DNA from: a virus | DNA length: 64,000 bases | Virus record (IMG/VR): IMGVR_UViG_3300020467_000004 | Span: 36,574 to 100,573 of that record | Strand: one strand, 5' to 3' | Part shown: piece after piece, positions 1 through 64,000 of the stretch | How positions within the stretch are numbered: position 1 is the first letter of the stretch | How the letters are laid out: each line of letters begins with the position of its first letter | The notes under the pieces: model-generated | Databases searched by the model: none | Seen by the model: the letters and a program-made list of their open reading frames with translations, nothing else | What the model was told of the DNA's origin: nothing | Translations under genes and position numbers: made by a program

Positions 1-236
1 GGGGAGCTGATACGTTAGCTAGGGAATATGCTGAGATTAATGGTCTTAAGTTTATTGAATTTAAGGCACGGTGGGATCTGTATGGGAAATCAGCAGGCTT
101 TAAGCGTAATAAAACAATGGTTGATGTTTCTGATATTTGCCTTTTCTTTTGGGATGGGGTGAGTAAAGGTACTAAGCATGCGTTTGACTATGCCTATAAG
201 CAAAATCCTGACAATACGTTTATTGTACTATACTAG
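1..236 (+). CDS. SLOG-family (DUF2493/YspA-like) protein, C-terminal part
   Basis: The reading frame is open from the window edge (frame starting at base 3) to a TAG at 234-236, so only about 77 C-terminal residues are present. They contain GADTLAREYA, then a W..YGKSAGFKRNKTMV segment and FFWDGVSKGTKHAFDYA. This is the pattern of the YspA/DUF2493 branch of the SLOG superfamily, Rossmann-like nucleotide or ligand sensors common in phages. The G-A-D-T and S-K-G-T loops would line the ligand site. The ligand and role are unknown. The gene ends 8 bp before the next start. Confidence 0.7.
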   Translation, partial: GADTLAREYAEINGLKFIEFKARWDLYGKSAGFKRNKTMVDVSDICLFFWDGVSKGTKHAFDYAYKQNPDNTFIVLY

Positions 237-244
237 AGGCGACT

Positions 245-658
245 ATGAATACTATATTTGACCTAAGTGAAGAAGGTCGTATTAACGCTATTAATTTCCT
301 TTCTATGTTAGGTGTTAAATTCGACCACGACGACACGTATAAAGTAGTAGAAGAAGCTAACGCCCGCGCTATCCCCGAGCTGTTTGAAAAGGCAGTACGG
401 TGTGAGAGTTACTGCGACTATCTAATTATCAAAGCCATGTTCTTAAGAGCCGGTGCCGGTGAATGGCCATGGCATAGTGGTTATAAGAACCCTGCCAGCG
501 ATATCCACGAATGTCCCTATTATGGATGGGAACATGCTGGTTTCATGAAACATATTTTTAAGCCAAGCGAAGTGCAAGTTATCAGCTTGGGTGAATTAAT
601 TTCAATTGTGATGCGTGATAAAGGATCTACCCATGCAGTTACGTTACAACCTACTTGA
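245..658 (+). CDS. Hypothetical protein, 137 aa
   Basis: The ATG follows an AGAGGCG Shine-Dalgarno-like stretch 8 bp after the preceding gene. The protein is soluble and mixed alpha/beta by eye, with an aromatic-rich middle (GEWPWHSGY, CPYYGWEHAGF). I do not recognise the family. It is the first of three small genes leading into the RNA polymerase beta C-terminal piece at 1494, so it may share their transcript. Confidence 0.65.
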   Translation: MNTIFDLSEEGRINAINFLSMLGVKFDHDDTYKVVEEANARAIPELFEKAVRCESYCDYLIIKAMFLRAGAGEWPWHSGYKNPASDIHECPYYGWEHAGFMKHIFKPSEVQVISLGELISIVMRDKGSTHAVTLQPT

Positions 659-672
659 TAGAGGGTAGTGAT

Positions 673-993
673 ATGGCATTACACGATGAAGTCTATTACT
701 ACTTGTCCAGAAAAAACAAAGCTATAGCTGAAGCTTTTCGACAACAATATAATCCTACAGATGCTCATCCGCGAAGCCGTACTCACCTAACACGTCTTAA
801 TTGTTTCTGGCACATGCATCTAGGTACTGTTACTAATACAGATACTGTCGAGATAAGAAGCTACCTTAACGATAATGTAAGTCAAGACCAATGGATTATT
901 GACTTTGTTCAATACGTTGTCCCGTTTGTCATAGAACACCAATTATTATTAAATCATCAAATCTACGACGACCTACCGCCGTGGCATGAATAG
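673..993 (+). CDS. Hypothetical protein, 106 aa
   Basis: The frame also opens at a TTG at 655 that overlaps the previous stop, but a GAGGGTAG ribosome site at 661-668 points to the ATG at 673, which I chose. The product begins MALHDEVYYYL and is rich in His, Tyr and Asn, with no recognisable domain. It lies in the same run of small genes as its neighbours. Confidence 0.6.
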   Translation: MALHDEVYYYLSRKNKAIAEAFRQQYNPTDAHPRSRTHLTRLNCFWHMHLGTVTNTDTVEIRSYLNDNVSQDQWIIDFVQYVVPFVIEHQLLLNHQIYDDLPPWHE

Positions 994-1004
994 GAAATTC
1001 TGTT

Positions 1005-1460
1005 ATGCGAGCCAAATACTGCCATCACCATGTGCGTATCAAGCAGCAGCTTTTAGATTCTACATGTGATAGAACATACAGAGATGTACTAGAAGACCAA
1101 TGTCGTATCGCGCTTATGCGATATCTTTTAGGAAAGGGCGACTTAGCCTTTGATCAACTAGGAGCCGAAGAACTGTGTCGCCGTGTTGAAACTATATCAA
1201 AACACGAATTAGACGCATTGAGCATCCAGGGTTTCTTCTCAGCCTTTGACAACGGTCACCGCGAAGCCAGCGCGTTATTATGCTGTGCTGTTGCTATTGA
1301 AATGGGTGAAGAGGATGTAACGTTCCTTTACGAACTACTAATGGATGAGAAGCAGTGTGTCTTTGCTCAACTACCTGGGGTGGTTAAACGCAGTCAATGG
1401 TCTCGTAGTTTAAGTGAGTTTCTTAGCCAAAACATACCGTTACTTAAAGCATCGGTATGA
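1005..1460 (+). CDS. Hypothetical protein, 151 aa
   Basis: The ATG lies 11 bp after the previous stop with a weak TAGGAAA ribosome site. The protein is largely helical, with several Cys and His (CHHHVRIKQQ near the N-terminus, ALLCCAVA in the middle), but the spacing does not form a convincing zinc site. Family not recognised. It precedes the RNA polymerase beta-like gene by 33 bp. Confidence 0.6.
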   Translation: MRAKYCHHHVRIKQQLLDSTCDRTYRDVLEDQCRIALMRYLLGKGDLAFDQLGAEELCRRVETISKHELDALSIQGFFSAFDNGHREASALLCCAVAIEMGEEDVTFLYELLMDEKQCVFAQLPGVVKRSQWSRSLSEFLSQNIPLLKASV

Positions 1461-1493
1461 GACCAACTACCGTATCATTAAGAGAAAGACATT

Positions 1494-2162
1494 ATGGCTA
1501 ATCGTAAAAAAGCAGAAGCATTTATCCTTGAATATATGGATAAGATCTTACCAGGGGGTGAGAATAAAGCCTTATACGAGGAAATGTTTAAGGGAATGAG
1601 TGATCGTGCTTTTGCAGCGTTAATGCAGAAGATTAAAGATGGATTTGTACTTCCTATCATCGCACCTAACCTCAACGAAGCTAAGCTAGATACCACACGT
1701 AATGTTAAGATTGCTAAAGCGCTTGGGCATAGCTTCTTTGAACGTATTGTACTGACTGATACTGATACGGGCGAAACCTATACGACACCTCATGAGTACA
1801 TGGTGGTTGACATGCCTGTACGACGTCAGTCTCAGTTGTTAGATAAGAAAATGTCTACACCTGCTAACAATAACGTAGTTGACGAGCTGACAGGTCAAGC
1901 AACCGGTATCTCTAAAGGGTCTGCATTATCGTTCCCTGAACTTGGTGTACTTCTATCTATCGGGGTGGATAGCGCTATTGAAGAGTTAATTAAACTTCGT
2001 GGTGGGGATGAGGTAGCTTTTAATGAGATGAATCGTCAGATCCTAGAAACAGGTGAAGCAGACATTGAAAGTATCAAAGCCCTAGGTTCTAAAGTAAAAT
2101 CAACTGAAACATTAAGTGCTATATTGACAGGCATGCATTTAAGGAATAACCTAAATGAATGA
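1494..2162 (+). CDS. RNA polymerase beta C-terminal piece (split beta subunit)
   Basis: This 222-aa protein aligns by eye with the last 150 or so residues of bacterial RpoB. The order TDTDTGETYTTP, then EYMVVDMPVRRQ, then LLDKKMSTPA matches RpoB YDGRTGEQFERP, GYMYMLKLNHL, VDDKMHARS. The later LTGQATGISKG and SFPELGVLLSIG match GGKAQFGGQR and FGEMEVWALEAYG. In RpoB this part forms the anchor with the beta-prime clamp. The 1,323-aa beta gene at 22255-26226 ends just before the point where this fragment begins, so the two could be complementary pieces of one polymerase. It could instead belong to the non-virion enzyme, whose beta genes are not in the window. The first 60 residues have no clear RpoB counterpart. 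Confidence 0.6.
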   Translation: MANRKKAEAFILEYMDKILPGGENKALYEEMFKGMSDRAFAALMQKIKDGFVLPIIAPNLNEAKLDTTRNVKIAKALGHSFFERIVLTDTDTGETYTTPHEYMVVDMPVRRQSQLLDKKMSTPANNNVVDELTGQATGISKGSALSFPELGVLLSIGVDSAIEELIKLRGGDEVAFNEMNRQILETGEADIESIKALGSKVKSTETLSAILTGMHLRNNLNE

Positions 2163-2628
2163 TAAAGAATTGATGCTAGATGTTATTAGCAGTTTGAACA
2201 ATATAACGTCTAGTACACTGGCTAACTTAACAAAAAAGAAAAGTCAATCAGCTATTGCTAAGCTTTACGAGATAAACAGTCGTTTTAATTTCACACGTGT
2301 CTTTGAGAAAGAAGACGTAAAAAAGATTTGGGACATTATTCGTAATGACAATGAGTCATTGGTCACACTGGAACGAATTATTACGCAGTGGCGTTTAAGT
2401 AGCTTTGAGAACGATGATGCGCTTAAGCGTGTTAATGCGTTAATAGCAACCAGCGTTGTCCATGCTAATGCTGCTGGAAGTCTCACTGACGACGCGTATA
2501 GAGAACCGGTACCAGACCATGTGGTTATAGAAACGTTATATACCGGTAACTTATGGTTGACGGTATTGTTTCTAATGCAGATGTGTCCTGATATTCTAGC
2601 GTTGTTTTCTGAATTAAGTAAGGGATAG
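2155..2628 (+). CDS. Hypothetical protein, 157 aa
   Basis: The start overlaps the end of the beta C-terminal gene by 8 bp, which implies translational coupling. The protein is helical with an N-terminal NNITSSTLANLTKKKSQ segment and a hydrophobic C-terminus. No family recognised. The coupling hints at a role with the polymerase or virion, but nothing in the sequence proves it. Confidence 0.65.
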   Translation: MNDKELMLDVISSLNNITSSTLANLTKKKSQSAIAKLYEINSRFNFTRVFEKEDVKKIWDIIRNDNESLVTLERIITQWRLSSFENDDALKRVNALIATSVVHANAAGSLTDDAYREPVPDHVVIETLYTGNLWLTVLFLMQMCPDILALFSELSKG

Positions 2629-2631
2629 GTA

Positions 2632-3354
2632 ATGAGTAACCAGACTGTTTATGTAGAACTTAATACGCTGATGGATACTCGCCTTGCTTGTGTAGAAAGT
2701 ATCTACGATGCAAATACAGCACAGGAGTTATTAAAAGGCGCGTATGATAAGCGTGTAAGCGATGATTGGTCGGCCATTCTACCTAAGCTGTCTACAAAGG
2801 CTATTGAGGATCTTTATACTCACCATGACATTACTATACTAGCCCGTGCAATGATGACTAACATGGTTAGCGTGTTAAAGGACTTCATTGCTGAGGTTAA
2901 CAAAGGTACGTCAGGCAATCCCTTAGCCGACCCGGTATCCATCCATATCAACACGGCCCCCTATAACCTACCAGAGTCTCACTGTCAGGTTATTGTCAAT
3001 AGCATTGCTCACCACGTTGGTATTACGGATATAAAGACTATTAACGTCCCTCGCCATATTACCACGCCAGCATTCTTCCAAGGCACTTACAAGACAGTGT
3101 TTATGTATGACTTTATACCGTGGTTCACCATGCATCATAACGCCCTACGTAAACAGCATCTATCTGAGATGGTGTGGTATGTCCCTAAGTTAAAGGCATT
3201 TGGCGAGGCGGCACAAAACATGGAAGCGTCCCTTGACGAGACAGCCACCATGTTCTTTAAGAAAATGAATGTATGGGACGCAGCCACCATTGCATTAACA
3301 GGGTATATGAATCTGCAGTTTCTAGATATAAAAGCATTTAACATGTATACCTAG
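2632..3354 (+). CDS. Hypothetical protein, 240 aa
   Basis: It starts 3 bp after the previous stop and continues the same operon. It has no signal peptide or membrane segment. There is a His/Pro-rich middle (VPRHITTPAFFQGTYK) and an aromatic stretch (FIPWFTMHHNALRK). It ends convergently with the minus-strand gene at 3351, overlapping it by 4 bp without an intervening terminator hairpin. Probably virion-associated given its position, but not recognised. Confidence 0.65.
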   Translation: MSNQTVYVELNTLMDTRLACVESIYDANTAQELLKGAYDKRVSDDWSAILPKLSTKAIEDLYTHHDITILARAMMTNMVSVLKDFIAEVNKGTSGNPLADPVSIHINTAPYNLPESHCQVIVNSIAHHVGITDIKTINVPRHITTPAFFQGTYKTVFMYDFIPWFTMHHNALRKQHLSEMVWYVPKLKAFGEAAQNMEASLDETATMFFKKMNVWDAATIALTGYMNLQFLDIKAFNMYT

Positions 3355-3767
3355 TCAAACTTCTTCATAAACTCCTCGTAGTTAAGATCGCTAACACCTA
3401 CGTCTAGCTCACCTTCAACCAATGTTGGTTCAGGTAATGCATTATCAGGCAGGGTGTTAATGACTTTCTCATGTCTCCCTGCTTCAGCTTGAAACGGATT
3501 GTTGCCGCCTGTCTTCGCCATAATCTTCGCTGCCATAATTGCAGCGGCATTGTCTTGCTCGCTTTGTTTGGAATCTTGTTCCATACGCTTCATAGCAAGG
3601 GCGGTGGTATCGGCACCGTTAACCAATTCAAGCAACACACGACGATCTCGGTTATTATTAGGCATGCCGTCTTTAGTCATGTCTTCTAGAATCGCCATTC
3701 GCGTGCGCTGTGTTAGGGACAGGACCTCATCTTCTGTGCGGTCCTTCATTGTATCAAGTAAAGACAT
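3351..3767 (-). CDS. Hypothetical 138-aa helical protein
   Basis: A lone minus-strand gene between plus-strand units, with an AGGGAGGCTTC ribosome site before its ATG. The layout is two or three charged helices (MKDRTEDEVLSLTQRTRM, then DRRVLLELVNGADTTALAMKRME) and an acidic tail ending NYEEFMKKFD. Small terminase subunits and scaffold-type proteins of large phages can look like this, but I see no diagnostic motif and do not assign a function. Confidence 0.6.
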   Translation of the reverse strand: MSLLDTMKDRTEDEVLSLTQRTRMAILEDMTKDGMPNNNRDRRVLLELVNGADTTALAMKRMEQDSKQSEQDNAAAIMAAKIMAKTGGNNPFQAEAGRHEKVINTLPDNALPEPTLVEGELDVGVSDLNYEEFMKKFD

Positions 3768-3800
3768 AGAAGCCTCCCTAGGATTCGTATAAATTATTCA

Positions 3801-3810
3801 CCTACATTAC
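3801..3810 (+). promoter_or_regulatory. Early-type promoter box CCTACATTAC
   Basis: An exact match to the recurrent CCTAYATTAC box of this window, 38 bp before the ATG at 3848. It resembles the TATATTAC early promoter element reported for phiKZ (from memory). Confidence 0.55.
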
Positions 3811-3847
3811 ATAGGTGAGTTGTAATAACTATAGCAATGAGGTAAAT

Positions 3848-4378
3848 ATGAAAGCACCCTCTCGCTGGTATAGGCTTAAACTGTGGCTACGAATAGTCCT
3901 ATTCAGGACGCAGTTTAAAACCATGCGTAATAGTATGAACGCTAAAGTTCTTGGTGGTTTGGTCTCACTGTACACATCTCGTGACTTCGCTTTCTACCGT
4001 CCTAAAGACGGCAAAGCTATTACGATGATAGTATGGCACCGCAACGCTGAGCAAATGTTAGAGTTCATAAACATTGTTAAAGACGCCGTTGAAAAGAATG
4101 CAGAGATACCTGCTGAAGCAATGGCATTAACGAGTAGACGCACCACCTTAACCTTGGACGCCTGGCTGGTAGATGACGAGCAATACGACATCGATATCCA
4201 ACGGTTTTGGGAAGCATTGAGTGAAGCAGTTACTCCTATCCACGACATTCTAATGGTCATGGAAAAAGAAAATACCGCTCGCTACAGTTATTATTCTCGA
4301 CGGATGATGCGTTTATTTCAAGACATAGGACAAATGCTGGAGGCACTTGAAAAAGTGATTTTAAACGATTATGTTTGA
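3848..4378 (+). CDS. Hypothetical protein, 176 aa, probably early
   Basis: The frame extends up to a GTG at 3815, but ATGAGGT at 3837-3843 is a good ribosome site for the ATG at 3848, which I prefer. The N-terminus is basic and aromatic (RWYRLKLWLRIVLFRTQFK), the middle is alpha/beta, and the C-terminus is a long helix. Family not recognised. An early-type CCTACATTAC box lies directly upstream and the next gene overlaps its end by 8 bp, so the two form a small early unit. Confidence 0.6.
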   Translation: MKAPSRWYRLKLWLRIVLFRTQFKTMRNSMNAKVLGGLVSLYTSRDFAFYRPKDGKAITMIVWHRNAEQMLEFINIVKDAVEKNAEIPAEAMALTSRRTTLTLDAWLVDDEQYDIDIQRFWEALSEAVTPIHDILMVMEKENTARYSYYSRRMMRLFQDIGQMLEALEKVILNDYV

Positions 4379-4766
4379 CGACAGATATAGCGTGAATGAA
4401 ATACTACAAGATTCTAATAAAAAGACACTATCGGCTAGAGGCGCGTTGAGTCGATTGTTTCGAGTAATCTTGGATGATTTTAATATCACCCCAATGGGAT
4501 GGAACCGCCGTATGGATACGTATCTCAACGATCCAGTCAATGGTCTACCTCGATCTGGTAAGCCTAGACACACGGCACGTGGCAATATTAATAAACAAAT
4601 GGCATCTGACCCGATGACCATTAAAACGTTTCTTAAGATGATGCGATTCTTAGGTGCGACTCGTATACGCTTTAGCGTAGAACTTACTATTCGCAAGAAG
4701 GTAACGCAACACAGTGTTGAACTGCAGTTCTCGGAACATCAAGAACCAGATGAACATGAAAAATAA
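4371..4766 (+). CDS. Small, possibly DNA-binding protein, 131 aa
   Basis: It overlaps the previous gene by 8 bp, so it is likely translationally coupled. The core (RGNINKQMASDPMTIKTFLKMM followed by RFLGATRIRFSVEL) looks like a compact helix-turn-helix-like unit followed by a beta strand, a pattern I have seen in small regulator-like phage proteins. It is basic. DNA binding is an inference from this look only. A strong hairpin terminator follows at 4803. Confidence 0.6.
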   Translation: MFDDRYSVNEILQDSNKKTLSARGALSRLFRVILDDFNITPMGWNRRMDTYLNDPVNGLPRSGKPRHTARGNINKQMASDPMTIKTFLKMMRFLGATRIRFSVELTIRKKVTQHSVELQFSEHQEPDEHEK

Positions 4767-4802
4767 ACAATAAGCTACGCCCTTAAAAAACTATAACGAT
4801 GC

Positions 4803-4857
4803 GTCGACCTATCTGCTTGCAGGTAGGCTCGACCATTGTATTCACTTTCTTTTTTTG
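4803..4857 (+). terminator. Hairpin plus T-rich tail
   Basis: The arms at 4803-4816 and 4819-4833 pair with a single bulged base and a 2-nt loop, followed by a T-rich run ending in seven Ts at 4851-4857. It closes the 3848-4766 unit. Unlike most terminators here it has a T tract rather than TATGCCGT. Confidence 0.6.
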
Positions 4858-4875
4858 CATTGAAGGAGACCTTGT

Positions 4876-5841
4876 ATGAGTCTTTTTACTACCGCAACAA
4901 AATCGTTACCTAAGGTTGTTGATCTATTCTCCCCCTCTGATAGTTCATCATCTACCCCTAGCTCTAAATCTCTAGTAGATGCTGTGAGCTCTCCTGATAA
5001 TGTTTCATCTAAATCTATAGACAGTGCAGTTAAGCGTGTTGCTAGCAAAGCACCTGCTGCGCCTACTAGTTCAGGTCTGTCTTCTGCTACGGGTAAGAAC
5101 ATTTCTATTTCTAACTTAAGTGCTACTGCAGTTAAGAACTTACAAGGATTCTTGCAAGAAGATAGCACTGTAGGTCAAAAGACGGTTAAATTACTAGATG
5201 GAACTATTGTAAAGGGGATAGCAACGGAGCTTAGCGAGGCAAAAGCGTTTCAAGATATGGTAACTCAGATACACGGTATGTGTAGCGGTACCAGCATTGA
5301 AGATAGAACAACGGCGCGAGCTGTCAACGATACGCTGCTTTTAGAGGCCCTATTACTAGGACTAGCAGGTTTAATCGACTGTCTAGCAGAAGTAGTAGGG
5401 TTAGACTTCAGTGCAACACGTATTGCCAAGCAGGGCATTGTAGCTGCTAAACGTGGGGATGCGGCTAGTCTTGCTTCTTTATCTAAGTTAGTAGGTTCAG
5501 CTAAGCTTAAAGCCAATAACCCTAATCTTGTTAATACTCTGCTAAAGAATTACAGTCTTGCAGGTGATAACAACCCGAATAACCATCAACGCGCCGGAGC
5601 GACGTTAGTTGAACAAATTAAGACCATCGACACTAGCTGGATGCGTAGCGACGCCAGCGGAGATAACGTTAAAGATATTAGTTCTTTGCGTGGTATATCT
5701 GACGATGCTAAAACGGTATTGTCGACACAAAGTGAAACATCTACGGCTATCATGATTGCCAACGACACGCCTCAGGAAGATCAATCTATACTGATGCGTC
5801 GTTTCAATCCCACTAGCCTAGCTAATAGCCTTAACGCATAA
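4876..5841 (+). CDS. Putative virion protein, 321 aa
   Basis: A GAAGGAG ribosome site precedes the ATG. The first 90 residues are low-complexity Ser/Ala/Pro/Lys, followed by a helical domain with a hydrophobic segment (LLLEALLLGLAGLIDCL near residues 153-170). The tail is Asn/Thr/Ser-rich. This composition is typical of phage structural or ejected proteins, and it lies next to the giant virion gene cluster. No specific family recognised. It ends at a bidirectional terminator facing the minus-strand gene at 5885. Confidence 0.6.
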   Translation: MSLFTTATKSLPKVVDLFSPSDSSSSTPSSKSLVDAVSSPDNVSSKSIDSAVKRVASKAPAAPTSSGLSSATGKNISISNLSATAVKNLQGFLQEDSTVGQKTVKLLDGTIVKGIATELSEAKAFQDMVTQIHGMCSGTSIEDRTTARAVNDTLLLEALLLGLAGLIDCLAEVVGLDFSATRIAKQGIVAAKRGDAASLASLSKLVGSAKLKANNPNLVNTLLKNYSLAGDNNPNNHQRAGATLVEQIKTIDTSWMRSDASGDNVKDISSLRGISDDAKTVLSTQSETSTAIMIANDTPQEDQSILMRRFNPTSLANSLNA

Positions 5842-5845
5842 AGAC

Positions 5846-5886
5846 CCTACCTCTACCTATCATGGGTAGAGGTAGGTTATGCCGTT
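5846..5886. terminator. Bidirectional hairpin terminator with TTATGCCGTT
   Basis: A perfect 12-bp stem (5846-5857 with 5865-5876) is followed on the plus strand by TTATGCCGTT. On the minus strand, after the same stem, comes TTTATGCGTT. It sits between convergent genes. The same stem sequence recurs at 46371. Confidence 0.75.
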
Positions 5887-7759
5887 ATCCACGACCTGTA
5901 TTACGAGCAACCGCCGCCAGTATTCTACCGGGAACAGTTGCTGAAACATGCTGCGCATAGAACGCAGGAGATGTCCATTTCTCAAACTCTTGTGTAGCTT
6001 GAACAAATCGACGCTTCAGCTTCTGAACAGGATAGAACTGCTCGGTTAACCCTAGACCACCTAAGATACCCATATAGTCACTAAAGGATGAATCATCATC
6101 AAAGAGACCTGGACTATCATTAAGTGGCATGTGCATGACTGTTGATAGGTCTTTAACAGATATTGTAACATCTATACCCGTAGGTAGATGATCAACTGAC
6201 CAACCTATATTACCCACACCACGTGTAATAGATACACTGTCGATGATTGATAATCTAGATTGCTGTCGACCTTTAACAAACAGATCACAAAGGAACGGAC
6301 TGGTATACGACTGCGCACCTGTTGATAACGGTAACGCGCCTGCAAGGATCATAGCCAACGGTACGTAGATGTTAGTAAAGATACTCATCTTGTTACCGTA
6401 GGGTGCTCTTAGCTCTAGCGTGTAAGACTCACTGGGTAATTCAGCAACGGAATCCTGCCAGTGTTCCGGGATATCTACAAAGGCACGACCACCTAGAGCA
6501 GCTAAACCTGATAAACCTACACCATCAGCAACACCAGTAATAACGTCTTTAGCACCGCCTATAATGCCTTCTATGGCTCCAGAGATAACACCATCGCCGA
6601 TATTACCATCTAAGGTAGAAAACCTCGCAGAACGCGCTGAGGACGACATACCGTTGATCTTATTGGCAATGTCAGACTCACCAGTTGTGTTAGAGAAAGA
6701 TTCATTGATAGAGCGATCAGGATTAACCTTAAAACTCACCCAATGTGAACCATCCGATAACTCACTAGAAAGATGTTCAAAAAACCCAGATTCCCAAGAA
6801 CCAATAGGATCTTGTTTCTCTTTATCCGCATCCGCACCCTGAGCCATGGACGTAGAGTGATAACGCGCCATGTAGTCTTTTAATGAAGAACCTGCTGGAA
6901 TAGGGCCAATGTCTTGCTCGGTCATACGTCTTGCTGCAGTAGCTAACCCTTCGCTGGTTGTTGCATTTTGAAGCGCAGCCTGCTGTAGGACAATCTGTCG
7001 ATTACGAATACGTTGAGCACGGTTAGCAATCGCATATATGTCAACACCTCCATCTCCACGAAAAACATCCGGCAATAGCTTATTAAACGCTTCTATCTCT
7101 TTAGATGTTAACCCCGCCTCGTAGTTAGGTTCTGCCTTTCCATCCGCGTTAACGGTATAAGAGTCAATATCAGCAGCGCCTATCAAACCCATGTTTACCG
7201 CTAAGTTATTAACGATAGTATTAACCGCGCCCCAGTATAGAGGCATCGTAGGTTTGAGGTAGTAGTATTTACTATATGGCTTATCATCTAAAAAACGATA
7301 AATACGTCCAGCAACCACAAAAGGAAGTAAGGGGATAGCAAATAGAAATCCAGCTACCTTACCAATGTTGTACAAAACCCCAGTCGATTCGCCTGTACGA
7401 GCCAACGTCCCCATTGAACTATCAAAGAAGTTAGTAAAGAACGTTGTTAACGAATTGTACTCCGCTACCCCAAAACGCATATGTAGCGTAATTGAGTTAT
7501 CGTCTATCGCCTCGCTATAATAGCGCCCCATACCCTTAGAGGGGCTAAATGGTGCTTTTGCTTTTATATCCGCATGGCGAGTAAACTGAGGGGGGTTATT
7601 AATTGTGTAGTTACCACCTAATGTGGTATCTGTGTATTTTGTTGACGCCATTGAAAACACGCGACGTTTTTTATCAACATCGTCAATGTCTGACTTGCGT
7701 AAAAGGAACGCTTGCCTCAACCATGCTGTATCTTCCAAGACATCTGAAAGTATAGTCAT
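5885..7759 (-). CDS. Virion structural protein, 624 aa (tail/baseplate-like)
   Basis: A large minus-strand gene directly downstream of the 2,273-aa protein. It contains two hydrophobic segments (near residues 130-150, GKVAGFLFAIPLLPFVVAGR, and near 465-485, IYVPLAMILAGALPLSTG), a Gly-rich stretch in between, and a C-terminal domain with SVSITRGVGNIGWSVDHLP followed by GIDVTISVKDLS. That last element resembles domains in tail hub or injection proteins of myoviruses, but I cannot name the family with certainty. Its position after the gp181-like gene supports a virion role. Confidence 0.65.
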   Translation of the reverse strand: MTILSDVLEDTAWLRQAFLLRKSDIDDVDKKRRVFSMASTKYTDTTLGGNYTINNPPQFTRHADIKAKAPFSPSKGMGRYYSEAIDDNSITLHMRFGVAEYNSLTTFFTNFFDSSMGTLARTGESTGVLYNIGKVAGFLFAIPLLPFVVAGRIYRFLDDKPYSKYYYLKPTMPLYWGAVNTIVNNLAVNMGLIGAADIDSYTVNADGKAEPNYEAGLTSKEIEAFNKLLPDVFRGDGGVDIYAIANRAQRIRNRQIVLQQAALQNATTSEGLATAARRMTEQDIGPIPAGSSLKDYMARYHSTSMAQGADADKEKQDPIGSWESGFFEHLSSELSDGSHWVSFKVNPDRSINESFSNTTGESDIANKINGMSSSARSARFSTLDGNIGDGVISGAIEGIIGGAKDVITGVADGVGLSGLAALGGRAFVDIPEHWQDSVAELPSESYTLELRAPYGNKMSIFTNIYVPLAMILAGALPLSTGAQSYTSPFLCDLFVKGRQQSRLSIIDSVSITRGVGNIGWSVDHLPTGIDVTISVKDLSTVMHMPLNDSPGLFDDDSSFSDYMGILGGLGLTEQFYPVQKLKRRFVQATQEFEKWTSPAFYAQHVSATVPGRILAAVARNTGRG

Positions 7760-7826
7760 AACGGTTTCCTATGATTAAATTTGTAATTAAGTAATGATAG
7801 AACGGACATCCTTGTCCTATCCTACA

Positions 7827-10800
7827 TTATCCGGTCTTACCCATACCAACAGGCGGTGTAGAGCGTTGACGCTGATTAAGCAGTTGTCTACGACGTGCCT
7901 CAGCTTGTCGCTGTTTAGCACGTTCAGCTGCAGCCTCACCACCGCTAACTGGTGCTTCAGACTTAGGAATGACTTCATCACCTTGCAAGTGTTTCCAAAT
8001 GCGTTTAAGTGTATCATCCATAGACTGTTGAACATACAGTGACTCATTGAGAATGTTACCAATATAGCCAAGTTGCTCGTTTGCTAGCTCTGCGTGCATT
8101 TGCTGATGTGCATCTACAGCGTTTACGCGTTTATCAGAATACTGATTAACCGCGCTGATGTGATCATCTAGAACAACACGCTCTCTTTGCTCTTCTAAAA
8201 GAACAGCATTTTGATTACGTAAACGTTGTTGGTTGATAACTTCATCAAGATTGATAGTATAACCATTATAAGTGTTAACATCGTTCTTATAACGATTTGA
8301 ATCTACTACGTCCTCTATACTTGAACGCTGCGTCGCACTATAGTCATCACCCTCACTCACCATCGTACGGTTATCAATGTTAGAATAGTAATTGTCACGG
8401 CGTCGTGCTACTTCTTCCTCACTGATAATACGCGCACCATCTTCGGTGTGATGTTGAATAGCCGAAGTGTTGATTTGTGTAGATCGATCAACCACGGTAT
8501 CTACACCTGGGTAATATGTATCCGCATTAGCAGCCATCACACCACCCATAGTCACGCCTAACCCACCTAACGCTACCGCATTGTTAGGTATTGAAGGTCT
8601 ACGTGTTGAGGTCTGGCTATTTGAACCGCTACCTAAAGCAAGTACTGAACCGCCTGACACAATAGCCGCTGCTTTAAGCTTACGCGTTAATGCATCTTGA
8701 GGTTCCTCAATGACTGTCTCAGGCATTGCCATTTCCTTATCTCTAGGTGGAGTATAAGAGGCAGGCGGTACTAAACCTGATGTAACCGGTTCAGGGCTAT
8801 CCTTAGATGCTTCGACAGTTTCTTTCAACTCACCACCATACTCCTGCATGACACGATTATACTGCGTGACAACGTCATCGCTAGTAGCTTCTTGATCAAA
8901 GTAAGGTGACGTATTACCAATAGCCGGTGAACTCTCTAGAAGTTCAAACGCTTTCTTAGTAAACGGTACGAGTTGATCTTCAGGTAAGTCATCATCTAGA
9001 TCATCCACATCTAGATCTTCATCGATGCGATTAGCCAAAGTTGCATATGTTAGCAGCGTGGGTTTAAACGTACCTTCATACCAACGAACAAAGGCTTCTA
9101 AATTCTGAGGATTATTCTTATCCACATTGAATCTTTCACCGTGCTCATCAATAAGGTCATTATAATCAACTTTAGGTAAAGTAGCCTCTCCCCTATCATT
9201 AAAGGTGATATCATCGAGCGACGCTTCTTCTAAAAGACGAATCGCACGAAGTTGACTTCCTTCCTCAGTGTTGATACCCATCTGCTTAAAACGCATATCC
9301 TCGATAGGGTCTGCATCGCTCCTACTGTTAAGATACTGAGCGCCTTTATAAGCACCCCATAACGCAGTTGCAGCCCAACCCACTGGACCTAGCGCTACAC
9401 GACCGACCGACAACCCAACACGCGCTAGTGTCCCTAATGCTTTACCAGCACCACCTAGCATCGACGCGCCTTTACCGGCTACTGAAGCAACTTTAGAACC
9501 CATACCCGCTAAGGTGGATGCACCAGTTCCTACCATACCTGCAAGACCGGAGCCCGCTGCTAGTAACGCCTTACCTGGTGATTTAATAAAATTACCCACG
9601 GCACTTAGTCCTTTACCACCTAGGGATTTAATCTTACTAAATATACCACGCTTGCCTGAGCTTGCTCTTGCTGCTTTACGCTGCGCTCTACGCTCTCTGC
9701 GATCAGCACGACTATCTCTGTCAAACTGATCACCTAGCGCATCGCCTGCGATCTCACTTGCAGCTTCTCCAGCAACATCACCAAAGAAACCACCCTCGTC
9801 ATCCTCTCCACCAAATAAGTTAAGTCCTTTAATCTTATCGGTAAGTCCGCCTAAGAAACCGGCTACCCCACCTAACACCGCAGCACCAGGTGTTGATTTA
9901 GCAACCGCAGCTTTAGCTTTATCAGCAAGGCTTTCTTTATTACGCTGGTCTAAATAACTCCCATCACGTATACCGTCACCATCAGCATCACCTAAAACTT
10001 TCTCTTTCTTAAATGTACTGATGATTGTTTCTTTGAGACTTTCTATAGAGTCTTTCACTTGCATTGATGCGTCAGTTGCTTTATCAGAAACAACTGTATA
10101 AGCATCTTTACTAGACTCTACTAACGATGATAGATTTTGGTTAAGTGTTGAATCGCTTTCTCTGATCTGCGTCTCTAATCCACCCGTCACGTCTCTGACA
10201 CTCGACAAGACTTGCTTTGTTAACACGTCTGTCTTTTGTTGAGTACGCTCCATCAACGTATAAAGATGTTTATACTTGACATCCTTAGACGCTTTAGTTA
10301 CCACACTGGTAGATCTATCATTTTCTCTAACAATATCCCCACCATCCGACAATGTAGTATCGGGTGTCTGATGCTCATCACGAATACTTATTAAGTTATT
10401 TCTATCATTCCTTAACCGATTAACGGTGTTGATATTTGACGTGTTTAAAACGTCTACAATTGACGCCTTTATTAGCTCAACTAACCCGCCTGTTGTCTCC
10501 CCAATGCTATTAGACAGTAAACTATTTGAATACTGACTTAGATACATTTCAGTAGGAGCAAGGCCACCTATGTTTACTTCGTCTCCATTTTGGGTGTAAG
10601 AACCATCCCTGTTTGCTATATTTTCTAATACCGACATATAACTAGGTGCTATATTATCAGTAGATGACATATAGTAACCAGTATTACTTATAGTTCCAGG
10701 TCGTGAGGGGTCAGCGCTATACATTAACTCGGTGTTTAAAGTTGATGTATTTTGCGTCTGTGGCGTTATGCTCTGATTATACAAGGTAGAAATCTTTGAA

Positions 10801-13800
10801 GAATCTACCCTACGTGAAATATCACCGCCAGTGGTAGTTAACGCATTGGTTGTTTGAGAAGCATCAGTATTAACGTTAGAGTTGTAATAACTATACTGAC
10901 TACTATAACTATCACCACCACTAGGACTAGGTGGATTATCCCCGCCAACATAACCTGCATCAGATGGTGGTGGTTGATCACCACCATACGTCCACGGACC
11001 GTATACGCTTGTTAAATCAGAATGGATAATAACTTCATTAACTCGCATGCCTTCTCTATTAGTAAGGAACGCTTTTAAGTTATCCGTTATGCTGGTAAAC
11101 ATCCCACCAATGCGAGAAAATAACCCGCCTTGAGGCGTACCATCATCGTTGCTGCCAAATAAGAATCGTCCCGTGCGTTTGATCCCACCTTTGACAACAT
11201 CTATACCCTTACCTAACACACCCATGCTCATTTCTAACGCGCGGTTAAGTAATGATTTAACTTCGATCTTGCGACCTTGCTCGTCTACCAGCCCTTTCTT
11301 GATATCTTCGACAGATAAGACAATATTACCTTCGCTATCTACAACATCGCCGTCAATATCTTTAAATGAACGTATTGCCTCACCCGTACGGGCTGAGAAA
11401 TACAATCCTTTCTCAAGCAGTATCTTCAACAGTCTAGGCGATTGTTCACCTTTAACATAAATATCACCATGTCGGTTTAATATGTTTTCAACTGTATCTT
11501 TTACATTACCTACGCCCTTAAGCGCATACTCACCTATGCCGAACAATCCTTTATAATAACTTTGGATAAATTCAACTGGGGCCTTTAAGACAGACATCGC
11601 ACCATCAGCCAGTTTACTTACACCATCTCTGTTAAACAGACCTTTAGCGTAATCCTCTACTGATAATACAATCTCACCGGTATCGATATCTCTAACAGCA
11701 CCTGTGATGTCTTTAGCACTTTGAATAACCTTACCGGTCGCCTCATCGATGTATCTGCCTTTACGCAGTCGTTCACCTAACAGCGTTGGTATCTGCTGAC
11801 CGGCTACGTATAAATCTCCAGGCAAGTCACTTAGTTTACCTTTGATAAACTTAGCACCACCCAGTACGGTATCCTTAGCCATACCTAACGCACTACCACC
11901 TAGGTTAAACATCCCGGAGTAGTATGACTTGAGTCCAGACGCGGCACCGCTAACGGCTGATTTACCAAAATCTAAACCTTTGCCTAAAATACCACCTAGA
12001 TCCATCTTACCACGTGGAGCCTGACTACCATCTCCCGAACCTAGCGTGCCAATTTTCTCATACATCTGACTCATTATCAGTTTAATGTCTGTTAACGTGT
12101 CATCTGAGGTAACGGTACGTTCTTGAATAGCAGTAAGGTATGGGATATACGGATCAACGTCTTGTGAGGTTGATTCTTCTTCCAGCGTTGTATCACGATT
12201 CATCCATGTATCAATACGTGCAATGAGTGAGGTTGTCAAGCCATTACCTTGTATTAAGGTGTCGTGAATAGCAGTCCATACATCCATGGTAGGTGTAGAC
12301 TGATCATTTATATCTACCTCACGGGTAAATTCAGCTACGGCCTCGCGTACTTCCTTCTGACTTTCCGTATCCAACCCACGAATAGAATTATTCATGGTCT
12401 CTTGGATGCGGTCGGTGCTATCACTAAACTGGCTATACTGCTGGCCGTTCAATACAGTCCGACTGCTATCAGACATACCTACAAACATTTGACTATCTGT
12501 CTGACCACCTTGTCTAGTTAAGTTTTGTTCTCTGACAGATGAAGAATCCCTACTAGAACTATCTCTACCAGTTAAAACTCGCTCGCTAGAACTATCAGAA
12601 AATGAAGTTGTGTTAGCATTACTTGAAACAATCTCCTTACCTTCCAAGGTAGAGGTGATATCGGTACGGATCATCGACCATAACGCATCGCTGTCGACTT
12701 GGTCAGTAATGCCATCTTCAGCTTTATTGATAAGTCCTGATTCACGCAGAGCATCCTTATCTCCCACTGAAACAGCTTGGTTAATACTCTCCTGTAAATT
12801 AGGAAGGTAGTTTTGAAGGTTCTTAACCGCTTGGTTATCACGCAGAGCATTCTGACTAGCAGTAACAACATTACCCACCTTACCTTCTGCAGTAATGGCG
12901 TAACGGTCTTTAACAAACGATTGAATTTCTTCCACTGCATCATCGTTATCTACCATAGTAAAGGTAGATGGTTGATAGTAGCGTTCTGGGAAGAAACCTT
13001 TACCATTTCTAAGGTCAGTGAGAATCTGAATAGCAAAGACTTCTCGTGCTTCGGCACTAAGCTTATTATCCGGATCAATGCTGTTGATAACGTCGACGGT
13101 ATTGCTACTTAGCCGCTCCCTATCAGTTGATGAGAACACTGCTTCTCTGATTCTATCGGCATTTTCAGATGCGCGAACAAAATCTTCACCTTCAACACTA
13201 TACTCCATACGTTCAACGTTAGGATCTTGACTGTTAAAGATTTCTAACTGCTGAAGCATGCGAGAAAGGTAACCAGGAATAATCTCAACGATTGAGCGGC
13301 GTGTCATGATGTCAAAGCTGGTTGCTGTTAGTGCTTCCTGTTTAAGGTTATGCAACACATCACCATCGCTACCACGGACGCCGCCTATAACATCCTTTAA
13401 GAAGTTCTCTATACCTCCGCGAACACCTGTAGCTTCAGTCTGAGAAGACGCATAGCGGTTAAGTATCTCGGGTAGGTTATCTGCATTAAATTGAAGCTTA
13501 TTAGATATCGTAGTTGCTTTGTCGCTACGACCAATGGCACGTCCTGCAAGATCGCTAACTTTAGCACCGATGCGATTTGCTATACCGTCTCCTATTAGCC
13601 CGCCAGCAAGATCTGCTGCTTTCTGCCCGCCTGTTTGTTTAGGGCCAAATCCATCAAGTCCTTCCATAGACGATGCAGTTGCTAATAAGGTAGAGCCTTG
13701 GTTAAACCCTTCCTTAAAGTTATCAACGTGTTGTTTAACTTTCTGACCCAGCGTACTTTTAACACGCTGACTAATTCCGGCAATGCGGGATCCAACATGA

Positions 13801-14648
13801 TCCAACGCCTGACCGGCAAGGCGCGAGCGTGCTTCGTCGGCATATGTCTCAGACAGATTAACTTTAGCTTCATCAGGCAGTGCTGTGTTTTTAACAATAG
13901 CACCTAAAGCGTTAACTATGTCAGTAAATCCAGCCCGGGATATATCTACTAGGTCACGTTGTGCAAAGAACTGTCGATAGTTAAGTTCTAACAAACGACG
14001 TTGGAATTGCGAGGTAATATTATCTTGATAACTAACTAAGCGATTAAATGCATTGATCATTCGCTCATTAGCGGTCATGTTAGCATTATGGCGGGCATCT
14101 TGGCGTTCTTCAGAAATTGTATTTTGAAGAATATCCTGCGTCTGCTGTTCACGTTGAACTTCTACGCTAGCTGCCTGGGCCTGAAACATACGGTCAAGAT
14201 CGCTATTGATTTGAGCAGTCTCAACCTCTTGTTTCGTAGGTGCTTCGCTAGTTGCCTCGCGTTTAACTTCAAGCATCTTTTCGACACGACTACCTATGCT
14301 ATCGGGTAGTATTTTCTTAATTTTAGGAAGATGCTGTTGTGCATTTCGTTTGAATTCGTCGATAGATGGTTTGAGGGCTTGTGCAGATTCACTATAAACT
14401 GTGCGAATTTCACCTGTTAAATTATCGGCTACATCTAGGGCAGAACGATAACCTTTAGGTAAAGCATCTTTAATGACATCGCCAATAAAGCCTGGATCAC
14501 TCATTGTGGTTTTAACACCACTAAGTGCGCTTTTAGCAAATATAGTGGCGGGGCTGCGATCATCATTTTGGGCTTCAAAATCGAAGTCCATCATATCGCC
14601 ACCTAGATCATTATCTAGGTCGTCATTGAATTTAATATCATCGGCCAT
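7827..14648 (-). CDS. Giant virion protein, 2,273 aa; probable tape measure/gp181-like
   Basis: The largest gene in the window. The N-terminal 700 residues are helical and Gln/Asp/Ser-rich. At about residues 890-1170 lie two tandem copies of a roughly 120-residue module: SYYSGMFNLGG...GDLYVAGQQIP...YIDEATGKVIQS...IVLSVEDYAKGL and SYYKGLFGIGE...GDIYVKGEQSP...IVLSVEDIKKGL. A Ser/Thr/Asn-rich linker follows, then a Ca-binding-like loop DADGDGIRDGS near residue 1555. Around 1670-1770 there is a long Gly/Ala hydrophobic stretch, then an acidic alpha domain. Size and place next to the virion RNA polymerase beta-prime match phiKZ gp181 (about 2,240 aa, from memory), a tail protein. I saw no clear lytic transglycosylase motif. 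Tape-measure function is inferred from size and composition. Confidence 0.7.
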   Translation of the reverse strand: MADDIKFNDDLDNDLGGDMMDFDFEAQNDDRSPATIFAKSALSGVKTTMSDPGFIGDVIKDALPKGYRSALDVADNLTGEIRTVYSESAQALKPSIDEFKRNAQQHLPKIKKILPDSIGSRVEKMLEVKREATSEAPTKQEVETAQINSDLDRMFQAQAASVEVQREQQTQDILQNTISEERQDARHNANMTANERMINAFNRLVSYQDNITSQFQRRLLELNYRQFFAQRDLVDISRAGFTDIVNALGAIVKNTALPDEAKVNLSETYADEARSRLAGQALDHVGSRIAGISQRVKSTLGQKVKQHVDNFKEGFNQGSTLLATASSMEGLDGFGPKQTGGQKAADLAGGLIGDGIANRIGAKVSDLAGRAIGRSDKATTISNKLQFNADNLPEILNRYASSQTEATGVRGGIENFLKDVIGGVRGSDGDVLHNLKQEALTATSFDIMTRRSIVEIIPGYLSRMLQQLEIFNSQDPNVERMEYSVEGEDFVRASENADRIREAVFSSTDRERLSSNTVDVINSIDPDNKLSAEAREVFAIQILTDLRNGKGFFPERYYQPSTFTMVDNDDAVEEIQSFVKDRYAITAEGKVGNVVTASQNALRDNQAVKNLQNYLPNLQESINQAVSVGDKDALRESGLINKAEDGITDQVDSDALWSMIRTDITSTLEGKEIVSSNANTTSFSDSSSERVLTGRDSSSRDSSSVREQNLTRQGGQTDSQMFVGMSDSSRTVLNGQQYSQFSDSTDRIQETMNNSIRGLDTESQKEVREAVAEFTREVDINDQSTPTMDVWTAIHDTLIQGNGLTTSLIARIDTWMNRDTTLEEESTSQDVDPYIPYLTAIQERTVTSDDTLTDIKLIMSQMYEKIGTLGSGDGSQAPRGKMDLGGILGKGLDFGKSAVSGAASGLKSYYSGMFNLGGSALGMAKDTVLGGAKFIKGKLSDLPGDLYVAGQQIPTLLGERLRKGRYIDEATGKVIQSAKDITGAVRDIDTGEIVLSVEDYAKGLFNRDGVSKLADGAMSVLKAPVEFIQSYYKGLFGIGEYALKGVGNVKDTVENILNRHGDIYVKGEQSPRLLKILLEKGLYFSARTGEAIRSFKDIDGDVVDSEGNIVLSVEDIKKGLVDEQGRKIEVKSLLNRALEMSMGVLGKGIDVVKGGIKRTGRFLFGSNDDGTPQGGLFSRIGGMFTSITDNLKAFLTNREGMRVNEVIIHSDLTSVYGPWTYGGDQPPPSDAGYVGGDNPPSPSGGDSYSSQYSYYNSNVNTDASQTTNALTTTGGDISRRVDSSKISTLYNQSITPQTQNTSTLNTELMYSADPSRPGTISNTGYYMSSTDNIAPSYMSVLENIANRDGSYTQNGDEVNIGGLAPTEMYLSQYSNSLLSNSIGETTGGLVELIKASIVDVLNTSNINTVNRLRNDRNNLISIRDEHQTPDTTLSDGGDIVRENDRSTSVVTKASKDVKYKHLYTLMERTQQKTDVLTKQVLSSVRDVTGGLETQIRESDSTLNQNLSSLVESSKDAYTVVSDKATDASMQVKDSIESLKETIISTFKKEKVLGDADGDGIRDGSYLDQRNKESLADKAKAAVAKSTPGAAVLGGVAGFLGGLTDKIKGLNLFGGEDDEGGFFGDVAGEAASEIAGDALGDQFDRDSRADRRERRAQRKAARASSGKRGIFSKIKSLGGKGLSAVGNFIKSPGKALLAAGSGLAGMVGTGASTLAGMGSKVASVAGKGASMLGGAGKALGTLARVGLSVGRVALGPVGWAATALWGAYKGAQYLNSRSDADPIEDMRFKQMGINTEEGSQLRAIRLLEEASLDDITFNDRGEATLPKVDYNDLIDEHGERFNVDKNNPQNLEAFVRWYEGTFKPTLLTYATLANRIDEDLDVDDLDDDLPEDQLVPFTKKAFELLESSPAIGNTSPYFDQEATSDDVVTQYNRVMQEYGGELKETVEASKDSPEPVTSGLVPPASYTPPRDKEMAMPETVIEEPQDALTRKLKAAAIVSGGSVLALGSGSNSQTSTRRPSIPNNAVALGGLGVTMGGVMAANADTYYPGVDTVVDRSTQINTSAIQHHTEDGARIISEEEVARRRDNYYSNIDNRTMVSEGDDYSATQRSSIEDVVDSNRYKNDVNTYNGYTINLDEVINQQRLRNQNAVLLEEQRERVVLDDHISAVNQYSDKRVNAVDAHQQMHAELANEQLGYIGNILNESLYVQQSMDDTLKRIWKHLQGDEVIPKSEAPVSGGEAAAERAKQRQAEARRRQLLNQRQRSTPPVGMGKTG

Positions 14649-14739
14649 AGCCTACCCCTAGTGTAATAAAATAAAAGTCTACGTTATATAGTGACGTATC
14701 ATAGATTTAACGACTTACCACCCCTTAAGGAGGTCATCC

Positions 14740-16359
14740 GTGTCAGTCGACAAACTTCCCTTTAATATTGATTTATTATCCAGCGTAAGCTTTACACGCT
14801 CACTGCCGGAAATACGTTCGCTTGACATATACGAACGTCAAGACCACCTTAACTTCCACCCTGAGGGACTTTACTCTACAGAGATTTTCGGACGGATGGG
14901 GGAACCAGCAAGAGATAATCAATTTGCTTTTATTGACATGAAAGTACCGGTGCTTCATCCGGTTATCTTTAAGACATTAACCACCATGCGTGCGCTATAT
15001 AAGAACATCTTAAGCGGTAAGACGTATGCTGTCTTTAATGAAAAGACCAGTGACTTTGAAGCCTCTAATGCGCAGGATGGTAAAACTGGTTATGCATTCT
15101 TTATGTCACATTTTAAGTCACTAGCATTAAAGCGTAACCGTTCTAAAAAGCGTGATTTAAAAATAGACTTGATTGAGAAATATCAAGATAAAGCTACCGT
15201 CAAGCATCTGATTGTTATCCCTGCGGGTCTACGTGATTTAGAAAACAGTGACGGTGGGCGAGTTAAAGAAGATGAGATTAACGATCTCTATCGACGCGTG
15301 TTAAGTATCGCTAAAACCATCAGCGTTACCCAAGGTAATTTAGAAGGGGAACTGTTTAACTCTGTACGCTGGAGTATGCAGGTTGCCTTTAACCAGATTT
15401 ACGAAACGCTACGTACCATGATTGAAGGTAAGCGTGGCTTCATCCAAAGTAAATGGGGTCGCCGCAAGATCTTCAACGGAACACGTAATGTTATCTCGGC
15501 TATGACAACATCTGCTGTATCTAGCGATGATCCTAAAATGCCAGATGTTCACGACACTATGGTAGGTTTGTTTCAAACATTGAAAGGGTGTTTACCTCTT
15601 TCTATGTATTGTATTCGTCAAGGGCTGATTGGTCAGGTATTCAGTCAAAGTGATAGTGGTGTCAGGTTGATTGATCCTAAGACGTTGAAACTTGTCACGG
15701 TAGATGTTAAGCCTGCTACTATTGATAAGATGGTAAGTAGTGAAGGTCTTGAGCAGTTAATTAACCAGTTCCAAGATCGATTCTTTAGAAACCGTTATGC
15801 AAGTATAGACGATCATTACATCGGATTAATCTACGACAACGGGACTGAAGTTAAAATCTTTAACGATATTACTCAGCTGCCTGATGATAGAAAGATAGAA
15901 GATGTCAGACCGATTACCTGGGCTGAATTACTCTATCTTAATTGCTATGAACGTTTTGATAAAGTCAAATGTGTTGTTACACGCTACCCTGTAACGGGCA
16001 TTGGCTCTACGTATTATAGTAGAGTATATCTAAGAACGACCACCACCGGTCTTGTGCGTTATGTGTTAAATGATGTATGGGAACGTGATGAAGATAAGCT
16101 GTTAGCTAAAGAAATGCCTAACACCGACCATAGTGATAGTTACATGGACAGCGCCATGGTTCATGGTTCTCGACTAGCTGGGCTTGGTGGGGACTATGAT
16201 GGTGATATGATCTCTGTTAACTATTTATACAGTAAAGCAGTAGATGATGTAGAACGCTATCTCAATAGTAAAGACGCTTATCTAGATCCACGTGGTGGTT
16301 TACAGCAAGCAAGTACGGATCTCATTGATTGGGCACTGTTTAACCTTACACGCGCTTAA
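14740..16359 (+). CDS. RNA polymerase beta-prime, N-terminal half (probably virion RNAP)
   Basis: The GTG start follows an AAGGAGG ribosome site. The 539-aa product follows RpoC order: an N-terminal PEGLYSTEIFG matching the RpoC GLFCARIFG region, then KWGRRKIFNGTRNVISA (residues about 237-253) matching GKRVDYSGRSVI, then the Mg-binding catalytic loop GGDYDGDM with aspartates at 485, 487 and 489. The zinc ribbon that follows GLFCARIFG in RpoC is absent: the chain goes straight from IFG to a VPVLHPVIF strand. It is next to the gp181-like gene and in synteny with phiKZ gp180, so I assign it to the virion polymerase. The C-terminal half of beta-prime must be encoded elsewhere. Confidence 0.85.
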   Translation: MSVDKLPFNIDLLSSVSFTRSLPEIRSLDIYERQDHLNFHPEGLYSTEIFGRMGEPARDNQFAFIDMKVPVLHPVIFKTLTTMRALYKNILSGKTYAVFNEKTSDFEASNAQDGKTGYAFFMSHFKSLALKRNRSKKRDLKIDLIEKYQDKATVKHLIVIPAGLRDLENSDGGRVKEDEINDLYRRVLSIAKTISVTQGNLEGELFNSVRWSMQVAFNQIYETLRTMIEGKRGFIQSKWGRRKIFNGTRNVISAMTTSAVSSDDPKMPDVHDTMVGLFQTLKGCLPLSMYCIRQGLIGQVFSQSDSGVRLIDPKTLKLVTVDVKPATIDKMVSSEGLEQLINQFQDRFFRNRYASIDDHYIGLIYDNGTEVKIFNDITQLPDDRKIEDVRPITWAELLYLNCYERFDKVKCVVTRYPVTGIGSTYYSRVYLRTTTTGLVRYVLNDVWERDEDKLLAKEMPNTDHSDSYMDSAMVHGSRLAGLGGDYDGDMISVNYLYSKAVDDVERYLNSKDAYLDPRGGLQQASTDLIDWALFNLTRA

Positions 16360-16422
16360 GGTTTTACAGCTGTATACCTATTACATGAGTCTCTAAACCC
16401 TATTAACCGAGGAATGTAACCG

Positions 16423-16674
16423 ATGAAATGCATAGCATGTCATAGTAACATGTCGCTCGCTTCAGGTCCTCATATGCCAAAGATCGCTATCTACACCTGC
16501 GAGTGTGGAGCCTTGGTGAAAAAAGGACTGACGCAAGACACTGCTACTACGTGGATTCACCCCAGCGGTATGATTGAAACTGATCGCGCATGTAACGTTT
16601 CTATCAACGATCCAAACTGCGACCACCGTGATGATCAAATGGCTGGTTGGAAGTTTAGCGTTGTTAGCGCTTAA
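16423..16674 (+). CDS. Small zinc-ribbon-like protein, 83 aa
   Basis: Cysteines occur as C-x-x-C at residues 3-6 and C-x-C at about 26-28, with further Cys and His in the tail (DPNCDHRDD). This suggests one bound metal. An unusual phage-specific protein; it may bind nucleic acid or a protein partner, but no family is recognised. A GAGGAATG ribosome site precedes the ATG, and a hairpin-TATGCCGT terminator follows 5 bp after the stop. Confidence 0.65.
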   Translation: MKCIACHSNMSLASGPHMPKIAIYTCECGALVKKGLTQDTATTWIHPSGMIETDRACNVSINDPNCDHRDDQMAGWKFSVVSA

Positions 16675-16678
16675 GAAG

Positions 16679-16716
16679 AGTAGGGTGGGGTAAGCTCCAT
16701 CCTACTTATGCCGTGC
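16679..16716 (+). terminator. Hairpin terminator with TATGCCGT
   Basis: A 10-bp stem (16679-16688 with 16697-16706, one G-U pair) is followed at once by TATGCCGTGC. It ends the zinc-ribbon gene and lies before the early-type box at 16731. Confidence 0.7.
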
Positions 16717-16730
16717 TACTAATCTTTAAA

Positions 16731-16740
16731 CCTATATTAT
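16731..16740 (+). promoter_or_regulatory. Early-type promoter box CCTATATTAT
   Basis: A 9/10 match to CCTAYATTAC, in the gap between a terminator and the start of the 16785-20165 gene block, 45 bp before the first ATG. Confidence 0.55.
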
Positions 16741-16784
16741 CCCTACGATAGCCCTTTATGAACTTATAAATAGGATTAATTCTA

Positions 16785-17084
16785 ATGGATGTAAAAACAG
16801 ATTATAACACCATGCTTAATGACCTTTTAAGTCAAATTAAATCGTTAGGTGAAGATGATCGTTTTGAGAAAGTGAAATATCTTAACAATGATCTTGTGCA
16901 CCGTCACTATCCGCTGATACATTCTCTCATTGAAAATGTATTTATTACAGAACGTGGTAGTCCTAACTACTCTGCCATTATTCATTTTGAAAATAATGGG
17001 ATCAAAGTAGGACCTGGTGAGACTGATGGGTTTGGCTGGGTAACCGGCTGCGTGCATACGGCAAAAGGCATCATTGTCTTTTAA
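16785..17084 (+). CDS. Small early protein, 99 aa, tandem paralogue of the next gene
   Basis: The C-terminal half (IIHFENNGIKVGPGETDGFGW, split by a few residues from TGCVHTAKGIIVF) matches the next gene's C-terminal half: G-x-x-x-x-P-x-x-x-D-x-FGW-x-x-G-x-x-x-TAKG-x-x-x-F. This is a gene duplication. The fold looks alpha N-terminus, beta C-terminus. Function unknown; the early-type box upstream suggests early expression. Confidence 0.65.
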   Translation: MDVKTDYNTMLNDLLSQIKSLGEDDRFEKVKYLNNDLVHRHYPLIHSLIENVFITERGSPNYSAIIHFENNGIKVGPGETDGFGWVTGCVHTAKGIIVF

Positions 17085-17101
17085 CTAAAAGGATATCAAT
17101 A

Positions 17102-17404
17102 ATGTGTAGTGGTCAGGAACATCATTATACTGAACTTAAAAAACAACTTGAAGCGTTAGAAGCTGATCCTAGCATTCGCCCTAGCGCTTATCTGGATGAA
17201 GATGTGGTGGGTAGTAAATACCCTGCGCTTATCTCGTCTGCTAGAAAACACATTACAGGGTTTACTGGAAAACCTCGTAAAGAGATAATTGCACTATTTA
17301 AACAATGGGGTTACGAGATAACCCCATGTGGTTTCGATCAATTTGGCTGGTACAGTGGAATGATTAAGACCGCAAAAGGTCGTGTAATATTTACAGCAAC
17401 ATAG
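17102..17404 (+). CDS. Small early protein, 100 aa, tandem paralogue of the previous gene
   Basis: It starts 17 bp after its paralogue with an AAAGGAT ribosome site. It shares the G-Y-E-I-x-P...D-Q-FGW...TAKGRVIF C-terminus, while the N-terminal helices have diverged. Such tandem copies in phage early regions often reflect adaptation to varying host targets; that is inference, since no function is visible. Confidence 0.65.
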   Translation: MCSGQEHHYTELKKQLEALEADPSIRPSAYLDEDVVGSKYPALISSARKHITGFTGKPRKEIIALFKQWGYEITPCGFDQFGWYSGMIKTAKGRVIFTAT

Positions 17405-17428
17405 ATAATTAGAAAGGAAACACGCGCT

Positions 17429-17959
17429 ATGCTAACATCAAGCCGTTATATGATGCCAGCAACGTTAAACGATGAAGAGAAACGTTTTAAAGAGGTATTC
17501 GCAGACTTAGTTAAAAAGGTAACCATCTGGGGACCTAATCAGCCAAGCATTGCTGAGTATATAATTGAAACTTTATATACCGAAACCACCACTACCATGA
17601 CTAGTTATGATACGCAGCAAGGCGTGCCGCACTACATTAATGGTAAGTGTGTAATGCTATTCTGGTTACTTAAGTATTGTCGAAATAAAGGTATTGGTAA
17701 TCACAATACCAAACTAATCATCAAGCGTACTGTTTCAATTAAAGAACTAAAACGCAACACCATTGCAGTCAATCTGTACGATACGGTCAATCACGATAAT
17801 AGTATATTTAATTCTAATATCCATGCCTCTACATTAAGTATAGACAATGACCATGTTGAACTTACTGTTGATATTCTTACCTATGTGATAAAACGCATGG
17901 CTTATGAATATCATTTTGAAAATAATCAAATGACGCTATATAAGTTGGAAGGGGTATAA
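17429..17959 (+). CDS. Hypothetical protein, 176 aa
   Basis: A GAAAGGAAA ribosome site precedes the ATG. The protein is alpha/beta with a Thr-rich segment (IETLYTETTTTMTSYD) and a helical C-terminus. Family not recognised. It belongs to the same plus-strand block of small genes and is followed immediately by a hairpin-TATGCCGTC terminator whose stem overlaps the stop codon. Confidence 0.65.
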   Translation: MLTSSRYMMPATLNDEEKRFKEVFADLVKKVTIWGPNQPSIAEYIIETLYTETTTTMTSYDTQQGVPHYINGKCVMLFWLLKYCRNKGIGNHNTKLIIKRTVSIKELKRNTIAVNLYDTVNHDNSIFNSNIHASTLSIDNDHVELTVDILTYVIKRMAYEYHFENNQMTLYKLEGV

Positions 17960-17980
17960 GCCTCTTCCAACTATGCCGTC
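17943..17980 (+). terminator. Hairpin terminator with TATGCCGTC
   Basis: A 12-bp stem (17943-17954 with 17961-17972, one G-U) runs directly into TATGCCGTC. The left arm includes the end of the coding sequence. Confidence 0.7.
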
Positions 17981-18004
17981 GTTCTGCCCTTGAAGGAATA
18001 CCTC

Positions 18005-19030
18005 ATGACACTAGATAATCCTAAATTAGAAAGACCTTTACCAACACAGTTGTTATCTGTTGTGTTACATGGTTACGATCAAATAGTAGAGTTTCTACTC
18101 GATGATAATCCGCCTGCTGATGACTTTGTTAAATACGCATTTCAACTTCAGCACGATATTGAGAAACACTCTAGATTAAAGGATCGGTTTGAAGACCAGA
18201 ACATGGTAGACCTTGCGTTTAGTTTGTTAGAGCGCTTGGCTTATAAAAACACGGCGTACCATCAATTACTTCCTACCTATACGAATATTAAGAATAAAGA
18301 AATCTTTATACTTGTTAAAAGTTGGTTTAATGGGTCGATTGAAGATTATGGGGTCGAGTTGTTACGAAAAGTCGTGGCTGATAAACCCGATACGTTTAAC
18401 AGTATTTTGATGATGCTTAACTTAGCCGGGATACCTATTATCAAACGTGTTGATAAGCTCTACTTCTACGGGGACTCTACGCTAATAGTAGATCTTGTAG
18501 ATAGTGGTGAGGTTGCTGAAGAGTCGGTTGCTGCTGTTGAGGAAATGTTTGGCACCGAGATAGTGCTAAGTGGTGTTCGCCTATCGCCTGAGCTTATAAA
18601 TGCAAGCAATGTGATTACTGGTGAAAGAACATTAGATGTGCTTAACTTTACGTATTTAATAAAAAATGCATTAGTTAACAAAGAGTACATGGACTCTGTT
18701 AGTAGTCCTAAGACACGCGTAGTTAATTTAACGGCAATGCAGATCTTGTTGACGTTAACACGCGATGCGTTGAGGTACGACACCTATATGGATGTTAGTC
18801 GATTAATCACCCCGCTTATACCACGGTCTATAAATGACACGTTTTCAACACAAATCGATCTGATAAAAGAACAAACCGGCGTGCTAACCGTACGTGGGTC
18901 TACCCTACGCCATGATGATACCGTCAGCGTCATTGCTACCGCATTTAGCCTATTAGGGTTTGATGTGGAGCTTGAAACAAAAGATAACGGTAAGAAACTT
19001 ATATCGTTTAACAACCCTAATCTAAAATAG
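18005..19030 (+). CDS. Hypothetical protein, 341 aa, paralogue of the next gene
   Basis: The frame opens at a TTG at 17990, but GAAGGA at 17992-17997 fits the ATG at 18005. Mostly helical. A central segment (KSWFNGSIEDYGVE...LNLAGIPIIKRVDKLYFYGD) and a C-terminal segment (IATAFSLLGFDVE) are shared with the next gene, so the pair arose by duplication. The repeated look (W-x-x-G, V-E, then L-N-x-x-G-[IM]...D-x-x-Y-F-Y) suggests a winged-helix-like unit, which I cannot confirm. Function unknown. Confidence 0.65.
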   Translation: MTLDNPKLERPLPTQLLSVVLHGYDQIVEFLLDDNPPADDFVKYAFQLQHDIEKHSRLKDRFEDQNMVDLAFSLLERLAYKNTAYHQLLPTYTNIKNKEIFILVKSWFNGSIEDYGVELLRKVVADKPDTFNSILMMLNLAGIPIIKRVDKLYFYGDSTLIVDLVDSGEVAEESVAAVEEMFGTEIVLSGVRLSPELINASNVITGERTLDVLNFTYLIKNALVNKEYMDSVSSPKTRVVNLTAMQILLTLTRDALRYDTYMDVSRLITPLIPRSINDTFSTQIDLIKEQTGVLTVRGSTLRHDDTVSVIATAFSLLGFDVELETKDNGKKLISFNNPNLK

Positions 19031-19049
19031 CCCTTAAGGAAATTAAACC

Positions 19050-20165
19050 ATGAGAACTTATAACGCTTTAAACATGCAACCCAGTGAATGGTCTAGTAAG
19101 CAAGCAACCACAACATCTGTTTGGGGACGCAAAAATACACCACCTATTACCAGCGGTATACAAACCGAACAAATTATTGGTGATTACCACTACATTGTAG
19201 CTAACATCTTGGACGGCAGTATTAATGAGAAAGAAACGTTGCTTCGTTCTTTGATTCGTTTACGCGATGATGTTTTATATTGTAACGATAATCGAGATAT
19301 AATGGAGCTACTTTCGGCGTATGAGATTGGCATGGTCCTTATGCGTTGGATCAAACAAGTAGCTAAAGACACCACTACGGTTCAGTGCTTTGAAATGAAT
19401 ATTGCAAGTCTTGATAAACCTACAGGTTCTATCATCTCTATACTTGCAGATGCATGGATACATGGTACGGATAACTTTACTCATGACACCGTTGAGAGCG
19501 TATTAACTGCTGCGCCTAATGTACAGTTAAATGCATTACGTGTATTAAATACTGTTGGTATGGTTACAACACGTCTTGGTGATGTATATTACTTCTATAA
19601 GCCCGACAACACGTCGGGATTTAACCTTAAAGAAGAATATGCTAAGTATAGTGTGGAGAGGACGCATGGGGTATCTGTTGACGACCATATAGAAACAGAA
19701 GCACCTGGTGTCATTAGTGATGAACCACTTAAAGACTTGTATCACTGTACGTTGAATCTACTTGATCATGATGTGGTAGATAGCGATGCGGTTAATGCAT
19801 TAGTTATGAAATATTACACTAACAATTCTCAACGTAAAGCTAAACGTGAAGTCCTGGTGGCGGAGGGAATTATTCTTTCTACTATCGTTGAAGTAACTAA
19901 CAAACAATGGGCAACAAACATGTTACAGTCAACATGCAAACAACTGCCTAAATACTTTAACTGTGAAGACGGTATATTTGGTCAGTTTAACTATTACCGT
20001 AGCATAAGCACAACGCAGATAGAAATCCCTAAGAGCGCTAAAACACGTGCAAAAGCCCGTGAGACCATCCTTGCTGCCTTTGAATTATTAGGCATTGAAA
20101 TGGATGATAAGAAAAGTGTTTCAGATACAATAGCTTATGTTGTACCTGGTCGTCAAGTTCTGTAG
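19050..20165 (+). CDS. Hypothetical protein, 371 aa, paralogue of the previous gene
   Basis: It starts 19 bp after its paralogue with a TAAGGAAA ribosome site. The matching blocks are ADAWIHGTDNF...VESVL...LNTVGMVTTRLGDVYYFYK and ILAAFELLGIEMD. A Ser/Thr/Gln-rich N-terminal extension is extra. The gene closes the accessory block inserted between the two virion polymerase genes, and a hairpin and terminator structure follows. Confidence 0.65.
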   Translation: MRTYNALNMQPSEWSSKQATTTSVWGRKNTPPITSGIQTEQIIGDYHYIVANILDGSINEKETLLRSLIRLRDDVLYCNDNRDIMELLSAYEIGMVLMRWIKQVAKDTTTVQCFEMNIASLDKPTGSIISILADAWIHGTDNFTHDTVESVLTAAPNVQLNALRVLNTVGMVTTRLGDVYYFYKPDNTSGFNLKEEYAKYSVERTHGVSVDDHIETEAPGVISDEPLKDLYHCTLNLLDHDVVDSDAVNALVMKYYTNNSQRKAKREVLVAEGIILSTIVEVTNKQWATNMLQSTCKQLPKYFNCEDGIFGQFNYYRSISTTQIEIPKSAKTRAKARETILAAFELLGIEMDDKKSVSDTIAYVVPGRQVL

Positions 20166-20260
20166 GTTGTAGCACGAACCACGTAACCTACATTACGTAA
20201 AAGAGGAGGGGGTGTCGTAGAAGGGGGAGTCACGTCCCTTCTACCCTCTCTTCTTTTTTT
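20162..20260 (+). ncRNA. Possible short early RNA with its own terminator
   Basis: A CCTACATTAC early-type box at 20187-20196 is followed only 4 bp later by a strong terminator: stem 20217-20225 with 20236-20244, outer paired arms 20201-20210 with 20244-20252, and a T tract at 20254-20260. No ORF fits between them, so initiation here would give an RNA of about 60 nt. The box also lies inside an inverted repeat (20162-20168 with 20185-20191), so the alternative is that the whole is only the terminator of the gene ending at 20165. Confidence 0.35.
20201..20260 (+). terminator. Strong T-tract terminator
   Basis: The stem GTAGAAGGG/CCCTTCTAC (20217-20225, 20236-20244) is extended by imperfectly paired purine/pyrimidine arms and ends in seven Ts. 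This is a classical intrinsic terminator, distinct from the hairpin-TATGCCGT type used elsewhere. Confidence 0.7.
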
Positions 20261-20838
20261 GCCTTTAAAAAGCACTGTACGCTGTTTTAAGCCGGTTAAC
20301 CCATATAACCTATCCCATAGCCCTATCCCTCAACCGCGTGCGCTCACGCCCCGCTGCGCGCCCTGCCCGAAATTCGCCTACTGGCTGTGTGTTTTTAGTT
20401 TTCTGTTTTAATAAATTTGATTTTTAATTTATAAAACTATTGTGTAGTTGTGTTGATTGTATTTCTTTAATTAGTTATATTTTCTTATCTAAAATTATTA
20501 GTTACTTGTATTTATTACTAAAAATAGGTTACTTGTAATTTAGTCTATTTCTAAAATAATTATTACTTGTACTTTTATAAAAATATAACTATAATTTGCT
20601 TGGGAATTATTTTGTAACATTCTAGTTTATTAGGTATGAGCGGAGCGTAGCGACAACCCCATTCCCCCAAAGGGGGGATTATAAGAATCCCCCCGGGAGA
20701 GGATGGTAGAGATGGGGGGCCGTGGGGGGAAGAGAAGGAAACCCAAACGTCAAAAAGTGTCTGTGAAAAAATTGAGTAAACACACGGTAAATTTCATGCA
20801 TCGTTATGAACCTGTCACATACACGTAAGGATAGCCAT
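20261..20838. other. Noncoding segment with GC island, AT-rich iterons and G/C-run hairpins
   Basis: No convincing gene in about 580 bp. At 20330-20380 there is a GC-rich island unlike the rest of the window. From 20395 to 20635 follows a very AT-rich stretch containing three direct repeats TTACTTGTA at 20502, 20529 and 20563. From 20650 to 20740 come runs of Cs and Gs: ATTCCCCC (20661-20668), GGGGGGATT (20672-20680) and AATCCCCCC (20686-20694), which can form two mutually exclusive stems, then more G6 runs near 20715-20730. Iterons beside AT-rich DNA suggest a replication origin; a packaging or recombination site is an alternative. Confidence 0.5.
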
Positions 20839-21174
20839 ATGCGACGTACCGTCGAATGCGATGAATCTACACCGCTAGGTATCGGTGTGGCCATCGAACA
20901 TCTCAACTATATCATCGATGCACTTAATAACCACATCGGTAAAAAAACCGTGAAAGTGTATAACTTTATCGGCATCAGCTCACTTAAAGATTACCATCTA
21001 TGCTACAACCATGCGGTTCGCTTATGTAATATTTTAAAAGCTAGGCAAAAGAAGTATGACCTTAGTGATGACACGCCTATTGAGACGGTCTATCTAGGGT
21101 TAATGTTAAGTGTGTTAAATAAGGCACGCGACCTTAAAATAATTCACTTAATCCCAGCCAGAAGGACCCCATGA
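20839..21174 (+). CDS. Hypothetical protein, 111 aa
   Basis: An ATG at 20806 is in frame, but TAAGGATA at 20826-20833 favours the ATG at 20839. The product is basic and helical (HIGKKTVKVYNF, AVRLCNILKARQKKY). It is the first of three small genes leading into RNA polymerase beta. Not recognised. Confidence 0.6.
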   Translation: MRRTVECDESTPLGIGVAIEHLNYIIDALNNHIGKKTVKVYNFIGISSLKDYHLCYNHAVRLCNILKARQKKYDLSDDTPIETVYLGLMLSVLNKARDLKIIHLIPARRTP

Positions 21175-21178
21175 TCTC

Positions 21179-21775
21179 ATGAACCACTACACGTATCAGC
21201 ATGTCGATGCAGTGAATTTCCATCGACACATAATCAAAGGTATCGACCGTATTATCGATCATGCCAACGCGCTTCACAAAGCTGTCCTGCCTTCTCTTAA
21301 TGCCTATTATCCTGATCTAGATGGTTATGTTAAAAAACTCATGCAGTTTGAAACCGATCTACCCCTCGAGGATGCTTTAGATACGATGCTAAATGTAGTA
21401 GATGATACCGCATATACGTTACAGGCAAGTCCGTTCCCTATCACAGACGCGCATGATAACTACCCACTGCTAGTTAATACCGTCACCGCGCACGATAAGC
21501 GTCAATGGGTATATCTGATGATTCCCTATCCCTCTACCTTCATTGGTGGGGCATTAGCGAAAGAGAAGATGATGACCTTAGCGTTAGCGTATCGCCGTAG
21601 CAATACGTTCATACACACGTTTGCACCTATCGTCACCCCTCAAGATGGATTACCAGGCCCATCTAGCATCACGATCACCGAGAGCGATTTTAAGGCATAT
21701 AAAGCATGCATGGATATCGTAGGTGATTTAGGATACTTGAAACATTTTCAACATGTTCGAGTACAACCTGCATGA
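21179..21775 (+). CDS. Hypothetical protein, 198 aa
   Basis: It starts 4 bp after the previous stop. Helical N-terminus rich in His (HVDAVNFHRHIIKGIDRIIDH), then an alpha/beta C-terminal half. The following gene overlaps it by 4 bp (ATGA). All three small genes run straight into the beta gene, so a virion or polymerase-linked role is plausible but unproven. Confidence 0.65.
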   Translation: MNHYTYQHVDAVNFHRHIIKGIDRIIDHANALHKAVLPSLNAYYPDLDGYVKKLMQFETDLPLEDALDTMLNVVDDTAYTLQASPFPITDAHDNYPLLVNTVTAHDKRQWVYLMIPYPSTFIGGALAKEKMMTLALAYRRSNTFIHTFAPIVTPQDGLPGPSSITITESDFKAYKACMDIVGDLGYLKHFQHVRVQPA

Positions 21776-22242
21776 TAGGCGCGCTTATCCACCGCGACGT
21801 TATCCGCCATCATCGGGAGATGAGCCACTATGCACTTAAACATGCAGGTGGTAACAAAGCGTTTAAACGTCGATTAATAAGTCATCTTGGTCAAATGCAA
21901 TTACTTGCACCCTTACTCACCTCTATCACCCTGAAGCAGCTACGCGGGTTGATAGAGGGAGATAGGGACCTTTATGCCTTTACTGAGAGACTCCCTAAAC
22001 CAAATGCGGGGTTATGGGTCGAGCTCACCACCGTTAAGATAGCTTCTGGTAATGCCGAGATTTATTATAAGTTAGATTTAACAACCAGTCGTTTGGATCC
22101 CTTTACGTTTATTGTTCTTAAACGTAAATACGAGACCTTGTATCAGTATCAGGAAACGTTATTAGATCCAAAAACCCATTACATAACCCGTGCGATGATT
22201 AGACGTCAGCTTCATGCGTTTAATCCCACATCCAGTGAATAA
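21772..22242 (+). CDS. Hypothetical protein, 156 aa
   Basis: The ATG overlaps the previous TGA by 4 bp, so the pair is translationally coupled. The protein is basic, with a helical N-terminal half and a beta-rich section (GLWVELTTVKIASGNAEIYYKLDL). It ends 12 bp before RNA polymerase beta. Not recognised. Confidence 0.65.
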   Translation: MIGALIHRDVIRHHREMSHYALKHAGGNKAFKRRLISHLGQMQLLAPLLTSITLKQLRGLIEGDRDLYAFTERLPKPNAGLWVELTTVKIASGNAEIYYKLDLTTSRLDPFTFIVLKRKYETLYQYQETLLDPKTHYITRAMIRRQLHAFNPTSSE

Positions 22243-22254
22243 GAGGTTAGTCGC

Positions 22255-25200
22255 ATGTCTTTATACGACGCGTTCTATAGAGAAGTGGGTGTACGCACCC
22301 CTCAACAGCTTGTTAACCCCAAGACGGCCCCCATTAACACATTGACACTGCCACGTGACAGCATCATCCATTACCTACCTACCACGTCTACCGACATGGG
22401 GATAGATGCGCGTGATCCATTGTTATTAAACCATGACAGTGAAGTCTTCATTCACCACATCGAAGCGCTTAAAAGTGAATTAGGCACACCACGATTAAAC
22501 CGAGGTGCCTATAAGCAACACGTGCAAAACTACCATAAGCGTTTTAGAAAGCACCGTTTACTGCGTCGCTTAGCTAGCGGTTTACGCGATCCACGTAGTT
22601 TAATAGTAAGCAACTACGCATCGTTAACTAGCGTATATCAATATCGTCAACACGCACTCGCAACATACTACCGCTATTATAACCTACACACTACGCTTTA
22701 TGCTGAGATCATCGCATTAGCTAAAGAGACCGACCGTCAGCACTTCATCCCGGTTACGTTACCAAAAGTATTACCTGAGCGTGATGATTTAGATCGTGCA
22801 ATCGGTAAAGTTAAACCAGGTGATATGCCGCGTTCTTTATTAACCCAGTTTAAAGAGAATGCTGCATTGACGTATCTAGACCTTTACCTGTGGTTAAGCG
22901 GTGAGGCGGGCGTTACTTCATTAAGCCATACACCGGTTGAAGTCTTAAAACGCATTAACCTGGTATTTATTGAGTCAGGCCAATTCAGTGTTTTATCGTT
23001 AAGTCATCTTGTCGAATGGATGGAGACGGATAACGATTTAAATGACAAACTCCGTCGTTTCTATATGGCGATGTTTGAAAAGCGTACAGTAATGGCTGAA
23101 AGCGAAGCAGACGATGAAGTCGATAATGCAATTTCTGGCGTACCAGTCGTACCCCCTATTGCTGAACGTAGAACCCAGGCTATTGTTAGCCAGGCTGATG
23201 AACTAGCAGATGCAGGTATCCTATCAGGGGCTGAATATCGCCGCATGGTGAAGCTAGCAGATCAGTTTACACGTATACCTAATCCATACGGCGAGGGTAC
23301 GCTTGAACAGTTAGCTGCACCTGATACTGCGGTGACCATGAGTCAACCTAAAGATACCCTACCTGAGATCAAAGGGGTGGTTGACAAGAGTATGTTAAAT
23401 ACCACCGTCAATGCATTTCATCGAGAATACATTAAAAACGTCATGCCTAAAGACATTGCGGCTATGACACTAGGTATTCAGCAAGCAGGCGTAGCAGTAA
23501 CAGACTACCAAGTTCAGCGTGTTGTTGATGCGGTAGATAAATACGACATGTATACGGTTAAGCTAACGCCTGTTAAAGGTCAACCCTCAACGATTCGTTT
23601 TAAACTTCCTGTAGTCGAAGAAGATGGTACATTCCTAGCGGGCGGCGTGAAGATTCGTTATCGTACGCAGCGGGCAGACGTACCCTTGAGGAAGACATCT
23701 GCTTCAACGGTTGCGTTAACCAGCTACTACGGTAAGACGTTCGTTGAGCGTTCAGGCAAAGTAGTTAACGACTATGGCAAATGGTTAGTTAAACATTTAA
23801 CCCAAATGACACTGGCTGACAATAGTCCACTATCTAAAGTGGCGTTTGCTGACGTCATGGTAACCGATGTTGTATTACCACGTGGCTACACTGCCATTGC
23901 TAAGGAGATACGCACCTTTACCTTTAAGGAAGTATTGTTTACTTGGGATTATCCTAATCGTGGTGAAGTATTAGGTATTAACGACCTTAGCGCCTACGAG
24001 CAAGATAATCAAGTCGTTATCGGTAAACAAGGCAAATACGTTTACACAATGGATCGTAGTGAGATGGTGTATCGTCATCACAACGACTCAATGCAACCTA
24101 TCGGTGAGCTTTACGAAGTTATCAACATTACTGATAGTCAGCCACCTATTGAAATGGCTAGCGTTAAAGTGTTTAGTAAACACATCCCAGTGGGTGTAGT
24201 GCTTGCCTTTAAACTCGGTATTGATAAGTTGATCAAACGCTTAGGGGTAGAGGTTAAACGTGTACCGGTAGGCACACGTGTTCAACTGGCTCCTCAGGAA
24301 TACAAGATTGTATTTGCTGATGAAACCTTAGTCGTATCACGCGCTGATCGCGAAGCCAGTTTGATCTTAGGTGGGTTTGTTAGTTACAAGAACGCAATTA
24401 AGCAATATAACCTTGAGGATTTCAATCATCCAGATGTCTACTTCAATGTGATTAATGAACAAGGTTTATCTGCCCGTTTCATCCAAGAGATGGAATTGAT
24501 GGATACCATGTTCGTCGACCCTATCACTGAGGAGATTCTAACTGAGATGGGTGAGCCAACTACATTTGAAGGGTTGTTGTTTAGAAGTGTAGAATTAGTA
24601 GCAACTGATCAACATCCTAAAGAGATGGATAGTGCGTTCATGCGGCTTCGTGGCTATGAGCGTTTCTCAGGTACGGTCTACAAGCAGATGGTTGAAGCGT
24701 TGCGAGAGTATCGTGCTAAGCCTATGTTGTCTAAAGCCTCAATAAACTTAAACCCTAAAGCGGTATGGTTGAATGTTTTGCAAGATGAATCGACGGAGTT
24801 GGTAGAAACCTCTAACCCTGTCCATAATCTAAAAGAACACGAGACCCTTACCTTTGCAGGACAAGGTGGTCGTTCTACTAAAACCATGGTGCGTCGTTCA
24901 CGGATGTTCCATAAGAACGATCTTGGTGTTATTTCAGAGTCGACCCCTGATAGTGCCAAGGTAGCTATCACCACGTATCTAACACCTGATGCTAAGATAC
25001 GTAACTTGCGAGGTATGACAGACAGCTATACTGAGGGGGATGGGCCTGCTAAATACGTAAGTAGTGTCTCGTTGTTATCGCCAGGTGCGGATAGAGATAG
25101 TTCTAAACGTACTAACATGACATCGGTTCAGCACTCATCAGGTATCCAAGCAGTTGGATATACTAGTACACCTGTCCGTACGGGTTATGAGAAAGTAATG

Positions 25201-26226
25201 GCACATCGTGTTGATGATCTATTTGCCTATACTGCAAAGCAGGATGGTAAGATTACAGACAAAGATGACCGCACAGTTACTATTACTTATAAGGATGGAA
25301 CTGAAGTCACTAAACCTATTGGCACGCAATATGCGAAAGTGGCAGACGGTTCAGCCAAACACGTACTTAAATGTGATCTAGAAGTAGGACGCAGTGTTAA
25401 AGCAGGGGACGTCATTACGTACAATGATGCATTCTTTGAACCCGACTTCTTTGATCCTAAACAGGTGAGCTATAAAGCAGGTGCAATGGCTAAAGTGGTA
25501 CTGATGGAAACATCGGATACGTTAGAGGATGGGTCAGCGATTTCACCTCGTTTGTCTAAAGCGCTAGCAACACCTACGGTCAAAACTCGTGCTATTTTAG
25601 TACGCTTTGATCAACAAGTTATTAACCTTGTTAAAGTAGGCGATACGCTTGAGGCTGACGGTATTTTATGTACCATTGAGGATGGCCTTACGGATGACGG
25701 TGCGTTATTCGATGAAGAGACGTTAGCAAGTTTACAAGCGCTAGCGGCTAATAACCCAAAGGCCAAACTTAAAGGTGAAGTTGAAAACATCGAGGTCTTG
25801 TATAATGGCGATAAGTCAGATATGAGTCCTACGTTGCAAACCATCGCCAATCGTTCAGATAGACAACGCAGTCAACTGGCTAAGCAGTATAAAGATGGTC
25901 GTGCTACTAATGGTCGTGTTACCGAGCCTGTAATCATTGAGAAACAACGCATTGAGTTAGATCATGCATTAATCATTGTTACACTATCAACGCTAGCCTC
26001 TCACGAAGCTGGTGATAAATTGGTATTAGGTAATAACCTGAAATCGGTCACCTCTCGTGTATTGCAAGGTACACATGAGACCAAAAGCGGCACGCCTATC
26101 GACATGATTTTTGCATACCAGAGTATCTCTAACCGTATCGCTTTGGCTACAGAAATCATCGGAACAACCAACACAGTACTTGGTGTGATATCCAAGCAAG
26201 CACTGGCACTGTATGAGGGGGAGTAA
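22255..26226 (+). CDS. RNA polymerase beta subunit, large piece (virion RNAP)
   Basis: A 1,323-aa protein. Near residue 940-985, SLLSPGADRDSSKRTNMTSVQ and then VGTGYE-like PVRTGYE match RpoB FLEHDDANRALMGSNMQRQ...VGTGME. Near the C-terminus, GDKLVLGNNLKSV carries the two active-site lysines (about K1255 and K1263) with the same 8-residue spacing as RpoB K1065/K1073, followed by GTPIDMIFAYQSISNRIALATEIIG matching [24 protein letters not shown] (pieces shown separately). The protein stops shortly after that point and lacks the RpoB C-terminal clamp anchor, which is present in the separate gene at 1494. There are about 190 more residues N-terminal to the active site than in E. coli. Neighbours match the phiKZ gp175-gp181 region, so this is the gp178-like virion enzyme. 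Confidence 0.85.
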   Translation: MSLYDAFYREVGVRTPQQLVNPKTAPINTLTLPRDSIIHYLPTTSTDMGIDARDPLLLNHDSEVFIHHIEALKSELGTPRLNRGAYKQHVQNYHKRFRKHRLLRRLASGLRDPRSLIVSNYASLTSVYQYRQHALATYYRYYNLHTTLYAEIIALAKETDRQHFIPVTLPKVLPERDDLDRAIGKVKPGDMPRSLLTQFKENAALTYLDLYLWLSGEAGVTSLSHTPVEVLKRINLVFIESGQFSVLSLSHLVEWMETDNDLNDKLRRFYMAMFEKRTVMAESEADDEVDNAISGVPVVPPIAERRTQAIVSQADELADAGILSGAEYRRMVKLADQFTRIPNPYGEGTLEQLAAPDTAVTMSQPKDTLPEIKGVVDKSMLNTTVNAFHREYIKNVMPKDIAAMTLGIQQAGVAVTDYQVQRVVDAVDKYDMYTVKLTPVKGQPSTIRFKLPVVEEDGTFLAGGVKIRYRTQRADVPLRKTSASTVALTSYYGKTFVERSGKVVNDYGKWLVKHLTQMTLADNSPLSKVAFADVMVTDVVLPRGYTAIAKEIRTFTFKEVLFTWDYPNRGEVLGINDLSAYEQDNQVVIGKQGKYVYTMDRSEMVYRHHNDSMQPIGELYEVINITDSQPPIEMASVKVFSKHIPVGVVLAFKLGIDKLIKRLGVEVKRVPVGTRVQLAPQEYKIVFADETLVVSRADREASLILGGFVSYKNAIKQYNLEDFNHPDVYFNVINEQGLSARFIQEMELMDTMFVDPITEEILTEMGEPTTFEGLLFRSVELVATDQHPKEMDSAFMRLRGYERFSGTVYKQMVEALREYRAKPMLSKASINLNPKAVWLNVLQDESTELVETSNPVHNLKEHETLTFAGQGGRSTKTMVRRSRMFHKNDLGVISESTPDSAKVAITTYLTPDAKIRNLRGMTDSYTEGDGPAKYVSSVSLLSPGADRDSSKRTNMTSVQHSSGIQAVGYTSTPVRTGYEKVMAHRVDDLFAYTAKQDGKITDKDDRTVTITYKDGTEVTKPIGTQYAKVADGSAKHVLKCDLEVGRSVKAGDVITYNDAFFEPDFFDPKQVSYKAGAMAKVVLMETSDTLEDGSAISPRLSKALATPTVKTRAILVRFDQQVINLVKVGDTLEADGILCTIEDGLTDDGALFDEETLASLQALAANNPKAKLKGEVENIEVLYNGDKSDMSPTLQTIANRSDRQRSQLAKQYKDGRATNGRVTEPVIIEKQRIELDHALIIVTLSTLASHEAGDKLVLGNNLKSVTSRVLQGTHETKSGTPIDMIFAYQSISNRIALATEIIGTTNTVLGVISKQALALYEGE

Positions 26227-26274
26227 TTCTCCCCCATTGGGTTTCACGTATAAATAACATGAATTAGGTGTAAC

Positions 26275-26469
26275 ATGAAAACAAACGATAAATTTCACGA
26301 TAACGTTGTAGTGTTAGGTAGCGCTGCACAGTTAGCGGTGAATGTCATTAAAGAGGTAGCGGGTAATGAGATTGCCGATACTGTTGAAAAACAACCTCTC
26401 TCTACCATGCTAGCGGATACGTGTGTTGCTAGCATTAACAGTCAATTAACTAAGAAGGGAGCAGTGTAA
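26275..26469 (+). CDS. Hypothetical small protein, 64 aa
   Basis: A short helical protein between beta and the next virion gene; its TAA/ATG junction with that gene shares one base. The ribosome site is weak (TTAGGTG). Position in the conserved virion block and tight packing support it as real. No family recognised. Confidence 0.6.
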   Translation: MKTNDKFHDNVVVLGSAAQLAVNVIKEVAGNEIADTVEKQPLSTMLADTCVASINSQLTKKGAV

Positions 26470-27899
26470 TGTTACACCGTCATGTTTTAGATGCAAGTCT
26501 TTTAACGGCATCTGTTAATACCGATGCGGCTATATGCTTCACGCCTAAAGTAGGCACGCCGTTATCAGATCTAATTCAATCTGGTAGCACGTTAGTTGAG
26601 GCATCTGATGATGCAGTTGACTTAACAGAGTCTATTAGCTTTAACTCCATGTTAAAAGATTCAGGTGGCAGTATTCCTCATGATCTTGCCATGGAAGAAA
26701 TCGTTAAACTCGCAAGCGATGCTGTGTCTACTATGCTTAACATTACTCGCAATGTAGTACGTCCTATCATCGTAGATCAAACAGAAATGCTAGATGTCTT
26801 CTTAGATGAAGAGTTGAAGCATGGTCATCGCCATGAGATTCTACCTGTCTTCTTAGAAAACGCGTTTGCCAACCCCTCTATTACGTCATTGACTGACCGC
26901 TATGCGGAAACGCCAGTACGTGATGTTTTACGTGGTACTGCATTGTTTCCAGAACGCGATGGTGCAGAGTTACTTGAGTTAATCAAGACAGGCATTAGCC
27001 GTATCGATGCAGACATTGCAACGATTCTTGATGATCTCCCACCTGAGTTTTTGGTGAACCACTACAACCATACGTTCCGTGGCTTCCCTAAACCGCCAGA
27101 GTCAGGTCTAGATGAACAGGCGCAACAACGTATTGATCGTGCCGGTGCGATGATCAGCTTCTTTATTGCTAAGCGTTTCCACGAAGAAACACCAGAAGGT
27201 GTTGAAGTAAGTGCTGCGGAGTTTGCTGAAGCGGTGGCTATTCAGATGTCTCAAGCGGGTCGTCGTATTTACCGTATCGTTTCACAACGTGAAGCATTCA
27301 TTCGTCAACAACGTCTGATTCTGTCTATGCCAACGGCAAGTCAAACTAACCGCCCAATCATTGTAGTAGGTGAGGTGTACAATCAGTACCTTAAAGAAGG
27401 CGGTAAGCCCGAGTGGTTGATGGGTGCGTGCCTGGCAGGCGAGCGAGCGCCAACGCCTAATACGCTTAATGCTGAATCAGAAATGTTCCAGCGTACGTAC
27501 GAGCGTGCTGAGCGTCTACATAAGTCTCAGAATAACGCCAAGCGTGTATCTGCGATGGTATCTGGCATGCGTAAGCAATTGTTAGCATACATCAGTGCAG
27601 TTGATGAATCGGATAAATCAATCATCATCGACACAAAAGAAGTATTGCGCAAGCGTGCTAATGACGTGCTAGAAAGTGTTGCAGTCCATGCGAACCTGTC
27701 TACTTACGAATATGTACGTAAAGTAGTTTGTTCAGTATTCTTCCCGCACACGCAGTCTTTCCGTATCCTAAGCGATATTGATGCGCACGCTGCGAAGAAT
27801 CCATCGTTGACACCACGTGAAGCAGCAACATTGACAACTATCGATTTAGTATGCGAATGGGTTGCATCTCAAATCGAAGTCAAACGCAACGTAAAGTAA
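26469..27899 (+). CDS. Virion structural protein, 476 aa (gp177-like by position)
   Basis: A GAAGGGAGCAG ribosome site precedes the ATG. Almost entirely helical, with many Ala, Glu and Arg and no membrane segment; a long amphipathic region lies around residues 225-300 (INxSFFIAKRF..., AVAIQMSQAGRRIYRIVSQRE). It sits between RNA polymerase beta and the prohead protease, where phiKZ carries structural genes gp176-177 (from memory). Likely a head or internal virion protein; exact role not known. Confidence 0.65.
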   Translation: MLHRHVLDASLLTASVNTDAAICFTPKVGTPLSDLIQSGSTLVEASDDAVDLTESISFNSMLKDSGGSIPHDLAMEEIVKLASDAVSTMLNITRNVVRPIIVDQTEMLDVFLDEELKHGHRHEILPVFLENAFANPSITSLTDRYAETPVRDVLRGTALFPERDGAELLELIKTGISRIDADIATILDDLPPEFLVNHYNHTFRGFPKPPESGLDEQAQQRIDRAGAMISFFIAKRFHEETPEGVEVSAAEFAEAVAIQMSQAGRRIYRIVSQREAFIRQQRLILSMPTASQTNRPIIVVGEVYNQYLKEGGKPEWLMGACLAGERAPTPNTLNAESEMFQRTYERAERLHKSQNNAKRVSAMVSGMRKQLLAYISAVDESDKSIIIDTKEVLRKRANDVLESVAVHANLSTYEYVRKVVCSVFFPHTQSFRILSDIDAHAAKNPSLTPREAATLTTIDLVCEWVASQIEVKRNVK

Positions 27900-27908
27900 G
27901 GAGCTTGT

Positions 27909-28631
27909 ATGGAAGCGTCTATGTATCGTCGGGATGCTAAACGCGTCCAACAGGCGCTGCAGAGGGTAAAGGATAGCCTTAAGGTTGTCCAACCCCTTGC
28001 AGTACATGTGCCTAAACGTTACGCGGCTAAAGAACTTGCTATTGTAGGTTCAACCGTGTCGGTAGTGGGGATATATGGGATAGTGGTAGATGATAAATAC
28101 TACGGCGTATCTCTAGTTAACGCAATGATGACGTTAACCCCCTCTAACATCAACACTATTGTGATTGATGAGGTAGAATACTATTCGTTAGAATTCCAAC
28201 CAGGTGATACATTCATGCCTAATGTGAATCTAGTTAAAGAAGGTACACTTGTGTATCAGATCTTTGATGAGATTGTCGCAAAGGGTAACACGCCATGGTA
28301 TTTAGGCTATCGTGATCTAGGACAGTTGTTTGATACCGCACTACATCACGGTGGGGCTAACTTGAATACTAACCACGCAATCTTGGAAATGATCACGGCG
28401 GCCAGAGCACGTTCTCCTCGCGATCGTACCGTATTCTACCGACACCAATTCAAAAACACACAACAGTTGTCAGATAAGCCACCTGAAATCATTGCATTGA
28501 GAAGTGTACAGGATGGTGCGTCTAACACCACAGCTAAACTAATGGGTGCTTACCTAGACGAAGGGATTAATTCTGCGCTTGTAGACCCCTCACAGCGTCT
28601 AGAGCGAGTTGAAGACCTGTTAAGGAGATAA
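27909..28631 (+). CDS. Virion protein, 240 aa (gp176-like by position)
   Basis: A TAAGGAGC ribosome site precedes the ATG, 9 bp after the previous gene; it ends 1 bp before the protease gene. Alpha/beta fold with a helical, basic N-terminus (RRDAKRVQQALQRVKDSLK) and a beta-rich middle. Not recognised by family; the role is inferred from synteny with phiKZ-type virion genes. Confidence 0.6.
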   Translation: MEASMYRRDAKRVQQALQRVKDSLKVVQPLAVHVPKRYAAKELAIVGSTVSVVGIYGIVVDDKYYGVSLVNAMMTLTPSNINTIVIDEVEYYSLEFQPGDTFMPNVNLVKEGTLVYQIFDEIVAKGNTPWYLGYRDLGQLFDTALHHGGANLNTNHAILEMITAARARSPRDRTVFYRHQFKNTQQLSDKPPEIIALRSVQDGASNTTAKLMGAYLDEGINSALVDPSQRLERVEDLLRR

Positions 28632-28632
28632 G

Positions 28633-29391
28633 ATGTCGAACATTGCCAAATATAGCTGTACCGCCTTAGCAGGAACAAATAAGGTAGGTCGCTTAAAAAC
28701 CGATGAACACGGTTATCGTCAAATGGTACTAGGTGCCTATGACTTTGATAACTCAGCGGGTGCCACGTATCCGTTTGAATCAGCCAAATCGCTGTTTGAA
28801 AGCTCTAGTAGTTTGATGCGTCGTATTGCTAACGGTCAGTGCCGTGGTGAATATGGTCATCCTAAACCATTACCTGGTATGACCAACCAACAATTCCTTG
28901 AGCGTATCTTACGCATTGAAGAGTCGGCTATCTGTGTACATTTTAAAGAAGTGTGGATTGATAAAGACAATGTCAAGGACGAGAACGGTAAACCTGTTAT
29001 TGCGGTAATGGGTAAAGTGAAACCGTGCGGACCACATGGCCCAGCGTTAGAACAGCAGCTGAGTAACACTGAAGAGAATGTAGCATTCTCAGTGCGTTCG
29101 TTGACTAACGACCGTATGGTGGGTGGAAAGCTTAATAAGCACATGAAAGTGCTAGTGTGTTGGGACTATGTTAACGAACCAGGTATATCGGTTGCTAACA
29201 AGTATCAGGCACCTGCGCTAGAAGGCATTGCTGAAGATATTGAAATTGTACCTTCTATGTTAGATGCTGTGGAAAGACAGCAGCAACGTAGCGGCGTCTC
29301 AATGGAGAATTCAGTAAGCTCTACTATGGTGCGTTCAGAGTTAGGCTGGTCTAAAGTCCAAAACCTAAACTTTGCATCACAATCCTGGTAA
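28633..29391 (+). CDS. Prohead maturation protease
   Basis: The 252-aa product shows the T4 gp21/phiKZ gp175 type serine protease signature: CRGEYGHPKPLPG with the probable catalytic His at residue 76, and later TEENVAFSVRS with the nucleophile Ser at 153. Between them a beta-rich stretch (AVMGKVKPCGPHGPALEQQL) fits the fold. In phiKZ-type phages this enzyme cuts the major capsid and inner-body proteins after short S-x-E/A-x-E motifs during head maturation. It ends the conserved block, with a hairpin-TATGCCGTC terminator just downstream. Confidence 0.8.
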   Translation: MSNIAKYSCTALAGTNKVGRLKTDEHGYRQMVLGAYDFDNSAGATYPFESAKSLFESSSSLMRRIANGQCRGEYGHPKPLPGMTNQQFLERILRIEESAICVHFKEVWIDKDNVKDENGKPVIAVMGKVKPCGPHGPALEQQLSNTEENVAFSVRSLTNDRMVGGKLNKHMKVLVCWDYVNEPGISVANKYQAPALEGIAEDIEIVPSMLDAVERQQQRSGVSMENSVSSTMVRSELGWSKVQNLNFASQSW

Positions 29392-29399
29392 CATCATGT

Positions 29400-29434
29400 A
29401 TAACCCTGCCATTGCGGTAGGGTTATATGCCGTC
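29400..29434 (+). terminator. Hairpin terminator with TATGCCGTC
   Basis: An 11-bp stem (29400-29410 with 29416-29426, one G-U) runs directly into TATGCCGTCA. It ends the polymerase-protease unit and separates it from the early-type box at 29448. Confidence 0.7.
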
Positions 29435-29447
29435 AGGAAATAATAGA

Positions 29448-29457
29448 CCTATATTAC
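29448..29457 (+). promoter_or_regulatory. Early-type promoter box CCTATATTAC
   Basis: An exact consensus match, preceded by AATAGA and located 38 bp before the ATG of the 170-aa gene. Confidence 0.6.
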
Positions 29458-29494
29458 CAGTATGCACTTACAATACCATTAAGGATAAATATAA

Positions 29495-30007
29495 ATGCAA
29501 CCACAGCCCTTTAAAGCTACGTTTAATGAGTTCTTTAGAAGCGTCTATCCTGTTAACCTAGGTATAGACCCACAACAACGTGGGTTGATTAAAACCTTCT
29601 TCTACGTTGGCGGTCTACTATTTAAAAACAGCGCCATTAAAGGCGGTAGTGACGATATCTCCATGGAACAGAACGTTAAGACCTTAGCAGATATTCAACA
29701 GCACCTGAGACGTTACGGACGTCAATTGAACCGTACATCACATCCGCCTATGACGGGTAAGTTGGGTGAAACATTTAAAACGTTCCTTTCAAAAGACGTA
29801 ACACCCGAATTGCCTAAAGGCAAGCCTATGTTAGATTGCTACAATGCCTACGTGGCTGGGATGCTATCCATGTTAGAAATTCTAACAGAAAGTTCAAGCA
29901 TCGATAATGAAGACATCGCCATTACCCGCTTTGATATTATCAACGATGACCTCATGGCTAACACAGGGATTGAAGCCTGGCACGTACCAGAATGGCCCAT
30001 GGACTAA
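29495..30007 (+). CDS. Hypothetical early protein, 170 aa
   Basis: A TAAGGATAA ribosome site precedes the ATG. Alpha-rich with aromatic residues and a Trp-rich C-terminus (IEAWHVPEWPMD). Its own exact early-type box lies upstream and a second lies directly downstream, so it is an independent early unit. Not recognised. Confidence 0.65.
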   Translation: MQPQPFKATFNEFFRSVYPVNLGIDPQQRGLIKTFFYVGGLLFKNSAIKGGSDDISMEQNVKTLADIQQHLRRYGRQLNRTSHPPMTGKLGETFKTFLSKDVTPELPKGKPMLDCYNAYVAGMLSMLEILTESSSIDNEDIAITRFDIINDDLMANTGIEAWHVPEWPMD

Positions 30008-30055
30008 TTGAAATCCATCTGTCTAGTTTATTATCCGACTGTAATTAAAAACACA

Positions 30056-30065
30056 CCTATATTAC
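30056..30065 (+). promoter_or_regulatory. Early-type promoter box CCTATATTAC
   Basis: An exact consensus match about 100 bp before the ATG at 30166; the long leader is AT-rich and contains TAGGAAGA as ribosome site at its end. Confidence 0.6.
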
Positions 30066-30165
30066 TTTTGTGAGCGTAGAGTGAATAAGACACCTATGTG
30101 ATAAAAGTACTTAAATCAGAAAACATTGATCCGATCAATCAATAAACAAATAGGAAGACTATAAA

Positions 30166-30717
30166 ATGGCTGAAGCCCAAAAGAAAAGCCCAATGCAACA
30201 ATTCGTTCTATCTCAAGCTACAACTGAAGCACTTGAGAAAGTTGCCACTGTTGGTATCGACGCAAAGAAAATCGAAGCGTCTAACGTTATCACTAGCCAT
30301 GTTGAATCAGTGTCTAATGGCGTCATTTCATACGACGTACCTAAAGACGTCGTGACAGGTCTACTGCCTGAAGGCTTAACAATGGAAACCGTTGACCAGG
30401 TTGGCGAGTTCCACAAGAAGTGTGCAACAGCACTAGCGCAAAGTGTATCTGAAGTAGGTATCGATGCGATGGCGCAGGACAAAGAAGTAGCAACGGTAAC
30501 CGGTTCATTACCAGTAGGTAAGTACACCAAGCTAGAAGCTACAGTACACCGCTCTAAAGATATCAGTTATCCTAAAGATGGCCAACGTGTTACTGAAGCG
30601 CGTCCAGGTCACGTAGACCTTAAAGTAACATCAAGCTATGGTAAGAGCTCGTCTAGCCACGTATCAGCGGTACGTACCCACGCGGCGGCACTAGCTAAGC
30701 AGCTATTGTCTAAGTAG
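30166..30717 (+). CDS. Probably abundant early protein, 183 aa
   Basis: Codon choice is unusually uniform (few synonymous codons per residue), like that of the shell and sheath genes, which suggests high expression. The N-terminal half is helical (QQFVLSQATTEALEKVATVG). The C-terminal half is beta-rich and basic, with HRSKDISYPKDGQR, EARPGHVDLKVTSS and a Ser-rich loop before a final helix. I do not recognise the family; nucleic-acid binding or a nucleus-associated role is possible. It has an exact early-type box upstream and its own terminator downstream, so it is transcribed alone. Confidence 0.65.
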   Translation: MAEAQKKSPMQQFVLSQATTEALEKVATVGIDAKKIEASNVITSHVESVSNGVISYDVPKDVVTGLLPEGLTMETVDQVGEFHKKCATALAQSVSEVGIDAMAQDKEVATVTGSLPVGKYTKLEATVHRSKDISYPKDGQRVTEARPGHVDLKVTSSYGKSSSSHVSAVRTHAAALAKQLLSK

Positions 30718-30740
30718 GGATAGCCTATACGTAAGCCAAG

Positions 30741-30778
30741 GATGGTAGAGACTGTAACGTCTCTACCATCTATGCCGG
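30741..30778 (+). terminator. Hairpin terminator with TATGCCGG
   Basis: A perfect 12-bp stem (30741-30752 with 30759-30770) is followed at once by TATGCCGG and, 6 bases later, by seven Ts. Both terminator types are combined here. Confidence 0.75.
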
Positions 30779-30876
30779 ATTCTTTTTTTACATGTTTTAC
30801 TAGATCTTATGAACCCTGCTAAGGAGGGCTATATTCATATTCAGGTGTTATGAATCTACTAACGAGGAGACGTATC

Positions 30877-31284
30877 ATGCATACTGAAAAGTTACGTCTG
30901 GTGATCAGCTCGCCATTCATTCACGCCGCATTAAACAGCGACACCCATGCGTTGGCGTCTATGTTCAATCCACAGTGTCTGGCAATTGGTGAAACGATCA
31001 CTAGTCAAGATCACATGCGCGCGAAAGCGCTTTATAATGCAGTAAGTACACAGGCAGCAAGTTGCACATTTGATAAGTATGCTTATGTCCATTACTGGAT
31101 ACACCGTCACCAATATACGGGATGGGATGAAGTAACCATGGTAAACCAGCTTATAGATAACATAATCAATAACCATGCTGCTTACTTATTCTTAAACGAA
31201 GCTTTTTACTTCGATACAGACCAAGTGGTGAAACTTTACCAACAAACACTACAGGCATTAGATAACCTAACAGCTAGTGCGTAA
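30877..31284 (+). CDS. Hypothetical protein, 135 aa
   Basis: An in-frame ATG lies at 30850, but GAGGAG at 30864-30869 is well placed for the ATG at 30877, which I chose. All-helical with many His and Tyr (DKYAYVHYWIHRHQY). Not recognised. It follows the terminator of the abundant early gene and starts a run of three small genes. Confidence 0.6.
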   Translation: MHTEKLRLVISSPFIHAALNSDTHALASMFNPQCLAIGETITSQDHMRAKALYNAVSTQAASCTFDKYAYVHYWIHRHQYTGWDEVTMVNQLIDNIINNHAAYLFLNEAFYFDTDQVVKLYQQTLQALDNLTASA

Positions 31285-31331
31285 TTACTATGACAAGCTT
31301 GTATCACGTGCTTAATTAAGGAGCCTTACTA

Positions 31332-31640
31332 ATGTCAAGAAAAGATAACTTCCTCACAGTTGCTAATAGCTTCTTAGGTAAAATACCTCTACCTAAGGAA
31401 CAGTTAGACAAGGAAAAGAAATTCATTAACACCGCTGCCGATAACGCTGGCTTCCAAACGGAAACTGACGCTCAGCTAGCAAGCCGCTTTAAACATTACG
31501 TTACTACTGTAATGGCTACAGCAAATCGTTTAATGGATGACTCTGATAAATGGGACGCAGTCACTCTTCGTGAACTGACTACTCAGTATCAGAATGAAGC
31601 ACTGCAGCAATTTGCAACGCTTCAATCAAAAGAAGCGTAA
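31332..31640 (+). CDS. Hypothetical protein, 102 aa
   Basis: A TTAAGGAGCC ribosome site precedes the ATG. Helical and highly charged (KEQLDKEKKFINTAADNAG), with no membrane or metal motif. Followed by a hairpin terminator. Not recognised. Confidence 0.65.
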   Translation: MSRKDNFLTVANSFLGKIPLPKEQLDKEKKFINTAADNAGFQTETDAQLASRFKHYVTTVMATANRLMDDSDKWDAVTLRELTTQYQNEALQQFATLQSKEA

Positions 31641-31653
31641 CGTAACACCATGG

Positions 31654-31687
31654 CGCAGAGGGGTAAAACCTTCTGCGTTATGTCCGT
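31654..31687 (+). terminator. Hairpin terminator with TTATGTCCGT
   Basis: A 9-bp stem (31654-31662 with 31669-31677, one G-U) is followed by TTATGTCCGT, a one-base variant of the usual TATGCCGT. Confidence 0.6.
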
Positions 31688-31711
31688 ATTAACCATATAA
31701 GGATACGACGT

Positions 31712-32314
31712 ATGACTACCCCACTTATAACACTGGCGGAACATTTACCTGCGTTTAAACACTATATACCGCCTACACATCAACAGTGGGTAGATGTAGA
31801 TCGTGTTAGAACACTAGGTATACCCTGCACCAATTTAAGCGACGAACCTGTACTGTCCAACACTATTACAGAAGAAACCGTCATTGCCCTAAGAAGTACG
31901 CTAGCGACCGCTGCTGCAGAAGATTTCATTAACATCCCTACTTACCTTAAAATGGCCTGGTTAGAGACCTCTAGGCGGATGACGTTATTCGATACCATGA
32001 AGTCTAGAGAAGACCTGATAGACTCTACACTTATCTATATTAGTGAATTAGAGTCTGTAGATGTCTCTGAGCTCATTTATGAGCAAACTGATCTACTTAA
32101 TAGACTTATGCCTAAAGTCAACATACAGGGGCTTACAGAGCGTATAATGAGTATATACATGGAGATGAGTAAGTTAATTTACGATAGTGACTTAATATTA
32201 ACCTCTCCAGCTATTGCTGAGGCTGTTTTATATCAGGTAGGATTGCTTGATGTAGATCCTGTAGATTTTGTCAATAGACTAATAGCTCACCTTGTATTTA
32301 AACAAAACCTATAA
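31712..32314 (+). CDS. Hypothetical protein, 200 aa
   Basis: A TAAGGATACG ribosome site precedes the ATG. Helical and acidic, with many Leu, Ile, Thr and Glu. Not recognised. It ends at a bidirectional terminator facing the tail tube gene; the nominal end of the tube frame overlaps its last 28 bp, which I think is an artefact of a homopolymer shift in the tube gene. Confidence 0.65.
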   Translation: MTTPLITLAEHLPAFKHYIPPTHQQWVDVDRVRTLGIPCTNLSDEPVLSNTITEETVIALRSTLATAAAEDFINIPTYLKMAWLETSRRMTLFDTMKSREDLIDSTLIYISELESVDVSELIYEQTDLLNRLMPKVNIQGLTERIMSIYMEMSKLIYDSDLILTSPAIAEAVLYQVGLLDVDPVDFVNRLIAHLVFKQNL

Positions 32315-33231
32315 CGACGGCATAAAAGAGCACGATTAAATCGTGCTCTTGTTATTATGCTTTTTTTTTTTATTGCCGCTGGGCTAGAAGCTCGCTCTAC
32401 TAATTCAGCAAAGCCGTTATCTACAGCGTCAAGATCAGCAGTGATCTTATCAACAAACGCAGCGCGGTTGTTCGGGTTAACACCTGAAAGTGACATGGTG
32501 TCTAGGATAGACTGTGCCACAGCATCAACCGTTGTACCTACTTGAGTAAGACCAGTAAACTCGATCGAGTGAAGCACTGACTCACCAGGAGCAGTAAGAT
32601 CACGACGACCAATGTTTTCACCGCCAGTCTTAGGCATCATGTTGGTAACTAACCAAGCGTTGTTTACACGTGTGTGTGTTGGATCAGGTTCGATGAAGAT
32701 CATGGTCATGCTGACGTAGTCAGGCAATAGATCCGCAGGAACATTCTCTGCCAAGTTAACAACACGTGGTACTTTAGTTTCAGGATCCATCAACAGGTTC
32801 AGCATCCAACCCTCGAAGAATTTGTTGATCACACGACCATACTTCTCAGGGAAACCAAATACAGGAACAGAACGTTCACGTGTAACGTTAGCGATGTCTT
32901 CTTGGAACTCACCGCCACCACCTACTGCGTTTTCAACAAACTCAGCAGTTAGCGTTGAAGTCAACCCTTCAATGGTTTGTGCGTGAAGCTCAACCAGGTT
33001 CTTCAGCGTTGAAATCCAAACATCACTGTCCGGTAAGTCGCTAAAACCACGAGGGGCTTCAAGAAGTACCGGGATGATGTTACGCTTAACGTAGGCAGCG
33101 TTAGAGTGAACACTGTTGTAGTCCACTAAAAAGCCGTTCTGACCATTTTTGGTAAGATCTACGCCTGTGTCTTTTGAGGTCGCTAAGTGGCCAACCCCTG
33201 CCTTTAGTACTGCTTCAGTTACACGAGCCAT
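32287..33231 (-). CDS. Tail tube protein (gp30-like); frame probably shifts near its end
   Basis: It starts one base into the sheath stop codon (TAATG) and directly follows the sheath, as phiKZ gp30 follows gp29 (from memory). The main body is about 290 aa, alpha/beta, with a Gly-rich loop (VGGGGEFQ) and VSMTMIFIEPDPTHTRV. As read it is 314 aa, but the last 24 residues (SIITRARFNRALLCRRYR...) are translated through the bidirectional terminator and into the facing gene. An 11-base A run (32361-32371, minus strand) lies just before. Loss of one A gives K-K-K-A and a double stop at 32352-32357, for a 291-aa product. So the end is either a sequencing error or a slippage site. Confidence 0.75.
   Translation of the reverse strand: MARVTEAVLKAGVGHLATSKDTGVDLTKNGQNGFLVDYNSVHSNAAYVKRNIIPVLLEAPRGFSDLPDSDVWISTLKNLVELHAQTIEGLTSTLTAEFVENAVGGGGEFQEDIANVTRERSVPVFGFPEKYGRVINKFFEGWMLNLLMDPETKVPRVVNLAENVPADLLPDYVSMTMIFIEPDPTHTRVNNAWLVTNMMPKTGGENIGRRDLTAPGESVLHSIEFTGLTQVGTTVDAVAQSILDTMSLSGVNPNNRAAFVDKITADLDAVDNGFAELVERASSPAAIKKKSIITRARFNRALLCRRYRFCLNTR
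32316..32360. terminator. Bidirectional hairpin terminator
   Basis: A perfect 11-bp stem (32326-32336 with 32340-32350). On the minus strand it is followed by TTTATGCCGTCGTT, and on the plus strand by TTATTATGC and eleven Ts. It lies between the convergent 31712 gene and the tail tube gene. Confidence 0.7.
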
Positions 33232-35276
33232 TATACTAGGTCCTCACTTCTGAATGCATTTACCGTGAAGGTACCTACAGTCTTCATGTTGTTACCGTAG
33301 GCGTTGATGTTACAGCTCCAGCTATAACCGCGATTGCTGTCATCTTCAGTTAAGAAGGTTTCAGGAATCACTGTCAAACGCCCGTCGAAACGACCTACAG
33401 TACGTTCGCTAATTAACGCATTAGAACGTTCAATGAACTGTGCGTTAGTTAACTTAGAATTACCTGAAAGATCACGCCATACACGCTGACATACTTTCTC
33501 AAGCTCAGTGAAGAACATCATGTTGATCGCTGAGTTAAGTACAGAAGTATCGTCGTCGTATACAGTCTGAATTGCCGGGTAGAAGAATGAACGGCGATCG
33601 TAGGCTTGTGACCAAACCATACCGTTATTCCAGTCGGCGTTACGAACACGTGCTGGTTTGTACGTGTTGTTCAATGCGCGTAGTGAAGTAATTTGATTAG
33701 TCGGAGACTGATCGAAACCACGACCCGCTGCTGCGATACCAGAGCTTGCACCCATAAACGCTGCTACTTTCTGAGCTAAGTCAACTGTCTGAGGTACTAG
33801 ACCTTTGAAGTTACCGCCATTAAGCGTACCAGCCTGTTCTACAACGATACAACGACAAGTTGCAGTACCGTAGAATGCAGATTCAGGATATAGACGCGCA
33901 GCTGTACGAAGTGCTACACCGATAGATGAATCTTCATCTGCTGTGTTTTGCGGCTCGGTGATATCTTGCGTAGAAAGTACTACGTAGATGTCTTTACGAA
34001 GACCGATAGGCGTTAGCAACTTACGCTTGGTGTCTAGGCTGTAGCCTGGATCCCAGTATGCGCTGATTGGATAAGTTGCATCATCCATCAGATTGTGCTG
34101 GCTGTTCTCAAAGTTAGCAACGTCGTCACCAACTAATTGATCAAAGTTCGCCCAACTTAGGTCACCGTCATCACCACCTTTAAGATAGTGAGTAGCAGTT
34201 TCAGATAGCAGGATACCGCCGTCAGCAGGACCTACTACTTCAATAGCGTGGTAAGGAGTACCATCGTAATCCACACCGCCCATGAAGTTAAGCGAGTGCA
34301 TGTCTGTACCCAGTCCACCTACCGCTGCATCTTCAGCACCATGAAGGGCTGTAAGTACCGTTTCGATGTTCTGCTGGTATACTTCGATTTGACCAAACGG
34401 ACCATAAACAGCCGGGAAGCCATCGCTGGTGTTTAGATCGGTGTATGCTGCATCAACGACACGGTCAAAAGAAAGCTGAGTGTCCAACTTAGGATTGATA
34501 ACACCGTCTTTGAATGCGAACTCAACGTACTGACCACTTGTTAATGTTTGTTGTACTAGTGGAGAAGCATTCTCGCTTGGACGTTCAACGATTTGAAGAC
34601 GATACAAGTATGCGCCTTGGTCATCAATGATGTCGCCATCAACTTCAACAGAGGATCTAGTAGTAGGTGCGTAAAGGCGGAAACCTAAGTTATTACCATA
34701 CTTACCTACATGGTGCGCTGGAATCTCCATGATAGGAAATACCGTCGACGTCGCCTCAGATGCACCCGTTAGATCACCAGTGCGTTGAGATGCTTGTCCA
34801 AGTAACTCACCTTCAGCCATAGGCTCGGTAAACCAGCGGACTTTGTAACCGTTAACGACGTCACCAGTTGGCTGTTTCTGACCAAACTGATCAAGAATAA
34901 AATCGCCATCATCGCGACGTTGATACTCAGGGACTTCCGCTGCAACGATTTCTACGTTAAGACGTAGACGTGCTTGTTTTGCGTCTGCAGGCACAACACG
35001 TTGAACCATGACGCTGTTACCTTGCCCCATAATGGTATTAGCCATTACAGTTGCCTGGTTAGCATACGCTTCAGTGTAATCGAAAGTCTTCTCACCAAAT
35101 GTGCCGGTAAGGGCTGTGCCGATACCAAGTACAGGGGTAGTAGGACCACGTTCACAAAGAAGATGGATCATCGGTAAGTGCATCGGCAATGCTTCTGCAA
35201 CTGGCTCTAATTGACCACGAGACTGGTCATTAATGCCGCGCAAATTAGCAAATGGAGCTGCGCTCGTAATTGTCAT
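33231..35276 (-). CDS. Contractile tail sheath protein
   Basis: 681 aa, close to the roughly 695 aa of phiKZ gp29 (from memory). Typical sheath traits: an N-terminal beta domain (RGPTTPVLGIGTALTGTFGE then VMVQRVVPADAKQARLRL), a large variable outer insertion, and a conserved C-terminal domain running from VPQTVDLAQKVAAFMG to WSQAYDRRSFFYPAIQTVYDD and a final beta strand that links subunits. An AAGGAGT ribosome site lies upstream, behind a 7-bp hairpin at 35294-35308 in the leader. Codon use is strongly biased, as expected for an abundant protein. Confidence 0.85.
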   Translation of the reverse strand: MTITSAAPFANLRGINDQSRGQLEPVAEALPMHLPMIHLLCERGPTTPVLGIGTALTGTFGEKTFDYTEAYANQATVMANTIMGQGNSVMVQRVVPADAKQARLRLNVEIVAAEVPEYQRRDDGDFILDQFGQKQPTGDVVNGYKVRWFTEPMAEGELLGQASQRTGDLTGASEATSTVFPIMEIPAHHVGKYGNNLGFRLYAPTTRSSVEVDGDIIDDQGAYLYRLQIVERPSENASPLVQQTLTSGQYVEFAFKDGVINPKLDTQLSFDRVVDAAYTDLNTSDGFPAVYGPFGQIEVYQQNIETVLTALHGAEDAAVGGLGTDMHSLNFMGGVDYDGTPYHAIEVVGPADGGILLSETATHYLKGGDDGDLSWANFDQLVGDDVANFENSQHNLMDDATYPISAYWDPGYSLDTKRKLLTPIGLRKDIYVVLSTQDITEPQNTADEDSSIGVALRTAARLYPESAFYGTATCRCIVVEQAGTLNGGNFKGLVPQTVDLAQKVAAFMGASSGIAAAGRGFDQSPTNQITSLRALNNTYKPARVRNADWNNGMVWSQAYDRRSFFYPAIQTVYDDDTSVLNSAINMMFFTELEKVCQRVWRDLSGNSKLTNAQFIERSNALISERTVGRFDGRLTVIPETFLTEDDSNRGYSWSCNINAYGNNMKTVGTFTVNAFRSEDLV

Positions 35277-35293
35277 TTCCGACTCCTTAAATC

Positions 35294-35308
35294 GCCTTAC
35301 TGTAAGGC
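35294..35308 (-). promoter_or_regulatory. Leader hairpin before the sheath ribosome site
   Basis: GCCTTAC and GTAAGGC form a 7-bp stem with a single-base loop just upstream of the AAGGAGT ribosome site of the sheath gene. It could protect the mRNA end or tune translation. Short, so it may be chance. Confidence 0.3.
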
Positions 35309-35492
35309 ATGAAATTTCAAAACTAATTTAGCTAAATTAATTCGTGTGCGTTTCAATACGCTATAATCGATGTCTAGCATTAGACCTAGCCAATTCTATG
35401 TATCGGTCAACGTCTATCACGCATCATAGACATATGTAATTAATTACTACAATAGAACCCGGCTAACCTCTCGGTGTTCATAAGGAAAACCC

Positions 35493-36413
35493 ATGTACAG
35501 ATCTAGTTATAATACCATGGTTACAAGTAACTATCGTCGCGATAAACTTCAACAGCAGATAGAAGCGGCTATAGTTAAAAATGAGTTAACTCAGGTGCAC
35601 GCATCAAAGAATACGCCACTTTACATTATAACTCCAGAGGTAAAAGATGTAGATGCTTTTGCTCATCCTCTGTCGGTTACAATGTCAACGCGTGATGATC
35701 AGACCGTGTTTGTAATCGACACACGTCCCTTTGTAAAGGGAACAGCTGATGGTTTCTCTGTAAAAGACACGTTGGATTACGAAGCATTAAATGCGCGTGC
35801 CATGTTAGAAATTGTAATGTTTGAAGACGGTCACGCCAAAGAACTATACTTGGCAGGCGATGCGCCTATGTGGGCAATGGTTAACTGGTTAGCTAACCGT
35901 ATCTCTGCTAATATTGGATTGGATCCAGTATCGCAAGTAAATCTACAAATCATCATCGCATTACATTACGTGGGAATGCATGGTTTCATGTCAGATGATC
36001 TTAGCGATTCTGACAGAGGTCGTATTGCAACACGTATTGGTCGTGTATTACGCATGCCGGTTGATAAGGTGTTAGAGATTTGGGGTGAGCGAACGCTAAC
36101 AGGTCAGCTTGCTCAGACAGTAAACTTCGCCCATGAACGTATTGAGTCATCGCGTATTAAACTGCTAACTCCGGCCATGATTCTTCAACTTGCTACCGGT
36201 ACCTCAGGATGGCGTGGTGCGCATGCGCGTGAAGTAGTTGGTGTGGCGTTGGAACATGCACCTACGTGGCATTTCATGGTATACGCAGCTATTAACAGTA
36301 ACGCCTACAAGCGTTCTGCGGTCAGCGAGCTACTCTATAAACAGTATAGAGATAAAGACGCCCTTAGTACCTACAGTAAAACACTGGGTCTATTGGCTAA
36401 CGGTGAGCGATAA
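35493..36413 (+). CDS. Putative virion protein, 306 aa
   Basis: A TAAGGAAA ribosome site precedes the ATG. It is divergent from sheath-tube, with a 216-bp gap between them. The protein is alpha/beta in its first 110 residues and helical after that (IANRISANIG..., RIATRIGRVLRMPVDKVLEIWGE). Position between the sheath pair and two large tail-like genes suggests a tail or head completion role. Family not recognised. Confidence 0.6.
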   Translation: MYRSSYNTMVTSNYRRDKLQQQIEAAIVKNELTQVHASKNTPLYIITPEVKDVDAFAHPLSVTMSTRDDQTVFVIDTRPFVKGTADGFSVKDTLDYEALNARAMLEIVMFEDGHAKELYLAGDAPMWAMVNWLANRISANIGLDPVSQVNLQIIIALHYVGMHGFMSDDLSDSDRGRIATRIGRVLRMPVDKVLEIWGERTLTGQLAQTVNFAHERIESSRIKLLTPAMILQLATGTSGWRGAHAREVVGVALEHAPTWHFMVYAAINSNAYKRSAVSELLYKQYRDKDALSTYSKTLGLLANGER

Positions 36414-36454
36414 GATCGCTCCCTGTTTCTTTAAACTAACAGGAGCATCCTCAC

Positions 36455-39052
36455 GTGTTAGACTTTTTAAGCAATTACGGATATAAACACATGTGGTGTA
36501 ATCCTTTCATGGATACGCCTTCTGTGTTTCAGCCCCACCGTTTAAGTGACAAACGCGGTGTAAAAGAAACAATACGTCTACCGTGGGATACTCAAAAACT
36601 ACCCACGGATAAAGATGCTTATCACGTTTACAAAATAGGTCAACTCCCGCCTAGTACTTTTGGTATACAGACTTCAATTAGTCAGTGGACTGATCTTGCT
36701 ACGGTGGCTAACGAGAACAACTTGTTAATTGACCTGTATGTTCAAAACGGTAGAGTGTTGGCTAAGTCACTTACTTACATCATGGTGAGTAAAAACCGAA
36801 CAGTCATCATTGCAGTAAGGGCGCACAAAAGCTTACCCCTACTTAATGAACAGCGTCTTTACATTAGATTCTATCACAACAGTTATATTAGTTCAGATAG
36901 AAGCGCCCCTCACCCAAATGCGTTTATCCATATAGAAGGTGGTATTGTCGATACACCTCAAAAGAGATTGACGCTGCTTAATGCTTTTTATAACTACCAG
37001 AACGAACCAGGTCATGTTCGTCTGATGAAAAACGGTTACGAGCATGGGTATTTAGCGCCCGCTGACGTAGAGCTTGATGATGTTATTGAGTTTACCTATC
37101 AGAGTACAGTGACACGTGTAGTAGATTTCCTAATAAAGGATCTCCCTACGTTTCATTCAACGCTAGATAGTAAGCTTAAGTATTTGCTACATCCGCCTAA
37201 GGGTGTGACTAATCGCATCGACTATCATGACGATATCGACATTCTTTTGTTAGTACCGTCAGAGACCCGTGCAGATAAATTCAAAGGTGTGTATTATCAT
37301 TTTAACACCAAAGAAGCTATCCGCATGGTGACGCATCACGATTACAGCATACCTAGTATTCATGTTGATACATTCTTAAATGACCACGATGAGTGGTTAA
37401 ACACAAACAATGCTATTTTGCGTTTGTATATTAAAGAATCAGGCTACGACCGTCCTTTAGTCTTAGAAGACAATCGTATCCATGAGATGTACAAGCTAGA
37501 TGATGATGCAATTGTTAATGTGTTAACGGGTGTTAATTCAAGCGTTAATGTGTGGAACGCCGCTCACCTAGAAGCATCGTCTTACCCCGCTATCATGCGT
37601 TATGAGGAAGTGGCTGGTGAAGTACCACGTGTTGTTGACTCTACACCGTTTACGGATTTAGTGGTTGATACACTAGGTTACAATGCCCTAGTTAAAGTAT
37701 TAGGTGATTCACCTGTGGAAACAGTAGAAGACGGTGGTGTGGACGAGGTTAAACTACCTGTCTTATATCAGTCTGATGCCACGGTATATGAGTATACTGA
37801 GGACGGTCGCTTGCTTGGGTTCTATTACCATGCGCAGGGAGCGGAGTATTACCCCCGTCATCCTGAAACTAAGCGCGTAGAAATGGTTCGAGGAAAGATG
37901 TCAAAGGACATCGATCAGGATCTAAATTACACGTATGTCGACCATGACGTAAATAAAGAATATCGCTTTTATGTCTTAACGGCGGTAGACGAGTCAGAGG
38001 TTGAGGGTGAATGGATTGACGTGACCGGTAATGATGCCTACTACGCGGTAGAAGATGATCGAATTATCTGGAAAGTTGATACACGTTTATCAACACCGCT
38101 AGTGCGTAGTAACGCTGCGGGGATAGGCTTTAGCGTCCCTCTCAATGTGACTGCTGGTGTAATTACGGTACCTTTGGTAGCCAACTTTAATAAAGATGGT
38201 GAGGAGGTAACTAACGAACCTATCGTATTACCGTTTGGTAAAGTCGATGTGTGGTTAAATGGCTATCCGTTGATACGTAAGATCGATTACCATTTAACGG
38301 ATAGTAATATCGTAGTCATTACAAACAAATCATGGGTAGTGGAAGGTCAGCAACAGCTAGTTACGGTAAGAGCAACAGGCCATCTAACGCCAGAAATGGG
38401 TGAGGATGTCGACTACGAGATTGGGCATATCCGTCACGGTAAGCTTTCACGTAATAATCGCTTTGATGTACGTGATGATCGCTCTTTTCGTGTAGTTGCT
38501 AACGGGGCGTTAAAGGTCCCTAGTGAATTAAGTTTTGCTGAGGATGATAGCTCTGTCAATATTGCTGATGTAAGGGAAGGTGCACCGTACATTATCGAGT
38601 ATAACCATCCCCCTATGTGGGAGTTGAAAGATCATCGTAACTACGTTAATCGTGAGTCGGCGGCGGTTATAGACAATCAACTGTCTAACTTGCTTAGCGA
38701 TCTATTACCAGAAGCGCAGTTATCAGCCCCTATAGCGGTCACAGAGCGTTATGTTCTGTATAGTCCGTTAATGAGTGCCATGATAATAGATATGGTCAAT
38801 AAACGACTTACAGCGCTTGATGGAAGAATGACCGATAAAGATATTGAAGGTATTGTTCATCCTTATCTGGTTTACCTCCCGTATGATCCAACGCAGTTAG
38901 ATCTAGCTAAAGATCTAGTATCCATCCACCCACATTGTTATCGTGAAGTTGTATCGGTGACAATCCATGAATACTCCGTATTGGATCGTATTTCTCGTTT
39001 ATATTTAAACGGGCGAGTTGACTTAACACAATTTGTCTGTGTAGGAGCTTAA
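36455..39052 (+). CDS. Large virion protein, 865 aa (tail/baseplate-type)
   Basis: The frame starts at GTG 36455 after ACAGGAGCATC. Beta-rich through most of its length, with repeated Tyr/Val/Asp strands (VDVWLNGYPLIRKIDYHLTD resembles structural beta repeats of virion adhesins and wedges). The final 120 residues hold a helical element (AMIIDMVNKRLTALDGRMT) and a beta end. No enzyme motif. It and the next gene are 5 bp apart and appear to be a structural pair in the tail module. Confidence 0.65.
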   Translation: MLDFLSNYGYKHMWCNPFMDTPSVFQPHRLSDKRGVKETIRLPWDTQKLPTDKDAYHVYKIGQLPPSTFGIQTSISQWTDLATVANENNLLIDLYVQNGRVLAKSLTYIMVSKNRTVIIAVRAHKSLPLLNEQRLYIRFYHNSYISSDRSAPHPNAFIHIEGGIVDTPQKRLTLLNAFYNYQNEPGHVRLMKNGYEHGYLAPADVELDDVIEFTYQSTVTRVVDFLIKDLPTFHSTLDSKLKYLLHPPKGVTNRIDYHDDIDILLLVPSETRADKFKGVYYHFNTKEAIRMVTHHDYSIPSIHVDTFLNDHDEWLNTNNAILRLYIKESGYDRPLVLEDNRIHEMYKLDDDAIVNVLTGVNSSVNVWNAAHLEASSYPAIMRYEEVAGEVPRVVDSTPFTDLVVDTLGYNALVKVLGDSPVETVEDGGVDEVKLPVLYQSDATVYEYTEDGRLLGFYYHAQGAEYYPRHPETKRVEMVRGKMSKDIDQDLNYTYVDHDVNKEYRFYVLTAVDESEVEGEWIDVTGNDAYYAVEDDRIIWKVDTRLSTPLVRSNAAGIGFSVPLNVTAGVITVPLVANFNKDGEEVTNEPIVLPFGKVDVWLNGYPLIRKIDYHLTDSNIVVITNKSWVVEGQQQLVTVRATGHLTPEMGEDVDYEIGHIRHGKLSRNNRFDVRDDRSFRVVANGALKVPSELSFAEDDSSVNIADVREGAPYIIEYNHPPMWELKDHRNYVNRESAAVIDNQLSNLLSDLLPEAQLSAPIAVTERYVLYSPLMSAMIIDMVNKRLTALDGRMTDKDIEGIVHPYLVYLPYDPTQLDLAKDLVSIHPHCYREVVSVTIHEYSVLDRISRLYLNGRVDLTQFVCVGA

Positions 39053-39057
39053 CTGTT

Positions 39058-40752
39058 ATGTTAAATGAATCAGCCCCGGTCTTTAATGTAGACCTTAATC
39101 GCGGGTTTCGTATCTGGCATATTAGTGAAATATATCAGATCGGCCAGGAAGACACAGACGGTGTCAATAACCACGTCCCTAATGTAGACGACATGGTAGT
39201 GGATTGGACACGTGGTATTTTGCGCGTTACCTACATCAATCTTCAAACCGGTGAAAGTCGTTTAGAGATTTGGCGTGTACCTACAGAAACAGGTATTGCA
39301 GACAGAGATATTATCTTAGGTCTTGCACCTGGATCTATCACCGAACACTATCGTGTTTATGTGGATAGCTCGGTTGTACCACACGTCATGTCGTTTGATA
39401 GCCGCCTGCATATTTACGGTAGTAATGTATCGCATGTTAAGGTGTTTAAAGGACATGATATCGACGATAAGACAGGTGTTGTCATTTCAGCTCGCTATGA
39501 TCAAAATGGTGTATTGATCTCTGATAACATTGAAGTAGTAGATGTGGTGCCAACTGAGGATAACAACCCGGCAATTAAACAACCACGTACTGCCCACTCA
39601 TCGATTGAAGTTACTGATGGTGAAGTATTGACGCTAGTAGCGTATAATCAAAACTCATCTGTTGCTGCAGTATCACGCTTGCTCGCTAAGAACACATCGT
39701 TCATTAAAGCGTCAGCAGCGGCTACTGAATACATTGTTGATGTGTATATTGAATCGCCGTTTCTATCCAAGACGCTTCAAAACACACTCCATTACCCACA
39801 CAACCTACCATTAAATTCAATGAACCTGGTAGGGGTGGTGAAGTACAACAATGGGCGTAAGGTGCGTTATCCGATTAACAATCAATCACGCATGCGCTTA
39901 TTTGGTATTGAAAACTACATTCCGTCAGTGGTTGGTCAGTCAGTGCCGTTGGTGTTGTCGTACCGTTTAGACAGTGATGAGACAACGTTCTCTCATTTCT
40001 TTAAAAATGGTGCTATCTCAATTCCATATAAAGCAATCACTACCGATGAAGATTTACGCTACAACGTGAAACTCTACGTGGTGCCTAAGTGGATAAGCGA
40101 CTCGGTGGGGTATACGTTAGAGTATTACCTCTATTCGATGGAGCGTGATATTGCAATTAATGTCACGCAGTATGTTGAGACTGATGCTACACAGACCACA
40201 TCGTTTAATCCGACGCTTTATGGTGCACTTCAGAAGCTTGTTGTGGTAATTCAACTTAAAGATGTTGATAGCACTTATCAGAGCTACAGGCACGTGCAGC
40301 GCTTTAACATTACGTTGTTGGGTCGACCTCACACCACGGATGCGCCTTATCTCATTGATTACAATGCAGATGGTGATTTGGTCTACGGTGTAGGTCTGTT
40401 TGCCCATACGTGTCGTGATGGTGATGATCCCTCTAAGTGGAATATTGATATCTCGCAAGGTGAGATTGACACCCATAAGTGGCTGCAGAAGATGTACGCC
40501 AACATCGACCCGCTGGTTATTCGTGAAGAGGAAGCAGAAGCTCCTATTCCAAACCATATGTTAGTCACGATTGATAATGATGAATTCCTCATCCCTATCG
40601 AAGATTACCGTGAGCTAATTCAGGTTGATTTTGAGCCAAATGTTAACTGTACGCTTACTATCCAATGGATACGTCAAACACCTACTAATGATCTCCATCT
40701 AGGTATTAGCAGTTTAAATATTGTTAATGATGAAGACAACGACGTGGGTTAA
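39058..40752 (+). CDS. Virion protein, 564 aa (tail/baseplate-type)
   Basis: It starts 5 bp after the 865-aa gene. Beta-strand-rich with no catalytic motif; the C-terminus returns to short strands (CTLTIQWIRQTP). The N-terminal FNVDLNRGFRIWHISEIY and the repeated I-x-V-x-Y patterns suggest a sandwich-type structural protein. It ends at a bidirectional hairpin-TATGCCGT terminator that faces the inner-body-like gene. Confidence 0.65.
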   Translation: MLNESAPVFNVDLNRGFRIWHISEIYQIGQEDTDGVNNHVPNVDDMVVDWTRGILRVTYINLQTGESRLEIWRVPTETGIADRDIILGLAPGSITEHYRVYVDSSVVPHVMSFDSRLHIYGSNVSHVKVFKGHDIDDKTGVVISARYDQNGVLISDNIEVVDVVPTEDNNPAIKQPRTAHSSIEVTDGEVLTLVAYNQNSSVAAVSRLLAKNTSFIKASAAATEYIVDVYIESPFLSKTLQNTLHYPHNLPLNSMNLVGVVKYNNGRKVRYPINNQSRMRLFGIENYIPSVVGQSVPLVLSYRLDSDETTFSHFFKNGAISIPYKAITTDEDLRYNVKLYVVPKWISDSVGYTLEYYLYSMERDIAINVTQYVETDATQTTSFNPTLYGALQKLVVVIQLKDVDSTYQSYRHVQRFNITLLGRPHTTDAPYLIDYNADGDLVYGVGLFAHTCRDGDDPSKWNIDISQGEIDTHKWLQKMYANIDPLVIREEEAEAPIPNHMLVTIDNDEFLIPIEDYRELIQVDFEPNVNCTLTIQWIRQTPTNDLHLGISSLNIVNDEDNDVG

Positions 40753-40806
40753 CCGCATAAAAGCCTAACCACCTAGCCGTGAGGCCGGGTGGTTAGCTTA
40801 TGCCGT
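40752..40806. terminator. Bidirectional hairpin terminator with TTATGCCGTAA
   Basis: A 9-bp stem (40765-40773 with 40788-40796) plus AAG/CTT closing bases. On the plus strand it is followed by TTATGCCGTAA; on the minus strand by TTTTATGCGGTT. Confidence 0.7.
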
Positions 40807-40809
40807 AAT

Positions 40810-41949
40810 TTATTTATTATACGCTTCGGTGGCTTTAATTGCACCTTTGGTTACGCGATCTAACTGATCAGCAAGACCTGTTATGTAGCGAGATATCTTA
40901 ACCGCTGGAACAGTTACTGCCGTGTTAACGCGCGCGCCTAAGCGCATGAAGCTTTGTGCATATGCTGAATCGTTAGACTTACTATCAAATTTACTAATTC
41001 GATTTTCTAACGTCTTGCTAACGCCGTTGTCTTTAGCACTATTAAGGTGGTTGTTAAGATTTGCATACGTAGCTTTGCCAGCCACTGCTTCTAACGCTGC
41101 CATAGCCTCAGCCGCTGTTGTCATTAGAGAAAGATCTTTATATTCTTTCTCTTCTTTCTTAAAGAAGAAAACAGGTTGAGATTGTCTGAAGTCAACTACT
41201 AAACGAGCATTGCCAGGTAGAATGTCTTTAGACTCGTAACCATCGCCAAACTTACGCATGGGGATATACTTCATGATTACGTTTTCTACAAGGTCATCAA
41301 TAGCTTCTTCAACAGCAATGATTGATTTAGCGTCTTCTGCTTTAGTAAAGGCGGCAGCGATCTTTTCACCTTCTGCAGTCAGCGCCTTAGATAGATCGAT
41401 TAAAGCACGACTCACCTCGACTACATTATCCAGGTTAATTTCATCTTCAATGGCGAGTGCTTCAAGGTTAGCGTCGACGCTGACTTGGATGTCGGCCTTT
41501 TCAAGATCTTTGAATTGCTTCAATCGATTCTTTAAACGCTCCTGCATGTCTTCACCGCGCGAGGCGAGTTTCAAGACCCAGATGACTACAGTTGCAACAG
41601 CCATTTCAATGGCTTTCTTAATCGCTTTGTAGATACGTTCAATAGTTTCAGTAACCTTGTTTTCAGTCGATACATCTAATGCCTCTAAGCCAACTTGATT
41701 AGCGAGGCCGGTTAACGCAGTCTTAGTTAGAGGCTCATCGTATTGGGCAGGGTCGGTACATGCCGCGTGGATGGCTTCTAAACCTTTAGCTACACCTAGT
41801 AGTGTGTCGGCGTCTTCAAGATGTTGTTCAAATTCCATATCGGTAATTTGCTCATTGATTTCTTCAACATCATGAGAGACAGTGGATTCCTGACTTATTA
41901 CAGGTGCCGGGGTGTTAATGGATAAAAGCGATGAGGTGCGCGTAGACAT
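40810..41949 (-). CDS. Inner-body/internal head protein homologue A, 379 aa
   Basis: Paralogous to the gene at 41959. Shared blocks: NKVTETIERIYKAIKKA versus DKVADTIERIIKAIKAT, and SKDILPGNARLVVDF versus SKDVYPGNRHIVMDL, in the same order. The start has an acidic leader with ISQES (near residue 18-22), which resembles the S-x-E sites cut by the prohead protease. Helical with a hydrophobic segment (MAVATVVIWVLKLA). phiKZ-type phages pack several such paralogues inside the head as the inner body (from memory). Assignment rests on this pattern, not on a firm family match. Confidence 0.6.
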   Translation of the reverse strand: MSTRTSSLLSINTPAPVISQESTVSHDVEEINEQITDMEFEQHLEDADTLLGVAKGLEAIHAACTDPAQYDEPLTKTALTGLANQVGLEALDVSTENKVTETIERIYKAIKKAIEMAVATVVIWVLKLASRGEDMQERLKNRLKQFKDLEKADIQVSVDANLEALAIEDEINLDNVVEVSRALIDLSKALTAEGEKIAAAFTKAEDAKSIIAVEEAIDDLVENVIMKYIPMRKFGDGYESKDILPGNARLVVDFRQSQPVFFFKKEEKEYKDLSLMTTAAEAMAALEAVAGKATYANLNNHLNSAKDNGVSKTLENRISKFDSKSNDSAYAQSFMRLGARVNTAVTVPAVKISRYITGLADQLDRVTKGAIKATEAYNK

Positions 41950-41958
41950 GTATTTCTC

Positions 41959-43005
41959 CTACTTCTTGTCTGGACTTTGGCGAGTTAGAATACCCAACAG
42001 TGACTCCAACTCTAAAATAGTTGTAGTAAAGTAGCCAATGATGGTTCTAGGTGGCTTCTGAAGCATAGCGGCAATGGGTGCAGCTATCTTCAATAATTCG
42101 GTAGTGACGTCACGATTACCGGACATAATGTCAAAGTCAGTCTTCATTAACTTATCAACTTGACCAGCAAACTCTTGAACGTTCTCTGTCATCTTCAACA
42201 CATTTTCTAAATCTAATAGATCAATGGCATCAGCGACCTCTTTTGCTTTAAACGTCATTTCTTTTACTTCAACACCTTCTGTCTGTAGAAAGGCAAAGTT
42301 AGGTACGGGGTGGGTGAGGTCCATGACGATGTGACGGTTACCAGGATAAACATCCTTAGAGGTATAGACATGTTTCTTACCTTCAAGCTTGTAATGCTTG
42401 AGTATGTAATCCATCAAGTCATCTGATAATTTAGTCAGTGCATTAACGTCACCCATCCGTTTCGCATTATTGAACTTGTAAATTATCTTTTCGCTTGATG
42501 CTTTGATAGAAGGTAGCGGTGCTACTACGGCCTGTAGACGCTTAACAACTTTATCAAGATCAACGGTATCCCCAATTGCCAATGATGTCAACTGAGTACC
42601 GTAAGGAATAGTGATGTCTATTTCTTCTTTATCCTTAAGCTCTTTGTTGGTTTTCTGAAGTCTGTCTTTTAGTCCACGCAAACGGTCTAAGACTACTTCA
42701 GTCCAACGTACAATGACTTCATAAGCACGTTTAAAGGTAGCTTTGATGGCTTTAATGATACGCTCAATGGTATCTGCCACTTTATCTTCTAAAGACACAC
42801 CGTATGCGGCTATACCTAAAGATTCTATCTGGTGCTCAATAGCTATTTTAGCTACAGGTGAATTCCAGTCATCATGCTCTTTACACAGTGACGATATTTG
42901 TTCAAGTTGAATACCTATGTTAAACAACGACTGTAGATCGTTATCTAGTGATTCTAACGTGAGTGTTAAGAAAACCATTTCACGCGATACCTTAGTCTCT
43001 AACAT
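41959..43005 (-). CDS. Inner-body/internal head protein homologue B, 348 aa
   Basis: Transcribed just before its paralogue A (9 bp apart) with an AAGGAAG ribosome site. It has the same helical core (ERIIKAIKATFKRAYEVIVRW) and the same PGNRH block. It lacks the long acidic N-terminal leader of A. Together they form a late minus-strand unit between tail genes and terminase. The pair could be ejected with the DNA or part of the internal cylinder. Confidence 0.6.
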   Translation of the reverse strand: MLETKVSREMVFLTLTLESLDNDLQSLFNIGIQLEQISSLCKEHDDWNSPVAKIAIEHQIESLGIAAYGVSLEDKVADTIERIIKAIKATFKRAYEVIVRWTEVVLDRLRGLKDRLQKTNKELKDKEEIDITIPYGTQLTSLAIGDTVDLDKVVKRLQAVVAPLPSIKASSEKIIYKFNNAKRMGDVNALTKLSDDLMDYILKHYKLEGKKHVYTSKDVYPGNRHIVMDLTHPVPNFAFLQTEGVEVKEMTFKAKEVADAIDLLDLENVLKMTENVQEFAGQVDKLMKTDFDIMSGNRDVTTELLKIAAPIAAMLQKPPRTIIGYFTTTILELESLLGILTRQSPDKK

Positions 43006-43126
43006 GACTATTTCTTCCTTAGGTCTATGGTGCTTGAGATCATAGATTATTGAGTCTGGCGTGTCGTATTAGACACTTACCATCAACCATTATGACTAAC
43101 CTTTTTTTAACCAGTAAGTAACGAAT

Positions 43127-45271
43127 ATGATCAACTTCTTATCAGATTATAAAAAATATAAGAATTCTATAGTAGATTTAAATACTACTAATGAGTCGTT
43201 TCTTAGACTTGCCACTGTATATAAAAAGATGGGAATCGAAAACAACGTCTTTCATCTAACGTTACTACAGCCTGAGCTACAGGGTGTCGATCCATTTTCA
43301 GAAGAGCTAAGCCAAGAGCAGAAAGTAATGATCACCATGGAGTGTAAGTATAACCCATGGTACTTTTTAAGAGAAGTGGTACGCATACCGCCCCAATCAG
43401 GTAACACGCCCGTATCTTATATTGCCAATAGAGGTAACATTGCTTTAACGTGGTCATTTTTCAACCATATTGATTTCGGTCTCATACAGCCACGTCAGAC
43501 GGGTAAGTCGGTCTCTACTGACTGTTTGATGACAAACCTAATATATCTATCCATGTTATCATCGCGTATCAACATGATAACTAAAGATGCTAACCTGCGC
43601 TCTGCTAACGTCGAACGTCTTAAACGTATCCGAGACCTATTGCCTCCTTATCTTATTGTTAAAGATAAGAGTGATGCTAATAACCAACATCTACTTACGT
43701 ATAACACACTAGATAACACGTACAGTACGGCGGTTGCTCAGTCATCAGAAGCGGCTGCGATTAACGTAGGTCGTGGAACTACTGCACCTATCACCCAGGT
43801 GGATGAGGGTCCGTTTATTCGTTTCATTGGTTCACTTATACCTGCAGCGCTAGCGGCCGGTACAGCAGCCCGTGAAGAAGCTAAACGTAACAACCAGCCA
43901 TATGGAAACATTTTTACAACTACCTCTGGTAAGAAAGATGACCGTGATGGTAAATACATGTACGACATGCTAACTGGCGGTGCGGTGTGGAATGAGGTCT
44001 TCTTAGATGCTGCAAACATAGAAGACTTCCACCGCTTAGTCAGAATGAACTGCACTAACCATAAAGTTATCATTAATGGCACTTTCTCACATCGTCAATT
44101 AGGTAAGAGCGACGACTGGCTATACCGCGCTATCGCGAACGCTAACGCCAAAGGTGAGGAAGCTGACCGTGATTTCTTTAACCGTTGGACTAGTGGTACG
44201 CAACGTTCACCGCTTACTACTAAACAGAATAACACCATCTTTGAGTCAGAACGTGAACCAGATCATACTGAAGTTACAGATGAAGGTTACATGATACGTT
44301 GGTACATACCTGAGTATCAAATAAACCAACGCATGGCGACAGGTAAATACGTAGCGGGTATGGATACTTCAGAGGGTGTGGGTCGAGATTCGATTACCAT
44401 GGTAGTATTAGACGTTAGAGATTTATCTGTTGTTGCCGCAATGGATATTAACGAAGCTAATATTATCCGCTTCAGTAAATGGGTAAGTTCATTCCTTATC
44501 GCTTATGAAAATGTAACGTTGGTTATTGAGCGTAAATCAACCGGGGTTGTTATTATAGATGCATTGATGATTGAACTCCCATCAGTAGGTATTGATCCCT
44601 TCAAGCGTTTATATAACACCATCGTCCAACATCATCTGGAACGTAAGACAGATTACGATCGTATACTTAAAGATACACGCTATCGCGATGAATCGTTCTA
44701 CATCAGTCATAAGACAGACTTTGGTTTCTCTACTAACGCAAAGAGCCGTGAGTTGCTATTTGGTAACGTATTGCAAAACGCAGCGACCAATGCGGGTCAC
44801 CTTGTAAAAGACACTACATTGTCAAGTCAATTACGTGGGCTAGTAGAGAAGAATGGTCGAATAGACCACGAAGCATCGGGCAATGACGACTTGGTTATTG
44901 CTTGGCTATTATCGGTATGGTTTGTTACATTCGGTAATCACCTTGACTTCTACACTATCGATCCAGGTCAGTGTATGATATTAGTAGGTGAGCGTTCTGG
45001 CAATGGCGATTATGATCGTGCTATTGCTGAAAAGAACAACCGCACCCGTAGCCGTATTGACCAGGTGCTAGAAGAGATAACCCTTTGTCAATCAGGCTTT
45101 AAACTTGCCCGTCTGGAGGCGGAACTTAAACAACTTACCTATCAGACCAAATCTGATGGGGGTGAGATACTAAGCTTTGATGCGTTAATGAAACAAGCTA
45201 ATGACCGCAAGAAAGCTAAGCGCTCGCAAACTAAGAACACCAGCAAATCTAGGGAACTACTATTCTGGTAG
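43127..45271 (+). CDS. terL: Terminase large subunit
   Basis: 714 aa. The ATPase part has a Walker A motif QPRQTGKS (residues 121-128), a Walker B ITQVDEGPF with D226/E227, and a TTTSG coupling motif near 264-268. The RNase H-type nuclease part has VAGMDTSEG (D413), LVIERKSTG (E468) and GNDDLVIAW (D587/D588), the expected acidic triad. It packages DNA into proheads and makes the headful cuts. It is the first gene of the module after the divergent gap with the inner-body pair. A CGAATATG start without a strong ribosome site was taken because the N-terminal helix continues from it. Confidence 0.9.
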   Translation: MINFLSDYKKYKNSIVDLNTTNESFLRLATVYKKMGIENNVFHLTLLQPELQGVDPFSEELSQEQKVMITMECKYNPWYFLREVVRIPPQSGNTPVSYIANRGNIALTWSFFNHIDFGLIQPRQTGKSVSTDCLMTNLIYLSMLSSRINMITKDANLRSANVERLKRIRDLLPPYLIVKDKSDANNQHLLTYNTLDNTYSTAVAQSSEAAAINVGRGTTAPITQVDEGPFIRFIGSLIPAALAAGTAAREEAKRNNQPYGNIFTTTSGKKDDRDGKYMYDMLTGGAVWNEVFLDAANIEDFHRLVRMNCTNHKVIINGTFSHRQLGKSDDWLYRAIANANAKGEEADRDFFNRWTSGTQRSPLTTKQNNTIFESEREPDHTEVTDEGYMIRWYIPEYQINQRMATGKYVAGMDTSEGVGRDSITMVVLDVRDLSVVAAMDINEANIIRFSKWVSSFLIAYENVTLVIERKSTGVVIIDALMIELPSVGIDPFKRLYNTIVQHHLERKTDYDRILKDTRYRDESFYISHKTDFGFSTNAKSRELLFGNVLQNAATNAGHLVKDTTLSSQLRGLVEKNGRIDHEASGNDDLVIAWLLSVWFVTFGNHLDFYTIDPGQCMILVGERSGNGDYDRAIAEKNNRTRSRIDQVLEEITLCQSGFKLARLEAELKQLTYQTKSDGGEILSFDALMKQANDRKKAKRSQTKNTSKSRELLFW

Positions 45272-45321
45272 TCCCTACCATCATTTAAACCTTTACCAAG
45301 TTAAATAAAAAAAGGATAACC

Positions 45322-46359
45322 ATGAACTTACTTAACGAAGTACGTATTACCATTGACCGCAATCGAGAAGAGACTGTTGATATCTGTAAGAAAGAAGCTA
45401 TCTACAAACCGCATTTACGCCTACTGGTATTAATGCGTCAAGAGCAGGGTATCATTGAAGATCCATCGATGAGTGATATTGACCAGTGTCTAGTGATGGA
45501 TAAGATGTTCTTTGAACGTCATCTTAAAGATATCAAGATCAATTCAGATCGAATTCTAACGCATCTAGCAGAAGTCCACAAGTCCAAGTGGTACCTTCGT
45601 CTGCCTAGTTGGTTAGATATCCCTAGAATGCTTGTCGTGGCCGATAAGGAGTATAACGACCAGGTTCGTATGGACGTTCAAACTCCTTACTTTGAGTTAG
45701 AACAAATCCCAAGTCTATCTACCGTTATCTCACACGTTCAACCGTCTAACTACCATGTCGAAGATGTATTGACGCCGTTTGGTGAGGTAAAGACTACAGT
45801 TAAGATCACACCACCTCTTGATCTTAGCCAGATCTTGTCTATCTTCCATACAGTGTCGACGCTTAAATGTGAATATACAAAAGAGCCAATTGGAAACCAG
45901 GGTTTATCTCTATCTCAGGAAGAGCTTAACTTTATTCAAGATGGTACAATACCAGAAAACATTAGCGTATTACGTGAACTAGCTACAATAGCTACATCGG
46001 CAACACCATATACAGCAAGTTTGTATTTCTTCTTACGTCGCTTTAAAGCACTAGACGATATAGACGCATATCAGCTTATTAGCTATAAGAGTCAGTGTAT
46101 GGATAAAGACGCTAAAGCGGCGATCATGGTGCGCGAGAAGAATAAGACATTCCTTACATCGCGTCAAATTAAGAATGCGCTTAAGAAGCTGTGTGCTCAT
46201 TACACCTTTGCGGCAGACATTGATCAGAAAGCGCTATTTGCCCAGGATTACGAGATGTTCAATACACTTCGCTTCCACAACAAACCATACGAGGCATTGT
46301 TAGAGTATCATCGTGAAACTGATTACCTAACTGAAGCCTTAAAGCGTCAAGCAGCATAA
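45322..46359 (+). CDS. Hypothetical virion-module protein, 345 aa
   Basis: An AAAAAGGATAACC ribosome site precedes the ATG, 50 bp after terminase. Helical in both halves with a beta-containing middle (EDVLTPFGEVKTTVKITPPLDL). Basic C-terminal helix pair (TSRQIKNALKKLCAHY). The phiKZ gene after terminase is also an unknown, so this may be its counterpart. Ends at a bidirectional terminator. Confidence 0.6.
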   Translation: MNLLNEVRITIDRNREETVDICKKEAIYKPHLRLLVLMRQEQGIIEDPSMSDIDQCLVMDKMFFERHLKDIKINSDRILTHLAEVHKSKWYLRLPSWLDIPRMLVVADKEYNDQVRMDVQTPYFELEQIPSLSTVISHVQPSNYHVEDVLTPFGEVKTTVKITPPLDLSQILSIFHTVSTLKCEYTKEPIGNQGLSLSQEELNFIQDGTIPENISVLRELATIATSATPYTASLYFFLRRFKALDDIDAYQLISYKSQCMDKDAKAAIMVREKNKTFLTSRQIKNALKKLCAHYTFAADIDQKALFAQDYEMFNTLRFHNKPYEALLEYHRETDYLTEALKRQAA

Positions 46360-46360
46360 C

Positions 46361-46413
46361 AACGGCATACCCTACCTCTACCCGCGATAGGTAGAGGTAG
46401 GGTCTTTATGCCT
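46361..46413. terminator. Bidirectional hairpin terminator
   Basis: A 13-bp perfect stem (46370-46382 with 46390-46402) plus one A-T pair. Followed on the plus strand by CTTTATGCCTTA, and on the minus strand by ATGCCGTT after the stem. The stem is the same sequence as at 5846. Confidence 0.75.
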
Positions 46414-46910
46414 TATTGGTCAAATATCTTTTTAAAGTACTCCACATAGACTGAGTCGTAGCGGGTACCGGTTATTTGATTTTCTAATCGTTCGTACGCG
46501 TTGTGTTGTTGGGGGGTTAACGTACGATAAGTTAATGCCTGGATAATATCTTTATCGCTTATAAGACGACGAAGGTATACAGACACGAACTGTCTTCTTA
46601 ACGGATCATGTAAAGGTAGTGTGTAGAGAACACCGATAAACTCCATCAACGTCTCATCGTCAAGTAGCTGTATTGTCTCATAGGGGATTTCAATTCCCCG
46701 GTGCAGCCACTCAACGAGTTTAACAAACGGGACCTGCTCCCCGTAATAATGATGGATCTTATCCTGCAATGCATCTAAGCCTTCAAGGTAGGTCCTAGGT
46801 GGTTGTTTAAATGTTTTGTTTTTATACAACCTATATACATCACTAGCATAAACCGTTATAAGTACATGCAGACTATACATGGTGACGACCCCTGGTGGGC
46901 TGTTAAACAT
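46413..46910 (-). CDS. Hypothetical protein, 165 aa
   Basis: It starts 3 bp after the 403-aa gene ends. Helical, with an N-terminal hydrophobic segment (VTMYSLHVLITVYASDVYRLY) that could be a membrane or packing helix. Not recognised. Confidence 0.6.
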   Translation of the reverse strand: MFNSPPGVVTMYSLHVLITVYASDVYRLYKNKTFKQPPRTYLEGLDALQDKIHHYYGEQVPFVKLVEWLHRGIEIPYETIQLLDDETLMEFIGVLYTLPLHDPLRRQFVSVYLRRLISDKDIIQALTYRTLTPQQHNAYERLENQITGTRYDSVYVEYFKKIFDQ

Positions 46911-46913
46911 ATA

Positions 46914-48125
46914 CTAGTCGTAATGCTTCATGGTCAGAGATCTAAGAACAAGATAAAGCAGGATACCTGTTCTAACACTTGCCTTTACAGACGCGTTACG
47001 TGAATCAACCGCATCTTCAGCAATCTCACCAGCCAATTCACGGATCTCCATGAGGTCATCTTGCACACTACGTGAAGACATGTAAATGGCTCGCATCTTA
47101 ACTAACACTAGTGGTAGATTGGTAATATCCACCTTATTCTGTTGTAGATAGTGGAACGCGTGAATGATGGTTTTATCCAACAACGGCGTAATGACCTTAT
47201 CTTTACTATCTGAAACATTGTCACTCATATAACGCAAGCTATTAACCAATTGCTCAGGCGGCATCGTATGAATAGCTTTAGCAATGATGTCTACTAGCTC
47301 TTGTTTAATGAACGTCTCATCGTCACTTATTATGCGGTGTAGGTATTGTCTAAAACGCGTATAGTCATTGCGCTTGTCTTTTACAATGCTCTCGCCATCA
47401 ATATCTACAGAAGAAGAGACCGTAGTGATCTTAGCATCTTGTTCTCTAACTTTATGGAATACCTCAACAACCGCCTTAAATACCTCACGTATACGTGACT
47501 GTATATCGTTAACCATGTACACCACAGCATCGTCAGGTGCAAACGTACGGTAAGTATTATAGTGGATGCCTGTCTTAGCCAAGATGCTCTCAGAACGGTC
47601 TTTAACCAACGCACCCCACGAACCATGAACCTTTAATGAGAATTTCTTAGACAAACTTGCATATGTCATCATCGCTACACTCTTATCGGCGGGGTAGCGG
47701 AAATAGTGACTCATTAAAGAACTCAGGAACTTATAATGAAGCATGCTTAGTAACGCAATTTGAACTTGCTCTTTCTCTTTACTACTTACATCACTTTCTT
47801 CAAAACGATGCAGGCACCAGATAATAGACAGGTTAACTAAGTCGCTACTTACCTTAAAGCTAGTATCAATAGAGTCCAACGAGTAGACATCTGCTTTAAG
47901 TGCTACTTCATCAATCTGTAATACTTCATCAAACCACGTAATTTTGTCATCGTTGGTATAACGAATAGGGTAGACGCCAATCAGCGCATCCCCAAAGAAA
48001 TTAATCGAATCGTCTGTCTTAGTTACAAACCCATTGACATAGCCGATGATACGTCTAACTAGACCGCGATTAAAGACGACGTCTTGACCGATGTCATTAA
48101 AGACGGTTTTAAGTGTACCTGCCAT
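46914..48125 (-). CDS. Putative virion protein, 403 aa
   Basis: An AAGGATACCC ribosome site precedes the ATG. Nearly all helical; a conserved-looking core has SYFRYPADK-type aromatic and basic residues (LMSHYFRYPADKS, SWGALVKDRSES). Lies between terminase and PhuZ in a region that in phiKZ holds virion genes of unknown role. No family match by eye. Confidence 0.6.
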   Translation of the reverse strand: MAGTLKTVFNDIGQDVVFNRGLVRRIIGYVNGFVTKTDDSINFFGDALIGVYPIRYTNDDKITWFDEVLQIDEVALKADVYSLDSIDTSFKVSSDLVNLSIIWCLHRFEESDVSSKEKEQVQIALLSMLHYKFLSSLMSHYFRYPADKSVAMMTYASLSKKFSLKVHGSWGALVKDRSESILAKTGIHYNTYRTFAPDDAVVYMVNDIQSRIREVFKAVVEVFHKVREQDAKITTVSSSVDIDGESIVKDKRNDYTRFRQYLHRIISDDETFIKQELVDIIAKAIHTMPPEQLVNSLRYMSDNVSDSKDKVITPLLDKTIIHAFHYLQQNKVDITNLPLVLVKMRAIYMSSRSVQDDLMEIRELAGEIAEDAVDSRNASVKASVRTGILLYLVLRSLTMKHYD

Positions 48126-48247
48126 ACGGGTATCCTTTAATTATTTAATAGAAATATACGGAGTAATCATAAAAATACACCTTCAACGTATATCTATAGG
48201 GTAGTTAACGCTATCTAGTGTTGAGGAAATTTGATACAGGAAGAAAT

Positions 48248-48574
48248 ATGTCAGACCCAGTAGAACGTATACATAAAGCGCTAAAAATAGTTGAAAAGCA
48301 AACGGCAATCGTACCGCAAGAAGATATTACGTTTGCAATACTTCGTAACGTGGATAGTAAGTTTCACGACCACGTGTTGGAATCACAATTAGGACTCGGT
48401 TCGGGTGTGGGTTATAGAAACCAAGAAAGACTCGAACAGGCCGGTTGGATTTTTGAAGATTTTAAGATCATCACTACAAAAGGTAAAGTCAATATACCTT
48501 ACTTAATGGGTAAAAAACGTAAACAAATCAAGAAGTTATTAGCTTCTGTTGATGACGATCCAAAAATAGTTTAG
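48248..48574 (+). CDS. Hypothetical protein, 108 aa
   Basis: A TTG at 48218 is in frame, but CAGGAAG at 48237-48243 fits the ATG at 48248. Charged alpha/beta protein with a basic C-terminus (MGKKRKQIKKLLASVDDDPK). Possibly nucleic-acid binding by charge alone. A weak hairpin of G/T and A/C runs follows. Confidence 0.55.
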   Translation: MSDPVERIHKALKIVEKQTAIVPQEDITFAILRNVDSKFHDHVLESQLGLGSGVGYRNQERLEQAGWIFEDFKIITTKGKVNIPYLMGKKRKQIKKLLASVDDDPKIV

Positions 48575-48602
48575 CGGTCAATTTAGACAAATACTATACC
48601 CC

Positions 48603-48619
48603 GGGGTTTTAAAAACCCC
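48603..48619 (+). terminator. Weak hairpin after the 108-aa gene
   Basis: GGGGTTTT (48603-48610) and AAAACCCC (48612-48619) can pair with a one-base loop, so the stem must open at its top. It lies 30 bp after the stop and before the next ribosome site, where it might also mask GTGGAGAGG. Confidence 0.35.
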
Positions 48620-48646
48620 CTGTAGTTTTTGGTGTGGAGAGGACGC

Positions 48647-49183
48647 ATGACAACGATAGTCTGGGATGGACAGCAGTTGGCTAGTGATAGCCAGTTGACT
48701 GTGAATTGGAATGTAATATCACAAGAACCTTTTATCAAGCTACAACTATTAAAAGGGATCTTTATTAATCCGGAGACTAAGGAAGAAGATAACTTAGTAG
48801 GTATGGGCTTTTCAGGTGACGCTGCCCAAATCTATCCATTTAGAGACTGGCTATTAGCTGGTTGTAAGCGAGAAGAATACGCAGAAGAATTTAAAGAATG
48901 CTGCGTCATTCTAGTATGCCGTAATTCAGTATGGCAATTTCACTACAGTCCCGACCCGCTACCGGTCAGGAACACTGTAGCAGTTGGATCAGGTTGCGAT
49001 TTTGCAACATCTGCATTATCATTAGGTAAGACAGCGCCAGAGGCTGTAAGACACGCTATTAAGCATGATGTTTATAGTAGTGGACCAGTGGTATGCTTAA
49101 GTATTGACGAAGCGGGAAAACCTTTCCTCCATCATTACAACGATGATGTTTCGTTAGAAGCCACCGCCTCTTTGGCGTGGTAG
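48647..49183 (+). CDS. Proteasome-like Ntn-hydrolase (threonine peptidase family)
   Basis: The frame starts upstream at a GTG (48629), but GGAGAGG fits the ATG at 48647, which puts Thr at residue 2 (MTTIVWDGQQLASDSQL), the position of the N-terminal nucleophile of proteasome beta/HslV subunits after Met removal. The middle keeps the fold: VGMGFSGDA, and AVGSGCDFATSALSLGK followed by APEAVRHAIKHD and SGPVVCLSID. Such small phage proteases are known in several myophages as T1-type peptidases (general knowledge). Targets are unknown. The start choice decides activity, because the longer form would bury the threonine. Confidence 0.75.
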   Translation: MTTIVWDGQQLASDSQLTVNWNVISQEPFIKLQLLKGIFINPETKEEDNLVGMGFSGDAAQIYPFRDWLLAGCKREEYAEEFKECCVILVCRNSVWQFHYSPDPLPVRNTVAVGSGCDFATSALSLGKTAPEAVRHAIKHDVYSSGPVVCLSIDEAGKPFLHHYNDDVSLEATASLAW

Positions 49184-49227
49184 ATCCAATCTTTTTTTAA
49201 ATTAAAATTATAAAACGGTAGCCGATT

Positions 49228-49830
49228 ATGCAACTTAATACGTTAATCAGTCAGGAAGTCAGAGTATGTCATACCCCAGAATCAGTAGATGTGTTTCAGG
49301 GGGAGGGGTTGAGTGTAAAACACCTTATGCATTTAAACAAAACGGATAGTTACGTAGACCAAGCAATTATGGTCTTAGTTTACATGCAGGGTAGTATTGT
49401 ACCAATGTACGTCACAATGTTTAACCATCCAACACACAACGTTTTTGAAGAGAAATACCAATTCAATAACTTAGTTGAACATATTAATCAAGGTTATAAA
49501 CAAAGTCATGACCTGCTTGTTATGTTAACGACCACGGAGCCTTTAAAGGTTATTACGCAGGGAAGCCAGCTTAAAGTTAAGTCTGGTGATGTGGATGTTG
49601 CTATCTTCACTAACAACCCGGTGGATGATCAGGATCCAGTAAATATACCTAATGTCAAGGGTGCATTTTATCTTGCTAACTTGTTCTTTGACAAATGTGG
49701 TTTAGATGATCATATCAGACAACAGTTTCTAACTACATTGTTAGAGATGTTATCGTTTGATAGAACTGGACGTCTAGATCGCCATGCTAATAGCGTTAGA
49801 CCTCTGTCGGGTACTATTAGATTACACTGA
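49228..49830 (+). CDS. Hypothetical protein, 200 aa
   Basis: Alpha/beta protein starting MQLNTLISQEVRVCHTPESV; ends with a basic helix (FDRTGRLDRHANSVRP). It follows the Ntn hydrolase by 44 bp, so the two may be cotranscribed and the protein could be its substrate or partner, an inference from proximity only. Followed by a hairpin terminator. Confidence 0.6.
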   Translation: MQLNTLISQEVRVCHTPESVDVFQGEGLSVKHLMHLNKTDSYVDQAIMVLVYMQGSIVPMYVTMFNHPTHNVFEEKYQFNNLVEHINQGYKQSHDLLVMLTTTEPLKVITQGSQLKVKSGDVDVAIFTNNPVDDQDPVNIPNVKGAFYLANLFFDKCGLDDHIRQQFLTTLLEMLSFDRTGRLDRHANSVRPLSGTIRLH

Positions 49831-49838
49831 TGTAATTT

Positions 49839-49874
49839 AGACCACGTGGCATCTAGCACGTGGTCTTATGCCGT
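49839..49874 (+). terminator. Hairpin terminator with TTATGCCGTC
   Basis: A 10-bp stem (49839-49848 with 49857-49866) followed by TATGCCGTC. It sits back to back with the minus-strand terminator and both share the palindrome TATGCCGTCACGGCATA. Confidence 0.7.
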
Positions 49875-49907
49875 CACGGCATAGAGTAGGCCCGAAGACC
49901 TACCCTA
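49867..49907 (-). terminator. Minus-strand hairpin terminator with TATGCCGTGACGG
   Basis: The stem 49899-49907 with 49882-49890 (one mismatch) is followed on the minus strand by TATGCCGTGACGG. It closes the 261-aa minus-strand gene. Confidence 0.6.
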
Positions 49908-49911
49908 GAAA

Positions 49912-50697
49912 TTAAACACCTGAAGATGTTAGTTTGATATGGCGATGATAGGTTTCGTGGTCATCCATCATCAGTATCTTTTTCATCTTCGTATCGCGAT
50001 ATTCGGTATACAGTTCTTCCGCATCAGCATAACCTTCTACAATATCACGGTAAATGCCCAATGACATTCCACCATGTAGCCTGGCAGTATCAATACTAAT
50101 AATAGACTGATTGTAGATGTAGCTCTTTACTGCAAACTCTACTAGTTTAGTAAACGCGGGAATGGTACGTGGGTTGAGGTTTTGCATGTCAGGGTCGTTA
50201 CTTACCACACAGCGTAAGACCGCGTTATTACTTAGAACACTCTCGGCTTCAACATGAATAGTGTTCTCATCAATCAATGTTACAGATGATGTGCTATTTG
50301 TTTCATAGCCGTTGGCGGCGTCAATGATGTTAAGCGATTCTCTAATCATAGACGAACTAGTAGTATACGTGCTAGTTGCTTCGTTCTCATTAAACCCAAG
50401 ACTCATCACAGAGATAATGCTACGGCCTTGTGTGGCCGTTTTAGGAATAACGTAGACCTGGTGGCTTCCGTCATCGTAAGTCTTCTTAGCAGAGCGTAGA
50501 GAGAGCTCTATCTGTATACCACCTACTAAATTACAATCTACAAGAACACGAGGTTTAACTACCTTAGCGATGATCTGAGATTCAACGGATACCGGATAGT
50601 TGATAGTATTAAAACGTTTGTCTATAAAGACCTGACGTAGTATTTCCGCTGGGATTTTAAATGTGCAGTCCTGTACGGCTTTTTGAATGGGGCTCAT
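49912..50697 (-). CDS. Putative virion-module protein, 261 aa
   Basis: Alpha/beta, Ser/Thr/Asn-rich centre (NENEATSTYTTSSSMIRES) and a helical C-terminus. No enzyme motif. Lies between terminase and PhuZ, like several unknown virion-region genes of phiKZ relatives. Not recognised. Confidence 0.6.
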   Translation of the reverse strand: MSPIQKAVQDCTFKIPAEILRQVFIDKRFNTINYPVSVESQIIAKVVKPRVLVDCNLVGGIQIELSLRSAKKTYDDGSHQVYVIPKTATQGRSIISVMSLGFNENEATSTYTTSSSMIRESLNIIDAANGYETNSTSSVTLIDENTIHVEAESVLSNNAVLRCVVSNDPDMQNLNPRTIPAFTKLVEFAVKSYIYNQSIISIDTARLHGGMSLGIYRDIVEGYADAEELYTEYRDTKMKKILMMDDHETYHRHIKLTSSGV

Positions 50698-50880
50698 GGT
50701 TATATCCCGTTAGCTGTAGATGACATATGAGTTAATTAATACATTTTCCGTTTATTTATGAAGACCTAGTACTGTGGTAAGCATTAAACTAACAAATGTA
50801 TATCTCATAGTCGAGGGGGTTATTAAATTTGTATTCACTTCATACTTTATCGAACAATCTAGGAATAAGAGGCGATTTTA

Positions 50881-51846
50881 ATGAGTAAACACACCTTAAG
50901 AATCTACGCGGCAGGCGGCTGCGCGACTAACTTAGCGAAGCCCTTTGTTGGTTTAGAATCGTCTGACATCTACGCCGATATCGATCCTGTTTTTGTAGAC
51001 ACTAGCATGTCTAACATCGAAGGACCTATCACTGAAGAAATGTGCTACATCCTACCTGACGTAGATGGCTCAGGTAAGGTACGTCGTGAAAACCACCAAC
51101 GTATCTCTGATTCAATCAAAGACATCGTGTCAATTCACCCTCCAGGTGACTTTAACATTGTTATGTTCTCAGCCGCAGGTGGTTCAGGTTCAGTAGCTGG
51201 ACCATTGATTGCTCGTCATCTTCTTGAAATTGAAGCACCATTGATCTGTATTGTAGTGGGTTCTACAGACTCTGCTATCACGTGTACTAACACACTTAAT
51301 ACACTGAAATCATTAGATAGCATCTCACAAGCTGCAGAGCTACCTATCACATTGTTCTACGAGGAGAACGGTGCTGGTGTTAAACGTTCAGAAATTGACA
51401 AGCGCGTCAAAGGTGCTATCGGTTCTATCAGTGCTTTGGTATCTGGCAACAACCGTGAACTTGATACTAAAGACATTTCAACATGGGTGTACTACAACCG
51501 TGCGTCTAAAGTTGAACCACAATTAAGTCAGCTATCTATTCTTCGTGATAACACAGCGGTAGAAGGTCTTAATGAGCCTATCTCTATTGCTTCATTGTTA
51601 GCAGACCCTGACACGGAGATGCCTGAAGCTGCGCCTGATTATCAATGTATCGGTTATCACCGTGATCAGTCTGGTGAGGTCCCTGACATGCACCTTGTAA
51701 TTTCTGTGAACGGCATTGAGCGTATCTACGAAGGTATTGCTAAAGCGCATGGTACTTACGAGAAGTCTACGTCTAAGCGTTCTCTAGACAGAAAGACTTT
51801 CGTTGGTGGTGGCGATCAAGTAACTAAAGATGGCATGGTACTGTAA
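50881..51846 (+). CDS. phuZ: Tubulin-like GTPase PhuZ
   Basis: 321 aa, near the roughly 315 aa of known phage PhuZ proteins. The nucleotide-binding G-box is SAAGGSGSVAG (glycines at 100, 101, 103), the tubulin-type GGTGSG loop. The T7 loop region reads EENGAGVKRSEIDKR, with E171 and D173 as candidates for GTP hydrolysis. In phiKZ-like infections PhuZ filaments form a spindle that centres the phage nucleus and carries capsids to it. The C-terminal tail (RKTFVGGGDQVTKDGMVL) is short and not as acidic as in Pseudomonas phage PhuZ as I remember it, so the polymer contacts may differ. Ribosome site AAGAGG; a TATGCCGC terminator follows. Confidence 0.8.
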   Translation: MSKHTLRIYAAGGCATNLAKPFVGLESSDIYADIDPVFVDTSMSNIEGPITEEMCYILPDVDGSGKVRRENHQRISDSIKDIVSIHPPGDFNIVMFSAAGGSGSVAGPLIARHLLEIEAPLICIVVGSTDSAITCTNTLNTLKSLDSISQAAELPITLFYEENGAGVKRSEIDKRVKGAIGSISALVSGNNRELDTKDISTWVYYNRASKVEPQLSQLSILRDNTAVEGLNEPISIASLLADPDTEMPEAAPDYQCIGYHRDQSGEVPDMHLVISVNGIERIYEGIAKAHGTYEKSTSKRSLDRKTFVGGGDQVTKDGMVL

Positions 51847-51860
51847 GTACCCATCCAGAA

Positions 51861-51898
51861 CGCATACCGCCTCCCTGATGGGGAGGCGTCTATGCCGC
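51861..51898 (+). terminator. Hairpin terminator with TCTATGCCGC
   Basis: A perfect 8-bp GC-rich stem (51868-51875 with 51881-51888) followed by TCTATGCCGC, with AACGCATA mirrored before the stem. Closes PhuZ. Confidence 0.7.
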
Positions 51899-51916
51899 TT
51901 GTCAGTATTTTTCAGA

Positions 51917-51926
51917 CCTACATTAC
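51917..51926 (+). promoter_or_regulatory. Early-type promoter box CCTACATTAC
   Basis: An exact consensus match directly after the PhuZ terminator and 41 bp before the first gene of the small-gene array. It makes the array a likely early operon. Confidence 0.6.
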
Positions 51927-51966
51927 TAGAGCAGTATAAGTAATATTACAGTGTGGAGATCGTACA

Positions 51967-52314
51967 ATGACAGTGCCTAACTACTTCCTGTTCGATATAA
52001 CAACAGCCCGTGAAATCGCAAAGCCCTTCATTATAGATTTACAAAAACATCTAAGCGGTAGACCAGAAGTCGATATTGACAAAGTATTAAATCAGTGGTT
52101 TGCCGAACGCCTAGTAACAATGGGCGTATTACATCATGACAACCCAATTGAAACTGACATGCCCCTAGGTGTGATCCTTTTCCTTAATAGCCTACCTGAC
52201 GTTATTAAAGGTTCAGTTGATCAACAGCTATTTCGTGCCGTAAGTAATCACTGGCATCCGGACACATCAGTTAAAACGTATATTAAAGACCAGACGTTGG
52301 TCATTAATGCCTAA
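51967..52314 (+). CDS. Small-array protein 1, 115 aa
   Basis: First gene after the early-type box. N-terminal strand YFLFDITTAREIA, helical middle, and a C-terminal strand (TYIKDQTLVINA). This outline (short hydrophobic strand with an Asp, helices, a final strand pair) recurs in the following genes. Not recognised. Confidence 0.6.
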   Translation: MTVPNYFLFDITTAREIAKPFIIDLQKHLSGRPEVDIDKVLNQWFAERLVTMGVLHHDNPIETDMPLGVILFLNSLPDVIKGSVDQQLFRAVSNHWHPDTSVKTYIKDQTLVINA

Positions 52315-52329
52315 AAGGACCTACCCCCT

Positions 52330-52932
52330 ATGGCGATAAGTATAATACTCCCTTTACATGAATTTATAGATAACGTAGTACTACGTTCATCGCTGTTCTT
52401 CTATAACGTCGATCGTCCTAACCCGGTCAAACGTAACCACGCTAAAGCTATTGTTCATCAACTGGTTGACGATGCGTTAAGTCATTCATTTGCATGGGCA
52501 CCAAGTGTCGATAAGACATCGGGTCTGTTAGAGGAATTCTACCCGTGGATGACAACGCATCCTGTATTTGGATCACGCTTCTATCAGCAATGTATAGACC
52601 CGGTTGACGCTAGGCTAACTGAGATCTTAGGTACTTATGTAACGTACAACACACCTGATGTATGGAGCGTGAGAAAAGATGGCGATAGTATCGTCCTAGA
52701 AAACCTAGGTTCTCACATGAACAACGCTGCTCAAGGTTTTGCTGATAAGTTACAAAGCCTACTTCAAGAAGAATACGCAACGCGTTTAGGTTCATTACCA
52801 ATACATCGCAATAATGCAACTACGGGTGATGATCTTAAACATCAAGTAGACTCTACGTACGATGACCTGACAAACACCGTATTGCGTTTAATGGTTGACA
52901 AAGATCTTAATTTGACAGGACAGCCCCAGTGA
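52330..52932 (+). CDS. Small-array protein 2, 200 aa
   Basis: Longer member with the same outline: N-terminal strand ISIILPLHEFID, helical middle, strand SVRKDGDSIVLENL, then an extra helical C-terminus of about 65 residues. It overlaps the next gene by 4 bp (ATGA-type junction). Function unknown. Confidence 0.6.
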   Translation: MAISIILPLHEFIDNVVLRSSLFFYNVDRPNPVKRNHAKAIVHQLVDDALSHSFAWAPSVDKTSGLLEEFYPWMTTHPVFGSRFYQQCIDPVDARLTEILGTYVTYNTPDVWSVRKDGDSIVLENLGSHMNNAAQGFADKLQSLLQEEYATRLGSLPIHRNNATTGDDLKHQVDSTYDDLTNTVLRLMVDKDLNLTGQPQ

Positions 52933-53393
52933 GCCAGATCTCTATCATAGTTAGTTTTGATGATGTACATTCGCTGTGTTTTAAATACTTAGAACCTATT
53001 ATAGGTGGTGCGTATTTACAGTGTATGGACTATACATTGGTATTGGATTATGAAGTAGAAGTGTTTTTGCTTGGTGAAAACAACCGCTATATGGTTGGTG
53101 AGGATGTGACCGAGTCGTGGTTAGAAGAACTATGTCCAATGCCTGATATCCGAAGCGCATTGAAGAAAGATATACGACGCTCTGTACAAGGCATCATTAC
53201 CCGTATCTTAGGCGGTGATAAAATTAGCAACCACCATTACGAGTATCAGCGTCTAGGTGACCAGTTTGAATATCTCATTGTAGATAAGGGTGATGTCAGA
53301 GATGCCGAGCTCGAAATGCTACGACGTTCAAATGACGAGCTTAAACAGAGAATACAGAATATGGAGGAAGGTTGGTGGGTCCAAGATACCTAA
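52929..53393 (+). CDS. Small-array protein 3, 154 aa
   Basis: Start overlaps gene 2 by 4 bp. N-terminal strand ISIIVSFDDVHSL; strand-rich first half, helical middle, strand QFEYLIVDKGDV and a coiled-coil-like C-terminal helix (AELEMLRRSNDELKQRIQN). The coiled coil suggests oligomers or a partner. Overlaps gene 4 by 22 bp. Confidence 0.6.
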   Translation: MSQISIIVSFDDVHSLCFKYLEPIIGGAYLQCMDYTLVLDYEVEVFLLGENNRYMVGEDVTESWLEELCPMPDIRSALKKDIRRSVQGIITRILGGDKISNHHYEYQRLGDQFEYLIVDKGDVRDAELEMLRRSNDELKQRIQNMEEGWWVQDT

Positions 53394-53755
53394 TATTAGA
53401 TATCTCGCATGCGCGTGCTACTGAGAATCATTTAAACGGTTCCCTTGCAACTTACAATCTTAAGTTCACAGATTTATTAACAATGACAGTTGAGGCATTG
53501 ACTAACCTTGAAGATTATTACACCAACGATGAAAAGGTCACCGATTACGGATTGATGTATCGGTGCCTTAATCAATACAACGACAGACATCGTAAGGAGT
53601 ACACCTTTGAGGATATTCATGACATCTGCACGATAGCGCTTAGAATATACAAGACCATTTACCCGGCCATTGGTACATTCTTTCAGCAATATACGTTCAG
53701 TAGACTTATTGTCTCTCAGTGTCTTGGAGATGACCTATATGTTGAGTGCTGTTGA
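53372..53755 (+). CDS. Small-array protein 4, 127 aa
   Basis: A TTG or GTG start (53372 or 53375) follows a GGAGGAAGG ribosome site inside the end of gene 3. N-terminal strand YLILDISHARA, then helices. Shares the L-D-[IV]-S/R start with genes 1, 5 and 7. The end overlaps gene 5 by 17 bp. Confidence 0.55.
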   Translation: MVGPRYLILDISHARATENHLNGSLATYNLKFTDLLTMTVEALTNLEDYYTNDEKVTDYGLMYRCLNQYNDRHRKEYTFEDIHDICTIALRIYKTIYPAIGTFFQQYTFSRLIVSQCLGDDLYVECC

Positions 53756-54149
53756 ACCAGAAGATAAATTCTTCATCATTGACGTTAGGCAATATATGTT
53801 AAAGCTTGATCAGCAAGATGTCCAAGCACTTAACAACATCAAGATGAATTATCATGATGTATTGCTTTTAGCAGCGACTAGTGCATTAACTAGTCAGTTT
53901 GATAAAGTCAAGGTCAAGGATCACGTAGAAGGTGAGCTCTACACATTACTTGATGAATATGATGAGCTGGGTGTGTCGGCCGATAACTACCATACGTTTA
54001 TGCATGTTATCAATATCACGCTACAAGTAGCATGGCCAATAACCCAGTCTGTAGATAATCTACAACGTAACATTCCCAACATCGAGTTTGTAGATGTTAA
54101 TATAGTGGGTGATACTACTGTTGTTTACACATACCACATGGTGGGATAA
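53739..54149 (+). CDS. Small-array protein 5, 136 aa
   Basis: The frame is open further upstream, but the ATG at 53739 with GGAG at 53726 avoids a long overlap and starts just before the array strand FFIIDVRQYML. Ends with strands IEFVDVNIVGDTTVVYTY, matching the FVGFDGMDIVVNVY ending of protein 8. Clear outline match to the array; function unknown. Confidence 0.55.
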   Translation: MLSAVEPEDKFFIIDVRQYMLKLDQQDVQALNNIKMNYHDVLLLAATSALTSQFDKVKVKDHVEGELYTLLDEYDELGVSADNYHTFMHVINITLQVAWPITQSVDNLQRNIPNIEFVDVNIVGDTTVVYTYHMVG

Positions 54150-54160
54150 GAGAATATACA

Positions 54161-54532
54161 ATGATAGTGATTATCGATTTACCTATGGATAGGCCGCCCT
54201 ATCCTCCTGATCCCTCGCTGACAGCCGCAGATATAATTGAAGCGGCTACTGCGTTATGGGTTAATCAATTCATCGATGATGATAACTTTGATACACACAC
54301 GGTTGATCAGGTTGTTGATCATATCTGTAGCCGTATGGGTTTGAGTAGCGGTAAAAGTGAAGTACAGGAAATGATGTGTCATTATGTTAATGACATTATA
54401 CTGGAAACCTACGAAGCGGTGGACAAGTCTCTACGCCGCATCATGACAACCTTTGGCAATCGGCCATTGATTGACTACGTAGGTACTAGCTTCCCTACAC
54501 TGCTTGTCCAAGTTCATCTAGATGACCGCTAA
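54161..54532 (+). CDS. Small-array protein 6, 123 aa
   Basis: N-terminal strand IVIIDLPMDRPPYPPDPS with a Pro-rich loop, then two long helices and a final strand TLLVQVHLDD. Overlaps the next gene by 11 bp. Not recognised. Confidence 0.6.
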   Translation: MIVIIDLPMDRPPYPPDPSLTAADIIEAATALWVNQFIDDDNFDTHTVDQVVDHICSRMGLSSGKSEVQEMMCHYVNDIILETYEAVDKSLRRIMTTFGNRPLIDYVGTSFPTLLVQVHLDDR

Positions 54533-54878
54533 TATACTTCTTTTGGACTGTAGTAATTTACAGTCCATTTATGACGTTATGATACCGATATGGCGTTATG
54601 AGACTAGACGTCCTATCCCCGCGTCGTTAGATAGCTTAACTTCTGAAATAATTAACTACTATAAAACCTATAGGGTTAAACCCGCTACGAGTTACACATC
54701 AGTTGCTAGTTATCTACAGGAGCAATATGAGTTCCCGGTAATAACGCCTATTGTGGAACCTCACTTTGCGGCCTTTTGTAAAGAACTTTATAAATACCAT
54801 AAACTAGCATTTGTATTGAGCTGTGACTATTACTATATATGTATCAAGCACAATACCATGTATTTAGAATTGGAATAA
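54522..54878 (+). CDS. Small-array protein 7, 118 aa
   Basis: N-terminal strand ILLLDCSNLQSIYDV, Tyr-rich helices, and a C-terminal strand pair YYYICIKHNTMYLELE. Same outline as the other array members. Starts inside the end of gene 6. Confidence 0.6.
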   Translation: MTANILLLDCSNLQSIYDVMIPIWRYETRRPIPASLDSLTSEIINYYKTYRVKPATSYTSVASYLQEQYEFPVITPIVEPHFAAFCKELYKYHKLAFVLSCDYYYICIKHNTMYLELE

Positions 54879-54881
54879 GTT

Positions 54882-55268
54882 ATGGATAATAATCATCAGC
54901 CCTACCCACCTACCAGTCCTGTGGTGTATATTGTCTCAGCAGAGCGTGGTGTCAAACGACTGTATGAGGCTATATCAGCTGAGGAAACCGTCGTTGAAGA
55001 TTTTAAGAGACTAATAGCTATGGCTGTTAACGCAGCTTCGCTATCAGTAAACGATGTGGAAAACAATCGCCATAATGCTATAAACGATTACCTCTATCCA
55101 TTGCAACTAACCGTCCGTGAGAGAGAGAATTACATCGCTCACCTGGACGTGTTTATTCAGGATCTAATAACAGGCTTTCACCAACTTGGTATACGTGATC
55201 TAGGAGGTGTTGAGTTTGTCGGATTTGATGGGATGGATATTGTCGTTAATGTCTATGCGCAGCAATAA
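54882..55268 (+). CDS. Small-array protein 8, 128 aa
   Basis: The Pro-rich start (HQPYPPTSP) is followed by the strand VVYIVSAERGVK. Helical middle, final strands VEFVGFDGMDIVVNVY. Starts 3 bp after gene 7. Most similar at its end to protein 5. Confidence 0.6.
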   Translation: MDNNHQPYPPTSPVVYIVSAERGVKRLYEAISAEETVVEDFKRLIAMAVNAASLSVNDVENNRHNAINDYLYPLQLTVRERENYIAHLDVFIQDLITGFHQLGIRDLGGVEFVGFDGMDIVVNVYAQQ

Positions 55269-55289
55269 TAACAAAAAGGAGCACGTGCA

Positions 55290-55634
55290 GTGCTTAAATT
55301 TATGATCCTAACCCTAGATAGCTTATCGGGGTTAATTGCTAGATACAGTGAAGAGATGAACCCAGATTCACCTGTCGTTAATAATGAAACGCTGCATTGG
55401 TTAAATTCAGATATTGATGATTTGATTCAAGGTGGGTTTGAACAACAAACAGACGTCGTACACGCCACGTTAACGTCGATCATTGATGATGTAAGCCGAT
55501 ACCTTAATAGATACAACATTGAGGTAGCTGATTTTAGAACAATAGAAATTGTCAATCGCGACGGTACAATACTAATTTATTTTGGAGAGTTTAGTTATGG
55601 TGATATTCCCAAGTCACAATGTAAGCATACGTGA
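55290..55634 (+). CDS. Small-array protein 9, 114 aa
   Basis: A GTG start follows AAAAAGGAGCACG. Strand FMILTLDSLSGLIA, helical middle, strands IEIVNRDGTILIYFGEF. The end overlaps gene 10 by 38 bp in another frame. Confidence 0.6.
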   Translation: MLKFMILTLDSLSGLIARYSEEMNPDSPVVNNETLHWLNSDIDDLIQGGFEQQTDVVHATLTSIIDDVSRYLNRYNIEVADFRTIEIVNRDGTILIYFGEFSYGDIPKSQCKHT

Positions 55635-56007
55635 CGTTGTTAGCTTCTCGCTATATGACAATACCACAATAGGTACTGTCTTTAGCAGAGTGCGTATTAT
55701 TGGGGTGGTTGATTACGATACCGCCTCTAACGCCATCGATCCGGTAGCGCTACACGAGGATATCATCACTAACCTACCTGAAGGTAGCATTGATGACCCT
55801 ACGGCGTATAGCTACTTAAAGGTGCAGATGGAAAATGGCAATAAGACGTTTATCGGCATGCCGTGGGTTAACATGTCAACCCTTGAACGCGTTGGTAGTA
55901 GTAAGCTGCAGCTCACTATCGATGATGTTAATAGCGATGACGTCCCGCGCATCCTAGCTGCGTTAACCTCAAATGGCTTTACTGTATCGGATACTAAGAT
56001 CTTATAA
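55597..56007 (+). CDS. Small-array protein 10, 136 aa
   Basis: Of the in-frame starts I prefer the ATG at 55597, since TTGGAGAG lies 9-14 bp before it. This last array member is more beta-rich (VVSFSLYDNTTIGTVFSRVRIIG) and departs from the shared outline, ending with a small alpha/beta unit. Not recognised. Confidence 0.6.
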   Translation: MVIFPSHNVSIRDVVSFSLYDNTTIGTVFSRVRIIGVVDYDTASNAIDPVALHEDIITNLPEGSIDDPTAYSYLKVQMENGNKTFIGMPWVNMSTLERVGSSKLQLTIDDVNSDDVPRILAALTSNGFTVSDTKIL

Positions 56008-56045
56008 TACAAAGGTAAACTTTTACAGACCTCTGTTTATATAGT

Positions 56046-56147
56046 ATGAACGTTGTTGAGTTTGAGACCCTCCTCAGTGTTCTTGATCTTGAGCCAGAAG
56101 ATCGATCCCTAAAGGTAGTCACGCACCTTTATATTTGTCAAACGTAG
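56046..56147 (+). CDS. Possible 33-aa protein
   Basis: An ATG at 56046 opens a 33-codon frame (MNVVEFETLLSVLDLEPEDR...) ending 7 bp before the terminator stem at 56155. The sequence reads like an amphipathic acidic helix. The ribosome site is weak, so it may not be translated. Confidence 0.4.
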   Translation: MNVVEFETLLSVLDLEPEDRSLKVVTHLYICQT

Positions 56148-56154
56148 TGTTTAC

Positions 56155-56200
56155 CCTTCCTACACCTTTCCTCTAGGGTGTAGGAAGGTTTTATGCCGTC
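56155..56200 (+). terminator. Hairpin terminator with TTTTATGCCGTC
   Basis: A perfect 12-bp stem (56155-56166 with 56177-56188) followed by TTTTATGCCGTC and seven Ts. Ends the early small-gene array. Confidence 0.75.
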
Positions 56201-56272
56201 TTTTTTTGTTTTCGTTTTTTACACCCTCAACCAATACCATGAGCAGAAGAATTAACTAAGACGAGTGTCAAT

Positions 56273-58408
56273 ATGGAAAACCCATTTGTTCTCCCTACCC
56301 AAGAGTATGGTCGAGATTTGAATATCCTGGAACGTTACTATCAGGATACCGCAAGATACCTAGCCTTAGAGACAGGTCGTTCACATGACGAGTGCTACCA
56401 GTGGGTTAAAGAAACCACCCACCCTTCAAGCGGTAAGTTGCCTTTAAAAGATCCAAAGGTGCTAAGCCTTAAACGAGACAAGCCAGGTGAGCGTGATAAG
56501 TGGGAAACTACATTCCTTGGCTACCTTCAAAAGGTGAACAACGAGAACTTAATCATCAGTCCTACACTAGCAGCATATAGACACCCTGATCAGCACGAGT
56601 CTATACTTGCTAAGTATATCCGTAAGAACGTAGATAAGCGTAATGCTGTTAAGAAAAAGAAATTCCAGTCTACGATGGCAGGTAATGATGCTGAGGCTGG
56701 CTTTTACGACATCCTGCAATCTACATTTAAAATCAAGAACAACTCAGTAAGTGGTGGTCATGCATCAGCTTTCACACCGCTGTATAACAAATCAACCCAC
56801 TCTACACTAACATCTACCTGCCGTTCGGCTACCGGGTATGCCAACGCCAACAACGAACGCTTCCTATACGGTAACCGTCACTATTACGATGTGGATGTGG
56901 CAATCCAGAACATCATCTCAATAATCAACAATAGTGATTATAAGACAATAGCAGAAGCGGTAGAGAAATATAATCTACACGTCCCTAGTGTAGAGGAAGT
57001 CTGTGAAACGATTAAATATTCAACAGACCTATACTGGCGTAATCTGCAGTGGTCTAACCGTATCCACAGTCTGATATCTAAACTGTCTGATATGGAACGT
57101 GTGGCTTATACTTACACGGGTAATTTCTACCATCTACGTGAATTAAACCCAGAGTTCACTAGAACGTTCCTAGATCGTTTTACTACGTGCTCAGACACCA
57201 CGATAGACAACCCAGAAGCAGTCATCAGTGAGATGGATGGGGATCTTGAAGCGTATGTAGGCATTCTGCATGCTCACGATTTAAAGAATAAACCCATCTT
57301 TAAAATCAAAGAATCTGAACCTGAGACTTATGCACGCATTGCTAGTTCAGTTAACAATATCTTTGACTTACTGAAAGAATATACAGTATTGTTTAAAGCG
57401 TTCTGGGTGACCCTCAACCCGCCCGCATCGGTAGCGGTATTACCCGATGCTATACGTCGTGGTGTATTGGTGTCGGATACAGACTCTACCATCTTCACTG
57501 TTCAAGACTGGACTATGTGGTATAAGAATGGCGTGGTTGATTTCGATGCTAAAACAACGAGTGTATGGGCGTTTGTTGTATACATTGCCCAGATGACTAC
57601 CATGCATCTGCTTGCTTTGTTGTCATCTAACATGGGTGTGGCTAAACCTGATTTGTACAAGTTATCAATGAAGAACGAATACATGATGCCCGCGCTGTCA
57701 TTGACAAGTCGTGCTAAACACTACGCCTATTACATTAGTGCGCAGGAAGGTAACGTCTATAAGAAGATGAAAACGGATATCAAGGGGGTTGAGCTTAAAT
57801 CTACTAAAGCCCCTAAAGAGATCATTGAAAAGCTACACAAGTACATCATGAAGCCGATGGACTGGACGTTGGAAGGTAAGAAAATCCCTATTAAAGAAAT
57901 GATGCAAGAAGTTGCTGACCAAGAGCACGCTATCATTGACAGCCTTAATCAGGGTAAGATCGATTATCTAACCACCGCCGGTATTAAAGCTGCTGAGTCG
58001 TACGCTAACCCACAAGGATCTAATTACATCTATTACGATTTCTGGAATACTGTCTTTGGTCCTAAGTATGGTGAGGTACCACCACCACCGTATAGCACGG
58101 TAAAGGTATCGCTAAATGCTACGTCTAAGACAAAGGTATCAGAATGGATACGTAGTATCAAGGATGTTGAATTAGCAGAACGTCTTGAAGACTGGATGGG
58201 TAAGAATAACAAACTAGCAGGGATAACGCAGTTCTTAATCCCCATGGATGTTATTAGTACCAAAGGGATGCCTGAAGAAATAATCCAATGTATGGATATA
58301 CGGAAGATTGTGTTCACCACCATGGCACCATTCTATCTGGTATTGGAGACGTATGGGGTGTATATGAAAGATAAGAATATCACTAAGCTTGTTAGCGATA
58401 TCATGTAG
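56273..58408 (+). CDS. Family-B DNA polymerase, palm/thumb piece (split polymerase)
   Basis: The 711-aa product has the motif C of family B polymerases, VSDTDSTIF (D402 and D404, in place of YGDTDS). A motif-B-like stretch, STFKIKNNSVSGGHAS, lies near 150-165, and after motif C come KLSMKNEYMMPALSL and then TSRAKHYAYYIS, as in the KKRY region, and a DIKGVELKS block matching KGIE/G-type sequences. No exonuclease domain (no FDxE motif) and no motif A DxxSLYPS are visible, so those must be in another gene, as in phiKZ relatives where the polymerase is split. About 250 residues separate motifs B and C, longer than usual. Confidence 0.75.
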   Translation: MENPFVLPTQEYGRDLNILERYYQDTARYLALETGRSHDECYQWVKETTHPSSGKLPLKDPKVLSLKRDKPGERDKWETTFLGYLQKVNNENLIISPTLAAYRHPDQHESILAKYIRKNVDKRNAVKKKKFQSTMAGNDAEAGFYDILQSTFKIKNNSVSGGHASAFTPLYNKSTHSTLTSTCRSATGYANANNERFLYGNRHYYDVDVAIQNIISIINNSDYKTIAEAVEKYNLHVPSVEEVCETIKYSTDLYWRNLQWSNRIHSLISKLSDMERVAYTYTGNFYHLRELNPEFTRTFLDRFTTCSDTTIDNPEAVISEMDGDLEAYVGILHAHDLKNKPIFKIKESEPETYARIASSVNNIFDLLKEYTVLFKAFWVTLNPPASVAVLPDAIRRGVLVSDTDSTIFTVQDWTMWYKNGVVDFDAKTTSVWAFVVYIAQMTTMHLLALLSSNMGVAKPDLYKLSMKNEYMMPALSLTSRAKHYAYYISAQEGNVYKKMKTDIKGVELKSTKAPKEIIEKLHKYIMKPMDWTLEGKKIPIKEMMQEVADQEHAIIDSLNQGKIDYLTTAGIKAAESYANPQGSNYIYYDFWNTVFGPKYGEVPPPPYSTVKVSLNATSKTKVSEWIRSIKDVELAERLEDWMGKNNKLAGITQFLIPMDVISTKGMPEEIIQCMDIRKIVFTTMAPFYLVLETYGVYMKDKNITKLVSDIM

Positions 58409-58416
58409 GAGGATGT

Positions 58417-58806
58417 GTGGCAGATAATTTTCTAACATACCCTAGCCATAGAAAAGGAAGCAGTATCAATAAAGTACTGTCTTCTTTTAAAGCAGGTCAA
58501 CGAGTCATTGCTGTAGTTGATATTACAGAGGGTGAGTTCGATATGCCCTATGCAAAGGCAAATGATGTATTGCGTATTAAAACAATTCATCTAGACGGTA
58601 GAGTAAATCCTATCGAGGTCTATCATGAGCTTGGGGCGGAAGAATATAGAACAGCACTGGAGATACCTGAGGGTTTAGATTATAGCCTTGAGGATAAAGC
58701 GTTCTTTGTTAGCGAGCGAGAGATAGCCGCTACAGTTACCAATCCGTTTATGGATAGGCTTCCACCTACAGGCGGTCGATACGTTAACCCAGACTATCGT
58801 AAGTAA
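58417..58806 (+). CDS. Hypothetical protein, 129 aa
   Basis: A GTG start with AGGAGG overlapping the DNA polymerase stop region. Small alpha/beta protein (VIAVVDITEGEFDMPYAKANDVLRIK looks like a beta barrel strand set). Probably cotranscribed with the polymerase. Ends at a bidirectional terminator. Confidence 0.6.
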   Translation: MADNFLTYPSHRKGSSINKVLSSFKAGQRVIAVVDITEGEFDMPYAKANDVLRIKTIHLDGRVNPIEVYHELGAEEYRTALEIPEGLDYSLEDKAFFVSEREIAATVTNPFMDRLPPTGGRYVNPDYRK

Positions 58807-58810
58807 GACA

Positions 58811-58860
58811 GCATAACTAGGAAGATCTAGCATCGTGCTAGATCTTCCTGTATGCCGTTA
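58811..58860. terminator. Bidirectional hairpin terminator with GTATGCCGTTA
   Basis: A perfect 14-bp stem (58819-58832 with 58836-58849, 3-nt loop) followed on the plus strand by GTATGCCGTTA and on the minus strand by GTTATGCTGTC. Confidence 0.75.
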
Positions 58861-59946
58861 TATGAGGAGTTTAAGTCCCTCAAGCTCTATCTCTAAAAGA
58901 TCCTTAATAACGCCGTGAGGAGCGACCAGTGTGGTCTTATCGCTACGAGCTCGTCTTAGTTCACGTTTGATTGCATTTTCAAAGTCTCTATCCTGACCTT
59001 GTTGTGTAGTTAGATACCATGATGTAGCATGTTTAATCCAAGGTAACCATATCAGCCAAAGTATCCAGCTTACTTGTCTGGTACTAACTAAACGGTTAAA
59101 TGGTAACGCATCTCGCATGCATTGATCTAATCGTAATGGTACATTGTCTAACACATCATCTATAGACGCATTCATTCTGATTAGCTCATCAATAACATCA
59201 GGGTATTCTTTATCAACGCTCCCATCAAAACTAGGAATAGCTAGAATAGGCTTAAGTGCACTTTTGGTTTGTGCTTCCCCAAGGTAGTGGCGTAAGTAAC
59301 GGTTCATTAAGCTAATAGATAACTGATGATCTAACATATTTGCTAATACGTACTGATAGACAAATTGATTAGTAGAACCGCGTTGGTCTATAGGCTTAAG
59401 GTTTTCATAATGCGCCCATGTTCTGTACTGGACAGCAAGTAATGGGATGTCTACCGCAATGACACTATAACCTACTTCTTCGTGTTGTTTTTGTCCGTCG
59501 GGGAGGTTCAAGTTTAAGTCACTGCTAGGATGATATAAGACACGCACTGCGTTGGCATTAGACCAATCAGCAAGTAAACCATTGCTGGCCCACTGTGGTC
59601 GCGTTAACGTTGTAGCTACCAGGATGTCTACGATGTTACCACCATAAAACTCACCTTCCAAAGGTGGGTATGTAGATATCTCGGTACTAATCTGCTGACC
59701 ATGTGCAATATCAGTTTCAATGTCTTCTAGGTAATCGTAATAGCGCATCATGTTCATGGCGTTCATGGGCGGTAGGCTATCTAGAAGCTTAACAAGGGGC
59801 TGGGTGTCTTTTAAACGTCGAGGTGCGCTTATTGCCTTGGCTTTAACACGCTCTAAGGCTTTGTCTAATCCGCGTTGGGCTTGGAAAAGACCCGCAAAAA
59901 CCTTTTGGTTGCGGTTAGGGGAATCTGGAGTAAAAAGCCGTTGCAT
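58858..59946 (-). CDS. Hypothetical protein, 362 aa (virion-type)
   Basis: Helical N-terminus with many Arg, Lys and Gln (RGLDKALERVKAKAISAPRRL), then alpha/beta, and a Trp-rich hydrophobic segment (SWILWLIWLPWIKHATSWYL near 288-307) that could insert in a membrane or pack in a virion. The segment makes it unusual. Divergent from ChmA across a 229-bp gap. Family not recognised. Confidence 0.6.
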   Translation of the reverse strand: MQRLFTPDSPNRNQKVFAGLFQAQRGLDKALERVKAKAISAPRRLKDTQPLVKLLDSLPPMNAMNMMRYYDYLEDIETDIAHGQQISTEISTYPPLEGEFYGGNIVDILVATTLTRPQWASNGLLADWSNANAVRVLYHPSSDLNLNLPDGQKQHEEVGYSVIAVDIPLLAVQYRTWAHYENLKPIDQRGSTNQFVYQYVLANMLDHQLSISLMNRYLRHYLGEAQTKSALKPILAIPSFDGSVDKEYPDVIDELIRMNASIDDVLDNVPLRLDQCMRDALPFNRLVSTRQVSWILWLIWLPWIKHATSWYLTTQQGQDRDFENAIKRELRRARSDKTTLVAPHGVIKDLLEIELEGLKLLI

Positions 59947-60090
59947 GGGTCACCTGTGGATGAGTGAAGTGATGTAAAGTTTTAATGTTTTCGAGTCATA
60001 CTATAGAGACAGGTAGCTGTCAGTGTACTTATACTTGGTATAGGTGCCTAACCTGTGTCCCTCTGTGAGGCGATTCAACCTAATTAAACA

Positions 60091-60100
60091 CCTATATCAT
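60091..60100 (+). promoter_or_regulatory. Variant early-type box CCTATATCAT
   Basis: An 8/10 match to CCTAYATTAC, 75 bp before the shell gene, preceded by AATTAAACA as in the other boxes. Confidence 0.45.
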
Positions 60101-60175
60101 TCTAGTGGTCTATCCAGGAATGGAAGATCTATTAGCTAATTTTAAGTTTGACAACATAATAAAAGGTATACCATT

Positions 60176-62044
60176 ATGGCTGTAAATAAAGATAACAAGT
60201 CTACTCCGTCTAACCCTGCTATGGCAGAAGCAATGAAAGAGTCAGGCGCGCAGCAAAGCCGTTCAACAAACCAAAACCAACCCAATCGAGGAAGAAACGT
60301 GGAAGGTCCAAAATCCCTAGCCGGTCTTAATTCTTTATTCAGCAACCCAATGACGCGTAGCACTGCAGGCGAAGTCACTGGTGAGCTAACTCAAACGCTT
60401 CGTAAGATCCTATCTTCAGAGCGTAACAGCGTACTTGAGAAAGTAACGATTGAACCTGTGGACGGCGATAGCCATTCACTAGCCCTTTCTGTAATTGTAT
60501 TACAGTTCCCATTCAACGAGCACGTTGCCTGCTATACCTACATTGTAGAAGGTTCTGGTGACGGTCTTGCAGATCGCGTTCCAACTATTGCTGGACAGCA
60601 AGTAAACATCAAGACTGTTCCTGGTGACGTATACGACGATAACATGTGGGAACAAGTTAGCATGTATCTTCGCAGCAAGTACGGTAACGAGCGCAGCTTC
60701 ATCGATGTTGGCGCTAACGTAATTCCACGTACAGTTACAGCTGACCATGAGAAAGAAATCCGCAGCCTATTATACTTCGGTATCACTGCGTGTTACACTA
60801 CTCTACTTAAAATCAATGGCGATACCAGCAACAGCATTAGCGTAGCTGATATCAACACCGGTGACGTGCTAGCAGCGCAGCTTCGCTACAATCCAGGCGA
60901 CACGCAAACTGCTGCTGGTCAGACTGTACGTTCAGATCTATCTATCGCACTTCGCGGTATCATGCAAACAGGTGAAGCGGTATCTGCTAAGCAGACTATC
61001 CCACTAACAACTGTTGATGGTTACATGGATCTAACTTACGTTCCACGTCAGCAACAACAAATGGCGTATGGTCAGCCTGTTGATCACCGTCAATACGTAC
61101 CGCGTCTAGTAATGACTAACGTATCTTCTGGTCTAAGCGTTAACACGCTAGAGCTTGAACTACTAGGTCTTTCTACTACGGTACTAGCAGCCCAGCACCA
61201 CGCATGGGTTAAGTGCTTCAAGCCTGTATACGGTGCCAGTAAGAATGACATTCATGACATCGGCGCACTAGGCTTTGAAGTTGACTTCGCAAACAATGGT
61301 GAGTACGGTCGTATCTCTACTAAGAGCGATTCATTCTCAGACCAAAGTCTGTTCGAGCTAGTACAACGCAGCATGTACAACGAAGTACTGTTCTCTTGGG
61401 ATATCCCTGAAACCGGTGACCTAAGCTGGTTACAAGAAACGTTCCTAGCCGCAGCGGCTGGTAACAGCAAAGCAATTAACACTCTGTTCAATGCAGCAGA
61501 TACGTTAACTGGCGGTGCGTTTACTCGTAACTACGACGGTGCTCCTCCTCTAATGAGTGAGATTACTCGTGTACATCTTGGTACTTACCTAGATGAAAAT
61601 AATACTCCACGTGATCTACGTGATCTTGATTACCTAGCGATGCTAAACATCTACGGTGATAAAGACCTAGGTCTAGTTGAAGCATTTGGTAACACTTACG
61701 ACCAGACTGATCGTCCTCAAGAACTACGTCTGGCAGAGCGTGCTAAAATCATCGAAGCTACACTAGGTGATACAGTAACCATCACTGGTTACGCACGTCG
61801 TGTTACATTCAATCCTAAGTTCATCGAAGCGCTTGCTATGGCTTGTGCAGAAGCTGGACTTAAGATCCGCCCTGAGGGTATCTACGGTAACGACATGGGT
61901 GCCATTCGTGGTAACACGTCAGCTGTTGGTATGGGTATTGGTCAAAACGCCGGTGGTGCTGTCTTCCAACAAGGTGGTGCTAACTGGGGCGGTTCTGGTA
62001 TGGGTTACGGTGCTCGTAACTCTGGTGGACTTTGGAACCGCTAA
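60176..62044 (+). CDS. chmA: Nuclear-shell protein, chimallin-like (ChmA)
   Basis: 622 aa, against about 631 aa for characterised chimallins (from memory). It has the expected layout: a disordered polar N-terminus (about residues 1-45), a SLAGLNSLFSNPMTRS segment suited to inter-subunit binding, two globular alpha/beta domains, and a flexible Gly-rich C-terminal tail (from about 575, GGAVFQQGGANWGGSGMGYG, ending GLWNR). Codons are highly biased, as for an abundant protein. It lies just upstream of an early RNA polymerase subunit, as phiKZ gp54 precedes gp55, and has an early-type box. Chimallin forms the lattice that encloses phage DNA. The main alternative is the major capsid protein, but that would be a late gene in another region. 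Confidence 0.7.
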   Translation: MAVNKDNKSTPSNPAMAEAMKESGAQQSRSTNQNQPNRGRNVEGPKSLAGLNSLFSNPMTRSTAGEVTGELTQTLRKILSSERNSVLEKVTIEPVDGDSHSLALSVIVLQFPFNEHVACYTYIVEGSGDGLADRVPTIAGQQVNIKTVPGDVYDDNMWEQVSMYLRSKYGNERSFIDVGANVIPRTVTADHEKEIRSLLYFGITACYTTLLKINGDTSNSISVADINTGDVLAAQLRYNPGDTQTAAGQTVRSDLSIALRGIMQTGEAVSAKQTIPLTTVDGYMDLTYVPRQQQQMAYGQPVDHRQYVPRLVMTNVSSGLSVNTLELELLGLSTTVLAAQHHAWVKCFKPVYGASKNDIHDIGALGFEVDFANNGEYGRISTKSDSFSDQSLFELVQRSMYNEVLFSWDIPETGDLSWLQETFLAAAAGNSKAINTLFNAADTLTGGAFTRNYDGAPPLMSEITRVHLGTYLDENNTPRDLRDLDYLAMLNIYGDKDLGLVEAFGNTYDQTDRPQELRLAERAKIIEATLGDTVTITGYARRVTFNPKFIEALAMACAEAGLKIRPEGIYGNDMGAIRGNTSAVGMGIGQNAGGAVFQQGGANWGGSGMGYGARNSGGLWNR

Positions 62045-62065
62045 GTTAAAATTAGCTAAGTAGTT

Positions 62066-62103
62066 AGAAAGAGGGTCTTCGTATCCTCTTTCTTTTTTAT
62101 GCC
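62066..62103 (+). terminator. Hairpin terminator with T run and TTTATGCCCG
   Basis: A 9-bp stem (62066-62074 with 62085-62093) continues into six Ts and ATGCCCG. Ends the shell gene; leaks possible into the HNH-like gene. Confidence 0.7.
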
Positions 62104-62129
62104 CGTTTATAATAAAATAAGGACTTTTC

Positions 62130-62648
62130 GTGACAAAGCCTATGGTAGAATCAATTTTAACAATAACAACACCTCGCCCATCAGATATCAAATTACTTGA
62201 AGAGCAGCAGGGTATTATTCTCAAACCCATTGTCGGCTTTAAAGACGCCTGGGTTAGTCGATGTGGTAAGGTCGTTAAGCTACACTACCCGCTAACAGGT
62301 GATGCGTGTTATTACTACGCCACCCTCACGGTGCGCCGACAAGATCAACGTTTGATGGTAACGCTCAAAAGTAGCGAAGGCTCTACCATGCGAACGCTAT
62401 CTGGTTTAGTGGCTCGCGCCTATCTTGAAGCACCTAAAGACCCCTCGCGTTTTGATCTAATCAACATTGATGAGGACAGAAGTAATTGTCATGCTGATAA
62501 CCTAGCGTGGCAGCTTAAATCACACACCACCAACTATTATTACGAAGTGAAAGACACTCGTGATGGTTCAGTTATGGAGTTTGATACTAAGAAAGATTTT
62601 CATGATTGGGTAAATAAAACGTTTACGTTTAACAGAAAGAAAAGGTAG
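62130..62648 (+). CDS. Degenerate HNH-type (homing endonuclease-like) protein, 172 aa
   Basis: The GTG start has ATAAGGAC 6 bp upstream. The layout is that of phage HNH/NUMOD-type endonucleases: WVSRCGKVVKL (start of a substrate strand), then LSGLVARAYL, then FDLINIDEDRSNCHADNLAWQL. In active members the last block is VNHIDGNKSNNxxENLEW, whose first His is catalytic. Here the corresponding residue is Asn (LINID), so catalysis is probably lost. It sits between ChmA and the early beta-prime gene, where a homing gene might have invaded. It could now act as a DNA-binding protein or be decaying. Confidence 0.7.
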   Translation: MTKPMVESILTITTPRPSDIKLLEEQQGIILKPIVGFKDAWVSRCGKVVKLHYPLTGDACYYYATLTVRRQDQRLMVTLKSSEGSTMRTLSGLVARAYLEAPKDPSRFDLINIDEDRSNCHADNLAWQLKSHTTNYYYEVKDTRDGSVMEFDTKKDFHDWVNKTFTFNRKKR

Positions 62649-62703
62649 GATTTTACAGGGGTGAGTAACATTATGTTTATTATCTAAATGTAATATGCTT
62701 AGA

Positions 62704-62713
62704 CCTATATTAC
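62704..62713 (+). promoter_or_regulatory. Early-type promoter box CCTATATTAC
   Basis: An exact consensus match 44 bp before the beta-prime ATG, with TTAGA in front as in other boxes. Confidence 0.6.
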
Positions 62714-62756
62714 TAAAAAAGAATAAGCCCTTAACAAATTAAAATAAGGAGAGATC

Positions 62757-64000
62757 ATGCAGGCTGATATCAGTGCGGCGGCTGAGCCAATTACTGCATC
62801 CATCGATCAACTTAAAGGTCCTCTTAGTTGGAACTACGAAGATCGACAAGGCGGCGTTTATCTGGCGCTAGAAGATCATGATAAGATCTTTAATAACCTG
62901 TCCAATCCCCCTATCATTGTCAATGACGTCAACACGCTGTCTCAGGAAGACAAACAGAAATTCAATGACCTAATATCTACGCGTTACGAGGGTGATTCAT
63001 TGTCTATCGTACCGTCGTGTGATTGTGGTGAATTATCAGGCGGTTATAACTTAGGTAAGGTTTGTGGTGTCTGTCAGACTGAAGTCCAGCAGTCTACAGA
63101 GAAACGCATCGAGTCTACGTTATGGATGAAAGCACCAGATGGTGTTCATGGGTTTATTAATCCTAACGTCTGGTTGATGTTTGAGAAGTATTTCTCAAGT
63201 AAGCAGTTGTGTCTTGTCGAGTGGTTGTGTAATCCTAATCTACGTTATGATAATGAGAAGAATGAGTCATTAAACCGCTTGAAGCGTTATAACTTTAAAC
63301 GTGGTTATAATAACTTCATTGAAAACTTTGACACAATAATGAATGCGCTGTATGACATATTTGCTATACACAAGCGATTAGAGATACAAGACTTTAAAAC
63401 CACGATGCGTAAGTATAGACATTGTCTATTTAGTCAATACGTACCGGTGCCTTCTAAAGTTGCATTCGTAACAGAGAAAAACGATTCAACCGTTACCTCT
63501 GATACACAGACGTCGTTAGCGATGGATGCTATACGTACTATGTCGTCTATCAAACAGGCACTACGTCCTCTTATGCCTAAGCAGTTAGAGAACCGTACCC
63601 TTAAGTGTGTTAAACAGCTTGCTGTCTATTATGAAGAAACCTACAAGACACGTCTTGCCTCTAAAGATGGTTTCATTCGTAAACACATGATCTCAGGTAG
63701 GTTACATTATACGGCACGTGCTGTTATTGTATCGTTAAGTGAACCCCACGAGTATGATGAGCTACATCTTCCATGGGGGTTATCGGTAGGACTACTACGT
63801 ACGCACCTGACTAATAAGTTGTTAAAGTTAGGGTATACACCTCGCGCTGCCGCCTGTCTATTACAAGAGTCTATTAGCCGCTATCATCCACTTGTAGATA
63901 CGCTGTTAAATGAACTTATAGACGAGTCTCCGTGTCTATCGGAAATTGCAGAACACGAACTTACCGTGCCTAAGAAGAAAGGTCTGTATGTTATCATCCA
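62757..64000 (+). CDS. RNA polymerase beta-prime N-terminal piece (probably non-virion RNAP), 5' part
   Basis: The ATG follows AAGGAGAG and the frame stays open to the window edge (414 codons). A zinc ribbon CDC...CGVC uses Cys 88, 90, 103 and 106, with exactly the spacing of RpoC Cys 70/72/85/88. Near residue 314, SGRLHYTARAVI matches the RpoC GKRVDYSGRSVI switch region. The catalytic DxDGD loop would lie beyond the window end. With the second beta-prime at 14740 this shows two polymerases. An exact early-type box and the position after ChmA indicate the non-virion enzyme, made early to read later genes. Confidence 0.85.
   Translation, partial: MQADISAAAEPITASIDQLKGPLSWNYEDRQGGVYLALEDHDKIFNNLSNPPIIVNDVNTLSQEDKQKFNDLISTRYEGDSLSIVPSCDCGELSGGYNLGKVCGVCQTEVQQSTEKRIESTLWMKAPDGVHGFINPNVWLMFEKYFSSKQLCLVEWLCNPNLRYDNEKNESLNRLKRYNFKRGYNNFIENFDTIMNALYDIFAIHKRLEIQDFKTTMRKYRHCLFSQYVPVPSKVAFVTEKNDSTVTSDTQTSLAMDAIRTMSSIKQALRPLMPKQLENRTLKCVKQLAVYYEETYKTRLASKDGFIRKHMISGRLHYTARAVIVSLSEPHEYDELHLPWGLSVGLLRTHLTNKLLKLGYTPRAAACLLQESISRYHPLVDTLLNELIDESPCLSEIAEHELTVPKKKGLYVII

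Follow-up and report, generated by a model that had tools for sequence, protein, structure and literature searches.

Layout of the PhuZ-polymerase interval

The window, by which we mean the whole 64,000-nucleotide stretch of viral DNA that was analysed, comes from a Chimalliviridae-type phage, with chimallin (phrog_4795), polymerase (phrog_2927) and PhuZ (phrog_4733) all matched. The interval under study is bordered by PhuZ and the polymerase and contains the following features.

50881-51846, +: PhuZ (tubulin), which bounds the interval on the left
51869-51887, +: GC-rich hairpin just 3' of PhuZ, read directly as GCCTCCC...GGGGAGGC; possible end of the PhuZ transcript
51914-51926, +: early-type box AGACCTACATTAC, resembling a promoter and preceding the array
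51967-52314, +: g1, 115 aa, first gene of the array; 38 family members in 38 loci
52330-52932, +: g2, 200 aa, superfamily member; its counterpart in phiKZ gp43-type proteins is their N-terminal half
52929-53393, +: g3, 154 aa, superfamily member; in some fused gp43-type proteins its counterpart is the C-terminal half
53372-53755, +: g4, 127 aa from a TTG start; superfamily member and sister of g5
53739-54149, +: g5, 136 aa from the ATG at 53739, superfamily member, sister of g4
54161-54532, +: g6, 123 aa, array gene
54522-54878, +: g7, 118 aa, probable superfamily member
54882-55268, +: g8, 128 aa, superfamily member; 138 family members in 70 loci, at most four copies per main array
55290-55634, +: g9, 114 aa, fastest-evolving gene of the array
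55597-56007, +: g10, 136 aa, SH3DP; orthologue of phiKZ gp49, no paralog of the array genes
56155-56188, +: strong terminator-like hairpin with a 14 bp stem, between SH3DP and the polymerase
56273-58408, +: phiKZ-type DNA polymerase (phrog_2927, E 4e-238), right border

As a sequence-only reading of this DNA had described, ten open reading frames of 114-200 aa occupy 51967-56007, all on the plus strand, and are separated by gaps of 3-21 bp or overlap by 4-38 bp, the 38 bp overlap being that of g9 with SH3DP; improved starts were assigned to g5 (ATG 53739) and g10 (ATG 55597). All ten genes and their order are kept in four lineages, across which the array genes share 38-74% amino acid identity, compared with 81-86% for the polymerase. 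In L024, a relative with a polymerase identity of 55%, the order is unchanged and two additional genes are present. Because the order is conserved in the four lineages and in L024, we regard these reading frames as real genes.

The early-type box reported ahead of the array was borne out. The window contains 12 box-like sites with at most two mismatches, a number never reached in shuffled sequences (4.9 ± 1.9), and the position of the box is identical in relatives L018 and L020 and likewise kept, with one further mismatch, in L024. The box is also a close match to WTTTYAAACCTACATTATY, the promoter predicted for phage EL (PMC7058600). Hairpins similar to that at 51869-51887 also directly follow PhuZ in L018 and L020. 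Judged from the sequence, g1-g9 form one predicted gene unit with SH3DP behind this box.

The same reading had recognised no family among the ten proteins, which holds for g1-g9, as searches of Pfam, PHROG and NCBIfam gave no matches above cut-off, but not for g10. The g10 protein matches SH3DP (PF20287) over residues 11-129 with 103.9 bits against a cut-off of 25, and phrog_3235 with an E of 1.7e-31, and its gene adjoins that of the polymerase. Its phiKZ counterpart, gp49, is described as a polymerase interactor with a strong knock-down effect (PMC12571901). SH3DP lies in the gene unit, directly 3' of the array, yet it has an SH3 fold, and no profile link from SH3DP to any of g1-g9 exceeded 0.9%.

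A superfamily of small paralogous proteins

An all-against-all hhalign comparison of 40 families returned 22 links above 20%, whereas reversed decoys returned none. With iterated families, links among g2, g3, g4, g5 and g8 were clear, with those of g2-g3, g4-g5, g4-g8, g5-g8 and g3-g8 spanning more than 110 columns; g7 and g1 were linked to g8 at 50% and, weakly, 24%, respectively, and the best links of g6 (17%) and g9 (12%) were too weak to place these two, the best decoy reaching 4.3%. The numbers from the 40 families are cleaner, since the iterated families share members (22 for g4-g5, 10 for g2-g3, 5 for g3-g8 and 3 for g4-g8). These profile comparisons place at least five genes (g2, g3, g4, g5 and g8) in one superfamily, to which g7 and g1 probably also belong.

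AlphaFold models of g3 (pLDDT 91.2) and g8 (pLDDT 89.6; its alignment took in rows picked via the 40-family hhalign link) are both confident and have a common beta-alpha4-beta-beta topology. The predicted fold, as known from these two models, comprises an N-terminal strand, about four helices and a C-terminal beta-hairpin. The earlier proposal of duplication with a shared fold is therefore supported by profile links above decoys and by matching topologies, and the unrelated predicted folds that it had named as evidence against it were not what the two models gave; nor was there any sign of late or virion-only expression, the other counter-evidence that it had named. Its common outline stands for five proteins (g2, g3, g4, g5 and g8) on profile evidence, and the models bear it out for two of these, g3 and g8, while g6 and g9 are at most candidate relatives of the rest. 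An N-terminal strand carrying an Asp, said to recur in many of the proteins, occurs within the first 25 residues of five of nine (g1, g4, g5, g6 and g7), compared with 11% of control reading frames from the same loci (P = 0.0013).

Alignments of the array proteins contain no invariant or near-invariant column besides Met1, which counts against an enzyme. PIN-domain proteins resemble the array proteins in having a hydrophobic strand with a terminal Asp near the N terminus; they differ in having a parallel sheet with conserved acidic residues, whereas the modelled array proteins, g3 and g8, are predicted to have three strands in beta-alpha4-beta-beta order, and the array proteins have no such conserved set. 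Given this topology, the unconserved acidic set and the blank Pfam search, a PIN domain was rejected.

Searches of PDB sequence profiles matched only chance or designed helical proteins, the PDB fold search with the g3 and g8 models gave no match at E ≤ 0.001, and an Rfam search across the array region gave nothing useful. Against predicted viral structures, the g8 model matched mostly uncharacterised proteins of phiKZ-like jumbo phages. A literature search on phiKZ gp43-gp48 found nothing on these proteins. The superfamily and its organisation appear undescribed within the literature searched, and the earlier nomination of the array as an undescribed candidate holds for the families and literature covered.

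Age, constraint and competing explanations

The order g1-g2-g3-g4/5-g8n-SH3DP-polymerase is kept in 638 of 646 ordered pairs from 71 loci, which were dereplicated by hand and include one g8 gene (in L020) that carried a g3 label. The a, b and c copies of g8 type group by position and not by phage (11 changes, compared with 44.6 when shuffled, and none of 200 shuffles as low), and recent lineage-specific duplication was accordingly rejected as their main source. Array genes have dN/dS values of 0.00-0.14. The fast divergence that had been likened to takeover or anti-defence genes is real in that the array proteins outpace PhuZ, the polymerase and chimallin; the likeness itself is countered by purifying selection, old duplications and conserved order. 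These comparisons indicate that the array is no recent arms-race expansion and that its duplications are old, and old, ordered, constrained paralogs are more in keeping with a set of several subunits than with an arms-race island. Very probably, at least g2, g3, g4, g5 and g8 go back to ancient duplications of a protein with one small fold, in an array of conserved order that is found widely among nucleus-forming phages.

The array stays with SH3DP and the polymerase where PhuZ is remote or undetected, and a partnership with PhuZ was rejected. In pEa_SNUABM_54, the genes adjoining the polymerase include g2, g3 and SH3DP, with PhuZ at a distance of 74 kb; PhuZ was not detected in two chimallin-positive records (G005 and G010), the latter of which carries g1-g2-g3-g8-g4/5-g4/5-g8-SH3DP (locus L081). 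Some phages have additional copies about 90 and 115 kb away, so linkage to the polymerase is not obligatory.

We tentatively favour a reading in which the g1-g9 products may be non-enzymatic subunits of an early complex for phage replication or nucleus establishment. The foremost alternative, which we consider possible though rather doubtful, is that they are host-takeover or anti-defence effectors that gained new specificities by duplication, so that each paralog has a host target of its own (RNA polymerase, nucleases, ribosome factors). Small proteins behind an early-type box, diverging more than the flanking core genes, varying in copy number and forming secondary arrays in some genomes, would suit such effectors, and the divergence and variable copy number could also be held against the subunit reading. 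Effectors fit poorly with old paralog types in one order at 71 loci, with low dN/dS and with nine genes intact, neither gained nor lost, in four lineages. Nor is the acidity of the proteins exceptional: net charge per 100 aa is -1.7 to -9.8 for g1-g9, -4.7 for PhuZ and -5.9 for SH3DP, which leaves no special case for DNA mimicry, and this variant was rejected. No match of g1-g9 to known anti-defence or DNA-mimic families was found in Pfam, PHROG or NCBIfam, a result that covers described families only.

It is unlikely that the interval is a mixed accessory locus, in which unrelated small genes have gathered at a fixed hotspot of insertion flanked by core genes and only some of them are paralogous. 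Relatives of g6 and g9 were detected only in the window clade and L024, and some intervals do hold unrelated genes, such as the phosphatase-like phiKZ gp40; against this, order is conserved, duplications are old and one superfamily occupies most positions with deep enough profiles. Less probable still are minor structural or injected virion proteins. The 201phi2-1 record annotates gp62, in the PhuZ-polymerase interval, as a virion structural protein and marks gp73 and gp81 by mass spectrometry, but marks none of gp74-gp80, and the early-type box speaks against late-only expression. Chance resemblance among unrelated small helical proteins, which very low pairwise identities and blank single-sequence tblastn searches with g2 or g3 in 50,697 phage records might suggest, is barely credible given no decoy link above 20%, agreeing g3 and g8 topologies and viral fold matches clustered in the same phage group; the decoys rule it out for g2, g3, g4, g5 and g8, and it is possible for g6 and g9.

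A putative early machine and its counterparts

Related, mostly colinear arrays at the polymerase across the family suggest that the array proteins probably interlock as components of an early phage machine that has not been described. In the subunit reading, they would be expressed from the injected genome, ahead of nucleus formation, and would bind one another as non-enzymatic subunits; they would probably also bind SH3DP or the polymerase, with sheet edges and C-terminal tails as the contacts. The resulting hetero-oligomeric complex might assist in setting up or running the replication of phage DNA inside the newly forming nucleus. Colinearity, purifying selection, SH3DP-polymerase linkage, fusions of g2 and g3, the overlap of g9 with SH3DP and the gp49-polymerase interaction are consistent with this model.

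A broader proposal, which we hold more loosely, is that a multi-subunit machine, of a fold absent so far from solved structures and built from up to a dozen ordered paralogs, acts with SH3DP and the polymerase at the onset of phage-nucleus replication and is a defining, overlooked feature of these phages. If so, it would have been overlooked because its proteins diverge past ordinary sequence search: published core-gene lists are built on such searches, and the array proteins slip past them. To our knowledge, the majority of genes in nucleus-forming phages are without a known function; a colinear, widespread array at the polymerase would supply a missing piece of how these phages begin replication or take over the cell. 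What appears new from sequence is a protein superfamily and its organisation, not a function, and the array yields a short, ordered knock-down list, phiKZ gp43-gp48.

Counterparts can be placed in well-known phages. In phiKZ, only gp43 and gp47 between gp42 and SH3DP could be assigned to families by sequence, and phage EL has three genes ahead of SH3DP. The g8 model matches the fold of PhiPA3 gp044 (prob 0.96, E 0.023), which sits in the equivalent array; gp044 and phiKZ gp47 (phrog_17816) are longer, and sequence similarity to the window genes was not detected. The N-terminal halves of phiKZ gp43, PhiPA3 gp39 and 201phi2-1 gp75, which occupy the equivalent position in the interval, match the g2-family profile with E values of 1e-9 to 1e-14; this profile covers residues 37-155 of phiKZ gp43 (E 1.7e-9), whereas g2 of the window alone reaches only E 0.032 against phrog_14023, the family of unknown function that includes gp43. 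A g3 match was not detected by profile in phiKZ gp43 itself, but the C-terminal half matches g3 in the longer proteins L084_5733, L086_5600 and L090_3030 (E 4e-4 to 2e-5), in which a single chain carries both g2- and g3-type domains. Phages with gp43-type proteins carry a single protein of about 340-360 aa where the window has two genes, g2 and g3, and a GDYxPxxxR tail is common to the gp43-type proteins and the array.

The interval between PhuZ and the DNA polymerase

The window, from an IMG/VR virus record of 100.6 kb, carries PhuZ, a phiKZ-type DNA polymerase and chimallin near one another; its source is therefore a nucleus-forming jumbo phage. Ten small ORFs (g1-g10) occupy the PhuZ-polymerase interval, and their tight packing, proposed from sequence alone, was borne out: neighbours overlap by 4-38 bp or lie 3-21 bp apart.

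51914-51926: promoter-like box AGACCTACATTAC, 5' of g1
51967-56007, + strand: g1-g10
56155-56188: terminator-like hairpin, end of the g1-SH3DP unit

The identical ten-gene set in identical order recurs in relatives (loci L002-L009), which together with the window represent four lineages. Besides two additional genes, locus L024 (polymerase identity 55%) carries, in order, g1, g2, g3, two g4/g5-type genes, g6, g7, g8, g9 and SH3DP. Immediately 3' of chimallin lies an HNH endonuclease gene (62130-62648).

The sequence-only reading recognized no family in the array. This holds for g1-g9, which gave no match above cut-off in Pfam, PHROG or NCBIfam, but not for g10, which is SH3DP (PF20287), the counterpart of phiKZ gp49; SH3DP was unlinked to g1-g9 in profile-profile comparison. 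An SH3-fold gene adjoining the phiKZ-type polymerase has been noted (PMC7824862), and knock-down of gp49, termed a polymerase interactor, had a strong effect in an antisense screen whose tabulated hits include phiKZ 042, 049 and 050 and none of 043-048 (PMC12571901). The minus-strand phrog_3179 gene at 49912-50697 is apparently of the phiKZ gp42 type; gp42 knock-down was among the strongest in the same screen (PMC12571901).

Boxes like that at 51914-51926 number 12 in the window versus 4.9 expected. This box is retained at the equivalent position in relatives and resembles the promoter predicted for phage EL (PMC7058600), from which we infer early expression of the array. In these phages, early operons are preceded by conserved AT-rich promoter motifs some ten bases long (PMC7598289). 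Further + strand ACCTAYATTA[CT] boxes at 3800, 16730, 20186, 29447, 30055 and 62703 are mostly intergenic and 5' of + strand genes; the set would define the early units of this phage. Separately, a strongly conserved non-coding stretch in the SH3DP-polymerase gap, at 56046-56150, can be folded as about three hairpins, in which UUUGA/UCAAA is a possible loop pairing; a difference in length interrupts any reading frame through it. The pairing seems preserved despite sequence changes between lineages; Rfam gave no match, and folding energy by itself was not significant (z -0.9, 0.0, -1.7).

Relationships among the array proteins

Single-sequence searches with g2 and g3 over 50,697 phage records returned no match. 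Interval genes of 56 dereplicated loci were clustered, and the clusters underwent profile-profile comparison against a background of reversed decoys. The first, un-iterated comparison gave 22 real links above 20% versus 0 for decoys, and is the cleaner one because some iterated families share members. Iterated profiles linked g2-g3 (97.5%), g4-g5 (100%), g4-g8 (97%), g5-g8 (92.5%), g3-g8 (77%) and g7-g8 (50%). The earlier proposal of duplication is thus supported for g2, g3, g4, g5 and g8 and probable for g7; g1 has a weak link (24%), and the links of g6 and g9 are weaker still, too weak to place these two genes.

AlphaFold models of g3 (pLDDT 91.2) and g8 (pLDDT 89.6) are confident and share the proposed outline, a first strand followed by about four main helices and a two-stranded hairpin; g3 alone has an additional C-terminal helix. 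The Asp of the proposed N-terminal motif, [IL]-[IL]-x-D-x-S/R, is not conserved in g8 and lies at the end of strand one, immediately before helix one, so it looks structural. Neither model matched a solved structure. Among predicted viral proteins, g8 matched uncharacterised proteins; most of those with a name belong to phiKZ-like jumbo phages (RSL2, PhiEaH1, Noxifer, Ea35-70, RisingSun, Eowyn, Psa21, Phabio, PhiPA3, 201phi2-1). E-values are weak (best 6e-4), but probabilities are high and TM-scores reach 0.72-0.76. One match, PhiPA3 gp044, is located in the equivalent PhiPA3 array.

Across 71 loci, the order g1, g2, g3, g4/5, g8, SH3DP was obeyed in 638 of 646 pairs. Where three g8-type genes occur, first, second and third copies group by position (11 tree changes versus 44.6 with shuffled labels, as few as 11 in 0/200 shuffles); this grouping is clear despite the many weak forks of the tree, and the duplications are therefore mostly older than the split of these phages. 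Among close relatives, dN/dS is 0.00-0.14 for array genes versus 0.03-0.05 for PhuZ, polymerase and chimallin. The expected repeated duplication and fast divergence is accordingly tempered: the genes evolve faster than the core, yet are constrained, ordered and mostly old.

Possible role and counterparts in other phages

No alignment column except Met1 is invariant or nearly so, which argues against catalysis. The paralogs are ordered, old and individually constrained; two of their types are fused in some phages, and there is translational overlap with SH3DP. From this we infer that they may be subunits that assemble with one another and would work for the polymerase side of the locus. A serious rival is host takeover, with individually diversified binders. 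In pEa_SNUABM_54, PhuZ lies far from the polymerase; the g2, g3 and SH3DP genes remain with the polymerase, and nothing similar to array genes was found beside PhuZ. In records G005 and G010, which may be incomplete, chimallin is present and PhuZ was not detected; G010 holds a full array (L081).

In some phages, additional members occupy second and third sites some 90 and 115 kb away from the main array (L103-L108; records G019, G020, G022), where as many as five stand in tandem.

L104, 5562-7575: five tandem array-family genes, away from the main array

We found no published description of the array or superfamily in the open-access literature searched. The published core genome comprises genes in more than 95% of phages by PSI-BLAST (PMC10299810), a criterion that would likely miss proteins this divergent.

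A GDYxPExxR-like tail closes many proteins of the g3 and gp43 types; the form GD[YW]xPExxRR, common to both types (L025, L029, L033, L043 and others; phiKZ gp43), could be a binding peptide. In L084, L086 and L090, g2-type and g3-type domains form a single protein, and in phiKZ gp43, PhiPA3 gp39 and 201phi2-1 gp75 the N-terminal part is the g2 domain.
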